Below, piece by piece: positions 1 to 64,000 of a stretch of DNA of 64,000 nucleotides. This stretch comes from Paramacrobiotus metropolitanus (Eukaryota > Tardigrada > Eutardigrada > Parachela > Macrobiotidae). Position numbers and translations under genes: made by a program. Where the stretch lies: positions 372,001 through 436,000 of the forward strand of contig NW_026570264.1 in the NCBI RefSeq assembly GCF_019649055.1, read 5' to 3'. Within the stretch, counting starts at the first letter, position 1, and each line of letters opens with the position of its first letter. The notes under the pieces are model-generated. The model saw only the letters and a program-made list of their open reading frames with translations, ran no database searches and was not told where the DNA came from.

Positions 1-177
1 TACAGCAGAGTTGCCTGCTCTGCTAAACAGTAAGGCGTATCCCAAGCACGTTGTAAATGTCTGCTTTCGGAGAGAGGCGGCGAAGCGTCGTCAGAGAGAT
101 AGCTCCAAAGTGCAATGTGGTCATCCGCGGCAACTCCTGTTGAGTGTGGCAGTAGTTTGGAAACCAGGCTACGGGTA

Positions 178-332
178 TGTCGTGTACGTTGCTTTCCTAG
201 CAACTACTGTTTTACTTCTTACTTCTTTTTGCTGCACTTTCTGTCATTCTACCTGCTGCGCGGTTCCTGTTCACTTCATTAATTATGTAGTATTAATTAA
301 CTATTAAAGTATTACTTATACAATACTTCACA
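178..332. repeat. left LTR of the TRIM-like element
   Basis: 155-bp copy with TG...CA ends, preceded by GGGTA at 173-177. It aligns end to end with 1303-1457. Confidence 0.8.
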
Positions 333-1302
333 TTGGCGTGAAGAATTCGGATTCATGCTTACTAATTTCTCCTACGACTACACTCTACGGTCATAATCTG
401 CCATGGGAGGGATCCAATGCCGATTCCGCATGCACTCGCCTGGCAGCCTGCCACCGCCCCACAACTGTTCGGCAGCGGATGCTCTGCCACCCTTTTCCCC
501 ACGATGCTGGTGGATATTATTTACTGCTGGTACCGCCCTGCCAGTACCATAGCGCTGCCAACGGATCTTCGTTCCGTGTAGTTGCCTGAACGTGCACTGC
601 CAAACTGCTCAACGTAATGCCAATCGTCTTTCTGGATCTGGATGGAGCCAATTCTTCGTAACGCCCTGATGACCTTGCAGAGCGCTGTTTCGCACTACAC
701 GTCATTTTCGGGAATTTCCATTCAGTTGCTGTTGGTTGTTGTCATGGCCTGCGTTCACCATTGTTCTATGCAGCGTTTGCTCTGCAATCCAGTAATTCCG
801 TACAGTACGTATCCTTGCTTACCTCCTTCCGCATTCCGCAGAACAACCTGAACGCGTTATGTACGAATGTACAGTACGTCCTATCCTGGAGTACAATACA
901 CAGTATCGTACAATTTTACACCGTTGTTCGAGCCGACTACGCAATGGTTAAATCCTTCGTATGGCGCCTTACACTTTGAAGTTGGATAACCATGCTATTA
1001 CGGTTCGTATGGTTTACACCGTATTTCCTGCACTTGGATGATGCGATGAATTCAACTCGCATTCCTGTTGCCGTTCCAGTTCGGTTGCCTGGATCCGGGA
1101 TCGTACTCCTACATGTACCTTACAATGCAGTGCAATACTTTTACTTATACGGATTAATTCTGATAGTACTTTCATAATGGTACAGTTTCGCGTACGCTTC
1201 TATAATTACATCTTACTTTACATTCCGTGCAAATTCAATGTACGTACAAATTACAATTTCCGATACTTAATTTCGTATCACTTTCGATACGTGGGGACGA
1301 GT

Positions 1303-1457
1303 TGTCGTGTACGTTGCTTTCCTAGCAACTAGTGTTTTACTTCTTACTTCTTTTTGCTGTACTTTCTGTCATTCTACCTGCTGCGCAGTTCCTGTTCACT
1401 TCATTAATTATGTAGTATTAATTAACAATTAAAGTGTTACTTATACAATACTTCACA
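1303..1457. repeat. right LTR of the TRIM-like element
   Basis: 155-bp copy with TG...CA ends, followed by GGGTA at 1458-1462. It aligns end to end with 178-332. Confidence 0.8.
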
Positions 1458-1693
1458 GGGTAGCATGAATCGAGGCCAAATAGGCCGGCAATGATAATAG
1501 GAAAGGAAAGTTAAGGCATTAGGAAAGTTAAGGACAACTAAGGAAACTTTAGAACCTGTTTTTATTGGGCTGAATCAGAGGATCGGTGGTCAGAGAGTAA
1601 TTGCGGTCCGAGTGAGATCTGAACAGTCAAAATGTTTGAGTGGTCAGTCTAAGAGTCAGAGTTTGAGCGTGGGCAATTCTAGCCGAGCATTCC

Positions 1694-2107
1694 GTGTTGT
1701 ATCCTTTCATTCATGGAGACGCTAGCGGTTTTGGTGGAATCGTGGAAGCAGCAAAAGTAATTGTCGGTTGGACGTACGAAATCGACAAAACCGTCCTGTT
1801 GAATGGAGCGTCCAAGCTGTCTTTTTCTGCTGTTGACAAGCCGGTAAAACCGTCCGCGGGTGAAAAAATCCAGGTCCGCTGTAATTTTATCCGACCAATT
1901 GTCTGTGCCATTTTCGATAGAGTGAATCGTTCGGACTGCGAATCCTTTCGGATTGCCATTCCGGGCTATCGTTTCGGGGACGGTCGCTTTTCCCGGTTAC
2001 TGTTACTTGTATCAGTTGTATGTGTCATGTTCGTAAGTATGTATTGTAAGATTCTATTATCTTCACAGCAGGGCAACCGAACGACAACTAAATCTAAAAG
2101 TATGTAA
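1694..2107 (+). repeat. degraded relative of the GC-rich foldback repeat at 26.1-26.4 kb
   Basis: This open stretch (137 codons) contains the same word family as the repeat at 26.15-26.43 kb, for example GCCGGTAAAACCGTCCGC near 1840. Its translated piece FDRVNRSDC resembles FDLVNIPDC, read from the minus strand at 26.3 kb. The shared text is more likely a repeat than a gene. If it codes for something I do not recognise it. The rest of 1458-4038 is AT-rich and shows no gene I can support. Confidence 0.35.
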
Positions 2108-4038
2108 TGAGACTGCCAAATAAAGCAATCGTACTGCTATTCGGGGTACATAAGCAGATGACCTGTTTACGGACAAGGGCAGTCATATGCATGTCAATAT
2201 GTAACTGTAAAGAAAGCACTATGAGAATATCACAGTATGCATACCCCAACGAAAAGTTAGACGAAAGCAGATCAATGACAGTTTTTAGCAACGGATCAAT
2301 CTAGCTATAATGGCCGTCTCTAGTTCTTTCCGGGCAAAAATAAATGGTTCACAAACGATCGATTACAGCTGCTCGTAGCCGTTATCAAGGCTAATAGTGT
2401 TAGAGCAAGACTTACACACAGAATGAAAATAGATTACGAAAATGTATGGAAGTATACAAGGAAATGATGTTATATTACGTATATAATCAAGTAAAAACAA
2501 AATATTGCTGGATAGCGTATAATTACTAAAAAAACTAGTAAGAAGAAACATAATAATTACTAGTAAGAAAACAATTATCTGAAGTATTGGAAGGTGTAAT
2601 CTTTATGAAATAGCACCACATTGTACGCAGTCCGAATTCTCTTCGATCACCGCTAAAAAAGGGAAATCAGTGTAGAAAAGTTCTGGAAAAAACGACTGCG
2701 GCTTTATGTGCGGCGCACCTCGTCGTCACATAGGAGTATCAAAAGGATTAGGCATATTTATTCTGTTGAAACTGCCTGCTGTTCCTGTTGATCGATGATA
2801 TCCGACTAAAAAACATTTACTCGTTGGCTAAACTATTTACTGGCATTAAATCACGCTCGACTGTTCCCCATCGTTTACGACCCAGCGCACTGACGTTGTT
2901 CTATCTCGAGCCCAGCAAAGGCTCCACAGCAAGTTAAACACTTCCTGTGCATTCTTGTGCTCATTGCAAAGAAAGTCAACTAAAATCAATATCCAAGGAT
3001 TTTTCTGAACTATCGTTCCGCTGAACCAGTGTTGCGACATCGAGCGCCGAAGATTACTTTTTAAATCGAGTAAAAACCAATGCATTTGGTTTGACCGTTT
3101 TACGACATTCGCTAGGAGGAGCCCATTACTATTATTCCTTTGAATAGAATAATTAGGTTAATTGAGATCTGTGGTCTCAGGCTGTTATTCAAGGAGTTCC
3201 CAATGAATCGAATAAATCAAAGCAGCTCCTGCTGGCCACGAATAAGGTGTTTACGAAAACAGCTGGGAGAACCGTTGCCTTCAGGAAATAAATTCACAAT
3301 TACTGTACACGTACGTGAACTATAATTTAAATGATATACAATTTCACAATTTATGGTTCAAGGTGGCACGCAGAGAGTAGCATGAGAGGCATCGCTGACC
3401 GCGACATATCTTGGCAAATATATCAGTTTCCAGTTCGCAGAACTGCTTTTCCGGAAGCGCGTCAGAACCCGTGTCTTCGGGGCACGGAAGCATGCTCCGG
3501 ATGTCAACTGCCAAACCGAGTGCCGCAGTGCGCCCCGGTGCAACCCTATATGCAGCATACATTTTAGCCAGATGATGCGCAAAGGGTGCAGGGATTCGTT
3601 AGCGGCGCCAATCTTTAATTACGTGTATCATTCTGAACAATATACGCAGTTCGCATCAGTAAACGCTAAACCGGCTAAGGAAGCGGAAGGTCGTCGGCGT
3701 GCAGGTAATATCTGATCCTAAGGCGCAATGGGTTGTTGTTCCGTCAATTAGATATTTGATCACCTCACATCACTGCTTGTTTCCAGGAAATAACAGCTCC
3801 TTTTCGCAGAAAACGTTAGCTAATTGGGAAGATGCGCCTTTCCAGGACGGTGATAATTATTACCTGTCGTCTTTCAGAGTCAGTCAAACGTACAAAAATA
3901 GGCGCCTTCCCGCATGCTTTCAGTTATGTAGGGAAAAACCGCCTTACGGATTGTCACTGCCTTAACACGTTTAAGCGCTCTGCAGTGTGTGAAATATACA
4001 GCAAACGTTCGCTTCAGCCTGCATGCTAATGTGCAGCC
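2108..4038. other. intergenic; upstream region of the first receptor gene
   Basis: No coding region is supported. The part around 3720-3810 (GTTGTTGTTCCGTCAATTAG, then GGAAATAACAGCTCC) matches 7588-7670, so the receptor duplication carried its 5' flank along. A GC-richer patch at 3350-3570 is open in several frames but has no recognisable protein. Confidence 0.5.
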
Positions 4039-5419
4039 ATGAACGCCACTAACGCCAGCTTCGCACTGTTCCAGAATACAAGCTTTACGCCAGTTCTCTC
4101 ACCCGGCGCTTTATTCGCATGGACATCCGTGTATTTGACTTTGAGCTACGGTGGCGCCGCTTTCAACAGTCTGCTTTCCGGGATAATCCTAGCCAGTGCC
4201 CGTCTGCGTGGCGGTTGCGGACTGCTCATCGGACACTACTTAGTCACACATGCAGCGCTGTGTTTTATCAGCTATCCTGCGATAGCCATCATGATCTACC
4301 AGAAACTACTGCTGCACTGGAATCGGGAGCTCCGCTTTTGCGGCATCCTCATGTGGATCCAGATGACCATTCGCTACGCGGGCAACTGGATGGAAAGCTA
4401 TGTCGCGATCAACCGCGTCGTGGCGCTTTGTTTTCCCTACCATTACCGGCGTTTTGCCAATCAGCGTTTGGAAAAGTTGATTTTAGCGGGGCTATGGGTG
4501 ACGGCAGGGTGTCTAGCGTGCCTCGGATGCTTCGACCTGGGCGTGGCGTACGCTAAGAGTCCGCTGGGAAGCTGCGGGGTTTCTCAGAAAAATGGTTTTG
4601 GTTTGTTGACCTTTGTCGTGGGCTACTACGCCCCGTTAAGTGCAGCGGCGGCTGGTTACTCGCTCATCTATCTCAAGCTGTTGGTGAACAGACGGAAACG
4701 GAACAAGGCCGTTGGAGAGATCGTACACGAGGGGCAGGGCGGCCTGGAACGGAAGCGGGTAGTCAAGACGAACATGGTGTTTACGGCGTTTCTGTGGAAT
4801 AGCGTGTGTTATTTGGTTTGGCCAATGATGTTGACCTTGTCGCCCGAGCTGCAGCGACAGCGTCCGTTGACAGCGTTGTGGCTGGGATTGCTGCAAATGG
4901 TTGGCTATGTTACAAGCCCGGTATGATAATTAAAGTAATTGTAGTTCACCTGAGGTTTGTTTGGTTTTTTTAAGTAGGAATTTTTTTACATATATTTTTT
5001 TACATATTTACAATATATCACAAACATTTTATCCATTTATTTAAAGCATTTGCTAGCTGTATTTACTTAAAGAAACAAGCAAACAAGCAAAACAAGTAAG
5101 CATTTTTCGCCTTTCTATAGCGTTTTTATATTATAGGATACTTTATGATCAGGTAAACTGTGGTCAGCAGCATTTGTTGCTATTCCTTAAGATGACGGCC
5201 GTCTACATCTGGTAAATGCACAAAAAATTTTTTTAGTTGATTTTTTTCGCGATGAGCGTGGAATACCGATCCGAGTGCATTCGGATGTTCGAATTATTGG
5301 GAAGCAAGTGTTGCACCGGACGTAAGCGTGAGAAGACATCCTCAGTGCACAGTATGACCGTCACCGGTGGGAACAGTCGATCGCGGTGTACTGCCAGCAA
5401 CATGAATAGATTTATCTAA
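4039..5419 (+). CDS. orphan rhodopsin-like (class A) 7TM receptor, copy A, two exons
   Basis: Model: exon 1 4039-4920, donor GTATGA, exon 2 5237-5419 after a TTTTTTTAG acceptor; 354 residues. Seven hydrophobic segments are visible: TM1 about 25-52, TM2 65-88, TM3 101-132, TM4 147-165, TM5 187-215, TM6 about 250-272, and TM7 split by the intron (GYVTSP joined to LIFFAMS). Cys101 at the top of TM3 and Cys179 in loop 2 can form the usual disulfide. The end of TM3 reads INRVV, so the DRY motif is NRV. The N-terminus has sites N2, N5 and N13 for glycosylation. The intron is supported by copy C, where the same SP|LIFF junction is flanked by GT and AG. The ligand is unknown; a peptide or chemosensory role is possible. 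It is the only copy with a full C-tail. Confidence 0.8.
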
Positions 5420-6004
5420 TATCAAATGATTTTTCTGTCCTGTTTGTTTACGTTGGGCAATAACTCTGATGCGGTGTGAGTAAAATCTGTTCAGAGCTCT
5501 TTGGTTCTGGAGTTAGATGTGGGCCGAGTAAGCCGTGCTGTTCTTTATCTGCAAAACTCATCTATGTTTCGTTGTTTTTTAATGCGCCGTTCGAAAGAGA
5601 ATCTGGGATTTGCACAATGTGCAGCTCCTAAAATTTGCACTTACGCTCATGAAATTAGAAACAATCCAATAAAAATATCATTTTTATAATGCGTTGCGAT
5701 AACCCTTCTTTCTTTGGAAACCGGCCCCTCCTCCAAAAAAAACATTCTTGAAACCGTTTTTTAAGGATTTAAGACAAATTACGTAGTACGGATTTTGTAT
5801 AACAGCGTTTGCCACCGATGATGGACAGACGAAATTCCCTATGTTTCATGTCTTCATGAATTTAAGAAGCCGAAGAAACCAGTAACAATTGTGAGTGCGC
5901 AGTTAATCACACCTTTTGTCATACTCTTACATGCTGAATGGTAGTATCTGGCTTTGCAAGATGCACCTTTCAGTTTCCACAGCGGCAGCGCATTGCCTCG
6001 CTCG
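5420..6004. other. intergenic, no gene seen
   Basis: AT-rich sequence with only short open frames. I see no splice-supported coding region. Confidence 0.5.
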
Positions 6005-6008
6005 TTAA

Positions 6009-6685
6009 GGGATTTGGCCCGGTACACAGCATTAAATTCGTGTACATCAACGGGAATTTTCGCTGTCGCGCACTCCCAAACACTTCTTTCCATTGCTTTA
6101 TGATATTTTATAGTCAAATGATTTGTATACAGAGGCGTAATGTCCGTTTTCGCGCACAACATCCGGTTCGGGAGTTATGGCTGTTTGAAAATTCCAAAAA
6201 GTTTAATGCATTCAGATGTACCAAAAGTCTCATTATGGACCGATCCCTTTCAAATTTTGTACGTAAATGCGCATAACTATGAAGATCGTTTTTGCACCGA
6301 TCCACTGTTCTCGCATGTTTTTCAAATTTTAAAATGAATTTCAAAAATTTTAAAATTCATTTTAAAATTCTAAAAAAATCGTGGAAGTCTGGGTCCGTGT
6401 AAGAACGCTCTTCATGGTTATGTGCATTTGCGTGCAAAATTTGAAAGGGATCGGTCCATATTGAGACTTCTGGTACACCTGGATGCATTTAAACTTTTTG
6501 GAATTTTCTAACAGCCATAACTCCCGAACCGGATGTTGCGCGCGAAAACGGTTTCACGCCTCTGTATACAAATCATTTGGCTACATAATGTCAAAAAGCA
6601 ATTCAAAAAAGTGTTTGGAAGTGCGCGAAAGCTAATATTCCCGTCAATGTACACGAATTTAGTGCTATGTACCGGGCCGAATCCC
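6009..6685. mobile_element. foldback (MITE-like) element with TTAA ends, copy 1
   Basis: The 677-bp unit is one long imperfect palindrome. The left arm (from GGGATTTGGCCCGGTAC at 6009) returns inverted as the right arm (ending GTACCGGGCCGAATCCC at 6685), around an AT-rich centre near 6340-6370 built from TTTTAAAAT words. TTAA lies directly outside both ends (6005-6008, 6686-6689), as with piggyBac-type target sites, though TTAA could also belong to the repeat. It has no gene of its own; the long frames in it are mirror images of the arms. Related copies lie at 24908-25595 and about 41562-42124. Confidence 0.75.
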
Positions 6686-6881
6686 TTAAGCCATAATCCG
6701 GCTGATTTAACCGTCACCCATGTTTGGGTGCACTCTGCAGCGGTTACTCAACCATATGATGTTGATTACTATTACCTGTTCAGTGTACACCTTTAGAGCA
6801 GAATGCTATGACTCGCTGCAGTTTCCGTTTTTCCGCGTAAATTAAAGCAGTTTCCTTTACATGTGGCCTCGTGCAAGGTGT

Positions 6882-6937
6882 ACTTTATGCAGCATCTACG
6901 CACGACGCAACTTTATGCAGCATCTACGCACGACGCA
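6882..6937. repeat. 28-bp tandem duplication
   Basis: The unit CTTTATGCAGCATCTACGCA plus CGACGCA is present twice in a row (6883-6909, 6911-6937). The surrounding 6690-7136 shows no gene. Confidence 0.7.
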
Positions 6938-7136
6938 GGTACAGCATGCCAAAAGGCAGCACACTCCCTGATATGTCGTAATTCATTGGCAATTACCGTA
7001 TTATGATGGCGTAATAATCCTAGCGAAGCATTGACCCGATATGTTATGATAAAGGCGTTATTTTTCCATTACATCGAAAGGGTTTCACGAGAATACTTCA
7101 ATGTTCGTAGTTATCCAACCATTTCCCCGGAAGGAA

Positions 7137-7373
7137 TTAATACACGCTCCGGAATTTCGTCAGCGTTTCACGTATTGCACAGTGTTTAGTAGTTAAAGGG
7201 TAGTATGGTACAAAGTTGTTGGTTTTGGAAAACAGATTTTCAGAGTTGGGTATGTAGAGATAGTATGTAGAATCTACATGCAGTGCTGTATCAGATAATA
7301 ATATATCGACTGGTACTCTCGGCACAGAACAGTTCACCTCCAAACAATTTAGGCACCAGTGGCAATGCAAGCG
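7137..7373 (-). CDS. possible exon with an LRRNT-like cysteine cluster
   Basis: After an acceptor-like CCAG at 7376-7374 the minus strand is open for 78 codons. It begins RLHCHWCLNCLEVNCSVP and continues with a leucine-rich pattern (ILLSDTALHVDSTYYLYIP). The C-x2-C-x2-C-x4-C cluster followed by one LRR-like turn resembles the N-cap of extracellular LRR proteins. No upstream exon was found. It may be a relic of the secreted LRR family that is abundant further right, or an unrelated fragment. Confidence 0.3.
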   Translation of the reverse strand, partial: RLHCHWCLNCLEVNCSVPRVPVDILLSDTALHVDSTYYLYIPNSENLFSKTNNFVPYYPLTTKHCAIRETLTKFRSVY

Positions 7374-7487
7374 CTGGCCAAGAGTTCGATAGCTGTTAAA
7401 AAAACCAAAGCCTTTCTCTTCGCTCGGCTTCCAAGGCAAGATACGCACAGTGCCCTTCTCATGCCCTGCAAAACTGCTGCTGGACAA

Positions 7488-7903
7488 AAACCTTGCTTGA
7501 GATGATTGAGAGAAGCAGCAGAAATACTCTAGTCAAATCGTGAATTGTTCTTCCCATGAAATATAATAATTTATTTGAAGGGCTCAAGGGTTGTTATTCC
7601 GTTAATTACATACTATTCAATCAGCTGATATTCCATTGCCTCCGGAAATAACAGCTGTTTTTCACAGAAGTGGTTCCCATTTTCGATCATGGATGAACGT
7701 AGTTAGGAGAGGCTTGATTTCTAAACGACTAGAGTCAGTGTCATGCACACCCATTGTCAGTAAATCCATGCAAATATAAAGGTCGGAGAAGCCTTGCTCT
7801 CGGTAGAGTCGCTGCCTGCATGTGCTCAATTCAGTCAATTGTGTAGCAACCGTTGGTTTAGTTTGAGATTAGCAAATCTGTGGACTACCAACCAAGTACT
7901 GCC
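7488..7903. promoter_or_regulatory. duplicated 5' flank of receptor copy B
   Basis: About 7588-7670 (GTTGTTATTCCGTTAATTAC, GGAAATAACAGCTG, TTTTTCACAGAAG) is a diverged copy of 3720-3815 upstream of receptor A. Shared upstream text suggests a common promoter. No coding sequence is seen. Confidence 0.45.
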
Positions 7904-8224
7904 ATGAATGCCGCTAACGCTAGTATTCTACTGCTCAACAATACCAAGTACGTGGCGATACTTTCGACGGAAGCGGTGACCCCTTGGACTGTCAAATACT
8001 TAATTCTGAGCTACGGTGGCGCCGCTTTCAATAGCCTTGTTGCCGGCATAATCCTCGCTAACGCCCGGCTGCGCGCCGGTTACGGACTCCTCATCGGACA
8101 CTATCTAGGCACGCATGGCGCGCTGTGTTTTATCAGCTATCCGGCCTTGGCCGCCATGATCTACCAGAAACTGCTGCTGCATTGGGATTCGGACCTAACG
8201 ATGGAACAACCTCGTCCTACATAA
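7904..8224 (+). pseudogene. truncated 7TM receptor, copy B (5' fragment)
   Basis: Starts MNAANASILLLNNT, colinear with copy A through TM1 and TM2 (LSYGGAAFNSL, GHYLGTHGALCFISYP). The match ends soon after LLLHWDSDL near 8195; the frame then runs to a stop at 8222-8224. TM3 to TM7 are missing and copy C begins about 110 bp later, so a deletion probably removed the rest. The 12 codons before MNAAN (from 7880) have no match in the other copies, so I start at 7904. Confidence 0.75.
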
Positions 8225-8249
8225 CCGCATTGATGTTTCCAATGCGGTT
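8223..8249. repeat. 10-bp hairpin at the end of receptor copy B
   Basis: AACCGCATTG (8223-8232) and CAATGCGGTT (8240-8249) are perfect inverted repeats around ATGTTTC. They sit at the point where copy B loses its similarity to the other receptors. Confidence 0.5.
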
Positions 8250-8332
8250 AACGTTGGCAGATTTGGAATCATTGGAACATACAGAATTTGTTAATAAAAA
8301 CGATAATTCGAGCAGTTTATTTAGTTATCATC

Positions 8333-9409
8333 ATGAACGTCACTAACGTTAGTTTTACCATTCTGTCCAACACCACAACCCTTTCAACAGTTCTGACGAC
8401 AGAGGCGCTATCAAAATGGGCCTTTGTGTACCTGGCCTTATGCTATCTGGGTGGCGTCTCCAACAGTCTGGTGGCGGGATTGATTCTGACCAACGCTCGC
8501 CTCCGCACCGGCTGCGGATTACTAATTGGGCACTACATCTTTTCCCATGCCGCACTATGTCTCCTGAGCTATCCTTTTACGGCCATAATGGTGTACGAAA
8601 AAGCAGCTAAACACCAGGACTTTGAGGCGCGCTATTGCAGTCTTCTACTATGGATGCAGATGACCATTCGTTACTCCGGCAACTGGATTGAAAGCTATGT
8701 CGCCATCAACCGCGTCGTCGCTCTATGTTTCCCTTACCAATACCGGCGTTTTGCCAGTCATCGTTTAGAGCGATTAATCTTAGCGGTGGTATGGATCACA
8801 GCGGGATGTCTGGCGTGCCTGGGGTGCTTTAACCTGGGCGTGGCTTATACTAAATCTCCGCTGGGTAATTGCGGAATCATTCAGAAAGATGGGTTCGGTT
8901 TGTTAACCTTTGTGGTGGGCTACTACGGTCCACTGGCCGTGGCGGCCGCTGGCTACGCGTTAATTTATCTCAAGTTACTGGTAGATCGACGAAAACGAAC
9001 GAAGGTCGTGGCGGAGAATTCGCGTGATGGAGAGCGAGCGCCGGAACGCAAGCGGGTGATCAAGGCGAACATGTTGTGTGTTTTCTTTCTGTGGAATAGC
9101 GTGTGTTATTTGATTTGGCCGATAATTATCACGGTGTGGCCGGAATTACTGCGGCAACATCCGCTGCTGGGCATCTGGTTGGGATCGGTGCAGATGGTCG
9201 GTTACGTCACAAGTCCGGTACGAGTACCGGGAATAATATTTTTCATAACTTATTTCAACGACACAACGTATTACAGAAGTGAAAAGCAAATGCTAACAAA
9301 TGCGCTATTGGTCGTTGTTTGCAATAAGCTTCTGATATATGTACAACTGTTTCAGCTGATTTTCTTCGTCATGAGTGCGGAGTCGAGAAGAATTTCTTCG
9401 GATGTGTAA
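8333..9409 (+). CDS. orphan rhodopsin-like 7TM receptor, copy C, short C-tail
   Basis: Start chosen at MNVTNVSF (8333), which aligns with the starts of copies A and B. Exon 1 ends at 9217 before GTACGAG; exon 2 starts at 9356 after CTGTTTCAG and completes TM7 (TSP joined to LIFFVMSAES). The 138-bp intron has no stop and is in frame, so an unspliced reading would insert 46 residues and disrupt TM7. The model is 312 residues, with the TM3/loop-2 cysteines and the INRVV motif kept. Relative to copy A, two bases are missing soon after TM7. The frame therefore stops at SSDV, while the old tail (IRM..LL..KC, GGN.RS, TASN) is still readable in another frame to about 9530. Without its tail the receptor may signal or be regulated differently, or it may be an early pseudogene. 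Confidence 0.7.
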   Translation: MNVTNVSFTILSNTTTLSTVLTTEALSKWAFVYLALCYLGGVSNSLVAGLILTNARLRTGCGLLIGHYIFSHAALCLLSYPFTAIMVYEKAAKHQDFEARYCSLLLWMQMTIRYSGNWIESYVAINRVVALCFPYQYRRFASHRLERLILAVVWITAGCLACLGCFNLGVAYTKSPLGNCGIIQKDGFGLLTFVVGYYGPLAVAAAGYALIYLKLLVDRRKRTKVVAENSRDGERAPERKRVIKANMLCVFFLWNSVCYLIWPIIITVWPELLRQHPLLGIWLGSVQMVGYVTSPVRVPGIIFFITYFNDTTYYRSEKQMLTNALLVVVCNKLLIYVQLFQLIFFVMSAESRRISSDV

Positions 9410-9869
9410 TTTATTATGGAGAAAGTGCGGACGGCGTGATAGGGCAACCTCGGCGAGAAACTTCAACGCGGCAGGAGGGAACCGCCGGTCATGGTTTACC
9501 GCCAGCAACAATGATGGAAGCAGTACACAGTGAACGGCCGAGCCAGATGAAGCACCACACCGTCAACCTTTAATCAATATAAACTCCCAATACATAACTC
9601 ATAACTGAAGCACTTTCTGCGTCAACAACCAAAAGATTTTTATTAAATTTTTTTTGACGAAATTGTGCACCAGTAAATTCTGGGCAGCATTGCGGTCAAA
9701 ACTCGGAAAGAGCAATCCGTTGCCCGTTTGCTGCATGGCCAAAAAAATCAATCGATAACCTGCATTTTAAAACTTTACTCAATAATTCATCATTCCCTGC
9801 TGACAGATTTAAATAAATGAGCGCCGTTAGCTTCTAAAAGTTACTAAATTTATTGCCATTCCATATTGA
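9410..9869. other. 3' flank of receptor C, no further gene
   Basis: Holds the out-of-frame remnant of the receptor C-tail to about 9530, then AT-rich sequence without a supported gene. Confidence 0.5.
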
Positions 9870-10467
9870 TCACTTCGCAATACAGAATGACACCCTCACA
9901 GTAGAGAATGCCATATACGCGAAAGGCAGAAAATACACGGTGCGTTCACCCCCGGTGACCAGCCGCACCGGCACCCCATGGAGTATCAAAACCTCCATCA
10001 TCCCACCATCCACGCTGAGAATTCCGGATAATCGGTCGCGCCAGCTGGTGATGCTGACCAGGATGTGGGCCTACTCTTCCGTCTCCAACGTAGAAAAAAA
10101 TTCATTCAATTTATGACTAGATAATCACGCACACAACCGGTGTTATTGTATCGTTCTACCACCAATCACCATTCAACATATAAGTTATTATAGTGGAACG
10201 AAATCATCGTTACAGTAGAAAGCAAACAGGAAGCTCGATGATTTTTACGACAGCGCAGTGCATACATAGCGTTCCAGTCACGTATTCTTTAGGAAGAAAA
10301 GGCACTGGTGCTTACGGTTTAATACTGTGTAATTTTTTTACACAAATAAAATTACCGTTAAATTTTCCGACGCCCAGTTCTGGAACGGAAACACTTTGTA
10401 CTTGTTGATCTCCACTGAAAGCAGTTAGGAAAATAAGAAAACCAAATAATAATCGACGTGGTACCAT
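9870..10467 (-). CDS. putative two-exon small secreted protein
   Basis: Exon 1 (10467-10402) starts MVPRRLLFGFLIFLTAFSGD, a good signal peptide, and ends in phase 0 before GTACAA. Exon 2 (10070-9870) starts in phase 0 after GAGTAG and is open for 66 residues (AHILVSITSWRDRLSGILSV at its start) to a TGA. The exon 2 text looks like real protein, but I do not recognise a domain. A diverged copy of the exon 1 region lies at about 50620-50875. The link between the two exons is inferred only from phase and splice signals. Confidence 0.35.
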
Positions 10468-11660
10468 GGTTGGCCTTAGCAGGTAGCCAACAATATTGTT
10501 AATCCAAAGAACGAAAAAATGCAGACCGTGCACCAAGTAGAAAATGTCGAAAACCCTTTTCAGCAACATTCAGTTACGAAATGCGTTTGCCGGTGATGCA
10601 ACTTTGCGGTCGGATTTACTAGAAAATATGAGTTTCGTAAATTATACAAATAAGGCACTGCGAAATTTCATGTGCGCATACACCATAGAAATAAAATAAA
10701 TATCAATGGAACTCCATAAAACAAGAACAAACACGGCATCGTTTTATCCACATACCTAAATATGTGCCATTTAGCTTTATTTACATAATTAAACCAAGGA
10801 GCATTACTTTTTATGAGTGCACGTCCGATTCCTGTATTACGTATTTATGCAATGGAAAGTTTTGTTGACTGAATTGAGTCATCGACAATTTCGATAGTGC
10901 AATCGCTGCATTTTAGTGTAGTTTTAGCCGTTTCCCAGCAATATAAATGGGATAACGTGACAGATTTATCCTGCAATAAGGGCAGTGATGCAACATAGAA
11001 TGATTTTTCGGCGCCACTGCTGGACAGAGGCGCTATTTACAGTGATTTACACCCCGTAAACCGCTTTTCCGCTGCAACAGTGCAACCACACGATTCGAGA
11101 AGAAGGTCCGCGTGACACACTAGACAAAAACGGAAACGTTTAGTGTTCGCTTTCTCGATCGTTTCAGCCTTTTAATAAACAGGAATATGGGTAACGGTTA
11201 AACGCTTAAACACTACCCCAAAACTCTAAACAAGCATTCTAACCAAGCACTCTAAGCAAGCTGAATTTGGACGTAATCGTCCAAACCATATGCATCAAGT
11301 TTTTGGTCTCAGCATAAATATTTTCTTGATTATTCACACTTATATAAAAATGGTAGAAACCATGATTTGCAAGTTAGGCAGCCTTTATTTTTCTTTCGAA
11401 CTGTCGAACCAGCTGACAAAAATTTCAATGGTAAAGCCAACACCCTCCGCAAACTTTGGTAACATGATGAAAGCTTTACTTTACAGCTTTCGTAGAAAAT
11501 CCGTAATTGTGCCAAATGTGTCGTATTACACTGATTTACACGTATAGACTGTCGTATGCGTGCGCTTTACTTAATTGAACCCCTTGGGTGCGTTTTAAAC
11601 AACAAGTCACGGACAGGGCATATATTTCCATATTATGATTGCGGTGCATGGCAAGCGTAA
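10468..11660. other. intergenic, no gene seen
   Basis: AT-rich, with poly-A-like runs and short frames only. No supported exon. Confidence 0.5.
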
Positions 11661-12846
11661 TCAGCATGTCAGATTGTAGCAACCAGTATTGTAGGAAAAT
11701 TCACTGCCGGCTAGAAAATTCGTCGGCGTTAAATCACGCTGACAGTCGACACTAAGAAATTCTGGATACCCCATGGCGCGACCATCAACAATATCCGAAG
11801 CGTAACTGCCGACGATAAAAACTTCTCCACGATCTTTTTCTGTCGTGAGATATGGATGAGTCTTGAAGAAGTTTCGTAGCCACGCAAAGGAGCAGTCACA
11901 ATGCAGCCGGTATACTTCCTCCAACTCATAATACTTCCAATTTGGTGGAAGAGGCAGAGCAACTTCTTCATTCATCTTATCCCGCTCTTCGTGGTGCACC
12001 ATATCCACACTGACATAGCTCTCCAAAACCAGGCTGTGCAGATGCACCAGTGTTGTGAAAGTGTACGGCTCGAGAAACTGTATACTCGACAAGCGAAGGA
12101 CAATTTGGCGCACGCGGGGCATCCGCTGAAAATCCCGCTTGCGGACGATCAATCCCGAGCAATGATTAATTTGAAGGCCCAGCAGATTTATCAGGTCGCC
12201 AAGGCGGTGAATTTTAACCGTCGTATAGGGCGTGGCACAACTGCCCACGCTCAAACTGATTATCTGCTGACGAATGGGTTCCACGACACTGGCTTGCAGT
12301 GTGTCTTCTGTGCCGTTTCCGTCGGAAAGGGAAAGGACGACGGCGCGCCGAGGACTTATGCGGCTGATGTTTGCAGCTGCTGCGGCTACCAAACGGCTTT
12401 CTTCGCATGCCACCTCAAGATATGTTTCGAAAGGATCATAGTCCGGGGTCGCTGGGGCGGTACAGTAGGATAGTTCTAGAGAATGGACAGGACTACAATA
12501 ATAATCATGTAGCATGACATACTGGATACATTCCGCCGCGGTCAGTCGGTCGAGACGGAACCCACCGCCCGGGAGGTATAGTTCGGGTGCGATGGCAATT
12601 TGCTGTTCGTCAGTGCGCTCTTGTTTAGTGCATTCGGTTTCAAATCTTCCTTCCAGAGCTAAACCAAAGTACCAAGCGTACATTAATGAATGTAATTACG
12701 AGTATTTTACAATAAGAACGGAATAATTTGAGTGCCACCTTTGTTTTTTCAGTAGATGTTCGGTTACCTGATAAATACATGGGAAAGCATGCCAGAAAAA
12801 CCCACACAGAATACGGACTCAAGGAATACCTGCTAAGAATACACAT
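11661..12846 (-). CDS. secreted leucine-rich-repeat family protein, copy 1 (intact)
   Basis: Model: exon 1 12846-12768 encodes a signal peptide (MCILSRYSLSPYSVWVFLAC...) and ends in phase 1 before GTAACC; exon 2 12658-11661 begins after TTTAG. The product is 358 residues. After the leader come LEGRFETEC, a cysteine-containing N-terminal region, then leucine-rich turns around LINLLGLQINHCSGLIV, VRQIVLRLSSIQFLE and LVHLHSLVLES, and a C-cap that starts LHCDCSFAWLRNFFKTH. The protein ends GCYNLTC. Its domain order fits an extracellular LRR protein with a C-cap. No transmembrane or GPI tail is visible, so it is probably secreted. Copy 3 at 26.8-27.8 kb is its closest relative here. Confidence 0.75.
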
Positions 12847-12924
12847 TATCTTCCACTCGCAGTTCAATACTTCAAACAAGAAGTGCTCCTGTATACAAAT
12901 CCGCACAGCTGAAGGATTATTCAC

Positions 12925-13440
12925 TGCAGTATTGTGCAGCGCCGATGATATTCTTACCGTCTAGACTTAGAGACAATGCCTTGAGGCATAAAGAGCGTGG
13001 TAGAAATATGGTAAATAAGACCCGCATAATGCCGTAATACTGGTGACTGTGCTTCACCGTGGCATGTGATTTCGTTCCCAACACATGAAGGTTCCGTGCA
13101 AGTCTTTTCAATCTTTTGACATTTCCCGTTATTCCGAATGCCGGTATATGTATTCATTACGACGCTTCTGTACGTAAGAGTAGGATATTCTGTCTTTGCG
13201 TTGTTTCCAACGTCGGCGGTGCTAATACCGTGCATGAAAACCCTCGAGGAATGAGACCTATGGATTCCATGAAAAATATTAATTTTAGTCAGCGAGTAAG
13301 ACCGGTATGCGCTATGCATTTCCATTACACGTGACACTGTGACTAGATTAATATCTTAATGGCATGCTGTTCAGTTAGTCCCAGCAGCCCTTATGCTACT
13401 CGTTATTTTTCTGCAGCCAGCGCTCAATGCTTAGAACTTA
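12925..13440. promoter_or_regulatory. duplicated 5' flank shared by the secreted-protein genes
   Basis: Upstream of LRR copy 1. The first half (ATTCTTACCGTCTAGACTTA, GCCTTGAGGC) recurs twice at 29.16-29.55 kb. The second half (TATGGATTCCATGAA, GAGTAAGACCGGTATGCGCT, CACTCGTTATTTTTCTGCAG-like text) recurs at 31.70-31.93 kb, and weaker copies lie at 21.54-21.64 and 42.93-43.06 kb. Each lies a few hundred bases before a signal-peptide exon, so this is probably a common promoter region. Confidence 0.5.
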
Positions 13441-13528
13441 AAACAATATTATTGCTCCAAGGTGCAGTATTTGTTTGGGTTTAGTGACAGACCGTGCAAA
13501 TACTGTTGGCCTAAAAGGATATATGTAC

Positions 13529-14485
13529 CCGGGTGGCTGAACAAAATGGCGGGCTCCGTTTATAACTTGCTCCTCGCAAACCGCCTGCCCCACCGTAAAC
13601 TATTTAGACTAGTTAAATAGACAATTTTATTGGCTACTAGAAACAACAAAACATTTGTTAAAAAATTAAATCATTCTTGTTTTAAATGGTTCCAGTCAAA
13701 GTCATGTCAAAAATTATTCTGGCCAGCTCGCAAAACTTGGAATATCATGGCATTTCTTTTCCGTACGGACTTTTTTGATATTATTTTATTGTTTTGTCTG
13801 GAAAACTACATCTTCTTTCATTAGTAAAAATGCTCTGTACCTGCCGCATGCGCTGGACGAGTTATTCACCAGCGCACTTTTTGATTTTCCCAAAAATTGC
13901 CGATCTTTTATTTGATTTGCGTAAGCAGTTTTGGTTGAAATTTTCGGCTGGATGACAGGTTGCACCAAAAGATGTCGGTTTCGATTTTATATGTGACTAA
14001 CACATTGTCCTTGCAGAAATAAGATTAAAGCAACCTTTAAAACGGTGGTCAGAAATTCGCTTTCGAAAACTCTGCTTGCCGATTTCACGAAATTATTCGT
14101 ACCGACTTTCAGTTATTTCCAATACTGGCCAAAGACGGGTGCTAGAATTTTCCTGTTCCCAACAGCAAAAAAAACTCGAAACAACACCTGTATTCGAAAT
14201 AGCAACGTGAGCTACATGAATGTCCTTAACTGTTCAGAACAGTAGCAAATTTTTGTTTAAAAAAGGGATGAAATCGAATTTTCGTTTCTGGCCAACCGTC
14301 AAACCCACCTAGCTTTCCAAAACAATTCATAAAAAAGTCGAACCTTTGTTTATTGTCGGTTTAATTTAACTTTCATATGCTAAAAACATTGCTCTTTCGG
14401 TTGAGACTAGAACGATGTCAGTCAGACATCGGACGGACCCAGCGCACTCTGGTAAAACAGACCGCCATTTTGTTCAGCCACCCGG
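13529..14485. mobile_element. MITE-like element with 24-bp inverted ends
   Basis: CCGGGTGGCTGAACAAAATG plus GCGG at 13529-13552 returns inverted at about 14462-14485. The interior (about 900 bp) is AT-rich and has no gene. No clear target duplication is visible, so the exact ends are uncertain. Confidence 0.5.
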
Positions 14486-14990
14486 ATAAAGGATATTATA
14501 GGTACGAGTACTGTAGATGTGTGTGCAATACGAACATGATTAAGTATTTCCTTCCGGAAGACCGTTAGAAGACTAAGATCAGTAAACCAGCTGGATACAG
14601 CTGTGACGGCAAGTTTACGAACACTTTGGTCACACACTGCGCCCAGTGCTTGCAGGTAAAAGTTGGCGCTAACGTAGTAAAAGGTCTGAGCTCGGGGTCT
14701 TCTTCGCTGAGCAATTGAGAGACAATTTTACACGCGCTCTCGTTAATGCTTTTGCTACCCCGTTTAAGAGAAGCAGGTATTCTTTGGGTTAGTTTCATAG
14801 CGATATGGAGTTTACTATCAGATGTAACTGGTTGGTTTACTAACTTTACTTATAAGACTTAACACTGTTTATGGTTTCGCGAACAGGTCAACAACGCGTT
14901 TCATTAATCAGGGAACACACCATTAAACCTAAACCGATTGCCAGTAAAGTATTGCTTTTAGGGCTCAAAAGCGAAAACATGCAACATCGT
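14486..14990. other. intergenic, no gene seen
   Basis: Lies 3' of LRR copy 2. The text near 14880-14960 (GTCAACAACGCGTTT, CCGATTGCCAGTAAAGT) matches 32055-32115 behind LRR copy 5, so the duplication included the 3' flank. Confidence 0.5.
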
Positions 14991-16131
14991 TTAACACGTC
15001 ACATTGTAGCAGCCAGTATTGTAGGAAAATTCCGCCCCGGTCTGTAAATTATCCAGCGTGAAATTCCGTTTACAATCTACGCTGAGACTGTCTGAATAAT
15101 TACTGGCACGGCCGCTTGTATCTGGCGATACGTAGCTCGCCACACTGAAGACATCTTTTTTCCCTTTCGATGACGTGAGATACGCATGGGTCTTGAGAAA
15201 ATTCCTGAGCCAGGCGAAAGAACAATGGCAGTGCAATCGCCGCACTTCTTCCTCATCCATAGACGGTTTCACGTTTTTCATAAAGTAATGAAGATCTGTC
15301 CAATACCAGCTGATGCCGCTTTCCAGCACTAAACTGCGCAGGTGCGGTAATGTGGTGAAGGTATACGGCTCCAGGAAGCGCATGCTTGCAGATTGGAAGA
15401 GAATTTGTCGTATACGCGGCATCTGATGAATCCTGCTTGTGGACGATCAATCCCAAGGAAGAGCTTATCTGGAGTTGCAGTAGATTAACTAAATCGCCCA
15501 AGCGGTAGATCCTGGCAATGGTATAGGGCGTGGCCGAGCCGTCCACGTCCAGGGCGATTGACTGCTGCCGAATGGGTCCAAGGACACTGGCTTGCAATGT
15601 ATCCATGGTGCCGTTGCCGTCACCGAGCGCCAGGATGACAGCACGTCTAAGGCTTATGTTGCCAATATTGGATACAGCCGCAGCTATTATGCTGCTTTCG
15701 TCGGCCATGCAGTTCAGCTGAAGAACCGTATTGTAGGTCACAGGGTAGTCCGGGACTTTGGGCGCTCCGCAGTCAGCCCGAGAAAAATGCCACATGGGAA
15801 AGAACATACTCGTACATCCGATTCTCCGCGTGGCGAACTGCCTGCATTCCGAAGAGGTTATCGGGTCGGTGCGGAAACCGCCCGGGATATATGGTTCGGG
15901 AGCGATAGCGATCGGTTCGGCACTTCGCTCTTGGGTAGTGCAATCGGTTTCCAGCCTTTCGTTTAGACCTATAATATTCAAAAAAAGTTGTTGAGGTAGA
16001 TGTACTGTGAACTGCAGTTGATACCTGAAAAAGATCCCTCAGAATTAAAGATCACAGCTGTTGGGCAGGTATTCGCTAGCCGATGTAGTCGTGGTGGAGC
16101 AAACCAGGAGAACACAATTCAGCGTAGACAT
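14991..16131 (-). pseudogene. secreted LRR family, copy 2 (one frameshift, weak leader)
   Basis: Exon 2 (15968-14991) is close to LRR copy 5 over its whole length (LNERLETDC at its start, GCYNVTC at its end). A 2-bp deletion near 15428 shifts the frame between VHKQD and MPRIRQI, giving an open part before it and another after it. The leader exon near 16131-16073 (MSTLNCVLLVCSTTTTS) matches that of copy 5. However, an in-frame stop precedes that Met in the aligned leader, and the donor position reads GC instead of GT with the wrong phase. I call it a young pseudogene. Confidence 0.7.
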
Positions 16132-16514
16132 TTAAGGATTTTGCATTTTACTTCGCGAGAGTCGAACAATTACAGTGTACGCATTCTTACGACTCCACCA
16201 ACATGCAGACTTAGCTTCAGTGCCTACAGAAACGCTGCTCAAAACAATAATTTTGCATGCAGCAGCTTATACTTTAGTTCTTTAAGCAAGAGAAACTGTG
16301 AAATCCTGCAGTATTGACCAAGCAAATGCACCAGAACGAACGTTTGGCAATTTGTAGGATAGCGAAATTTCTGATTTTGGTAAAAATATTCTCACCGTCG
16401 AAAATATGCCCTCGAGGTATACATGCTGGCGCATTCAGAACATGTAAACTGAACATCTGTGAGTCATTCAAGCAGGAATCTTGGAACTGACATGATATTT
16501 TATTATAGTGTCTT
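16132..16514. other. 5' flank of LRR copy 2, shared with copy 5
   Basis: 16389-16495 (ATTCTCACCGTCGAAAATAT, CCCTCGAGGTATAC, GAGTCATTCAAGCAGGAATC) matches 33551-33640 upstream of copy 5. No gene. Confidence 0.5.
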
Positions 16515-16563
16515 ACACCTGGTGATGCGCGGGTCGTTTAACGACCCGCGCATCACCAGGTGT
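16515..16563. repeat. 49-bp perfect palindrome (24-bp arms, 1-base centre)
   Basis: The arm begins ACACCTGGTGATGCGCGGGT and continues CGTT; the reverse complement follows after a single T. It is GC-rich within AT-rich flanks and could extrude as a cruciform or form a very strong RNA hairpin. Confidence 0.85.
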
Positions 16564-16634
16564 TTGAGAGTGTATAGTCTGAGATTTTGCACGAGTGCAT
16601 CAGAGAATACAGAAATCGGACCTAGGCGCGTCCG

Positions 16635-16725
16635 CTTAGCAATAACGTTGTTGATTCGCGCAGTCTGATCCGGCTAGCGGCACTATTCGATTGAAACGCA
16701 ACGGTAGCAATACTGTTATAGCAAA
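16635..16725 (-). pseudogene. relic of a cadherin-like exon
   Basis: The minus strand reads SIATVAFQSNSAASRIRLRE and STTLL, a diverged copy of the exon at 23975-24115 (SIATVDPASGTIRLTGTLRQ). The donor is GCTAAG instead of GTAAGC. It lies downstream of the cadherin-like gene and may be its decayed last exon. The rest of 16564-17920 shows no gene. Confidence 0.45.
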
Positions 16726-17920
16726 TAAATTTTCCGTATAGTGCAATGAGAAACAGTACAAAAATCTGCAATACTCGTACAAAAAAACGCATGTGAGAGC
16801 TGTCTTACGTTGCATCTCTTGGTTTAACACTTCTCGTATTTTGGTTTTCAATTGCATAGAATATTACTGTAGGCTTGTCAGGCCAACCAATCGAATGTGG
16901 TAGACACGCGTCACAAAGTCGTTTAAACAGGCTCGAAGATCGCTCGCGCCCTAATTAACTGTGCAGCGGAAACTCAAACAGCTATGATTCAGCTAATCCC
17001 AGTATCACCTTGCCAAAACAAAACCTGATTTCTTGTATTTGCTCGACCCAAACTAAAATACCTAGTATTTATGTACAATAAAATGAAAAAGCTAAAAAAA
17101 CTTCAGGATACCTGTTTTATTCACATTAGGTTCGAGGATCTCAACTGCTGCACTGTAGCGTTTGATATGTCGCTGCATAACATACTGTAGCAGTATAGCT
17201 GGCTGTTATTCCAATGAAACCAGAGGTCGACCTAGGAAATGAAGTTTCAAAATTTGAAAACATGTTATAGAAATCTCCTATCGTTTCCAAACGGAGCTTT
17301 GCGAATGAGATCGCAAACATAAGAAGAAACAGTTGTAAACGAAAAAAATTAATTTCGCGCAGCCAACACAGAATTCGGTTTGCACTGCCAACCGGGCGGG
17401 CGCGATAAATATGGACACTTTTTTCGTCGAATTTTGCCTAAAAGCGTGTTTGTGTTAAAACCGGTACAGTTTCCTGTCAGACTTTTTTATGAACTTGATT
17501 TATGTTAAATATGGGAGAGAAAACATTTCTGCATAACTTATACTGTGAAAGTTTTGAAAAACTAAAATTCGTTGAAGGGCTATAGACGAATTTCTAACCA
17601 CTTCCGGCAAAATAGGCCTTAAAGGCCGGGTCGATTTCTCTTTTCCTAAAGCCTCCTCTGAAAAACTGTAAGAGCAGTTTTGAAGAACCAAAAATCCTCG
17701 AGGAATTCAGGGGTGGCAGAGACCTATATCTCTAAAGTGGAATTTTTGGCGAATTTCTTAATTAGTCTGAAGCCCGCGCCGACCGACCCCGTACGAGTAG
17801 TATTAAGAAAAAATCGCCGAATATTGTTTCGTCCACGATCAGAATCCGAGGTCTGCTCAAAATATAAAAGTTGTTGTGTGATCCAGTCACATAAACATTT
17901 TTATGTTACTTTCCACTTAC

Positions 17921-20900
17921 ACTAACAGTTCCAACGGGGTTTGAAGAATTGTTGCAGTCAACGGTAAAACTATATGACCCTTGATCTAACCCTGGCTTTC
18001 GTAAGTTGACGTTTAGTATCCCAATAAAAACATCTGTGCCGCACACCTGTCTCTCAACAAACCGAATTATTGAAAAAGCTGAAACCCCCACGGACAACTC
18101 GCGATAGTCAGTTTTTCGTGAAATTTTCCTTACCGACTGATTAGTTACTTGCCCGGCAACTCGCAAGTGAACCGTATGATCGGTTGGGGCCGACAGCGGA
18201 CGGGCAAGAGTTATGGTACCCCTTGAAAATGCAGAAACGGTTTATTTTGGTTAAGTTCAGATTTCACTACTGCAATGTATTACTGGTCCGAAATGTTGAA
18301 ATAGCCGGTAGCAGACGCGTCATTAATTTGAAACCGGAACCCGGGCGATGGCTGCAGCAAAAGAGACCTTTATTTAGTTACCTACTCCGTATTTTAAGGG
18401 TTATGCTACCATGAATGATCTATAAAAGGCGCTCTGTAGGCGATGTATTTTATGGTTGAAAATACTTTTCCTGTAGCTGTAATGGAGCAAACAACGTCCT
18501 ATTACAATAATTTTGAATTTCGATAATTAACAAAATATTGCTAAGTGGGGTGTTTTTGAGCAACGTACAATGGACGGAAGATTGGTTACCACGGTACCAA
18601 CAGGTGTATCTTCATTGATAATAATGGAAACCGTTTCCACACTACACGGCGGGAGTTCCGGAACAATCAACGGTGGATCGCTGGTGCCCGTGCTCGGTGG
18701 CATGGAAGTAGTTCGCTCGAAATTTAGCGCGTTGCATAGCACGGAAATCACCAACTGCTGCGATGTGGTTAACAGACCGCCTCCTCCGTAATTTACTGGT
18801 ATTATGTACACTCCAAGCATACTTTGGTCTATTGGTCGGGAGAGAACTATTGTGACGTTGCACTGAAAATCCGGATCGCAGACTACCGGAAGTACAGGTT
18901 GGAAAATTCTGTAATGTATAATTATTGCATAATTATTCGCGACTGGTGGCATATCTGTACTTCGATCTGTCTCTTATTTCGCTCGCTTTAGGCGTACGGT
19001 TTCATACTGCGCTCACTGGTCACAGGCGCAACCGCCATGGGGCGCGCAACTTGAATAAATGCAAACTTATCAACATTTTACTGTTTTTTGCCTTGTTTGT
19101 CATTATCCTAGTTCAGTTTTCAATGTTGAATTTCTTCGCGGTAAGCCTCTAAGACTGTCATGGATTCGGCCGCCATTGACGACATTCGTCAAGGCATCTT
19201 CAGTATCTTGTCTGTGCGGAGTTTTCTTGGTTCTGGTTCAGAACGAGGTGGACTATGTACTTATGCTCTGGTCTATAAATTCAATCCGACAGAACCATTA
19301 ATGTCCTAACATGGCCATTTCATGACGCATAAAGATCTGTCTCCGTTTAAAGCGACATGAAAAGATGTCGAAATTTGAGATTTGTGAGCATGTTGACCCG
19401 TCAGTATTTAGTCATGTAGCGGGCCACATGGCGTTTGCGCCGGTAACCGTAAGCGAAATATGAAATCATACACTTAAAGCCAGCGAAAATACATAAGAGA
19501 CAAATCGAAGTAAATCGTTGAAGCTTAGTGTCACCTGCTTGAGATTGTCATTCGCAGTTTCGAGAAATCCACATTGGGGCTGAATTTCGCGAGGAATGAT
19601 CCTACGACTGTAGGGGCACTAGACCCTGCCTGACATCCATCTACACTACAAATTAATTAAAGCATTTAACGGAATACGTTCTGTAAATCAGTGGCGTACG
19701 ACTATTGTGGAGAATCATTACTACGACACTATAAATTTAAAAAAATAATAATTTTTAATTCATTTGATTAAAAAATTTGCCTAGTGGGAAACCTACGTAA
19801 ACGACGCATCGGGAATGGCGACCAATGACGGTGCACGCTTTAACGCCAGTGATACATTCGGATACAGCAAATCCGGAGCCGGCGTTGTCGGCGCCTGGAC
19901 AGGTTTAATCTGACAGGATTGAACGTACTGCCATGGGGAATAGATGGCAATGGCCAGGATTCCCTCCACTACGCTACCAGCCACATCGCGGCCTTGGATA
20001 CTGACAAATTCCCGGGTGGTGCTGCGGGGTGGACAATAGCCACTGGTCAGTGTCAGGTCTGCCGTTCGCGGGTCCAACACAACGAAAGGATTCCCACCTG
20101 GTGCAAGAGTAGCCTGGCTCCAGCCCGAGGCATTGAATTTTCCAAATACGGTGGATGTGCCAGAGTAATATGGAACGAAGAATGACCACACCGGTGGAGA
20201 ACTGAGAAGTCCGTCCGAAACTAATTTTTCAATATCTGCAAAATGATGTGAGGATGTGCGGTCAGTTTACAATTCACAAACGGCATGATCCCATACAGGA
20301 CCCAAGTAAATATTATAGCAATCACCTACCGTAATTATCGAATTTGCGCCGCACCCATAATAAGCCCCCTTTTCTCGACCGGTTTCGAAAAATAAGGACT
20401 CCCCCGAAATCACCACTCGCAGGGGCATTAAAAAACGTCAAGCGCCACAAGATGATAGGAATACCGCAAATTCCTTCATAATATTTTTACGATTTAATGG
20501 GAAACCGTAAGCGGACATAAAAAAATGTGGTGTTCGTTGGCAAGCAGCCGTAGATAATGTTACAGGATGCTACTCTCCATGTGGTGCTACTGCAAATACC
20601 GGTAACCAAGGCATTTAGTTTCAGTGGAACAGAATACGGAGTTGTTTGAAACATAACGGCCCTCTCCGAAAAATACTGTTCGAAAATTAGCACCCCCCTG
20701 AAATAGAGCCTCCTCTTAGAAATAAGTACCCTTTCCTCCGGGGGACGTTTGAACTTTTACACCCCAGGTTTGCAATTTCGATAATTACGGTACATTCATT
20801 CCAAACGTGATAAGCCAAGAGTCAGTTGTTATGAGTTTTAAATAAGCAGAAGCGACCGAATATAGGAAACCGAAACATATTATTAAAAATTTTTGTAACA

Positions 20901-21297
20901 CAATTACAAGTTTTTGAGTCCATAGTTGTTTCTAGCCAACTGCGGATTATAACTTACAAATTTGTAGGTGCAAATAGTTAATACTGTAAGTAAGTATAAT
21001 TGTTAATACAAATATTTCTTTCTAAAATCAAATGGTTAATCAAATCCCAAATTGTAATACGGTAAGACATATGTCACAAAATAATTTTCAAAGCCGCACT
21101 GGAACCAGCCAGCAGAAATAAGCAAAATTAAAAATACAATTGCCTTTCTAAATGCTTTAACTGCAGTTTCCATTGCCTAACTCGATGAAGCTCCAGTTCA
21201 TTCAAATACCTTGATTGTCCAAAGTGGAACATGCAAAAAGAACGCATAACGGCGCAAAAATTCGTTTTACTCTGTGTATCTGTACTTCGCCTTGCAT
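17921..21297 (-). CDS. secreted cadherin-like protein, partial multi-exon model
   Basis: Exons that I can support: leader 21297-21210 (MQGEVQIHRVKRIFAPLCVL...), phase 1 before GTATTTG; 20235 to about 19800 after TTTTGCAG, phase 1 (DIEKLVSDGL, PVWSFFVPYYSG, VVLDPRTADLTLTSG); 18954 to about 18590 after GTACAG (CNVTIVLSRPIDQ, INEDTPVGTVV); about 18250-18134 (GTITLARPLSAPTDHTVHLR) before GTAAGG; and 18046-17921 (VCGTDVFIGILNVNL) before GTAAGT. Patterns such as F-x-G-T-I-T-L...HLRV and EDTPVGTVV fit extracellular cadherin repeats, but the calcium motifs are poor. The leader and the 5' flank are homologous to those of LRR copy 4. Not every exon junction is resolved, and one or more exons may be missing or decayed. 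Confidence 0.5.
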
Positions 21298-23974
21298 TTG
21301 ATGAAATAGGAACCCCAAGGTTTATGATTTCGATCCAGTAAAAAAGCGTTGCACCGCACAAGGGACAGAAGTTTTAATAATAATATAACACCGCTACTAC
21401 CACACTTAGCCAGGGAGCGGAACTGCTCGTAGTTGATTTAGTCAAATACGAGCACACGAAGCAAATGTTGTGCCATGCGAACAGTGCGAAGACACAAATC
21501 TGTTAACACACTGCGACTCCAACAACGCTCGTACCGTGTAAGATGACCCTCAAGGCATATAGACACATATTACGGACTCCATGAATAATTGTTCGGCAAA
21601 CGAGTTAATACCGTATGCAGTTGCCTTCCTTGTTGCAGTGTGGCTTTAATTCATGACACATGAGTAAGGAAAGAATTTACCTGCATCAACCGTAACTATT
21701 AATAAATCATCCAATTTAAAATCGCTTTCCCAGTCGTAATCGCTTTCATATTGAAGGTGGCTAGACAGCCGCTGCTGCGATTCTCTTCTAACCACGACAC
21801 ATAACTGCCGTGCCTGGAAAAGCGGTACAAATAAAGCGAATCAGTCTCCCGCGCGCTGTTGTGATGTCGCTCAACGATGCAACGATGCACGAGACGTCCG
21901 GCAAATCAAAATCATCAGCAGATCATCAGCCGCATTAAGACCCATTCGTATCTCCCGACAGAGAAATACGATTTAGACGTCTTCATTATACATCAAGCTC
22001 TGTTCAAACATGCAGTTCAGCCAACGTACGTGTCGAGAGGTGAAATGTCGTCTGAAAGCGGCTAAACTGTCAGCGTAAGGGTCCAGTTGGAACTAAAGAA
22101 ATCGAAAACAATTCTCGAAGGATAAAATTTTCAACGGGCGGTTCGGTCGGTTACCAGCAAAGTCTTGGAAAATGTCATGTTTGTAGCGGCGGTAAAATAC
22201 CTTTATTATTATCCGCTCGCTGGCCGAACGTAAACCGACTAAATAGACTTAACGTAACAACCTTGGTACTCCCATTACCAGCTCCTACGGCACAATGGAC
22301 ACCGAACAATATTCACATTCACGAGAACACACATCGCTGCACTTGTACGTGCGTGTACTTCCTACTTACATGTATACACTACAGAAAACATTTCGCAAAT
22401 CTCTCGATCACCGGGGACACCACAATTACCCTAGGTCATGAGTACATGTTCTGTATAAAGGCAACGGTGCCATTAATTCTGAATATGGAAGATCTTCGCT
22501 ACGGTTCGGTCGACTGTTCGGTAATGATGTCCACTGCGAACTTTTTAAAATATTTTTCTGCTAAGTTTTTAAAATATTTTTCTGGGACGTGTTGTCGAAC
22601 GTATCGGTACTTGACACTTTTTTTAGAAATACCAGATTTCTGTTGCCATGTTCTGTGCACAATTTCTGCGCTTTTTTTCATATTTTTTATTAGCTGTCAG
22701 CAAATGCTTTAGCAAAATTTAAGCTGAGTTTCTACTCGTCTGCACCCCTCTTGCGAGAAAAAACACCACTGCGGGCTCGTAAACAGTTCTATAATGTACG
22801 TTACTGCTATCGGTGCTCAAAACATTGAACTTTACCGATTAAAACTCAAAATGTGCGCGCAATAACCGGCTGTTGCGTTATCACCGGCAAAAGTTTAAAA
22901 ACTCAGTCGCGTCAAATAATTCACCTATCTATCCGACTCCGACCAAATTTACCATTATGGTAAATCTATATCTAAAGAACATTCTGAATCATTATGGTGA
23001 TGATATCTTAAAAAACAAAGATGCAATGAATTTTTGAAAATTTTAAACTCTTATAACTTAGTCATTTTAGATCTGACCAGCTTCATTTTGGTTCAGAATG
23101 TGTATTGGAATTTACTCCATGTGATTGAATGATCAAACTTGAAATAGGATACAACACCGAATTATTTGCCCCACATTTGTTGTTTTGGGAAAATGAAGTT
23201 TTTGTGAACGGTATAGACAAGGCTGGACAGCTGGCCTATTCTTGGTGCGATTGCTGCGCTTCCTGTTGTGTCCCGGCCTGATCGGGCCACGTATTGTTTC
23301 AGCTGAGCAGGAATGACTCTCTGACACTCAAGGGCTAAGTGGTGAATGGAGATGGAGATGAGAACAGGGCAATAAATTTCATTGTTCTTCCTGACCATTT
23401 ATGATAGCGCGCATATCTTCTCATTCTTCTGTTCTTATACAAACATTTGCTGCCGCTGATGATTTCGTGGCTTGTGGTCAAGCAAACTTGTCATCCCCCC
23501 AGAACAGAGATATCTCCTCTTCTGCGTAGTATTAGAACCTTCTAAAAGATTTCTGCTCTATGATAGTTTTTAAAATAGGTAACTGTGCGCAAGTTTTTCA
23601 TAAAAGCTTGATTCACATCAGTAGATAGAGAAATGAATTCTTTATCGATTCCTGTATAAATTAAAATGGTGTAATTTGAGTGGAAATTCACCTTAAGGCG
23701 CATCGTGCAGCACAGTGCATGGAATGCCAACATTTCGAAAAGCGACGCCATTTTATGTTCCGCATTATCCGCAATCGTGCTTTGGGTCGGACGTGGTGTA
23801 CTTTGTCCGCGCAATCCTCTCAGCTAATGTATGGTGTTATCGCCAGTGCAGCTAATGTGCACGAGTGCAGAATTTACTAGGTTTGTGCCGGGGTTCTCAA
23901 CAAACACCTGCAGATACGCATGTCATTGTACACTGTAAGGGGTACAAAACGTAGAGCTATGAGTGCCCGCTTAC
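21298..23974. other. intergenic with duplicated promoter text; no clear gene
   Basis: 21540-21640 (GACCCTCAAGGCATATAGAC, ACTCCATGAATAATT, CCGTATGCAGTTGCC) is a copy of the shared 5' flank of the secreted-protein genes. 22540-22585 has a short tandem repeat of TTTTTAAAATATTTTTCTG. No exon with splice support was found. Confidence 0.45.
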
Positions 23975-24770
23975 CAATAACGTTGTTGATTGGCGCAGTG
24001 TGCCCGTCAGTCGAATAGTGCCGCTCGCCGGATCAACTGTAGCAATACTGTAAAGCAAGGGGTATACTCCAACTGAAACTGATGGGAACGTCCATACTGG
24101 AGCAACTGGAGGTCCGAACTGACGAATTAAACCGGTTCATTTCATCAGTTTTACTGGGGCTCCGCCCCACCAGTTGGAGTATAGTAGATGCTTAAGATAT
24201 AGATTGTTTTTCCCGATAATTCAATAAGAAATCGAACAAGGTACAGCCGTTACCAATTAAAGAAATTTAAGGACAAGTGAGGATTGTCTTACGCTGTATA
24301 CTCCGGCTTAAGGAAAAATCGGCGGGTTTTGTTTCGCTCATGATCGGAATCATAGGCCTGCTCATATTTAAACGGTATTCGGTGCAGGCACTTGCATAAA
24401 CATTTTCACATTATTTTAACACTCACGCTAACAGCTCCAATGGGGTTCGAGGGATTATTGCAGTCAGCGGCAAAACTGTATGACGCTTGATTAAGCTCTG
24501 GTTTTCGTAAGCTGACGTTTCTTATGCCAATAAGGACCTCCGTAGCGCACACCTATCAGCCAAACGAAATTATTTAAATACCCACGAACACCGTGCTGCT
24601 TGATTAGGTGGAGCTTCTTTGAATTTCCTTACCGGCTGGTTACTGACTTGCCCGGAAACTCGCAAGTGAACCGAATCAACAGTTCGTCTCGATAGCGGAC
24701 TAGCAACTGATACTAAACCTCTAAAGCGCAGGAACGGTGTACCTTTGTTACGTTCAGATATTACGAACAA
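23975..24770 (-). pseudogene. second cadherin-like gene copy (fragment)
   Basis: Three exon-like blocks match the gene at 17.9-18.25 kb and its downstream relic. The first is about 24770-24633 (SVHLRVSGQVSNQP) before GTAAGG. The second is 24552-24427 (VCATEVLIGIRNVSLRKPEL), 42 codons in phase 0, exactly the length of its partner, before GTGAGT. The third is about 24115-23975 (YSIATVDPASGTIRLTGTLR), a typical cadherin repeat, before GTAAGC. No leader or other repeats are present, so it is a partial duplicate; the individual exons look clean. Confidence 0.5.
24063..24183. repeat. nested inverted repeats overlapping the cadherin-like fragment
   Basis: TATACTCCAACTG (24063-24075) pairs with CAGTTGGAGTATA (24171-24183), and AAACTGATG (24076-24084) with CATCAGTTT (24143-24151). 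A small GGGGC/GCCCC hairpin lies at about 24156-24168. Confidence 0.65.
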
Positions 24771-24907
24771 AATACATTACTTGTCTGAATTGGAACAGTA
24801 AAAAACACAAAAAATTCATAGGTTGCACAATTCTCCGAAAAAAGGCGCACCGCACCACCTTATTTACGCGTTACACCCGTACATTTTTCATGGTGGGTGC
24901 ATATTAA

Positions 24908-25595
24908 GGGATTTGACCCGGTACATAGTAACAAATTTGGGCACATACACGGGAACTTTCGCTGTCGCGCACTCCTAAACACTTTTTTGCATTGCGTTAT
25001 GACATTTTGTAGCCAAAGGATTTGCATACGTAGGCGTGATATCCGTTTGCGCGCGCAACTTCCGCTTCGAGAGTTATTAGTGAAATAAAATCCCAAAAGT
25101 TTAAACGCGCGGAGGTGTACCAAAAGTCTCATTATGATTTATGAACCGATGCTCTTCAAATTTTGCACGAAAGCGCACATTACTATGAAGGTCGTTTTGG
25201 TACCGAGCTATGTAGGTTTCCACCATTTTGTTCAAATTTTAAATTAATTTTTAAAATTTTTGAAATTCATTTTAAAATTTGAAAAAAATGGCATAAAGCT
25301 GGTTCGGTACCAAAACGGTCTTCACAGTAATGTGTGTTTTCGTGCGTAATTTGAAGAGCATCGGTTCATAATGAGACTTTTGGTACACCTCCGCGCGTTT
25401 AAACTTTTGGGATTTTATTTCACTAATAACTCCCGAACCGGATGTTGCGCGCGCAAACGGATTTCACGCCTACGTATGCAAATCCTTTGGCTACAAAATG
25501 TCATAACGCAATGCAAAAAAGTGCTTAGGAGTGCGCGACAGCGAAAGTTGCCGTGGATGTATACAAATTTGGTGCTATGTACCGGGCCAAATCCC
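24908..25595. mobile_element. foldback (MITE-like) element with TTAA ends, copy 2
   Basis: A 688-bp palindromic unit, GGGATTTGACCCGGTAC to GTACCGGGCCAAATCCC, flanked by TTAA on both sides (24904-24907, 25596-25599). The centre near 25230-25280 is built of TTTTAAAAT words. It belongs to the same family as 6009-6685. Confidence 0.75.
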
Positions 25596-25599
25596 TTAA

Positions 25600-26150
25600 T
25601 TATTCCGAAACATTCGTATTTTCACAACTAATACGAGTACGAATCACCATAATCGTCCGATGAGCGGCAAAAAATGCGTCCGATGAAGAAAATTAACGTA
25701 CTGCATATCATATCATTTGACTATAGGATGACTTAAAATTAAACAAGGAAAAAGGGATCGGCGTGCGCGAAAGCGAAAGTGTTCCTTTATGTGCATCAGT
25801 TTGGCATTTTGTGCCGGCAAAAGTCTTCTAATTTCATCGACGCCAAGGCTCATCTGCTTGTGTTTCATTGTAAAGCTTAATTTATGTATGCGTTTTTGCT
25901 TGAGGTAAAAGAAATGCAACGAAGGTCGAGTAAGAGCAAAGCCAGTAGAATATTCTACTGGCTTCGGTAAGAGCAGGCCCCAAATCAGCGAAATGTATGT
26001 CAGCTGCAGCGGTTACCGTGCTGCAAGTCAACCTGCTACTGCACTGACGCGGTGAATGCACTCGTAATTAACACTGTACCCTACCTGTGCCGTCGTTAAA
26101 CAATTACAGCAGCGCGTTCAACCGCAAGCCGTATTCCAGCGGCGTGCGTT
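25600..26150. other. intergenic, no gene seen
   Basis: Includes a small inverted repeat AGCCAGTAGAATATTCTACT near 25940. No coding region is supported. Confidence 0.45.
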
Positions 26151-26425
26151 TGTAACCGGCAAAATCGTCCGGACGGATGAACCGTCCGCCGGACGCTTTT
26201 GCCTGTAAGCCGGCAAAACCTTCCGTCCCCGAATCTACAGTCCGGCAAAACCGTCCGCTCCCGAATTTACAGTCCGGGATGTTTACAAGATCGAACAGAG
26301 CAGAAAAAACTGGGTAGGCAAAATTCACGGCGGACGTTTTCTTGGACCGCCGGACGGTTTTGCCGGCTTACAGGCAAAAGCGTCCGGCGGACGGTTCATC
26401 CGTCCGGACGATTTTGCCGGTTACA
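26151..26425. repeat. GC-rich foldback repeat with perfect 70-bp arms
   Basis: 26151-26220 (starting TGTAACCGGCAAAATCGTCC) is the exact reverse complement of 26356-26425. The 135-bp spacer carries further direct copies of the word CCGGCAAAACCGTCCG and of GAATTTACAGTCCGG. The arms themselves contain inverted CCGTCCG/CGGACGG words, so nested structures are possible. Perfect identity of the arms implies recent formation or gene conversion. Confidence 0.85.
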
Positions 26426-26802
26426 TTTTGCGTTCTAGATCGGGGTGTACCGGAATTGTATTTTTTAAAACGCCTCAGCATTCTCTTTCTGCGGTACTTT
26501 GCGCAAACGACGAAACACAATGTGACCTTTTAAAATTGTGTATGTCGGTTCTTGCTTACGTACTTCGTGCATGGCCAGTAATGCTGTTATGATTTTATTA
26601 AAAAACTGACTATGTATTGGCAGCATTTTAAAGAATTATAGATTTGAAACACGCTTTACACCCGATTATTAAGTGTGCCACATTTTATGTGGCATCTGCC
26701 AGGTTTTATAGCTTGCCAGTTGCCAGAGTCTCCAGGTTTTATTGCTCGCCATGCCATTGGCAGTGCCACTGGCAGGTGCCAATGCCACGTTTTACCCCAT
26801 GC
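26426..26802. other. junction region 3' of LRR copy 3 with TGGCA/TGCCA words
   Basis: 26680-26800 holds a dense run of TTGCCAG, TGGCAG, TGCCACTGGCAGGTGCCA and similar inverted words just where the LRR copy is cut off. No gene. Confidence 0.5.
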
Positions 26803-27935
26803 CCCAGTATTGTAGGAAAATTCACTGCCGGCTAGAAAATTCGTCGGCGATAAATCACGCTGACAGTCGACGCTAAGAAATTCTGGATACCCTTGGCGCT
26901 GCCATATCAACATCCGAAGCGTAACTACCAACAATAAAGACTTCTCCCTGGTCTTTCTCGGCCGTGAGATACGAATGAGTCTTGAAGAAGTTTCGAAGCC
27001 ACGCGAAGGAGCAGTCACAATGCAGCCGGTACACTTCCTCCAACTCATAATACTTTAAATTAGGTGGAAGAGGCAGATCAACTTCCTCATTCATCTTATC
27101 CCGCTCTTCGTGGTGCACCATATCCACACTGACATAGCTCTCCAACACCAGGCTGCGCAGATGCACCAGTGTTGTGAAAGTGTACGGCTCGAGAAACTGT
27201 ATACTCGACAAGCGAAAGACAATTTGGCGTACGCGCGGCATCCGCTGGAAATCCCGCGTGCGGACGATCAATCCCGAGCAATGATTAATTCGAATGCCCA
27301 ACAGATTTATCAGGTCGCCAAGGCGGTGAATTTTGGCCGTCGTATAGGGCGTGGCACAACCGCCCACGCTCAGACTGATTATCTGCTGACGAATGGGTTC
27401 CACGACACTGGCTTTCAGTGTGTCTTCTGTGCCGTTTCCGTCGGAAAGGGCAAGGACGACGGCGCGTCGAGAACTTATGCGGCGGATGTTTGCGGCTGCT
27501 GCGGCCACCAAGCGGCTTTCGTCGCATGCCACCTCAAGATAGGTTTCGAAAGGATCGTAGTCCGGAGTCGCTTGGGCGGTGCAGTAGGGTAGTTCTAGAG
27601 AATGGACAGGACTACAATAATAATCACGTAGCATGACATACTGGATACATTCCGCCGCGCTTAGTCGGTCGAGACGGAACCCACCGCCCGGGAGGTATAG
27701 TTCGGGTGCGATGGCAGTTTGCTGTTAGTCGGTTTGCTCTTGTGTAGTGCATTCTGTTTCAAGATTTTCTTTGTGACCTACAATAATACTACAAAGCTTT
27801 CACGTTTTGCTGCAGAATATTTTGATACAAAGCTGCGACACTTTGGACGTCACCTAGGTTCAATAAATGATCGGTTACCTAATAAATGCGTGGAGAAGCA
27901 TACCCAAAAAAGGCCACTAATAGCAAAAATGAAAT
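26803..27935 (-). pseudogene. secreted LRR family, copy 3 (decayed)
   Basis: Exon 2 starts at 27777 after ATTGTAG and follows copy 1 closely (PYTFTTLVHLRSLVLESYVS, LHCDCSFAWLRNFFKTH). It has an early in-frame stop (CAACCGACTAACAGC, where copy 1 has GACGAACAG) and a frameshift near 26905. It is cut off at about 26803, a few codons before the normal GCYNLTC end. The leader exon survives only as a diverged remnant at about 27875-27935 (GGTTACCTAATAAATG). Host gene duplicate, no longer functional. Confidence 0.75.
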
Positions 27936-27996
27936 TACATCAAAGAAATGTGGGGTTTGACTTCGCCAAAATGCACACAGTCAGGTCCGTCTTTAA

Positions 27997-28245
27997 GAAG
28001 GGAGGTGCGCTGGCGCCCCCCCCCCCATCCCGGAGGGAGAAAACGGGAAAAAGGTGTGCCGGGAGCTAGCGCTGGCGCAAGAAATGCGACTGGCGCGGGC
28101 GCACTGGCGCTGGCGGAACGAAAATTACAATAGAAAACCGTAGAAAAGTGGCTTTTTTGAGACACTTTTCTACGTTTTTCTTGAACAAATTTTCGGCCAT
28201 TTCCCAACTGGCGCAGCTGGCGCGAGGTTTTGCGCACCCCCCTTC
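27997..28245. mobile_element. small GC-rich foldback element
   Basis: GAAGGGAGGTGCGC (27997-28010) returns inverted with one mismatch at 28232-28245. Inside, GCTGGCGC words repeat in both directions and CGTAGAAAAGTG / CACTTTTCTACG form a 12-bp hairpin. It has no coding capacity and sits between the leader remnant and the far 5' flank of LRR copy 3. Confidence 0.5.
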
Positions 28246-28354
28246 CAAAAAGCTAAAGACAGGCCTGCACACAGAACACTGGCTCAGAAAATAACTGTTA
28301 ATATTATACAGAATACGTCATCCGTTGGCGACTGACACTGTTAACGATGTATTC

Positions 28355-28711
28355 GAGAAACGCCGGCATGGGTTTTTGGGGCATATGGCCAGCCTCGGCT
28401 CGGCCGCGGAGTCTCGTGGAAAACGTCAGAACATGCTCGGCCACCGGAAGGAGCGTATACGTGTTATCGCGAGCAGTGCCACCTGGTGCGTGGCCAGGTG
28501 ACCCCCGATTCGTGGCCAGGGAGTGTGATGGATCCTGATCCGTGGCCAGGATGTTGCGGCTGCCTTCCGGTGCGGTTCTGTGCGTACCATAGCGAGAGAG
28601 CAGCGCGAGTGAGGGATGACCTTTAATGAGTTTCACAATAGTGCTCATATAACTGATGAAGCCAGCAAAACAAAACTTGATTGCTTAAGGGTTGGGAAGG
28701 CGGGTAACAGG
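28355..28711. repeat. multi-hairpin repeat, copy A
   Basis: Shares about 300 bp with 51221-51597. An outer stem CACCGGAAGG (28442-28451) / CCTTCCGGTG (28563-28572) encloses CACCTG/CAGGTG around GTGCGTGGC (28480-28500), a weaker middle unit around ATTCGTGGC, and ATCCTG/CAGGAT around ATCCGTGGC (28532-28552). It could be a structured RNA gene or a foldback transposon. I see no polymerase III boxes and no conserved reading frame, because the two copies differ in frame between the hairpins. Confidence 0.6.
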
Positions 28712-30283
28712 AAAATTACCAACGTCAACTTTCAATGATCAACATCCAATTCTGACAACACAAAAAATGAGGATAACATGCGAAAAGCTCGCACATACCG
28801 AAACACACAAATTCGATAAATGCAAGTAGGCTAGCATGAGATGGAACTGACGGCTAGGTGGTCCGTTGGTGAAATGGCAGTTTGCACACCGTACGCAAAC
28901 AGGAAAGGCAGGCGATTCGCTGGCAGACATGCCGGTGGTATATTCCAGGAAGGAGGAGAAAGAATCCGTCGGCTCGCTCAAAGTCCGGCGGCTAATCATT
29001 GAAATCCTGTGCAGAAAGAGAGAGCAGCTCTTGCCGGCGTTTCTCTCGCATCGTTAAAACAAGTTAGCGAGTAAACGCAAACTTCAATTAATTACTCGCA
29101 GTTCGACACTTCGAAGAAGAAACACTCACTTATGCCACAAGAAAAGAATTGCTCACTGCAGTATTGTGCATATTCTTACCGTCTAGACTTAGAGATTAAT
29201 GCCTTGAGGCCTAAAGACACCATAAGAAATATGGTAAATACAGTAATTCGAACGAGTAGTTTCCTGATGGGTCGTATGATGATGTCGTTATTCTGATAAC
29301 TGTACATCACCGTGGCGAAACTGCAGTATTGCACTGCAGTACGTATTGTGCACATTCGCATATGTGCATATGTGCGGCTCACTGCAGTATTGTGCATATT
29401 CTTACCGTCTAGACTTAGAGAACAATGCCTTGAGGCCTAAAGACACCATAAGAAATATGGTAAATACAGTAATTCGAACGAGTAGTTTCCTGATGGGTCG
29501 TACGATGATGTCGTAATTCTGATAAGTGTACATCAAGCGTGGCGGATTTCGTTCCCAATGCACACGAAGGTTCCATGAATGTCTTTTCAACCTTTGGACA
29601 TTTCCAGTTATTCTGAACGCCGGTATATGTGCTTCGAAGTATTCATAACAACGCGTCCATACGTTAGTTAACTGACAACTTCTGTTTATATAATCTGTGT
29701 CTGTCGATAGTGCATGGAATCAGGAACGGATGGTCATTATTTCTGCATTCAATATTTTTGCGGCTGTATTTATAGTGCTGCATTTTCTGCGTTGTGAATG
29801 AAATGCAATTTATTACAGATACATCGGCTTTTCGAAAGCGTAGTTACTATATTCAAGGAAATTTTGCCGGTTGTCTGCTGTCGATTGGGTTCACTGACAG
29901 CGCTCTGCAGTTTTTCTGCCGTGCCGTTGCCGTGCTGCACAGTGACGACTGCACCAGCAAGGTGATTTTAATATTTATACCAAAATCTGATGGCTTATGT
30001 TTTATTGCAAGATTAGTAACTGAACAGAAGCCGCTGTACTGGAGCACGCATGACCCTGATATGCGCTTCTGAAATCATGCGAGTGTTTTTATGCTGGTTG
30101 AGTAGTATTTTGAACTAACTCGTATTGGTTTTCAAAACAAATATGACCGGTTAATTACAGAATTACAAATACGACTGTAACGTTGTTAATTGTGTAAAGC
30201 CAGCTAATGCTGGGTTTTATCTATTTCGATTAGAGAATGAAGACCGAAATCATCATTAGCTGATTGTCGATAATGTATTGCTT
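28712..30283. other. duplicated LRR 5' flank in two tandem copies; no gene
   Basis: 29155-29320 and 29380-29545 are near-identical direct repeats (ATTCTTACCGTCTAGACTTA, AGACACCATAAGAAATATGG, TTCGAACGAGTAGTTTCCTG). Both match the flank of LRR copy 1 at 12.92-13.15 kb. The continuation to 29650 also matches. The remainder shows no supported gene. Confidence 0.6.
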
Positions 30284-31471
30284 TTACATGGTCAAAGAGA
30301 AACCAGACTCTATGGAGAGGACCATAGTGCTGCATGTCAGATTGTAGCAGCCACTATGGTAGGAAAATTCACTGCCGGCTAGTAAATTACCCTGCGTAAA
30401 ATTCCGTTGACAATCAACGCTGAGAATGTCTGAAAAATTCCCGGCGTGGCCCCTGACAACTTCCGATACGAAAGTCCCCATACTGAAGACTTCTCCTCAT
30501 TTTTCTGTGCGGTGAGGTACGCGTGGGTCTTGAGGTAATTTCGGAGCCACGCAAAAGAGCAATCACAGTGCAGCTGGCCGATTTCCTCTAATTTAAACAT
30601 TTCCGAACTCGACGCGTTCTTGTCTTCCCATTCAAGGCGATTCGCCAGATTCCAGGCGATCATGCCCTCCAGTATCAAACTGCTCAGATGCGGTAATGTG
30701 GTGAAGGTGTACGGCTCTATGGATTTTAGACTGGTCCACCGGAACGCGATTTGGCGTACGCGCGGGATACGCTGAAAATCCTGCGTGTGAACGATCAAGC
30801 CTGAACAACCGTATATGAGCAGTCCAGCAAATTCATCAGGTCCCCGAGGTGGTAACCCTTGGCGGTGGTGTAGGGCGTCGAACAACTGAATACCTGTAGG
30901 CCGAAAAACTGCTGACGGATGGGATCTACGACACTGCACTGCAGTTGTGTTTTTGTATCATCGCCATCCGCGAGCATCAGCACAACAGCACGCTCTGGAC
31001 TAATGCGGCTCACATGGTACCCATAGCGGTAATATTATCGTCAGATGCGCAGGTCAGAAAAATATAACTATGGTGTCGCGGATGGAACATAAAGGTTTCG
31101 GGTGCGGTGCAGCCGCGTTCAGGACGAACAGGACTACAGCGTGTATTGGGTAGTTGGGCATATTCATTGCATTCTGCCAGTGTTAGGTTGTCCAGACGGA
31201 ACCCGTTCGGCGGAAAACACGGTTCGGGCTCGATTTTGACCGGCTCGAGAGTCGCCTCTTGTTTAGTGCACTCGGTTTCCAGTCCTTCGTTTAGATCTGT
31301 AAGACCGTTTCTAAATACTTCTGCAGCATTTTTCATTGTAAGAATAATTTACGCTACAATAATTTGAATTACAACCAAAACCCTCATTGCTCACTTACCT
31401 GCCGAATTCAAAGCGGGACATGCTGAAAGAATGCATGTTACCAGAACGATTAGTTGCACTTCTTGCCGCAT
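30284..31471 (-). pseudogene. secreted LRR family, copy 4 (decayed, good leader exon)
   Basis: The leader exon 31471-31399 (MRQEVQLIVLVTCILSACPA...) is intact and ends in phase 1 before GTAAGTGAG. Exon 2 starts at 31296 after CTTACAG with DLNEGLETEC. The body is recognisable (VRQIAFRWTSLKSIEPYTFT, LHCDCSFAWLRNYLKTHAYL) but is split over four frames (breaks near 31010, 30830 and 30490). The family stop after CYNLTC is also lost, so the frame runs on to 30284. The leader and promoter may still be active. Confidence 0.7.
31399..31471 (-). other. signal-peptide leader exon of cassette type 1
   Basis: 24 codons plus one base; preceded by GATCTAAATTCCAAACCTTC and TGCATCAAATGC, text also found before the leaders at 21.2, 36.3 and 42.4 kb. 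Confidence 0.65.
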
Positions 31472-31689
31472 TTGATGCAGCGTGTAGCCGAAGGTTTGGA
31501 ATTTAGATCCTGATAAAGCGCTCCAGAAAATACGGAATGTTAACAAAGATTGGAAGCATCTATTGTTACATTTAGGAGCGGTACTCTTGAACCTGCTTAA
31601 AGTTGGCGTTGCTGCACACGAAGACGGATGGTCTGCCATGCGCATGTTGAAATAAACATATTCGTTTAATAGAGTCGTATTTATATCTT

Positions 31690-31930
31690 CGCGTTGCTTT
31701 CAACGCCGACGATGCTAGTTCCGTGCAAGAAAACCCTCAGGGATTTAGACTTTATGGATTCCATGAATATTATTAAGTAAGCGAGTAAGACCGGTATGCG
31801 CTATGCCTTTCCGTTACATGTGACTCCATGACTGGATTAATGCCTTAATGACATGCTGCGCTGTAGCCTGGTCCCCTCATCCTGTATGCCACTCGTTATT
31901 TTTCTGCAGCCACTGCACAATGCTAAAAAA
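31690..31930. promoter_or_regulatory. shared 5' flank of the secreted-protein genes
   Basis: Colinear with 13190-13440 (GGATTCCATGAA, GCGAGTAAGACCGGTATGCG, CACTCGTTATTTTTCTGCAG). It lies about 220-460 bp before the leader of LRR copy 4. Confidence 0.55.
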
Positions 31931-32161
31931 AAACAATACTCGTATTGCTAGTAATATTATCCAAGATGCAGCAGCACTTTGTTCCTAGCGATAAACTGAT
32001 ACAAATATGTTCGGCTTGCGAATATGATACGAACACGATTTAGGTTTTAGTCAAAAAGTCAACAAAGCGTTTTATCAATCGTTGATCAAACGAATAAGTC
32101 GATTGCCGGTAAAGTGTTGCGTTTAGGGTTCAAAAGCGAACACATGCAAGTCGATCAGAGT

Positions 32162-33318
32162 TTAACACGTCAGATTGTAGCAGCCAGTATTATAGGAGAA
32201 TTCCGTCCCAGTTTGCAAATTATCCAGAGTAAAATTCCCTTTACAATCGACACTGAGACTGTCTGAATAATTACTGCCACGGCCGCTTGTATCTGGCGAT
32301 ATGTAGCTCGCCACACTGAAGACATCTTCTTTCCCTTTCGATGACGTGAGATACGCATGGGTCTTGAGAAAATTCCTGAGCCAAGCGAAAGAACAATCGC
32401 AGTGCAATCGCCGCACTTCATCCTCATCCATAGACGGTTTCACGTTTTTCATAAAGTAATTACGATCTATCCAATACCAGCTGATGCCGCCATCCAGCAC
32501 TAAACTGCGCAGGTGCGGTAATGTGGTGAAGGTATACGGCTCCAAGAAGCGTATGCTTGCTGATTCGAAACTAATTTGTCGGATACGCGGCATCCGATGA
32601 AAATCCTGCTTGTGGACGATCAATCCCGAGGAAGAGCTTATCTGGAGTTGCAATAGGTTTACTAAATCTCCCACGCGGTAGATCCTGGCGGTGGTGTAGG
32701 GCGTGGCCGCGCCGACGACGCCCAAGGCGATTAACTGCTGCCGAATGGATCCGACGATACTGGCTTGTAATGTATTCATGGTACCGTTGCCGTCGCTGAG
32801 CCCCAGGATGACAGCACGTCTGGGGCTTATGTGGCTTATATTCGATACAGCCGCAGCTATAATGCTGCTTTCGTCGGATATGCAGTTCAGTTGAAGAACC
32901 GTATCGTAGGTCACAGGGTAATCCGGGACTTTGGGCGCTCCGCAGTCAGCCACAGAAAAAGGCCACATGGGAAAGCACATACTGTTGCTTCTGAATCTCC
33001 GCATGGCGAGCTGTCTGCATTCCGAAGAGCTTATCGGGTCGGTGCGGAAACCGCCCGGGATATATGGTTCGGGATTGATGGCGATCGGTTCGACACTTCG
33101 CTCTTCGGTAGTACATTCGGTTTCCAGGCTTTCGTTCAGACCTATAGAAATCGAAAGCATGTTAAAGTACATACACTTTGATTTGCAGTTGATTTCTGAA
33201 AAGAAGTGAAGCGAATTAGCGATCGCAGTTGCTGGATACATGTTCGATTACTTGATTCAGTCGCGGTGGAGCAGGCCAAAAGAACACAGTTCAGCGTAAA
33301 AATCAAATGTTTCTGCAT
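32162..33318 (-). CDS. secreted leucine-rich-repeat family protein, copy 5 (intact)
   Basis: Model: leader exon 33318-33252 (MQKHLIFTLNCVLLACSTAT...), phase 1 before GTAATC; exon 2 33141-32162 after TTCTATAG, beginning LNESLETEC. The product is 348 residues. The architecture is as in copy 1: signal peptide, cysteine-bearing N region (GAPKVPDYPVTYDTVLQLNC), LRR turns (LVNLLQLQISSSSGLIV, IRFLEPYTFTTLPHLRSLVL), C-cap LHCDCSFAWLRNFLKTH, and end GCYNLTC. Copy 2 is its close, frameshifted duplicate, with matching 5' and 3' flanks. Probably secreted or cell-surface; ligand unknown. Confidence 0.75.
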
Positions 33319-34107
33319 TGTACTTTGCGAAAATCTAATACAGTACATTCTAATAAACACAAAGGCTTCACTACAGCGCCTTTACAACATCGAGCCAAAA
33401 CAGCAAATTTTATTTTTAATGGAGTAGCTTAATCTTCAGTTAGCAGGCGGAACTATGAATGTTTGCACTACTGATCGCACTAGAACGAACACTTTGCAGG
33501 TTGTACGATAAGGAAATCACTTCTGGCAGTATTTTGCGACGCGGAAATGTTATAATATTCTTACCGTCAAAATTTCCCTCGAGGTATACTGCCGCATACA
33601 GCTCATGAGTCATTCAAACAGGAATCTTGGAACTGGCATGCTTTTGCATTAAATGTGTCTGTAGTCTGTATATTCACTGTTAACTGCCATGCCGGTTGGT
33701 TTCCGTTGCTGTACTGCACTACCATGGCACTGATGTAAGTACTCGTGCCGGCTGCTATTGTAAAAATTGTATTGCTGCTATCTGCAGAGTGATTAAAATC
33801 AGACAGTGGCTGAACGAAATCGACTTTACTGTAAGCAAGCGTAACCGGTTTTTTGATAGGTGGTCGGAGACAGATGGTCGCTGCAGCATACAGAGCATGT
33901 ACTAATCTGTGATGGTACGCCCTCTCTATGTTGAAGCATCGGGCGAAATTAGAGCGCTACCCGACCACCCAGTAAAAAATCGGTTACGCTTGCTTTACGG
34001 TAAATTCAGTTTTGTTCAGCCACTGTATAATATTTATCACTTTGCATTGTGTAAGAAGTTGAGAAATGGGAGTCATTTTGTCTTACTTCTGCACACTAAT
34101 CGGTTGT
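33319..34107. other. 5' flank of LRR copy 5, no gene
   Basis: 33545-33640 matches 16389-16495. 33840-33990 contains an imperfect inverted repeat (AAGCAAGCGTAACCGGTTTT near 33834 against AAAAAATCGGTTACGCTTGC near 33974). Confidence 0.45.
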
Positions 34108-36375
34108 TTATTCGCAGGCTCCGATAATATGGTTTGGACAGGCATGACGGAAGATATCCCGTGAAACGCATTCAGAATCTGAAGGACAATCAGTGTTGTT
34201 CAGAGTGGGTTCGCAAACGTCCAGCACTTGTGCGGTGATTTGGCTCGGATCTATGGGAGACACGATTGCTCTTAGCCGTTTACTGAGGTTCAAAACACCA
34301 CTAGATAAAACGCAGTAATCTCTTTCGAAAGTTGGCCAACATTCTTTTTCCACTGGATTGTAGAAACTTATTATTTACGTGTCTGTGTGTGTCAACCTCT
34401 TGAAATACCGTATTCCACAGTGAAATGTACAGACGGTGGACTAAAAAGAAACTTCGATTTCATTAATCAGCCGGCTCTGACCAGAAACCAGAAGGTCCGA
34501 GATGCGGCAGTTAACATTGCATGCTGAGGAGGACTGAGAAAACGTCCGCCGTAACTGGGCGTGAGCATATTGATCTCCAAGTTGTATACGTAACAGTATA
34601 TAATTCTAACACTCCAGTCGTAATGTATTTACGCTTACACTGGCATTCTAGAACGCTGGGATTACCAGCGTGGGGCCTGGAAACCGATTCCCTCCACAAT
34701 CACATCGTTTAGTTTCGTGGTTGCAGCGGAGTGGTGACGGACAATAGTTAATGCACTCTAAACTCCTCCAGTCTGCGTTTATCCCAGGTCAATATAATCT
34801 GTTTCTGTAGACATGGCAGTTTTTTTTAAAGTTTTACCTACCCAAACAAATTTTTCTACGGAAATCGTCCGGGAACAGGTATGTACGCAGCCTGCACGAG
34901 CACTGGAACTTCAGTTCCTGCATTGTACAAACAGCGTTGCAGCCAAAGTGTTGGGCACACATAGAGGAACCCATTTCGCATCCGGGCATCTCTGAAGAAG
35001 AACCAACTGCGTTACCGTTTGCAAAGCCTTTCTAGTATAGGTAAAGTTTTGGAAAAACCGTTTACTCAACAGCTGAAGATACAAAACCTATTTGTTATTA
35101 CAGATAATATTTTAAATGGTTTCCGAAACCCCGGTTTCCTGGTTCATTACCTTGGCATGCCTTGCCGTCAGCAGAAAAACCTTTTGCGCATGCGCATTTA
35201 CCAGGGATTCCATCTTGGAGAGGTGCTGCGCATTTTGCCACAGGAGAGTACTGGCGACAATCTTCGTCAATTTGACAATCTGCTGCTTCAAGATGCATAA
35301 TAGAGGAATCAAGTTTAGCCCTGCAACGTCGCAAGCTGCTTGTTCCAAACTGGAAAACGCAAGCCTTGTAAAAAAATTATGGGTGGCTATTTCCAACTGA
35401 CTATTTGGCTTCGGAATGAATCGTGGAGCTGAAATATAGCTTAAATAACAGTAGATTGGACCGAACCGCTGTTTGTACACAGGACGCTTTGCAAAAGCGC
35501 CTCAATTTATTAGGCTTATTTACAAAGGGCAACTCGAACTACATCCTAGAAACAAATTTCGGCTCTCACGATAACTGAGTGTCCAAATAGTCCAAAACAA
35601 AATGCTTCATGCAAGATTTTATTCGCCCCCTACCGGGCCGCCGCTGGCGTTGTAGCTTTCGTAGTCAGGTTTGCATTTGCAGACAAAGCCTGTGGGACTA
35701 TCGTCCAACGCACACTGCTCCGTTGAGGGCTCCACAGTCCGTTTATGCTATTGGAAAGCACCATTCTCCCAAAAGTTGTTTCTTAAAGTTTAAAATTATT
35801 GTTGTGCGAATACGGAGCGCATCTGACCTACTGTAGCCGTTAGACGAAACTGCACCGCTTTCTGATCCGGCGGCTGTGTACACTGTGCACCCTGCCGGGC
35901 AGCGCACAGTCGCAAAAGTTAGGTAAAACGTCGCGCAACGTGTGTATAGTTTACCGTATATCAGACGCTGTGGTGCAATTTCGTCTAGCGGCTACAACTT
36001 ACAAGCCGGATCCACAATTGATCGCGTAAAGATGCAGGTACAGTAGTGCAGTATTGGCGCTTAATTGTCAGCAGCAGCACTACACACTTAGCTTAACACA
36101 TGAATCTGCATTCTTCGCTGTACCTTTACGCAACCAGTTATCATTCTGTCTTGTACGTACGGTTCGCTTGCAGTATAAAATTAAAATTTAACAATTTGAG
36201 ATTCCAAACATTTCAACTGCATGTTTTATTGCACGACTAATTTGCGGTGTTTTGCACAGCGGCTATACACCACCGGATTTAGGTAACATCATCGCATTCA
36301 GTTACCAGAAATCGAAGAGGAACATCCTGAAAGAACCCACACCAGCGCACACATCAGCCGCACTTTCCGCGGCAT
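34108..36375 (-). CDS. secreted EB/EGF-like cysteine-rich protein, four exons
   Basis: Model: leader 36375-36306 (MPRKVRLMCALVWVLSGCSS...); exon 2 35282-35151 (ADCQIDEDCRQYSP, KCACAKGFSADGKACQ); exon 3 34991-34842 (PGCEMGSSMCAQHFGCNAVC, FQCSCR); exon 4 34352-34108 (EKECWPTFERDYC, CEPTLNNTDCPSDSEC). Every junction is phase 1, with donors GTAACT, GTAATG, GTAGGT and AG acceptors, and the total is 597 bases, a 198-residue protein. Exon 2 has the cysteine spacing of EB modules and exon 3 of EGF-like domains, so it should be disulfide-rich and extracellular. The leader belongs to the same cassette type as those of the LRR and cadherin-like genes. The long first intron contains another EGF-like terminal exon. 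Confidence 0.55.
35619..35747 (-). CDS. isolated EGF-like terminal exon
   Basis: After CCAATAG the minus strand reads HKRTVEPSTEQCALDDSPTG, then FVCKCKPDYESYNASGG and a stop. This is the C-terminal half of an EGF-like domain (C...C-x-C). It lies in the first intron of the EB/EGF-like gene and may be an alternative last exon or the remnant of a neighbouring copy. Confidence 0.4.
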   Translation of the reverse strand, partial: HKRTVEPSTEQCALDDSPTGFVCKCKPDYESYNASGGPVGGE

Positions 36376-38076
36376 TTGATGCAGCAGAAATCCAAAAGTT
36401 TCGGATTTAGATCAAAATAAAGCAGCTCCAGCGCTTAAAGCCGCCCTGAAATCTTTACTTACTTTTACTTTTACTGTTCCCAAAAAACTTAAATGTTTAT
36501 TTACTGTTTAATATTAGGCTACTGTTTACTGCCGGTTTACTTACTGTTTACCAAGTAAAGCAACATTGGTACCAGGTTACTTCCCTTATCCGCCTTCAGA
36601 CATTCAGTACAGCTCAGTGTACTAGTACGTATCAAGAATGGAAACATCGTCCTGCAACCATTTCGCGGGGAATCTGTCCAGTGTCTAGATGATAGAATAA
36701 GGGTGCACTGCAAGCTACAATAGCCAGCATCATGCACTGTACGCACTCGTCTGCGCGTCCTGTGAAAATGAAACCCACTGGAGCCCACTGGTCGAGACGG
36801 AGCTCGCGTGCTACGGCAGTTTGTTGCTCGAAAGCTCGCTTTTATTTGCTGGATTCCGTTTCCAGTTTATCGTTCAGTGTCTGACCGTTATTAAGAAAGC
36901 ACTCGCGATATCCTTGCAACACTGAGGATGTAGCATCCTTGGGCATCCCGATCCGGTTTCCTAATGCATAAGTACTGCACAAGATCAAATGACACAGTTC
37001 ACTGTATAAAATAAATTTGGCTGCATTACCGTTTATCGTCACCGGGCTAAAAAAGTAATAGCACATGTAAAGTTATCGCGTTACAGTTTGGATCTGTTGT
37101 GACCCTCCGTTCACAACCGTTCAATCGGCTCGCTATCTTTTCTACTACCTTTTAACTCCGTGTACAGAGTTCTACCATTTCCGGTAGTGAAAATGAAATC
37201 TGTTAACTGTGTCTTCTGCCAAGTACGAAATGGATTTATTTTCACTTGTTGCTTACAGATAGTTTCCGCCACACCTGTTTGCATCAGAACTATTTTCATA
37301 TAATTTCCATAAATATTCCTAACCTAATGGTACTTACTACGTATTTCAAACAAAATGCCATTTATGTATGTTGCCTCTGCAGTTAATTCAAGGACATAGG
37401 CTCCAGTGAATTTGTTATTATGTTATCGTTTTGAAGTTTGCAAAACTATGGGTTGGAACTTGGGAAGCGGTGGGATATGCCTCCACCTTGTACAAAGGAC
37501 GCGCGTTTGTCCTAGCGACGCTGTCCGTATTGTTGCTGACAAACAGTGTCAGCAAAATTACATGCTATTTTGTCTAGCTACGATTCACAAATAAAGCGGT
37601 ACTGTTCCCACATATACAACAGAAATAAGTGATTATAAAGTTTCGTCCCGCTTTTGCTCTTAATAAGATCCCAAATTGCGAACACGTACCACATGCTGCG
37701 CGTTTCGAAAACTAAGTGTTTTATCGAAAACTGACACTGCTCCCGAGGTTTCTCGGTTGCTGGCATTGCAAAAATTGCCGGCTGTTGTTGTCCACATGGC
37801 ATTAATTTTACGAATGGATGGTATTGCGCTAATGCTTGTCAAGTGCATGGGCGCCAAAGTTGCTGAAGCGGGCTTAACCACCACCATTTTCCTTGCACAA
37901 TTCCAATATTTCCAATTATTTCCAGTTGAGCCTCTAAAAAGCGTATGGTACATAAACTATCTCCAAATGCCGTTGTTAATAGTGACTTTATCATAGACTC
38001 AAGCTCTTTTATCGTCTGTGTTTGCTCCCAAATATCATAAATCGTTAAAGGTGATTAAACGTCGTTTACATACACA
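36376..38076. other. intergenic with a decayed LRR exon start
   Basis: 36780-36885 on the minus strand resembles the first 100 bases of LRR exon 2 (GGTCGAGACGGAGC, CCGTTTCCAG, TCGTTCAGTGTCTGACC), heavily decayed. 37660-37953 is open on the minus strand but I recognise nothing in it. Confidence 0.4.
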
Positions 38077-38190
38077 ATGCATATTCTGATATTTGCACTT
38101 TGTCTGGCTCTGCTTGTTATTCAACAAAGCGTTCTCGCAGATGTTCGGGATGACAATCTGGGAAACGGAACTCGACATGTTAAAGCTAAA
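38077..38190 (+). CDS. signal-peptide exon of an unknown secreted protein
   Basis: MHILIFALCLALLVIQQSVL is followed by ADVRDDNLGNGTRHVKAK and then a consensus donor GTAAGT at 38191, phase 0. The hydrophobic core and small residue at the likely cleavage site are typical of a secreted protein. I found no matching downstream exon up to the LINE fragment, so the gene is partial or dead. Confidence 0.45.
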
Positions 38191-38498
38191 GTAAGTTCGC
38201 CCTACTTTTTTATTTTGCCTTTGCCGCTGTATTGTGAAAAAACCACTTATGAATATCTGTACGCTTGACAGCGTATTTTCGTAAAATGCTATTGTGCATA
38301 CCGCATGCCCATACGCACTGTATTAACACAGTATGTATGTAAACAGGTTATACTTATACATATACTATATGTACACTTTATTTATGCGGAAACAATTCAG
38401 CTTACAATTTGGTGAAAGTATTGTTGTTTGTTTCTAGTTCGCGGATCATGTGATGCAAGCCGCCGTCGGGTCGACTAGGCCACCAAAAACGACGACAG

Positions 38499-38548
38499 CT
38501 CCGTGCTCCCAACTTGATTGCCACTCCGTGCTCCCAACTTGATTGCCA
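38499..38548. repeat. 25-bp unit repeated twice in tandem
   Basis: CTCCGTGCTCCCAACTTGAT plus TGCCA occurs at 38499-38523 and again at 38524-38548. The rest of 38191-39360 has no supported gene. Confidence 0.7.
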
Positions 38549-39360
38549 CGCTTCAGGTGCATACAGTAATAAATAGTAAATAGTAGAGTAGAAGAGGCTC
38601 AACGCATTGATTCACAATTTAATTCTTTTGAAGTGACGGACATATGAACGCATCATGCGGACGCTTGGCAGAGAGTGTTGCAGGCTTCGATGATTTTGCA
38701 GGGCATCCTTCAGCGACACCAGGGGGCACGGGAATTGCACTGCAACGTGTAAGACCCAATAGCTTTAGCACTCAGTACGGCAGAAAGTCGTTGGTGCGAC
38801 CAGGCAGCGAATATCATCATATTCGATTTGGATAACTTGTTCCAAGCAACACAAGATCCTTTCGTCTTTATTTTTAAAAAGAAATGTTTCATGCACGAGT
38901 ATTTCCATCACACCGGTTGGCTCAGTATGCATCATGGCGTGTAATTTGTGTTTGCTAATACAAATATAAATGACAGCTATAAATCGAAGTGACCGTATTT
39001 TAACTTTTAAGTCGTTTTTAGCCGAAAGGTCACTTGTCTTATTTCCGATTTTTAGATTCTAAAAGATATTTTTATGTTTTAATAATAAAAGTCATGCTTG
39101 GATTTTTGGATATATCATTTTATCTTGTATGTACTTGAAACAGAATTATTAGAACAAGCCATATTTCATGGCAATAGTACGGTAGCTGACAAGAAACCGG
39201 TTAATGCGATCAGTTCATTGCGCAGACAAACATTTACGTTGTATATACGGAAAATTCCAGATCGTTGTACACTGCTAAGAGTCCATCACGCATGCTTTCC
39301 TTAAGTTCAACCTTGTACAAGCAAATGCCATTTACAATTTAAAACTCAAATACCGAGCAG

Positions 39361-40805
39361 CTAGAACAAATAAAACAGCTCTTCTAGCTCTTTTGAACAA
39401 CCAACAGTTCCCAGAACAGAAGCGGCATTTCCGCGCTGAATTTCAACACTTATGCGCTGCCACAAAAATTTGGTAGCGCGCGCTTCTCCGGTTTGATCTT
39501 TTATGCGTCGACCAATTTCATTGATGAACTGACGGGTACTGGCGCCACAAGTTCCCGTAGTCTCCAGGGCCACAGGTTGGAAAAAATGACGATCAGTCAG
39601 TTCCCTGTAATTGCCCCTCTTTCGTTCTTCCGCGCTCTCTGCTGCCGATCCCGCTACCTCTGATGAGCCAGCAATGTACGATATAGCGAATGTGTTGCAC
39701 ACTGTTACATCCCAAATCAAAGGAAGGCCGTTCTTCCAAGGGAAAAGAGATAAACCGTCCGGCCGCTTCCCATCTAACCTGCTTAACCCCGGCGGCTCTA
39801 GAATAGTAGGGACTTTTGCTGATCCCAGGCTGCGCTGAATTAGGCTATTCAGGCTTGCGTGACGCCTAAATCTCCCTTGACTTTTCAAGCATGACAAACC
39901 GTGCAAACCTTGGGCGTCAACTACATCGCCGCATCGGCATTTGTGCTGCTTGCAGATCGGAGCTCCCATCCGTAACACAACAGCGATTCGTAACGCAGCA
40001 TCGTCTAAAAGTGTACCAAGGCTAGCAACCGGTAAGGCGAACAACCAGGCACTGGCATCCCTAGTAGAGGCAGCCAACAGGCGAGCAGAGGCGATAACGT
40101 CGGCATCATCTCTTAAGGCTTCCAGCTTCCTGACAGTCAACATTTCCGACCACAGGCGTTGATTGCTTCGGTCCTCCATAGCTGGGGCTGATTTCCCAGT
40201 CAATCCTTCCCAGCACAACTCGACATCCAGTCGGTCATCTGGGCAGTCCTCGGGCACAATACTACTGACCAGCTCGTCGGTGGAATAAAGTGAAGAAAGA
40301 TATGCTGGTGCTGCAATTTCTTCCGCTTTCGGCAGACCCAGCCCACCTGATTTAACCGGCAGAGAAGCTTGCCCGTATGTAACATCGTCCATCTTGACAT
40401 TTGTGATTTCTTCGGCCTTGGACTTAATCGCAACATCAAATTCTCTGAGCTTCTCTGGGTATTTGTAGCAAGGCGCTGCTCTGAGAATGTACATGAGTCG
40501 CGGCACGGACATGCTGTTTCTGAGTAAAACAACGACTGATGCGCAGGCAGAACTCCCAGTGATTCAGTCAGCTTCTTTACTTGACTGATTTTACTGTCCA
40601 AAACTCGTTCAATAGACCAATCAGTGAGAGGAGCACCAAGCAGTTCAAGTGTCTCTGGGGTAACCAGCTGAATTCCAGGTGCAATTGCATTAAAGCGATT
40701 GTAGATACTCAGTCGTTCTTCTTCGGACCCGCCGAACACATACAGCTCGCACTTGGCAAAATTGAGTTCCAGGCCGAGCTTGGAGGCTTCTTTCCTTAAG
40801 AATAC
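39361..40805 (-). mobile_element. 3' part of a non-LTR retrotransposon (reverse transcriptase C-terminus plus endonuclease-like domain)
   Basis: Minus-strand reading: KEASKLGLELNFAKCELYVF and LLGAPLTDWSIERVL belong to the end of a reverse transcriptase. After one frameshift near 40530 follow GGLGLPKAEEIAAPAYLSSL and a 380-residue frame with a zinc-knuckle-like CKQHKCRCGDVVDAQGLHGL. That frame also has KRPDG...LIWDVTV, which looks like a PD-(D/E)XK-type endonuclease core, and RISVEIQRGNAASVLGTVG. The 5' part of the element is absent: the match begins abruptly at about 40805, inside a leader-exon relic, as expected for 5'-truncated LINE insertion. I cannot assign a clade. Confidence 0.65.
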
Positions 40806-40870
40806 CACTACAATAACAATGATTACGCGCATTTCATGCGACGGGCACCAGAAATTTAAGAATTTAGATG
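40806..40870 (-). pseudogene. leader-exon relic cut by the LINE fragment
   Basis: The minus strand has GCATCTAAATTCTTAAATTT, then CGCATGAAATGCGCG and a hydrophobic reading MRVIIVIVVVFL. This matches the start of the type 1 signal-peptide cassette; the sequence then changes into the LINE. Confidence 0.5.
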
Positions 40871-41561
40871 CAAATAAAGGCGCTCCGGTGCATAAGGAAT
40901 ATGTACTGGCAAACAGGTAGCGGCGAGAGAGAAGAGAAAAAAGCGACACCGAAACCAAAATGAAAGCGATCCCAGTGGATATGGGCAATCTTCTGTGCTC
41001 ACTAACCTGTGATTTTTTTGTTTTTACCTGTGTCAGCTAATTTGTCATTAATTTTAGTTTGTCGAAGTTTATCGAATGTTTTTGGTTTGAGGTTTTCTTA
41101 TTAGGTAGAATTTACTCGTATCAGTCGGGCGTACTGGCGCAGCGCAATTTATTTTTACTTGCGCCGTTTTACCATTTTCACTTAGCACATGTATCGCTTG
41201 CACAGCGACGGCGCAGCCGCACATATGTGGTGGCGACTGCAGTTTTAAGATGTAGTACAGTGGCTCACGTGGCGTGGCTTAAGCGTTTCGTCACTGTTTT
41301 AAAATTTCTAGTAATCTGTAAAGGGTACGCTATGCTTAATTGAGTAAAGAAAAAAACCAGAAGAAAAACGGTTTGTGGGAATTGCAATTCACGATGGCCA
41401 CTTTGAACGACCATCGCCATTCACTTATATAGGTGGCCCGTGGCCAACCGAGCTACCGTACGAGTAGTGCGTCCAGTGGGTAGTTGCTAACTTGCTGTCG
41501 ATAACGGACCTGGCAACAGCGCACCGGAACAGATTTGGCTTTTTTGTGCCGCTGCTTCAGA

Positions 41562-42124
41562 AGGGAAGTGACCCAGTACATAGAACCCAATTCGTATAAA
41601 TGCACGAAAGCTTTCCTTTTGTACACTCATAAATACTTTTTGCTTTGTTTTATGACATTCTGTAGCAGAAAATTGGTATACATAAAATGGGCATGAAAAA
41701 CCGTTTGGGCGGGCAACATCCGGTTCGTGAGTTACGGCTGACAGAGGATTCTTTAAATTCTGTACATAAATGCTAAGTATGAAAATCGTTTTAACACCAA
41801 ATCAGCGTTGCACCATTTTTTTTCAAATTTTAAAGCGAATTTTAAAATTTTGAAATTCTTTTTAAAATTTGCTAAAACCGTGGTTCGGTGTAAAAATGAT
41901 TTTCATGCTTATGTGCGTTCACATAACAAAATTAAAGGAGACCTGTCTGTAATGAGACTTTTGGTATATCTGAATGCATTCAAACTTTTGGAATTTTCAG
42001 ACAGTCATGACTCCCGAACCAGATGTTACGCGCACAAAACGGTTTTCAGCCTATCTATAAAACTTATCTGGCTACATGTTGTCATAAAACAAAGCAAAAA
42101 GCCAGCATGGCACACTGTACGGGA
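41562..42124. mobile_element. foldback (MITE-like) element, copy 3, right arm incomplete
   Basis: Left end AAGGGAAGTGACCCAGTACA, centre TTTTAAAATTTTGAAATTCT near 41840, and a right arm that follows the other copies until AAGCAAAAAG near 42100, where it diverges. Older than copies 1 and 2. The stretch 40871-41561 contains no supported gene. Confidence 0.6.
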
Positions 42125-42429
42125 GTGCGGCTTATTTACAACTAATTATCCACAGTTTTAATTATCTGCACTTATTGCCTACAATCATTTGTGCTACAGT
42201 TAAAAGTTTGCTCAACTTTCTTGCAGCACGATCTAAAAATTTTAATTACGGAAGGGACGTTGTTCAAATCAGTTGCTTAAAAACCGCTGCGCAAACCAGC
42301 CAGCTGTACAAACAATTTCAAAAATAAGTTGCGTCCACTAAACATTTCCACGGTATTTTGCAAGGTACGAGCTTGCCCTTTATTTTGCATAAAAGCCTTT
42401 CGCAGCCGCATTTAATTACCTTCCGAATT

Positions 42430-42506
42430 CGACGTGGAACATGTTAAAAAAAGCACGTCGTCCCAAGAATTAGGTGCACTTCTCGCTGCATTTCATGCAG
42501 TATCAG
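42430..42506 (-). pseudogene. orphan leader-exon relic, type 1 cassette
   Basis: The minus strand reads ATGCAGCGAGAAGTGCACCT, homologous to the leader of LRR copy 4, but hits a stop in the hydrophobic stretch (TTTTTTTAACATG). GAATTCGGAAGGTAATT keeps the donor. The shared 5' flank follows at 42930-43060. No domain exon is attached. Confidence 0.55.
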
Positions 42507-43416
42507 TACAAACCTTTGGAATTTAGATTCAGAAAAAGACCTTCCTGTGCACAGCAAACGGTAGCGAAACATGACATAGCTATTACTACACTTATCAAGG
42601 TAGCGAAATCGTGCTTGTACATTCCGATCGGAAATTTTTAGCTCAAACATACTATAATGAGTGTGGTTGTATGCGCGCTGTACGTACTCTGCTACCGGTA
42701 TATCCTGATTCTAAATTTGAGTTTGTTTTAGATATCTATATATGGGTGCGCAGTGCTGCAGCATTCTCAGTCTCTGTAAGGTTTTGTATAAGCACATCCC
42801 TTATTTTCACCTCCGCGCTAAAAATTTCCGATCGGACAGTAGTTGACTTGACTTCAGACTAAGCAACGAATGGACTGGATTGTCAGGGGCAAAATAAAGA
42901 GGAAAAATCTCTTTATGTCCTCCGGTTATTTTGCGACGCCAACAGCAATTGTCGTACCCCGTACAAAAACCCTCAAGGGATATGGAATTTGTGGCATATG
43001 CAATTCCATGAACAATTACAATTATTCAGTCAGCGAGTTGAGAACCCGTATGCAGTTGCTTTTATGTGGCATTTCATGTGAAAATGAGAAAATTAGTTAA
43101 CATCAATGAGCTTGGAAAGGGTTTTGTTGCATCGAGTAATCGTGATGATTCTCTACTAGTACTCAACTCATAAAACCCAGAATGTTTTCTGTTGTCTTTA
43201 GATCATACTGACTCATCCATTTACGCCAGAATCTGATGTTTTGACTCAGAAAGCTGAGTTTTCGCGAAATCCGTTGCACTAACTGTCAAAAGAGGACATA
43301 GTGGTGATCGAGGCATCACGTAAGACTAAGGCATAAAATCGAACTCTGCTGTATCAAAACAGTGGAGACGCAGCACACTGAACCCAATATATGACATGCA
43401 CCAACCAGCACACAAT

Positions 43417-45187
43417 TTATTTCTTAAACTTCTTAATTTTACGATCAGACACATCAGAAACACCAACTTTTCTTTTACTTCTTGAAATTTCATCGTTCTT
43501 CTTTCTCTGAAATCCATTTAATAAAGTATTTGTGCAGACTTTTATAACTTTACGCGACAGGTTGACAAAAGATTCGCCCCATCCATTACAACTGGTTTCC
43601 ATCATATCTGTGCACTGCTCTTGCAAATATTTTTCGGATATCTGCATAATAGCAGTTCGGTGAGATACGTTTCCATGCAAGAACAGATCTTCTCCCTCAC
43701 CCTTTGTGAAGATCGAAAAAACGAAATAGCAGTACCGTGCAGTCATCATCGCAGAACCTGATGGATACGTCAATCCGCCTCTGTTCAACTTACGAATCAG
43801 ATTATATTCACAGTTCTCATCCAACTGGTACGGCATCACTTTGTTCATTTTTAAAGCTGCACGACATTCTTGACAACAAATTTTTCGGCACACTTTGAAG
43901 GCGCAATATCCTGCGATAAAAGTCAGTATTCCATTATCTTTTTTGTCTAATTTATCCGGAAAATGAAGTGCGGGATCCACATTGGCATTAAAGTTGATTA
44001 AACCACTCAGCCAATTGTGTCGAACAATCAATTGTGGACTTTTGTGGTTATCTCACGAGAAGTTAAAGAACGATCGATCTTTGAAACACCGAAAGGAACC
44101 TTATGCGCTTTCAAATAGCCGCTCACCCGCAACTTGGCCTGAGACACAAACACCTCGGAAACAGAAACTAAGTTGCTAGCTCCCGAAAGTTGTCGGTATG
44201 ATCCGAATGTTCCTTCAATGCAGTCGTTAGAAATTTTGGCTAAAAAATATAATGCTGAATACAAGTGTATTTTTTCAATTTTACTCAACATGAAGTAGCA
44301 CATTACCTGTCAGTATGCAGCACCCTGGGATCAATTTTAACACTGCTTTACAGAATAACGAACAACAACGCTTATTTTTTTTGTGGTTGTCCAAGAGGAC
44401 CGCGAAAACCATGAAGCCCTTCTCCTCCAACTGTTCGATAATCCGTAATGTTTTCTGATAAATATCCTCGGCTTTCACATTGCTAACCGGAAACATAGCC
44501 ACCATTTCTCGCAGGTCAGAAAGCAACCCGGTTATCATGAATCCTAAAATGGATGTTGCTGCGCCCTTCCAGTCTCGGATTGACCTGTAATCTAAAAAAA
44601 CATAAAACAACAAATCGACTTTTTTTTCATTTTTTTATTATATTCCGGGTAGATTTACTAAAATTTGAATAGTCACTAAAACTTTCCTCTTGAGCGTACC
44701 TTTCCTCCTTTATAGGAGTATGATGGACGAACATTAATTTCGTCCGGGTGCAGAAGAATTATGCGTTTACGAATACCGTCGTATTTTTTTGCTGATGTGT
44801 CCAATAGCTTCAACTGGCCCTCGCCGAGACCCGGGCCGCACTTAAACGGTTTCATAATTTTATTCAAAAGATATCTTGCTGGGCAGTGTCAGAGCAAATG
44901 TATCTTTGCAAAACCTACAAAATTATTGGTAAAACATTTCTTTAAAAAAGAAAACCGTAGTCTTGCCACAAAAATACAGTATCTGTATGCACTTCGAGAT
45001 TTGGAGTAGAACGCAGCGCTCCATGAATACATTTCCGGGGAGAAACGGCGCTGTTTTGGTAGTGTTTCGTTTAACGCAAGTTGGTTAAGAATAAAAGAAT
45101 ACTTTGCACTTTTTTCGCTGTCTTCTTGGCTGTTGATTTTAAGTTCTTGTAGAACTGTCATTGCTCGTTCCACTAAATCGGTACTAG
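43417..45187 (-). pseudogene. P-type transposase body, broken
   Basis: Successive blocks: RRFSPEMYSWSAAFYSKSRS (45187-44990); LLNKIMKPFKCGPGLGEGQL and LHPDEINVRPSYSYKGGKV with the first catalytic Asp of the RNase H fold (44867-44680); ILGFMITGLLSDLREMVAMF and GFMVFAVLLDNHKKNKRC (44613-44281); the GTPase-insertion-like part ISNDCIEGTFGSYRQLSG (44303-44030); and ILTFIAGYCAFKVCRKICCQ with C-x2-C (44031-43417). The blocks lie in different frames, and at least two joins need frameshifts rather than introns. Confidence 0.65.
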
Positions 45188-45496
45188 ACAAAAGTGCACT
45201 GAAAGTCTATCAGGGAATATGGTGGGAATTGCATTCTGTGAAAGTTTCGATCTGCCTCTTTGGCATTCTAAAATCGTTCCGTCCGGCCTTTTGATAATAT
45301 CAGTGCGTATGATATAACGCTCCTCAAAATGAATTTCACATATTCGAGATGATTCAGAAACAGTAAAATTGGTCCTAGAAAGAGCGCGTACCCACGCAGA
45401 TCGCCGATCATGATTCTTGGGAAAAGAAAACCGCGAACGATTCTCCGTGCAACCCACTCGTCCTAGGTCACACCCTGGCGCTACACAGTCTGGCAT
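45173..45496 (-). CDS. THAP domain exon of the P-like transposase
   Basis: Start MPDCVAPGCDLGRVG. The C2CH pattern is visible (CVAPGC, then CEIHFEERY), with the family's FSFPK, W near AWVRAL, and the closing NAIPTIFP. THAP domains bind the transposon ends in P elements. It continues, in another frame or across a very short intron, into ALLSSTDLVERAMTVLQEL. Confidence 0.75.
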   Translation of the reverse strand: MPDCVAPGCDLGRVGCTENRSRFSFPKNHDRRSAWVRALSRTNFTVSESSRICEIHFEERYIIRTDIIKRPDGTILECQRGRSKLSQNAIPTIFPDRLSVHFCLVPI

Positions 45497-45726
45497 TTTA
45501 CGCGAAAATATATTTATGAAATGACATTGCTCAAATGTATGAAAAAAACTTAAAACCCGGCGAATACTAAACAAACAACTTCTGCATAAATAGTATTATT
45601 GTCTTCATTACTGCTCTCCTCTACTGCTACGTCATCGTACGTGGTGCGCATTCGATTTTATGCCTTAGTCTTACGTGATGCCTCGTGGTGATATATGCAT
45701 GAATTACAAGTAAGCACGTCAAGTTG

Positions 45727-46290
45727 CAAAACCCTTTATTGTAAGAAAATTCTTTTTCAGTTAAAAAATTTCCAGCGAGAAATGGCGTTCACAGTCGACG
45801 CTGGGGACGGCTGGACAGCCGGTGCAACAACGACCCGTCATATGGCCATCTGGGCAAATGTCACAGAAAAGAATTTTCCTTAGGCGAAATATCCGGAAAA
45901 GCAAATATGTTGCCGCCAGCTATCTCGTGACGGATAATCCTCACGGAAAACCGTCTCCTATAAGTTGAGCGCAACCACAAGTCCCATGACTAATAATAAT
46001 GACTTTCTGCCGCGCAGCCTAATATACTCCCATCGTATATGTATGTGCAACTGATAGCAACACGGCCAACACTATATGATGCATACAAAAATTTGTGGCG
46101 GTGGCCGCATGGATAGATATCGTGTTTTCCATTAACGTTGAATATCGAGACCTTTCATAGTTTCGGTCAAAAATAGAAACCGCAGAATCGACGACGCTGA
46201 CAATATTCTTGCCGTATAGAGGAACTCTCAACGCACCAAGAAATATTTCAAAATATTTCATCCAGGAATCGAAAACTGGAATGTGGTTTG
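45727..46290 (-). pseudogene. decayed LRR family copy next to the P element
   Basis: 45735-45840 (TTGTAAGAAAATTC, CCAGCGAGAAATGGCGTTCA, CAGTCGACGCTGGGGACGGC) matches the 3' end of LRR exon 2, and 46195-46290 (ATTCTTGCCGTATAGAGGAA, CCAGGAATCGAAAACTGGAA) matches the 5' flank of copies 2 and 5. Most of the body between them is gone. Confidence 0.5.
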
Positions 46291-46669
46291 TAACTACGTA
46301 ACTGTGTTGATATTACACAAATGTACAGCTACAGCACAGATTTAATGCAGCTTTCCAAAACTTTATGTAATAATCGTTCTTATCGTCTTCGTCAAGCACA
46401 GATCAGCAGCGGTATTACTTCAGTTTACTTATATTCTTTATTGTAAGCTTTGACAGAGCCAAAAAGTGCGTTGTACAGTAGTAATTTTCTCGTTGTCGTT
46501 ACTAGAGAAACAATTTTACATGAAAAATTTTATACCGAAAATTGCTGCTTCCAACTGCTACATGTACGGCTGATCTCCGTAATAAACATAGTCATAATGC
46601 TAAACTATGAAAACGCTATCCCGGAATAACCTTCCATGAAAGCCGGCGTTATACGCTACCTTTTACAAG

Positions 46670-47140
46670 GTACTGGGTACTGCCACAAGTACTTACAAGT
46701 TTGCCCGAAAATGACTACATTTTGAAGTGTTTTGATCGCGGATTCCAGAAAAGCAGCAGTTTGCTGTTCGGGTTAGGTATTGCTTAGGAGAATACCAGGC
46801 ACCATATCAATTTTCCCAAGTGGCTAAGGTGACATATTTGCTGAATATTCAAAACCAACACACTTCTTGGGCCCGATTTCAATGTTTTCTCGAATTCAGC
46901 TTTTGCCTGCCACAAGTGTACTTGCCGAAAAGGACCATACTGCCTTGTTATTCGGGCTGCTGGTTCTTCAAAAACTGCAGATCCTTGTTTTAATCATGCA
47001 CTAACTTGAGAGTACCAGGTATCACAATAGTACGTCTCAAGTGGTAATGCTAAAAAGTTTGCTGAACATTCAAAGGCAGCACATTTTTACCGGGCGGTTT
47101 CCAAGATTCTTCGATTCTCAAGCTGAGCTTGCGAAAAGAA
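46670..47140. repeat. two tandem copies of a ~230-bp unit upstream of the secreted gene
   Basis: Unit 1 (about 46675-46910) and unit 2 (about 46910-47140) share CTGCCACAAGT, TGCCGAAAA-type text, GAGAATACCAGG / GAGAGTACCAGG, CTCAAGTGG, TTTGCTGAAYATTCAAA and TCTCGAATTCAGCTT-like ends. They lie about 110 bp before the start codon at 47249 and may carry duplicated control sites. Confidence 0.55.
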
Positions 47141-47248
47141 GGCCTACTTAAATGAGAGGAACGGGTCACTTTGGAGCAGTTCACACATTTTTTCCAAAAC
47201 TTCTTCGTTAATTTCACTTAGCGTGAATTTAACTTAATCGCTGTTAAA

Positions 47249-49500
47249 ATGACTCATCAACTCGTCGTTATCATGCGCAGTCTGACTTTTTTGCACTATT
47301 CTATTCTCGTTCTCAACGTATTTGCCGGTTTTTCAGCGGCACTAGAAGAGGGATTTGAAGTCGCGATCAACGACTCTTTGGCCGACGTGAGTATAATTTT
47401 TCGACATCTTAATCCAAGAAACTTGCAGCATAAGAAAGGGTAATCTGCATAAATAATGATGATTGCCATATAACTTGTTTAGAAGAAAAATTAATTTCAA
47501 TTTGCAGCATCTGTTTCAAAGTAGGATATGCGATTTTTTTAGATTGGTCAAAAGGCAGCGAGTTACTTTAGCCAAGCCGCTCTTAAAGGCGAGAATGCCA
47601 CTTCTCCGTTCCTGTTGGCCATGAAAAATCCAACACCACCAACCACCACAACAACTACGACGACGCAATGCTCGAATTGTCACAGCTCTGGTAAGCACAG
47701 ACTGCACAGTAAATTATTATATAACATATTCAACCTACTGAACCCGTCTAATATTATTATATGCCAATTGCCTGAGAATATTACCGTTTAATGAACTGTG
47801 AACAATGATTACCGGCTTCTTACAAAAATTCAAAATAGCGATTACTGTGGAATAAATTTTCTGACGCTAAACGATTTTTTTAAAAAAAAGCAATAAACAA
47901 ATTAACAATTTCACCATAACTTGTGCGATTCCTAGTTTATATATTTGATATTTCCCGTGCATTACGGTATTGGAGGGTGATGGCTGCCTGTGGAGGGTTA
48001 TTTCTAAATTTTTTATCTTTAATGTTTAGATTTTCAAATGTTCCCGTACAGTTCTAGTAGATCAAACCCTAATGGTTTTGTCCTTATGCATATTCATTTT
48101 TCCACGGCATCTAAATTTTTAGCCGCTTTCTAAAAAATAATTTTTTTTGCATCATAAACGGAGTAACTCTCATTATCAGAATTCCTGCATTGCTACAGAT
48201 ACATTGTGCGGTCTGGGTCAACAGTTCTCCGTAATACTGTATGTGTATTGTGCCTGCTTGTCCCGTAATTTCTAGCGCATTAATACAGCGCATACGGCAT
48301 ATATATTATTAATGCGCATTTCTAGCGCATTAATAATGTATATTTGAATATTTCTCGCGAAATATTCAAATATAGAAAACAGCGAAGCATGCCAAATATC
48401 GATAAAAATAATATGATGAACATAGAAGTATTAACCTTATTTATTCGGTTTTGTGTCGCATATTATAACAATTAACTTTGAAAATTTTGACAGGAGTAAA
48501 TTTGTCGCTGCGGTAGATAAGACAATCATAATGGGATATTTTGAGACAAGCTTGTATTGGTGTGGCATGCTCTCTGAATTTTTATTAGTCCTGTTTCTTG
48601 AACCTTTCCATAATTGTGATGTTTAATTAGGCAGCTGCTTCATTAGCTTTATGCGATATTGGAGCGTACTGTATGTAATCATTCGGATAATGTTGAAGCG
48701 AACAATCGCTGGTAAAAGGAGCCCTAAATTCGCTAGAGGCAAGCGAAAGCAAGTTTAGCATGCAGTTCGTTTAAACTTCCTTTTATATTTCGCTCTGCCA
48801 AAACTCTTTAACATTCAGCAGCCAATATAGCCGGAAACCGTGCAGTCATGAAATATCTAAAAGTAATTCTGCTATGCAGTATGAAATAATCCCCTTGTCT
48901 ACGTACGTAGATAACATCGCCAGTATAAGAAGACAGAAATGCACGGCAGAAAAACTGATGAGCTACTGCACTCTGATATTTGCATTGTAGCACTATTCGC
49001 ATGCTTGGTATTATATTTTGGCGCAGATAGTTTTTTCCGTGTGTATGTTTATCTCTGCTCCGATTTCAACTGTGATCCGAAATAGCAGAATTCGACATTA
49101 TTGACAATAAACTATGTCTTCACTGTTGACATTCGTCATTTCGTGCATAGGCAAACCATATTGCACACAACGCTACGCAGGCGAACACCCGTGCTTTGGC
49201 GATCCCTTCATGATTTTGTTGGAACGAGCGGACCTCGGCGGCTGTCTTGAGAAGATTATCTGGGGAGGACCGGGCACTGAGGGCACCACTGACTGGGCAT
49301 GGAATCGTCCGGAATTTTGGTACAGTATACCAGTAAAGAGCCAGGAAGGCAACAATGGCTATCACCGCTACACTGGGTCGTTGGGTACTTGCAGCACCAA
49401 GTATTTGGTATCGATACGCAAATCAGCCTGCAACAATGAGTGCAGAACGGAGGTCGCCTATTTTATAAAAGGATCACCTAAGATTCCCAAAAACCACTGA
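47249..49500 (+). CDS. secreted protein of unknown family, three exons
   Basis: Exon 1 47249-47386 holds the signal peptide (SLTFLHYSILVLNVFAGFSA), phase 0 before GTGAGT. Exon 2 47543-47690, after TTTTTTTAG, ends with an eight-threonine run and TQCSNCHSS in phase 1 before GTAAGC. Exon 3 49151-49500 after GTGCATAG carries a compact cysteine-rich domain (GKPYCTQRYAGEHPCFGDPF, CLEKIIWGGPG, CSTKYLVSIRKSACNNECRT). The phases agree and the product is 211 residues. A Thr linker, probably O-glycosylated, joins a helical N part and a C-terminal domain with seven cysteines. I do not recognise the family. An upstream in-frame Met makes the exact start uncertain by a few residues. Confidence 0.65.
48339..48374. 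repeat. 36-bp palindrome (16-bp arms)
   Basis: TATATTTGAATATTTC and its exact reverse complement flank TCGC, inside the second intron of the secreted gene. TAGCGCATTAATA words around 48270-48330 are also mutually inverted. Confidence 0.7.
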
Positions 49501-51220
49501 TAACTGTTTTTATGTACGCGATAGATGCTGATCTGCTTTTTCATCGTGTTAGCCGTTATTCATTGGGTGCGGTCTGCTTTATTCGCAACTGAAAAAAATT
49601 GAATGTTTAAGCTTCAATATTATTATCTTTAAGAAGTGCATGCACCATAGTTTCTTCTTATGTCATCGACCGAATCGAAGCGAAGATCTCCATGTTAAAA
49701 AAAACGGGATGTTTTGTCTGTTGGTAACCCACGTCTGTCACGCCCTTAGCACTAGTATGCCTAAGTAACCATAAATTTTAATGCCTTGGTAAGCTTGGTT
49801 CGGGTCCGCCAACTTCGCCTTTGCTGTCCATTTGCCTTTGCCGTTTTAGTTTGCATTTCAACTTTATCTTACCTTTGCCGCCAAAAAGCCATTAACATAC
49901 TACTCTGCCGTTTCAGAACACCCTCTTTAAAAAGCCTTTGGCGTTTCAAAACAAATTACCGTTTATTTACTCAGTGCCATTTCTAAACTTTTTCAGCGCT
50001 GTGGACAGTGTTTCATATGAATGCAAACGGGTCGCGATGGCAGTGGAAGACGAGAAGGAAAGATGTTTCTTGACGGTCTTTATTCTATGAATCGTGATTT
50101 AATGTTGACGCCACTTGTTTATGCATAGTTTATTCGTAGGCAGATCAACGTAATTAAATGTCGTATTTACAGTATTTTGATTACATTCAGTTATTCTTGC
50201 CCTTGAGTTCACAACTTCACATTATGTCTTCATGTTCAAACTTCAAAGTATGTGGATTAGTGGATAACTTTGCTGGCGCGCCAATAACTTTAACGTTATC
50301 ATTTTCTGTGCTAATGCAGAGATTACACGGTACTGTATTAATTGGACTTGATGATTTTTATGCAGACACGAAAATAAGTGAAGTTACCAAGTTGGTTTTC
50401 ACGCGTAAAGTTGTTGATATCGATGTACCGGAGTTCGACATAATCTTGATTACAGTAAAATAATGGAACTGCTATTATGGCATGCAGCAAAACTCGACCA
50501 CACCAGTTTATAGATATAAGATAGTGTGCTAGCCACGTTCGACAGGAAAGAAAAGTTGTATACGTGCTCAGATATGTTGTGTTACGGGTGCTGGTACAAG
50601 TCAAATAGGCTTACCGTTAATTTTTGACTCTCAGTTTCGGAAAAGAAACGCTTCCATTGACTACATCCCTGCTGGAAATCATTATGAAAATAAGAGAAAC
50701 GGAAATTAAATGAAGCCGTAACTTTGTCGACACCAGCACTTGGCCAATAGTGTTGTAAATCCAAAAAATACAATCAGGACTTATCAGGTCAACAGAAAAT
50801 GAAGTAGATGAAATGATGAATCCGCAGGACGTCTTAGACAATTTCAGCAGCATTCGTTACGAAATGCCTTTGAATGTGTTACATATATGTATGCAGACGA
50901 AAGAAATACGGTATTGAAAAATATGAGCTTTTAAAATTACAAACGAAGCACTAAGAAAATTATAGTATGTACTATGTATTCACCATACAAATTACGTTTT
51001 TGTCTAAGATTTACAAAACAAATAAAGGAAGAACAAACACATCAGCTCTTAATCCACGCTTTCGAGTTTGCTTTATTTGGGTACGTATAAATCAGGAACA
51101 TTACTTTTCATGAATGCAAATGAGGCCCTTGTTTCTTTTATTCAACAGATGCATAACAACTGAATCGAAAGCTGAAAGCGTAATCACTGCAGTTTAATAC
51201 AATCTTTAACGACATAATAA
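49501..51220. other. intergenic; one weak ORF and a decayed copy of the 10.4-kb leader
   Basis: 50158-50463 (+) is open for 101 codons with protein-like text (VCGLVDNFAGAPITLTLSFS), but it has no signal or splice support and may be a chance or relic frame. 50620-50875 is homologous on the minus strand to 10376-10575 (CAGCATTCGTTACGAAATGC). It has lost a usable signal peptide. Confidence 0.4.
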
Positions 51221-51597
51221 GAGAAACGCCGGCGATTGTGTTGGGGCATGTGGCCAGCCTGAGCTCAGCCGCGGAGTCTCGTGGAAACCTCAGAACATGC
51301 TCGACCACCGGAAGGAGCGTATGCGTGGAGTGGGACACCTGATGCGTGGCCAGGTGAATAGCTGCTCCCTGATACGTGGCCAGGGATGTTTTACGGCACC
51401 TGATTCGTGGCCAGGTGATGGATCCTGATTCGTGGTCAGGATGTATGAGTGCACCTTCCGGTGCGGTTCTGTGCGTACCATTGCGAGAGAGCTGCGCGAG
51501 TGAGAGCTGGCCTTTAATCAATATCTTACAAAGTACCAATGCGGAAGTTTAGAGAGTAGAAACATGATGCTAAAAAAGGGTGGGAAGGCTGGTAACT
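51221..51597. repeat. multi-hairpin repeat, copy B
   Basis: An outer stem CACCGGAAGG (51306-51315) / CCTTCCGGTG (51454-51463) encloses four hairpins with 9-base loops: CACCTG/CAGGTG with ATGCGTGGC (51336-51356), TCCCTG/CAGGGA with ATACGTGGC (51366-51386), CACCTG/CAGGTG with ATTCGTGGC (51397-51417), and ATCCTG/CAGGAT with ATTCGTGGT (51422-51442). Stems vary in both arms together while the loop stays ATnCGTGG. The flanking sequence is also shared with 28355-28711, so this is a repeat family with conserved structure. Confidence 0.65.
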
Positions 51598-51630
51598 TCC
51601 AGTAGTTGAAAGGTCACATTCAAGCGTTAA
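51594..51630. repeat. 37-bp sequence also found at 52407-52443
   Basis: AACTTCCAGTAGTTGAAAGG plus TCACATTCAAGCGTTAA is identical in both places. Here it follows the end of multi-hairpin copy B. Confidence 0.75.
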
Positions 51631-52248
51631 GGGGGACTAATTTATAGCAGGTCTCCGATTTTATAAATAACTGATTTTCTAAACTGAGTATGTCCTTATA
51701 AAACAAACATTCCTCTATTTGGAACAAGTTAGATATTGTAGAACGGATGAGTCGTTCATTTCTTATGCATTTTTTTGCGAAGGCGGTCGTAAAAGCAAAT
51801 AGCTGGCGCAACTGGTAATTTAACAGCGCGCGATTGATTGTTTGTCTGTTTCTGGTAAAAGAGTCAGACGAGTGATGGTCTCTCAGCCGGCTAGCGGTCA
51901 AGCAGAGCTGGCCGCATCGGCTGTCAGCGATGTCCAGCGAAGTGGTCAATAGAGCAGACAATCACTACACAGTCACATACATGTACACCTGCTCATCTGC
52001 CTCCTGTCTTGCCGACCACACTTTATGATTGTGTATTATGTATTATCTCGTCAAAACCGTCAAAACACATGAGAGACTGAGACGGCGCAGTCTGATCCGA
52101 GAAAGTCACAACTATGTAACAAATTAGAACCACAAATTGCGCGCACAAATACAATAACAATCAGATCAGATAATAGGAGCAAACCGCATTCGTATTATTC
52201 AACTACAAGGTGCAACGGCCAAGATCAGTCTCCATAATTTTTGTTCAC

Positions 52249-52361
52249 CTGTACTGTAACAGTTCTGTTTGGGAGTGATACGTTAATGTCTCCCTTGCTG
52301 GTCGCTTTGCCGGTGGTTGGAGAGCGTTGGCGTTGGTTCTTTTACCTCGTCTCCCCGACAT
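52249..52361 (-). CDS. possible first exon of an unknown protein
   Basis: MSGRRGKRTNANALQPPAKR, then PARETLTYHSQTELLQYR and a donor GTGAAC. Basic, proline-containing start similar in style to MTPPPAKKVKTAAE at 53858. No following exon is proven; 51961-51620 on the minus strand is open but not clearly linked. Confidence 0.35.
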
Positions 52362-52393
52362 CGCGATGTTAAATACCAGTGGAATAACTTCCA

Positions 52394-52455
52394 AACTGTT
52401 GCAAAAAACTTCCAGTAGTTGAAAGGTCACATTCAAGCGTTAACTGTTGCAAAAA
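52394..52455. repeat. 34-bp insertion framed by a 14-bp direct repeat
   Basis: AACTGTTGCAAAAA stands at 52394-52407 and again at 52442-52455. Between them lie 34 bases that are also present at 51595-51628. This looks like an insertion with target duplication. Confidence 0.6.
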
Positions 52456-52615
52456 TTTTACAATCCGACACGAGAAGAGTACTCGCGGAATAAATAGCAT
52501 TTTTTTTGCGTCCAAATAGCATCCCCCGCCCCTTTCCCGCGTCGGGATAGCATCCCCCGCCCCCGCCCGTACAAATAGCATGGACTTCCGTGGGGCGGGC
52601 TCTCTCCCTGTGTAC

Positions 52616-52640
52616 TGTGTGTGTGTGTGTGTGTGTGTGT
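52616..52640. repeat. (GT)n microsatellite
   Basis: About 12 GT units. Confidence 0.9.
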
Positions 52641-52945
52641 TTTACCTATTTATTTTTATTATATTAATTTTATTTTACTTAAAGCAACTACTGTACCCGA
52701 AACATCATTTTATTAATCAGCAAATAACAGACAGCGGCAATTACCTTCAGAACATACACTACAATAACAACGGCATGCAAAAAATCCCCGTTACCTGATT
52801 AACAATAGCGCTAACATACTACCTTAACCGCCCACCACCACCAACAACTATAACCACCACTAATATGGACCACACCACCACCAACCAGCACCCGCCGCCG
52901 CCGCCGCCGCCTTCGTCTTGACAACCACACACACAACAACTGCAT

Positions 52946-53858
52946 TCACTCACTGGTGGTGGTGGTGGTGGTGGTGGTGGTGGTAGCGGTAACAGTCAGG
53001 TATTTCAGATATGCATGCGCATACGGGTTATGTTTCATCTCAGCGTAGCGATTAATACAACCCGTGACCAACAATTCTGCAATGCGCCCCCCGTAAATCG
53101 CGGCAACACTCTCCAACAGTTCGCTGCCTTGGCGGGTCAACCCAGCCAACTTCTTCTGGGTGTCGTCCGAGGCAGCTTTGGCAACACGCCAACGCACTTC
53201 CCAGATCATGGCCTTGATGTTGGTGTCGCGGAGCTGATTGGCTTCTTCCGGGTAGCAGGCAGTATAATTGGCGTTAGCAATCGGCTTCAAACACTCAGGA
53301 ATAATCCGCGGAAGCTTCCCCTGTTCGATGGCAAGGATTGCAGTTGTCAGCTTGACGATTTCTTCCTTGCACTTCTGCTGGTCAACCTAAAAACCCGATT
53401 ACAATTACAACAAATATTCAATTAATAAAAATAAAATGATGTAAAATAGGTAAAATACCGACCATGAGCTTAATCAGCTCTTTCGAATATTTTTGGATGT
53501 TTCCGTCCAAAGTAATACGGATTTCAGCCCGCTTGACGGCCTCCGGATCCAACCAGACCTTGACGGCTTCGCTGCTGTCAGTCGAGGTCGAGGCTGCACC
53601 CTCTACCTTCTGCCGCAGCGCCGCCCGTTCGGCTGCCGCTTGCTCCTTCAGCTTCTGGCGCTCTGCGACCGTCCGTTGTTCCCGCTCACTGTCAACTCTC
53701 TTCAGCAGAGAGTCGTATAGGCTTTTGGCCAGGTGCAGCTCTTTGGACAAGTCGAAATTGGCCTGGCGCAGATGGGCCACCTGGACCTCCAGGGCGGCTT
53801 CTTTCTGCTGAGCGGTCTCAGCGGCTGTCTTGACTTTCTTTGCCGGTGGCGGGGTCAT
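52946..53858 (-). CDS. coiled-coil protein of unknown function, two exons visible
   Basis: Exon 53858-53463 begins MTPPPAKKVKTAAETAQQKE and is rich in Glu, Lys, Arg and Ala with heptad spacing (about residues 20-75), so a coiled coil is likely. It ends at ATG before GTCGGT. The last exon 53386-52946, after GTTTTTAG, continues in frame VDQQKCKEEIVKLTTAILAI and ends in a threonine run made by a (GGT)n microsatellite. The total is 278 residues. The first ATG directly follows an acceptor-like TTTGTAG, so an upstream exon may exist. Family not recognised. It is the nearest gene to the left side of the Polinton-like element, on the same strand, and I cannot tell whether it belongs to the host or to the element. 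Confidence 0.5.
52955..52983. repeat. (GGT)n microsatellite inside a coding exon
   Basis: About nine GGT units; on the minus strand they encode the Thr run at the end of the coiled-coil protein. Confidence 0.85.
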
Positions 53859-53933
53859 CTACAAAGTAAAATTGAATATTAGAATCTTATACAATGTAAC
53901 AACAACAACAACACTAACCAGTATAACACTACC

Positions 53934-54344
53934 TTAACTTATAACTTCTAAGATCTGAAGTAGTGTGAAAGCTGACAATTTGAGCTTTCGACCTTCTTGT
54001 TTGAATTCTATAGAAGGGATGTACATAGACGTTAACGGGTGCAGTATAATTTCGAGTTCTGTATTTAATGTGTAAACATGCTCGGGCTGGTCTAACTCAG
54101 GAGCATAGCGCTCCATTTCAGTCATCCACTGTAGAAATTCTAGCAATCGTTGTGTTAAAGTTATCCCCGTTCTTTTCGCTTCCCCATAACCATATTCATC
54201 CACTGACGATACATTGTTTGCTAAAACCATTATACCAGCAGTATAGTGCCAGAAAACAAAAGTCTTGCCATTTCCAAAGCGATAAGTTCTTATCCCCTCC
54301 AAACCGGGGTATGAAATTTCTTCCAACTTTGATTCCATGTCCAA
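53934..54344 (-). CDS. Polinton accessory protein, paralogue 3 of a three-gene family
   Basis: 136 residues, starting MDMESKLEEI. It shares with the next two genes an opening aromatic strand (GIRTYRFGNG), an SVDEYGYGEA motif in the middle and a closing LKLSAFTLLQILEVI segment. I know no family for it. The closing basic strand plus hydrophobic helix recalls PC4/p15-type single-strand-binding proteins only vaguely. A promoter-like motif lies about 120 bases upstream. Confidence 0.5.
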   Translation of the reverse strand: MDMESKLEEISYPGLEGIRTYRFGNGKTFVFWHYTAGIMVLANNVSSVDEYGYGEAKRTGITLTQRLLEFLQWMTEMERYAPELDQPEHVYTLNTELEIILHPLTSMYIPSIEFKQEGRKLKLSAFTLLQILEVIS

Positions 54345-54463
54345 TTAGAGGTGTACTACATACTGTGGTTCGTCTGTGCAATTCCTTAATGCAAAAAAGG
54401 TTCCCAAAATAGTAACGATGTCAGCTTGTCTGTCGATTATTCTGACAAGCTAAGACCGTCACT

Positions 54464-54502
54464 AATTTGGGGCAACGCCCTCTTTTTTTTTGCATTTTGA
54501 TT
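54464..54502 (-). promoter_or_regulatory. promoter-like motif of the Polinton, copy 1
   Basis: On the minus strand: an A-run (GCAAAAAAAAAGA), then GGGC-GTT-GCCC, then CAAAT. The same layout occurs before the ATPase gene, at almost the same distance (about 116-120 bases) from the start codon. Confidence 0.45.
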
Positions 54503-54543
54503 TTTTTTGCTTTTTTTTATTTATTTCATTGGGGAAAATATAT

Positions 54544-54972
54544 TCAGAGTGTTAGAACAGCTAATTTGGCGCATAGGCCACTAAACTGAACAAAAGTTAG
54601 ATCCAAGGGCACAGCACCAGCGCTAGTGATGCGGAAGCAGTTTGTGTCCCATAAGTGTGGTCTGAGACGGATCCGAACGGTTCTCCCTGTGTCGGTCCTG
54701 ATTCGATAGCACTGAGTTTTCCGTGAAGTAAAAGCCCGATCCCACATCCGAAGAATTGTACCGTCTACATACAACTTTGCCATCCGTATAACACTTGCTT
54801 TATCATACTCGCCGACGGATTGCACAAGACTCCAACTGGATCCACGAGCTGCTAATGATCCGATAATAAGATGCCCATCCTGTATTCTGACACCCACGCG
54901 AATGTTGTCCGTTAAGTGATACCATAGCACGCCATGGGAAAGGCATAACAACGGTAAAGATAGGCGCTCCAT
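54544..54972 (-). CDS. Polinton accessory protein, paralogue 2
   Basis: 142 residues. It shows the family pattern: HGVLWYHLTDN near the start, LVQSVGEYDKASVIRMAKLY in the middle, and LDLTFVQFSGLCAKL at the end, preceded by a strongly basic strand (GRTVRIRLRPHLW). Function unknown; nucleic-acid binding is possible from the basic strand. Confidence 0.5.
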   Translation of the reverse strand: MERLSLPLLCLSHGVLWYHLTDNIRVGVRIQDGHLIIGSLAARGSSWSLVQSVGEYDKASVIRMAKLYVDGTILRMWDRAFTSRKTQCYRIRTDTGRTVRIRLRPHLWDTNCFRITSAGAVPLDLTFVQFSGLCAKLAVLTL

Positions 54973-55114
54973 ATTGGCGGCTGCAGAAGGCGAGATATGT
55001 GATTATAGACTCCTAGTTTTTCCTAGATAGCGATGCATGTGTGTAACCGCTACACTTCTGACCTTCAAAGTGGCTATGTTATTTCTGTACAACTTCTGAC
55101 TATACCGCTTACCA

Positions 55115-55597
55115 TTACTGATCGATCAGTGTCATGAGAGTTGCACAAAGCATCCGGAACTCTAATGCAGATATTTCCACGGGTCCACCGTTAGCTGGAC
55201 GTATAAAACAGATCTGTGCTTGCTTATTTATCGCATGTCCGTTCACTTTGATGAACAAATCTTTACGCTTGGCATCAGCGATTACCCGAACAATAGGTTG
55301 CCAACAATTAATCGATTTGACAAGTGTCTGGGGCATCTCACCGGAGAGTTCCATCCTAATAAGTTTGCGAGCCACACGCACATCATACTCATCCATACTC
55401 TCAACAGACTGTTCAAAACCTGCATTAGGATCATTATTCACCAAACCGCCAGGGCATACCCGTACAAGCATAAAAGACTTGTTAGCGGCACGCCACCCCA
55501 TGCACAGAGTTTCGGTAAAATGGTAATACTTCACACCGTCCTTCTCCTCTGTGTTAACGGACATAGCGTCTTTAGGTTGTGGCTTGATTGAAGACAT
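55115..55597 (-). CDS. Polinton accessory protein, paralogue 1
   Basis: 160 residues. DGVKYYHFTETLCMGWRA, then FEQSVESMDEYDVRVARKLI, then VEISALEFRMLCATL align with the other two copies. The three genes are consecutive and divergent, so they are old tandem duplicates kept by the element. No family recognised. Confidence 0.5.
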   Translation of the reverse strand: MSSIKPQPKDAMSVNTEEKDGVKYYHFTETLCMGWRAANKSFMLVRVCPGGLVNNDPNAGFEQSVESMDEYDVRVARKLIRMELSGEMPQTLVKSINCWQPIVRVIADAKRKDLFIKVNGHAINKQAQICFIRPANGGPVEISALEFRMLCATLMTLIDQ

Positions 55598-55750
55598 TCT
55601 TAGTTCTAGTTTGAAAGAGAAAACTGGTTTGTTTAATACTGAATGTCCACCGTGATGATACGTAATGCTGTTTCCTGGTTGACTTCTGACATACTCATAC
55701 CTTCATGGATCTGCACATTGAGAGTAGCTTTACATCTGCCATTTTTTTAC

Positions 55751-55972
55751 TTAAACAGTTAAAGGTCCGTAGCCGGTTATTCTGTATATTTGTCGTCCAC
55801 TCAATAGGCTAGTTACGTTATGAAAAATCTTGTTGAACATGACTTCAGGGATCATAACCGGATCACTAGGCAGCTGTGATGTCATTTTGATTTGAACGTA
55901 CACTTCCAACGTCCACAAAATAATGCACAATGTCGAGACAATGCTGTAGAATATGAAATCTTTTTTATCCAT
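55751..55972 (-). CDS. small single-span membrane protein of the Polinton
   Basis: 73 residues: MDKKDFIFYSIVSTLCIILW begins with a short charged stretch and one hydrophobic span, followed by an exterior-type domain with an NVTSLL glycosylation site. It overlaps the next gene by 8 bases and resembles it in layout. Confidence 0.5.
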   Translation of the reverse strand: MDKKDFIFYSIVSTLCIILWTLEVYVQIKMTSQLPSDPVMIPEVMFNKIFHNVTSLLSGRQIYRITGYGPLTV

Positions 55973-56201
55973 TGTAGCTTGTCAAATTGTTTCCGCCCAC
56001 GTCATCTGACGTTAATCTCAGAGTATTTAGAAACGCTTCTGTCACGTCCTTCGATGCCTTGATATCGATTTCCGTTATATTTCTGTTTCCCCTAATGGAT
56101 TGATAGATTTGCAGGGAATAGAAACTGAGTAAGAGGCCAAACATAATCACCCAGAAAACGGTACCTGCGACCTGCTTTCTGTTAATTTTTGAGAAGTCCA
56201 T
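55965..56201 (-). CDS. small single-span membrane protein of the Polinton, second copy
   Basis: 78 residues: a short N-terminal segment, one span (GTVFWVIMFGLLLSFYSLQI) and a polar tail. Same size and topology as the neighbour, suggesting an old duplication. A membrane role during particle entry or exit is conceivable but not shown. Confidence 0.5.
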   Translation of the reverse strand: MDFSKINRKQVAGTVFWVIMFGLLLSFYSLQIYQSIRGNRNITEIDIKASKDVTEAFLNTLRLTSDDVGGNNLTSYNG

Positions 56202-56679
56202 TTATAAAGTTCCGGTCTTTTACTCGTGTTCGCATACTGAAAAACTTGTTAATAAATTTGCATACGAACACATCGTTCACTCCTTTATGCTTGGTTAACG
56301 CTGACATGACATCCTTGTATGTGTATCCGTAGCAGCGTAGCGTAACAAAGAACATACAGTACTGGCCGCATACTGTGCTGTCTACGCTTTGTCGCTCCGT
56401 GTTAGATAAAATAATAAAGTCATCCCCCATCCAGTTCTTGATATGTTGCGAGTAAACGGACGGGTTTTTACCGTATGAATCAAAAGCCTCAAGTATGCCT
56501 GGTGAGACACAGTAAAATGCAACCCAGTGCTGTCCGGGATCGCCCTCCACTTCCGTATTGACAATGTAAGCGCCGGGAAATTCCTTGTCTGGGATTCTGT
56601 TGGCAGAATACACTCCGATAAAAATCTCGCGGATTTTTGGATCTCTCTGTAGTGCGGCTTGGATCTGTATGTTGTTCAT
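56182..56679 (-). CDS. adenain-like cysteine protease
   Basis: 165 residues. The catalytic arrangement of the adenovirus/Polinton protease family is visible: GQHWVAFYC (His), FDSYGK (acidic partner), and DSTVCGQYCMFFV (Cys, with the conserved GQYC context). In the family it cleaves capsid precursors. It overlaps the capsid gene by 4 bases and the membrane-protein gene by 20. Confidence 0.8.
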   Translation of the reverse strand: MNNIQIQAALQRDPKIREIFIGVYSANRIPDKEFPGAYIVNTEVEGDPGQHWVAFYCVSPGILEAFDSYGKNPSVYSQHIKNWMGDDFIILSNTERQSVDSTVCGQYCMFFVTLRCYGYTYKDVMSALTKHKGVNDVFVCKFINKFFSMRTRVKDRNFINGLLKN

Positions 56680-58037
56680 GGTGCAAAGTCAAAAATGACT
56701 TGACGATTATTGTTAATTTCTATAACGTTATCAAATACTAGCATGGCAACACAAACAACATTTTCTTCCAAACCCTTAGCAAATTTCAAATGTATGTTCA
56801 GATTTCCATGACGCGATAAGGACATTGCTCCTCGCCCTGTGTGTCCACGTGTGAAATCGAAACCGTATAGGCAGAATCCCCCCTTGTTGTACTGTTCGCG
56901 GTCTATTGGCAATTCACCTGCTCCTTCGTTAAGACGTTCAAGTGTATCAAGCAAGCCTTCATAGCCTTGTATAGAGCTGCCTTTCTCGTAGTTTAAATTG
57001 TAGCCTTGTGTGGGAAACAGCTGACCGTCAATCTCGGCAACAATGTTCGTTAAATTGCAGTGCGTGAAATTAAATGGTGATGATGCATATTCGCCGGCAA
57101 ACGAGCGACTAGGCACTAGGCCAAAAATCATAATTTTCGGCAACTGTCCCATTACAATATTGGACCAAACAGCCTGTTGCTGTCCAAGAATAAGTGTATG
57201 TTCACGCATCACCACTCGCTCAATGTGATATTTGACTGTGTTGCTGAGTAGTTGTTTGCTCAATGCGGTAAAATAATCCGGAGATGGCTCAAATTTTCTT
57301 ACTTGCAAACGTGGATTTCTTATAGCCACAATTTTCGGGGCGTTGCTATCACTGTCAGCAACAAAAACCACTTCATTTTTGTTCCTCACCAATTTAATTG
57401 TGAGCTCAACTCCAGGCAGGAGTGATTTTTCTTGTTGAAACAGATCACAGTGCAGCTTGCCTGACAATTGTAACGGTTTCATATTCTGTAGCCAATCGCG
57501 CCGTTTGTTAGCTCCATCGCTACAGAAACGGTTCACTTTCGCCGCATCCGCTGATGTTACATGACCTGGTTTCTTCTCCCAGTTATTATCCAGTGCAAAT
57601 CCTGATAGGGTTAGCTGCGATTTTTGAGCTTGATCCGTAAAGCCGAGCAGCGACTCTAGATACGCACGGTAGTGATACAGCGTGCTTGTATCCGTGACAT
57701 TCCTGCCACCGATACTAACGGTAACAGATTGGAATAAGCTGTGCAAAATGTTGTTAATTGGTGCCAGACAGTCCGAGTCTTTCAAATCTGCGCCATCCTT
57801 ATTCGTAACGTGCAAGTCACACTTAAATCTAATATCCGCTAGGCTCACCAACTCACTCAGAGATGGAGCAATAGTAAAAACAATATCGTTTGCTGAATCG
57901 AATGTTGCTTGAGCTGGTCCAATGTCATAGTCCTTCGTATTCCATCTTTCTGTCAGTGTTGCCGGTAGGTAAAATAGATGGCTTTCCAGAAGCATTGAAG
58001 GCTCCGAGTTTGCTTCGATCATGGCCATTTTTGTCAA
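56676..58037 (-). CDS. Polinton major capsid protein (double jelly-roll type)
   Basis: 453 residues. The N-terminal region (LAPINNILHSLFQSVTVSIG, then YHYRAYLESLLGF) matches the animal family usually annotated as F54H12.2-like, which is the Polinton/adintovirus major capsid protein. A typical later block is LTIKLVRNKNEVVF and a closing LFDFTRGHTGRG-like stretch (GFDFTRGHTGRGA). Structural role in the icosahedral shell is known for the family. Start chosen at MTKMAMIE, overlapping the basic protein gene by 4 bases. Confidence 0.85.
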   Translation of the reverse strand: MTKMAMIEANSEPSMLLESHLFYLPATLTERWNTKDYDIGPAQATFDSANDIVFTIAPSLSELVSLADIRFKCDLHVTNKDGADLKDSDCLAPINNILHSLFQSVTVSIGGRNVTDTSTLYHYRAYLESLLGFTDQAQKSQLTLSGFALDNNWEKKPGHVTSADAAKVNRFCSDGANKRRDWLQNMKPLQLSGKLHCDLFQQEKSLLPGVELTIKLVRNKNEVVFVADSDSNAPKIVAIRNPRLQVRKFEPSPDYFTALSKQLLSNTVKYHIERVVMREHTLILGQQQAVWSNIVMGQLPKIMIFGLVPSRSFAGEYASSPFNFTHCNLTNIVAEIDGQLFPTQGYNLNYEKGSSIQGYEGLLDTLERLNEGAGELPIDREQYNKGGFCLYGFDFTRGHTGRGAMSLSRHGNLNIHLKFAKGLEENVVCVAMLVFDNVIEINNNRQVIFDFAP

Positions 58038-58480
58038 AATCTATTGGCGATAGCGTCGATAGCTAACTGTCGCTTGGTTCGTTTTCTTGTTCCTTTTCGT
58101 TTGGGCGTGCGTTTGGCTTGTCGACGTGTGTTCTGCGCTTTGTGTCTTCGTACTCTCCGTCGCCTGCGTCCTCCCTTAATGCCCATTTCTTCGCCGGCGG
58201 ACTCTTTTAGCTTTTTGTTAACTTTTTCTACTGCTGTATCGATGACCGACTCCACTGCCTTAGAAGCAACTGTCTTCATATGTGGTTGTGCTTTGGTTAC
58301 AAGGCTCGAAATGTATGGTGCAGCTTTGCTAAATAGACCTTTAGCAAATCCAATCACCCGCCCCCAAAAGCTGCCACCAAAAACTGGGGCGCCTCGGTAT
58401 TTTGGCATAGCGAAGCCATGCTGTTTGGCAAATAAATCTGTGTAGCGAGATTCGCTAAAATGGTGCTCTTTCAGTACCAT
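58034..58480 (-). CDS. basic core-type protein of the Polinton
   Basis: 148 residues. The N-terminal part contains GAPVFGGSFWGRVIGFAKGL with an amphipathic stretch. The C-terminal third is extremely rich in Arg and Lys (GGRRRRRVRRHKAQ, KRTPKRKGTRKRTKR). Similar small basic proteins near the capsid genes of Polintons and adenovirus-like elements are thought to bind packaged DNA or line the capsid. Confidence 0.65.
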   Translation of the reverse strand: MVLKEHHFSESRYTDLFAKQHGFAMPKYRGAPVFGGSFWGRVIGFAKGLFSKAAPYISSLVTKAQPHMKTVASKAVESVIDTAVEKVNKKLKESAGEEMGIKGGRRRRRVRRHKAQNTRRQAKRTPKRKGTRKRTKRQLAIDAIANRF

Positions 58481-58482
58481 GG

Positions 58483-59322
58483 TTAATATCTTTTTGGTCT
58501 GAAATGTAACTTAATCACTGCTACTCCACTATGAAATCGTATTTCTTCTCCTCTGTCGTCAGTCACTTCAATCTCCACTGAGCTAAATGTCTGTTTTTGA
58601 ACAGGCAAGTAATGCGGATTCTCAAAGCGCAGAACAGTACCATCGTACGAACTGGCTTCGGTACACAACGTGCGCAGAACAGGGACCATTGCATCCCCTA
58701 CGAGTTGATATTCCACTAAATCACAGTAAATGTTCACAATGCGACAATGTTTTGGTGGACGTAACACGAAAGGTTCCTTTTCGATCCCCATATAAGGATA
58801 ATTATCGTGTAATCCAAGGGCACGTGTATACTCCGCTCCTTCAAATATAACTTGACTGTCACCGCGCACGAAAAGTTGTCCATGATCTCCTTGAATTTTG
58901 ATGGCTGCATAAGGGAGTTTTTCATACTGCTTTTTTTCGTCTTCCGTTGTTTGGGGTAAGTCTTCAGGCTCTCTGTTAATCAAGTCGTGGTGGCTGTAGC
59001 GAAAGTCCAAGTTGCGAGCGAAACGCGGATTGTATGTGAGCATTTCGTTTACGCTACTGATTAAATCATATTCATCTCTATAGAATAATTTCCTTGGCAG
59101 CGTACGCACTTCAAAAGTCGGAAAATATGGTTTGCTTATCCCAACCTTTAGATCTGACTGAAAACGCATTTCCATTGGCGGGAGAATTAGCTCAGAAAGT
59201 CCAACCTCCCATTCTCCGTCTAAGTCAATTGAACGGACGAGTTGTGTCGTATAGCAGCCAGGACGATTATCCGGGAATATCGTCTTGGATGCAGAACTTG
59301 GTAATGACATGTAAAAACTCAT
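58483..59322 (-). CDS. Polinton minor capsid (penton-like) protein
   Basis: 279 residues. The start MSFYMSLPSSASKTIFPDNR and YTTQLVRSIDLDGEWEVGLS is characteristic of the Polinton minor capsid family (target-like opening, then LDGEWEVGL). A later block is RIVNIYCDLVEYQLVGD and VLRTLC. It lies directly before the basic protein and capsid genes, the usual cluster. Confidence 0.8.
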   Translation of the reverse strand: MSFYMSLPSSASKTIFPDNRPGCYTTQLVRSIDLDGEWEVGLSELILPPMEMRFQSDLKVGISKPYFPTFEVRTLPRKLFYRDEYDLISSVNEMLTYNPRFARNLDFRYSHHDLINREPEDLPQTTEDEKKQYEKLPYAAIKIQGDHGQLFVRGDSQVIFEGAEYTRALGLHDNYPYMGIEKEPFVLRPPKHCRIVNIYCDLVEYQLVGDAMVPVLRTLCTEASSYDGTVLRFENPHYLPVQKQTFSSVEIEVTDDRGEEIRFHSGVAVIKLHFRPKRY

Positions 59323-60386
59323 TTCAGATTCTCCTTATCTTCCCATGAATCATAAGCTGGTCCGTAACCATACCATCGCACGAGATATTGTTCCTTTCCT
59401 TTATGCTTTCTCGTCCTTAATATGCGTGATATTTTATGACCTGGTCGTTCAGTCATATTAAATTTCGACAACTCTTGACGATAGAACAAGCCGTCCACTG
59501 CTTCACCTGATAAATCTTCAACTGCATACAACCATTGCTTTCCTTTCTTGACAACTTTGACTATTTTGAAAAGCTCTTCCGTGTAGTTTGTTTCATAGCC
59601 TTTCTCAAACGTAAGTTTCTTTTTGGCAAGTCGCACATAGTCGTTAACAGCAAAAACAGGAGGTTTAATTGTATCCATTTCATCTTCCTCAAGCATTTTT
59701 CCCCGAATAACGCGAGCTTCTTCTACGTCCACTTCATTTGGTGCAAAGCCTATAGCCGAATGCACGCTGTTATTATATGCTGATACTACATTATCCAGTG
59801 CATTCAGGTATCGGTAGGTCTGCTTCTCTGTCATGTAGACATAAAGTCTGTCCTTGAGCGTTCTATTGAAGCGCTCCACCATCGCACATTTTATGTCGTC
59901 GTTCTTTGTGGTAAAGAAAGTGACTCCACAGTCGCGAAAGAAATCTCTAATTTCCCTTGCCGTGAATTCTTTTCCATTATCGCTCTGACATCTTAGCGGC
60001 GGTGTACGTAAATCTCCATAGATTTTTTCCAACGCTCGAACGATCTCCCTTGGTTTCTTTGATTTTACAGGAATCGCCCATGCATATCGTGAGAAGCAAT
60101 CTATGCATGTTAACAGGTACTTCACTCCATCGTTTTCCTTGTAAAACTTCTGCATATCGGCAAGGTCAATTTGATGTTGATCGTTTACACCGACACATAT
60201 GATTTTTCTTCTTTTAAATTTTGAGCGGTGCGGCCGGTGTTCGGTGTAGGTGTCTTTTGACTGCAAGTATCGTTCAACTTGCTCTTTAGTGAATCCGTGT
60301 TTACTAGCTTCTGCGTACAGACGCTGAACTCCGCCCAAGCTACCTGGGTTAGAGGGGTCCAAATACAAATCATCCAATGAAACCAT
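59319..60386 (-). CDS. retroviral-type integrase with C-terminal chromodomain
   Basis: 355 residues from MVSLDDLYLD (a Met six codons earlier is possible). The DDE core is visible: HQIDLADMQKF (first Asp), RCQSDNGKEFT (second Asp) and CAMVERFNRTLKDRL (Glu). The last 50 residues (SRILRTRKHKGKEQYLVRWY, then DSWEDKENL) are a chromodomain, common in Polinton integrases and thought to guide insertion to modified chromatin. It overlaps the minor capsid gene by 4 bases. Confidence 0.85.
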   Translation of the reverse strand: MVSLDDLYLDPSNPGSLGGVQRLYAEASKHGFTKEQVERYLQSKDTYTEHRPHRSKFKRRKIICVGVNDQHQIDLADMQKFYKENDGVKYLLTCIDCFSRYAWAIPVKSKKPREIVRALEKIYGDLRTPPLRCQSDNGKEFTAREIRDFFRDCGVTFFTTKNDDIKCAMVERFNRTLKDRLYVYMTEKQTYRYLNALDNVVSAYNNSVHSAIGFAPNEVDVEEARVIRGKMLEEDEMDTIKPPVFAVNDYVRLAKKKLTFEKGYETNYTEELFKIVKVVKKGKQWLYAVEDLSGEAVDGLFYRQELSKFNMTERPGHKISRILRTRKHKGKEQYLVRWYGYGPAYDSWEDKENLK

Positions 60387-61510
60387 TATGCAAAAGATAT
60401 CCAACCACCACCACCAGTCTGGTGTTGTGTTTTTCGTTTCTTTGTTGGAGGCTGGTTATCACTTCTGGCTTTTTTGCTTCGCAGCGGCACTATTTCTTCT
60501 GGCTTGTATAAAATTGCTGGAACGGGGGTTTTGTTTGGTGCCCTATATGTCAATGCTGGCGTGATTGCCGGTGCTGGCAAACTATGCTGCTGATAAGTAA
60601 GTGCTTTTCTGGCCGCAGGTGCTGCAATACTTTGCTGCTCGTAAGTCAAAGCTTCCAACTGTTGAGATGCCGGTAATTGTGGCTGCGCATATGTGATAGC
60701 TTTCCTGCTTGAACTAGTGGGTAGCTGCGGCTGCTCGTACGTTAAAGGCTGTACTAAGGCTGCGGGTGGTATCGCATATGAAGAATCTAAATCATCGTCA
60801 CTTTCTGGCCATTCAACATTCGGCACAGTAGTGTTGTCAGCTAAAGCCAGCGTAGGAGAAGGACTGCGTAATTCCCAGTACGGATTGCCCGCTGGAAGCA
60901 TTGGAACATTTTGATACACAGGCTGCGGGTTTAGGGTGTTGTAAGACAGGGCAGGTATTGCTGGTCCTTTAGTAATTTTAGTCAGATTTGGTTGCCGCAT
61001 TGTACTAGATGTACTTTTAATACGGGCTTGCTTGGAAATCCGTTTATTTTTTGGCTGCGGTTTATAAACATGCCGCACAATTGGTTTTCCCGGTACATTG
61101 ATATACTGAGGCACGGACACCGGGTAATATACAGGCTTTTCGTTTTCAATATACTGAACCGTAGGTTCGATTGGATCGGATTGCACTTGAGTGTCTACTG
61201 TTAGAGGTTTTGGTTCAGGAAAATACTGAACCATGGGTACGGTATCCACTTGTGCGGCATGATCGTGAGTAATGGTTGACCGCAACGGTGCACTAGAAAT
61301 TTCGGTCTGGATTGATACCGGTGTCGGTTGCGAGGCTACGAGGTCCAATTGAGGAGGCTTTTGTACACCAGGGTTTGTTTCGGTGTTGTCTTGGTGCTGC
61401 AAATGTCTTTCGATTTCGCTCCGAATTTGATACGCTTTCGTCCAGGGTGTTGGACACGGCTTCATCACCGTATTATATTCTGTCTCCGGTACGAGCACAT
61501 ACGTCTTCAT
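60386..61510 (-). CDS. proline/glutamine-rich Polinton protein with ALTY repeats
   Basis: 374 residues of low complexity. The middle and end carry about five spaced copies of a short unit (PLTYEQPQLP, AITYAQPQLP, ALTYEQQSI, ALTYQQHSLP, ALTYRAPN), and the C-terminus is KTQHQTGGGGWISFA. Disordered; function unknown. Its position beside the capsid genes suggests a structural or scaffold role. Confidence 0.55.
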   Translation of the reverse strand: MKTYVLVPETEYNTVMKPCPTPWTKAYQIRSEIERHLQHQDNTETNPGVQKPPQLDLVASQPTPVSIQTEISSAPLRSTITHDHAAQVDTVPMVQYFPEPKPLTVDTQVQSDPIEPTVQYIENEKPVYYPVSVPQYINVPGKPIVRHVYKPQPKNKRISKQARIKSTSSTMRQPNLTKITKGPAIPALSYNTLNPQPVYQNVPMLPAGNPYWELRSPSPTLALADNTTVPNVEWPESDDDLDSSYAIPPAALVQPLTYEQPQLPTSSSRKAITYAQPQLPASQQLEALTYEQQSIAAPAARKALTYQQHSLPAPAITPALTYRAPNKTPVPAILYKPEEIVPLRSKKARSDNQPPTKKRKTQHQTGGGGWISFA

Positions 61511-61827
61511 TTTGCAATGAATGTAGATAACAGTGTTCCTAATATTGGTAGTAAGGCACCAAGAAATCCGCCTTTCTGCTGCAAAATTTTCTGTTTCCGT
61601 TTTCGCGGAATATCGCGGTTTGCCAGTCGCTTAATGCTTGCTGCATATTTTCTAGCTTGCTGGACTTCTGTTTTGCTAAGACTGGCTGAATTTTTTAACA
61701 AATTTAAACATGCCTCCTCTATAGCACTCATTTGTTTCTTGGTACATTGCGCAAAATAGTTCCTCCGCTGTATAGGTGACATTGTTTGCAATGCGCGAAC
61801 TATATCAAAAATTTCTGAAGGATTCAT
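61507..61827 (-). CDS. small conserved Polinton/adintovirus protein with hydrophobic tail
   Basis: 106 residues. The layout MNPSEIFDIVRALQTMSPIQ, a basic middle (LANRDIPRKRKQKILQQKGG) and a closing hydrophobic FLGALLPILGTLLSTF is recurrent in animal Polintons and adintoviruses (KILQ-KGGF followed by a Leu/Gly-rich tail). A virion membrane-active or minor core role has been suggested for such proteins. Confidence 0.65.
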   Translation of the reverse strand: MNPSEIFDIVRALQTMSPIQRRNYFAQCTKKQMSAIEEACLNLLKNSASLSKTEVQQARKYAASIKRLANRDIPRKRKQKILQQKGGFLGALLPILGTLLSTFIAK

Positions 61828-62453
61828 GGTGTATAAATACGCCTGTGAGTAAAAATATGCGATTGGAGTCGCAGATTATCCGGAGTCTCAGGTCGTAAGT
61901 TTATAATCAGGTATCCGTATTGTTCCTTAATGGCCTTCTTGTATGCGTCCTCTAAATGTTTCATGCCAAGTTGCCGACTCAGGACACGAATTTGTTGAAT
62001 GTCTCTCACACTTTTGAACAAAATCAGATATTGAGAATTCAAAGCTATATCACGCATGCTTTTTCCTTGTTTGAACATATTTTGCGAAATAAAAACGGCA
62101 GTCACATTTTTATGATGCACATCTCGCGTGAAAAGTGTTGAGGCTTTTACATTATTTGCTAATTCTTCCATTAGATCATCAAGAATGAGTAGCGTTGGAA
62201 CAACAGGGTTGAAAAATCCTTCTTCAAACAGTTTATTGAAATCAGATATTAATTCAACAGGGGATGGGAAATCTTTGAACAAATTCTGCCAACTCCCGTA
62301 TGCATATACAATACGCTTGGGGCAAGGATAAAAGTACTTATGCGGCTCTTTCAGTAACTTTATAATCAAAGTGGACTTGCCAGACATTGTGGGTCCACAA
62401 ACGTACACCGAACACGGTGTCTTGAAACGAAAATCAAAATTAACACGCTCCAT
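61824..62453 (-). CDS. FtsK/HerA-type DNA-packaging ATPase
   Basis: 209 residues from MERVNFDFRF (upstream in-frame Met codons add an unlikely cysteine-rich stretch). Walker A is CGPTMSGKSTL, Walker B TLLILDDLME, and a downstream VFISQNMF block matches the A32-like packaging ATPases of Polintons. It overlaps the following small gene by 4 bases. A promoter-like motif lies about 116 bases upstream. Confidence 0.85.
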   Translation of the reverse strand: MERVNFDFRFKTPCSVYVCGPTMSGKSTLIIKLLKEPHKYFYPCPKRIVYAYGSWQNLFKDFPSPVELISDFNKLFEEGFFNPVVPTLLILDDLMEELANNVKASTLFTRDVHHKNVTAVFISQNMFKQGKSMRDIALNSQYLILFKSVRDIQQIRVLSRQLGMKHLEDAYKKAIKEQYGYLIINLRPETPDNLRLQSHIFTHRRIYTP

Positions 62454-62797
62454 TGTAACACAGTATTTACAACATATACACAACCTAGCAGCCTGTACCA
62501 GCTTAATGAGCAAACTACCAAAACAGTAGTAGATTCAACTCGGCCGCAGACAAGTTAAAACTTCTACCGATTTGGAGCAATTCAGCTCTCTTTTTTTCGC
62601 ATTTTCTTGAAATGAATATATGGAGTTTTCTTACCAGAACACCGAATACAAATAACTGCCTACCATGTATTTGAAAAACTCAGAAAAATGTATAGCATTG
62701 CATGTAGAGTCAACGAAAACGTTAAATCGTAAAAGTCAAAGTTTGCGATGTGAAAAACTCATTTTTTATAAAGATTCGTGCAAATTAACTGAAATTC
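62454..62797. other. intergenic spacer of the Polinton between the ATPase and TBP genes
   Basis: AT-rich. Contains the promoter-like motif at 62570-62606 and no further gene. Confidence 0.55.
62570..62606 (-). promoter_or_regulatory. promoter-like motif of the Polinton, copy 2
   Basis: On the minus strand: GCGAAAAAAAGAGAGC, TGAATT, GCTC, CAAAT. The stem here is GAGC/GCTC where copy 1 has GGGC/GCCC, with the A-run and CAAAT kept. Confidence 0.45.
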
Positions 62798-63880
62798 TTA
62801 AGAAAAATCTTCCGGCAAGGTAAACAAGCCGCTAATTCTATTAGGACACTGCGCAACCAGTTTCTCACACTGTGTTAACGTGAAAATTGGCTCATCTTCT
62901 TCCGTTTTGCACTCGTCACGCTGGTCGATTCCGGTGGAATTATCTCCCCATTGTGCAACCAGTTTATCGCATTGTGATAAAGTGAGGACTGGCTCCTCCT
63001 CTCCACATTTGTCAATTTCGTTCAGCCATTCTTCCAACTCGTTGGACCTTTCCTCCTGAACAGGCTGACTCGAATCAACCTTAACTGGACTGGTCCGATT
63101 TTGCTTGTGAGGTGTAGTCTGCGTAGGTGTGGTCTGCGTACTTCGACTAACAGATTTAGTACTAATTTTGAACCCGCACATCATATCTGTCTCCGGCAGC
63201 CGTTTGCGCTTGCGAGGTGTGGTCTGTGTACCTTGAGTAGCGGTGCTGGTGGTGGTACCAACCTGTGACTCACGCATAAGCTCCGCCTCCAGGTTCTGGA
63301 CAAACTCGTCAATGTCCGAGGTAGCAGATTTTCGTTTTTTGCGCACGGCACTTACATCAAAGTCAGAAGACGGTGGTGGATTAGACGGGAGAGTGGATCG
63401 GAGGCGGTCAATGCAGGTGTTTACTGCTTTGACACTCTTGGCGCCTAAAATCGTACACTTTCCCGAACTGAACACTTTAACCGTGATTCCCAGATCGTCG
63501 TATCGCATTTTGGCCGCATCAAACAGTTCTGGCTCGTAATACAGGCTGTTGGCTTTCGCAAATTTATACAGATTAATGGGATGCTGATGATTGTACGTCG
63601 CCATGATATTTGCAATGCGCTTGCTGAGAACGTTGGCCGAAAAACCAAGATGGGTTAAGCGAAAACGGTATCGCTTCAACAGAGTGCGTACTTCTTTTTC
63701 AGAAGTACCACCATTGATGATCGCTTTGCCCGAACTGAAAACTTGGCAATAGCTCCCATCATAAGATGTAAGATTGAGCGCCTTAAAGTCCTTCACAGAT
63801 GTACACTTAGTGGACGATGCAATTTTCTGCAGATCAAACTTGCAGTCAAACACAACAACAGTTATGATATGGTGAATCAT
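62798..63880 (-). CDS. TATA-binding-protein-like transcription factor encoded by the Polinton-type element
   Basis: 360 residues. Residues 1-165 follow the two pseudo-repeats of the TBP saddle: VVVFDCKFDLQKIA, QVFSSGKAIINGG, then NSLYYEPELF, KVFSSGKCTILGAKSVKAVN. Phe32, Phe48, Phe120 and Phe137 stand where TBP's four DNA-intercalating phenylalanines are, with 16- and 17-residue spacing. The remaining 195 residues are not TBP: a Ser/Thr/Pro linker with TQTTPRKRKR-type words, then two copies of an acidic motif (EEPVLTLSQCDKLVAQW and DEPIFTLTQCEKLVAQC). It probably binds promoter DNA and could recruit polymerase II to the element's genes. It lies directly beside the ATPase on the same strand, so I assign it to the element; a host gene next to the element is the alternative. 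Confidence 0.8.
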   Translation of the reverse strand: MIHHIITVVVFDCKFDLQKIASSTKCTSVKDFKALNLTSYDGSYCQVFSSGKAIINGGTSEKEVRTLLKRYRFRLTHLGFSANVLSKRIANIMATYNHQHPINLYKFAKANSLYYEPELFDAAKMRYDDLGITVKVFSSGKCTILGAKSVKAVNTCIDRLRSTLPSNPPPSSDFDVSAVRKKRKSATSDIDEFVQNLEAELMRESQVGTTTSTATQGTQTTPRKRKRLPETDMMCGFKISTKSVSRSTQTTPTQTTPHKQNRTSPVKVDSSQPVQEERSNELEEWLNEIDKCGEEEPVLTLSQCDKLVAQWGDNSTGIDQRDECKTEEDEPIFTLTQCEKLVAQCPNRISGLFTLPEDFS

Positions 63881-63956
63881 TTTCCATGTAGAATGAAATC
63901 AGAACCGTGCAAATTTGAAAATGAAGTGAGACTGATTTCAGACCTGTTCCTTCATA

Positions 63957-63966
63957 CCCTTTTATA
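63957..63966 (-). promoter_or_regulatory. TATA box of the TBP-like gene
   Basis: TATAAAAGGG on the minus strand, 77-86 bases before the start codon at 63880. This leaves about 45 bases of leader if transcription starts about 30 bases downstream of the box. It is a textbook TATA box for polymerase II. Confidence 0.6.
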
Positions 63967-64000
63967 TGCATTTCTTCGTTCATATCTGCTACGGAGCAGA

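Follow-up and report, generated by a model that had tools for sequence, protein, structure and literature searches.

Few transcription proteins are as conserved as the TATA-box-binding protein (TBP). TRF1, TRF2/TLF and TRF3 are diverged proteins of the TBP fold which serve special promoter sets; they are host genes, whereas the TBP described here is an element gene, and the likeness is one of description. Giant viruses and mirusviruses also encode TBP, as does the present element, a likeness of gene content. Megavirus chilensis is reported to encode TBP together with its own RNA polymerase and TFIIB (PMC11464507), and TBP is present in 59% of mirusviruses (PMC10132985) and in mirus-like elements (PMC10675990). 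With animal Polintons (Mavericks), the elements treated here share genes for integrase and DNA polymerase B (PolB), a 6-bp target duplication and terminal inverted repeats, and probably also the capsid, packaging ATPase and protease genes; TBP and BIR genes, and PC4 in some elements, go beyond the usual set. Neither TBP nor TATA was mentioned in three Polinton or Maverick papers subjected to a word search (PMC11071308, PMC8097293, PMC10328495), and in the passages of PMC7786948 that were searched TATA-binding appeared only in a reference. Among the papers listed in searches of open PubMed Central, none was found to report a Polinton TBP.

The TBP gene described here truly belongs to a large lineage of Polintons in the tardigrade Paramacrobiotus metropolitanus, in which it is under selection. 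It lies in a window of 64,000 nucleotides (the whole stretch of DNA analysed) on contig C44. Two identical 168-bp terminal repeats in inverted orientation (left copy at window positions 52473..52640; right copy at C44:445315-445482, corresponding to L028:315-482, reverse complement) and the 6-bp target-site duplication GACACG at both ends (window 52467..52472 and C44:445483-445488) define an element of 21,010 bp, C44:424473-445482, which starts at window position 52473 and ends 9,482 bp to the right of the window. The inner end of the left repeat continues into a TG repeat. Together with the genes for DNA polymerase B and an rve integrase, these ends are Polinton hallmarks. The earlier note had placed the TBP gene in a Polinton-type element, and this was confirmed: the gene is located mid-element, between the identical repeats and the GACACG copies. 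The right boundary is therefore not to the left of position 62798; DNA polymerase B follows to the right on the same strand, and the right repeat ends at C44:445482. A host gene merely next door to the element was ruled out by the element ends. Elsewhere in the window, broken open reading frames (ORFs) resembling a THAP-domain transposase (43417-45574) and reverse-transcriptase-like remnants (39361-40988) were noticed by eye.

All nameable genes of the element are on the minus strand. In the direction of transcription, TBP is preceded by a 313-aa ORF, two ORFs that encode DNA polymerase B (PF03175, E 4.5e-8 and 3.3e-31), a 135-aa ORF, a BIR (inhibitor of apoptosis) protein (L009:1831-2361 = C44:436831-437361; PF00653, E 2.1e-8) and a 142-aa ORF. 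It is followed by a packaging ATPase candidate directly downstream (61824..62513; start codon uncertain), a 106-aa protein with a hydrophobic C-terminus (p106, 61507..61827), a 374-aa protein lacking a Pfam match (p374, 60386..61510), the rve integrase with a C-terminal chromodomain (59319..60404; PF00665, E 7.7e-14; PF00385, E 1.2e-9), a probable minor capsid (penton-like) gene (58483..59322), a small basic protein of 148 aa (58034..58480), a major capsid protein candidate (56676..58037), an adenovirus-type protease candidate (56182..56679) and three small ORFs of 136, 142 and 160 aa (53934..55597) without a Pfam family above the cut-off. The ATPase, capsid and protease were named from relatives and gene order, their own Pfam matches being below the cut-off. 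The family name of the ATPase is presumptive. The capsid candidate has P. metropolitanus relatives named F54H12.2-like and a DJR-like Pfam match below the cut-off, and its identity is otherwise assumed from gene order. The protease candidate (PF00770, E 0.05) follows the capsid gene and has relatives in other elements, as has the penton-like gene, which gave no Pfam match and was named by position. The chromodomain of the integrase could direct insertion toward chromatin marks.

The TBP gene (62798..63880, minus strand) is a complete ORF with one terminal stop and encodes 360 aa, comprising a core (approximately residues 1-167) and a tail (approximately 168-360). The sole Pfam match of the protein, obtained with hmmscan, was PF00352 (TBP; E 1.5e-25, 89.2 bits versus a cut-off of 22.9), and it fell in two stretches representing both TBP repeats. 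A phmmer search against PDB sequences gave 35 distinct sequences at E<=1e-3 (best 4.6e-14), 34 of them named TBP or TFIID, some as fusions; the best database match was 'TATA-box-binding protein-like [Paramacrobiotus metropolitanus]' (93% over 47% of the query). In the alignment, the four intercalating phenylalanines F32, F48, F120 and F137 correspond to yeast F99, F116, F190 and F207. AlphaFold, run on a 21-row alignment, gave block-mean pLDDT values of 92-98 over residues 1-160 except for 79 at residues 111-120, and a strand-helix pattern repeated at residues 2-77 and 84-163; the saddle fold with its two symmetric halves is thus predicted to be intact. The identity as TBP, the two repeats, the four phenylalanines and the long tail, all claimed in the earlier note, were borne out, with the addition that a phenylalanine at the second of these positions is not typical of the group. 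Both repeats extend over the full length in eukaryotic TBP (yeast, human, Encephalitozoon), as in Polinton TBPs. The A6 profile, built from seven compact Polinton TBPs and not including the window protein, scored eukaryotic TBP chains at 121.6-133.6 bits versus 97.9-119 bits for five chains which we take to be archaeal.

The tail gave no Pfam match and was mostly predicted with low confidence except for a helix near residues 176-206. It contains two basic runs and a duplicated, acidic-flanked motif, EEEPVLTLSQCDKLVAQ and EEDEPIFTLTQCEKLVAQ (residues 294-310 and 327-344), with the pattern E-P-[VI]-[LF]-T-L-[ST]-Q-C-[DE]-K-L-V-A-Q, which is retained with small changes in the related TBP L022. 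From its sequence, this motif is possibly a docking motif.

TBP loci were searched across the genome with PF00352 (150 matches; 150 of 493 candidates scored) and with the window protein (123 matches; 113 of 292 candidates scored). After merging, at least 182 loci were obtained, one of which is the host TBP (C4:406165-406662), whose two repeats scored 115 and 97 bits with PF00352, the next locus scoring 74. At least 129 of the 182 loci have a Polinton capsid or ATPase gene that was scored no farther than 15 kb away; 3.1% of the genome is that near. An ATPase search (150 of 431 candidates scored) yielded 149 distinct loci, 119 of which have a TBP within 15 kb, and conversely 122 of the 182 TBP loci have an ATPase within this distance. 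TBP was likewise found within 15 kb of 72 of the 90 capsid loci obtained by scoring 93 of 534 candidates. A survey of other Polintons for the same gene had been proposed in the earlier note, and by its outcome a one-off capture was ruled out. Fifty-three TBP loci, including the host gene, have no scored capsid or ATPase neighbour. Three of these (L029-L031) were read, and all three 'orphans' proved to sit among Polinton-associated genes, namely ATPase plus p106, a p152 ORF common to other elements, or a PolB-like ORF (the last by eye); the others may perhaps be due to the scope of the scored matches. Among the 30 ATPase loci without a scored TBP, the one that was read (L024) adjoins a TBP that occupies two frames. 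At another locus (L021, C140:246500-256400), two inverted degenerate TBP plus ATPase copies face each other.

For residue counts, yeast TBP was mapped on the alignment, and 56 rows of the Polinton clade were compared with 26 outside rows. Phenylalanine is present in 56, 54 and 55 of the 56 Polinton TBPs at F99, F190 and F207, respectively, and F99, F190, F207, N159, K120 and K211 are retained in 53-56 of 56. At F116, tyrosine occurs in 49 and phenylalanine in 7, versus no tyrosine in the 26 outside rows. T124 is replaced by asparagine in 55/56 (outside: T in 18, L in 7, V in 1 of 26), T215 by leucine in 52/56 (2/26 outside), V203 by threonine in 46/56 (8/26 outside) and L205 by valine in 45/56 (0/26 outside), while N159 is kept in 56/56 and N69 in 49/56. 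The host TBP has threonine at both T124 and T215. The window protein has H4, N56, L145, K124, T133 and K135 at the positions of N69, T124, T215, I194, V203 and L205. Among N69, T124, N159 and T215, which we take to be the central polar DNA contacts of TBP, one of four is kept (H4, N56, N91, L145). The window protein is a TBP by fold and score; its ability to read ordinary TATA boxes appears doubtful from these residues.

The window residues E116, E118 and L119 equal yeast E186, E188 and L189, presumably TFIIB contacts, and all three are retained; across the Polinton TBPs, the respective counts are 28/56, 54/56 and 35/56. These three residues and the four phenylalanines are shared with eukaryotic TBP, from which the window protein differs by N69H, T124N, T215L, I194K and L205K, by its long tail and by being a mobile-element gene. 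We assume that the altered-specificity yeast protein TBPm3 carries I194F, V203T and L205V, and that the same three changes confer recognition of TGTAAA. Polinton TBPs resemble TBPm3 in V203T (46/56, also found in 8 of the 26 outside rows) and L205V (45/56) and in that I194 is also changed; unlike TBPm3 they are natural, carry other residues at I194 (lysine in the window protein, which also has lysine at L205) and show further changes. According to PMC10005294, recognition of TGTAAA resulted from three second-repeat changes in TBP. T124N, F116Y, V203T and L205V (Table 1) and I194F/R are listed in PMC2265533 as mutants abolishing DNA binding of yeast TBP. Since the shared substitutions are known from yeast mutants, the group naturally carries changes which alter or weaken TATA reading, and because several of them abolish TATA binding in yeast TBP, DNA binding by some Polinton TBPs may be weak or absent.

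Possible partners of TBP were searched with Pfam profiles. PC4 is a DNA-binding family, and its profile PF02229 gave ten genome matches above the cut-off. The match with the highest score (81 bits, C41) probably represents the host gene; eight of the nine others are located 1.07-1.33 kb from a TBP locus, at 29.9-33.2 bits versus a cut-off of 25, and the PC4-bearing elements are some of those with TBP far from the ATPase. The small ORFs of the window element had no PC4 match, nor had the relatives of the 142-aa ORF beside TBP (L009:1261-1686). For the latter, AlphaFold predicted two beta-beta-beta-beta-alpha units, the topology of PC4, with a pLDDT of 92.6 on a 12-row alignment; membership in the PC4 family was not supported by sequence searches. 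Among PDB sequences, a profile of the small ORFs found nothing credible and the PC4-like protein of L014 had no match. The small ORFs at 53934..55597 align with the L009:1261-1686 protein at 16-19% identity, at which homology is uncertain. In two layouts, a conserved ORF of approximately 150-170 aa directly precedes TBP (L013:4069-4569, L029:847-1302, L030:74-529), with its end overlapping the TBP start and with no Pfam match above the cut-off; it is a possible TBP partner. TFIIB matches were found on three contigs only, none with a listed TBP locus, so that host TFIIB would be needed, in contrast to megavirus, where TBP occurs with an own RNA polymerase and TFIIB. TFIIS matches occurred at five places in the genome. 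Elements carrying TFIIB or TFIIS were considered and rejected: matches were few, and the listed TBP locus nearest to them was either on a different contig or at a distance of more than 100 kb. Of the families that were searched, TBP is therefore the one with the large expansion.

In the window, a TATA box, TATAAAAG, is located at 63959..63966 (minus strand) and starts 86 nt before the TBP ATG. TCAGT, approximately 33 nt downstream as counted by eye, resembles what we take to be an initiator. TATAAAA is aligned at the TBP promoter in L015, L022, L018 and L026 and absent in L025, and TATATAAAG occurs approximately 50 nt before the TBP ATG in L023, L027 and L024. Upstream of TBP or TBP-partner genes, TATAWAW was present within 200 bp (73 bp for one) in 9 of 15 cases, partly close relatives, and absent in 6, at a background of 0.07 per 200 bp on the coding strand. 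Within 120 bp upstream, a TATA box was found at 8 of 29 TBP ORFs, a number which includes some duplicates or incomplete ORFs, versus 0 of 59 other element ORFs. None of the 17 other genes of the window element has TATAWAWR within 200 bp, and a loose TATAAA is present at one of them. Counts of k-mers revealed nothing firm as a motif common to the other genes in 18 upstream regions of the window element, and established no shared motif in 48 regions from several elements. In the latter, the 6-mers ATATTC (9 versus 1.7 expected), TTAAGG (7 versus 1.5) and TATTAA (7 versus 2.3; at most 6 in 60 shuffles) exceeded shuffled sequences before correction, some TTAAGG-like sites falling by eye within ATPase coding sequence; TGTAAA was not enriched (2/48 regions versus 2.3 expected). 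The proposal of the earlier note that the element chooses its own promoters is consistent with the changed residues and with TATA boxes at the TBP gene only, but an element-specific motif was not established.

We lean towards the element TBP being an early-made promoter-selectivity factor which redirects host Pol II to element promoters, by a mechanism which we infer as follows. Host Pol II and host TBP would first transcribe the element TBP gene from its TATA promoter. The element TBP would then bind element promoters that are poorly read by host TBP and recruit both host Pol II and host TFIIB, for which the window protein retains the contact residues; together with PC4-type proteins of the element, it would drive the other element genes. 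It would thus act like a TBP-related factor with a changed recognition code. Promoter selectivity is favoured by the TATA boxes at 8/29 TBP versus 0/59 other ORFs, the DNA-contact changes and the proximity of PC4 to TBP. Against it stand the lack of a shared motif, the substitutions that are null in yeast, the incomplete retention of E186 (28/56) and L189 (35/56), the AU tests given below, and the absence of TATA at 6 of 15 TBP or TBP-partner genes. More tentatively, and somewhat short of an even chance, a whole lineage of animal Polintons could encode a minimal promoter-selectivity kit, made up of a TBP whose DNA-reading face has been rewritten and, in some elements, of PC4-type coactivators, by which host Pol II would be switched to core promoters of a private code. 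If this is true, it would be a natural counterpart of the laboratory altered-specificity TBPs. The consistently changed DNA-reading face suggests that the elements may use private gene switches, a testable idea of gene control by virus-like transposons of animals, and more than 100 diverged TBP copies with the same TATA-reading changes constitute a natural experiment on change of TBP specificity.

It is rather unlikely, though the most credible of the alternatives, that the element TBP, instead of selecting promoters, is a decoy or shut-off factor that sequesters TFIIB or other partners, or acts as a competitor of host TBP, and so lowers host transcription or the antiviral response. The near fixation of T124N (55/56) and F116Y (49/56), TATA-null changes in yeast (PMC2265533), and retention of E188, presumably a TFIIB contact, in 54/56 would suit such a role; against it, the conservation of F99, F190, F207, N159, K120 and K211 in 53-56 of 56 would be needless for a pure decoy, and the DNA-binding PC4 family co-occurs in part of the elements. 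We consider it improbable that the protein is a spare TBP which reads ordinary TATA boxes and merely raises the TBP supply for the element. Such a supply would be compatible with the predicted intact fold and with the TATA boxes often found at TBP genes themselves, but not with the 0 of 59 other element ORFs having such boxes, nor with the change of TATA-reading residues across the whole group.

The position of the gene bears on a further alternative. Of the 122 TBP loci that have an ATPase gene no more than 15 kb away, 116 fall into three layouts. In 62, TBP immediately precedes an ATPase of the same orientation; in 14, the two genes are head-to-head; and in 40, TBP is downstream of the ATPase, at 5.8-11.5 kb (6.7-7.8 kb in 37 of the 40) and, in the copies that were read, beyond the protease gene. 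Adjacency to the packaging ATPase gene in two layouts would fit a DNA-bending protein that serves replication, packaging or integration instead of transcription; with TBP approximately 7 kb from the ATPase in the third layout, PC4 near some copies and TFIIB-contact residues retained in the window protein, there is little likelihood of such a function.

For phylogenetic analysis, 112 matches of at least 150 aa were reduced to 67 at 70% identity and combined with 15 sequences from this genome to give 82 rows; the outside rows were chosen by similarity to Polinton TBPs and are mostly unlabelled. One group comprised 14 tardigrade Polinton TBPs, 41 of the 42 close database rows and P0098 (SH-aLRT 98), with the host TBP and the remaining rows outside. 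In a 50-row tree, which keeps 12 of the 42 close rows and omits P0005 and P0094, the Polinton clade had a support of 100/97. The subgroup of the window TBP has a long branch (2.3), and its union in one clade with the host TBP and one animal-like TBP (p 0.44) or with the host TBP alone (p 0.29) was not rejected by AU tests. The shared residues argue for a single Polinton TBP clade including the window subgroup; a separate origin of the latter with convergence is possible. As to the phylogeny with host TBP proposed in the earlier note, the tree places the Polinton TBPs in one clade with the host outside, but the AU tests leave a window subgroup with host TBP unrejected. A host TBP paralogue, beside the element by chance or recently captured, is very improbable: despite these AU results, the gene is inside the terminal repeats and shows 25% identity to the host TBP exon, at least 129 of the 182 TBP loci neighbour scored Polinton genes, and the gene has the N at T124 and the L at T215 common to 55 and 52 of the 56 Polinton TBPs, where the host has T at both. 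Capture of a recent host TBP copy is contradicted. None of the three outcomes that the earlier note had named as adverse (no TBP match, a position inside the host paralogues, a left-lying boundary) was found as put there.

The Polinton TBPs are under purifying selection in the pairs tested. Values of dN/dS were finite in 7 of 10 TBP pairs (0.071 for window-L022, 0.144, 0.084, 0.178, 0.135, 0.414 and 0.093), the remaining three being saturated; several dS values exceeded 1 and are rough. Between window and L022, dN/dS was 0.032 for the TBP core, 0.083 for the tail, 0.036 for the ATPase and 0.063 for the integrase (both without the first codons), 0.028 for the 142-aa ORF beside TBP, 0.135 for p106, 0.162 for p374 and 0.169 for the penton-like gene. 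In the same comparison, dS was above 1 in TBP and only 0.109 in the penton-like gene, which suggests exchange or recombination between elements.

Relatives outside this genome were searched with protein profiles. No relative was found in three scans of IMG/VR, and four proteins had no match in PHROGs. The A6 profile gave 233 proteins at E<=1e-5, and the best 120 of these 233 were examined. The 73 rows P0007-P0079 were mostly 40-60% identical to the first query (range 33-74%); one is from P. metropolitanus and nearly all others are unnamed or generically named proteins of jgi, ena, lgn or ncbi contigs that are presumably metagenomic. Cellular TBPs appear among the later rows, most of which were 25-35% identical. 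A capsid profile gave 101 proteins at E<=1e-20. TBP and capsid proteins occurred on contigs of the same source and size of 20,036 bases (P0025 and P0143), 21,688 bases (P0067, P0072 and P0139) and 27,637 bases (P0014 and P0146), a linkage deduced from equal contig size alone, most other TBP contigs lacking a counterpart among the listed capsid proteins. TBP is thus probably present on Polinton contigs from outside this genome too. A capsid protein of Hypsibius exemplaris (P0172), 54% identical over 51% of the query, points to related Polintons in another tardigrade.
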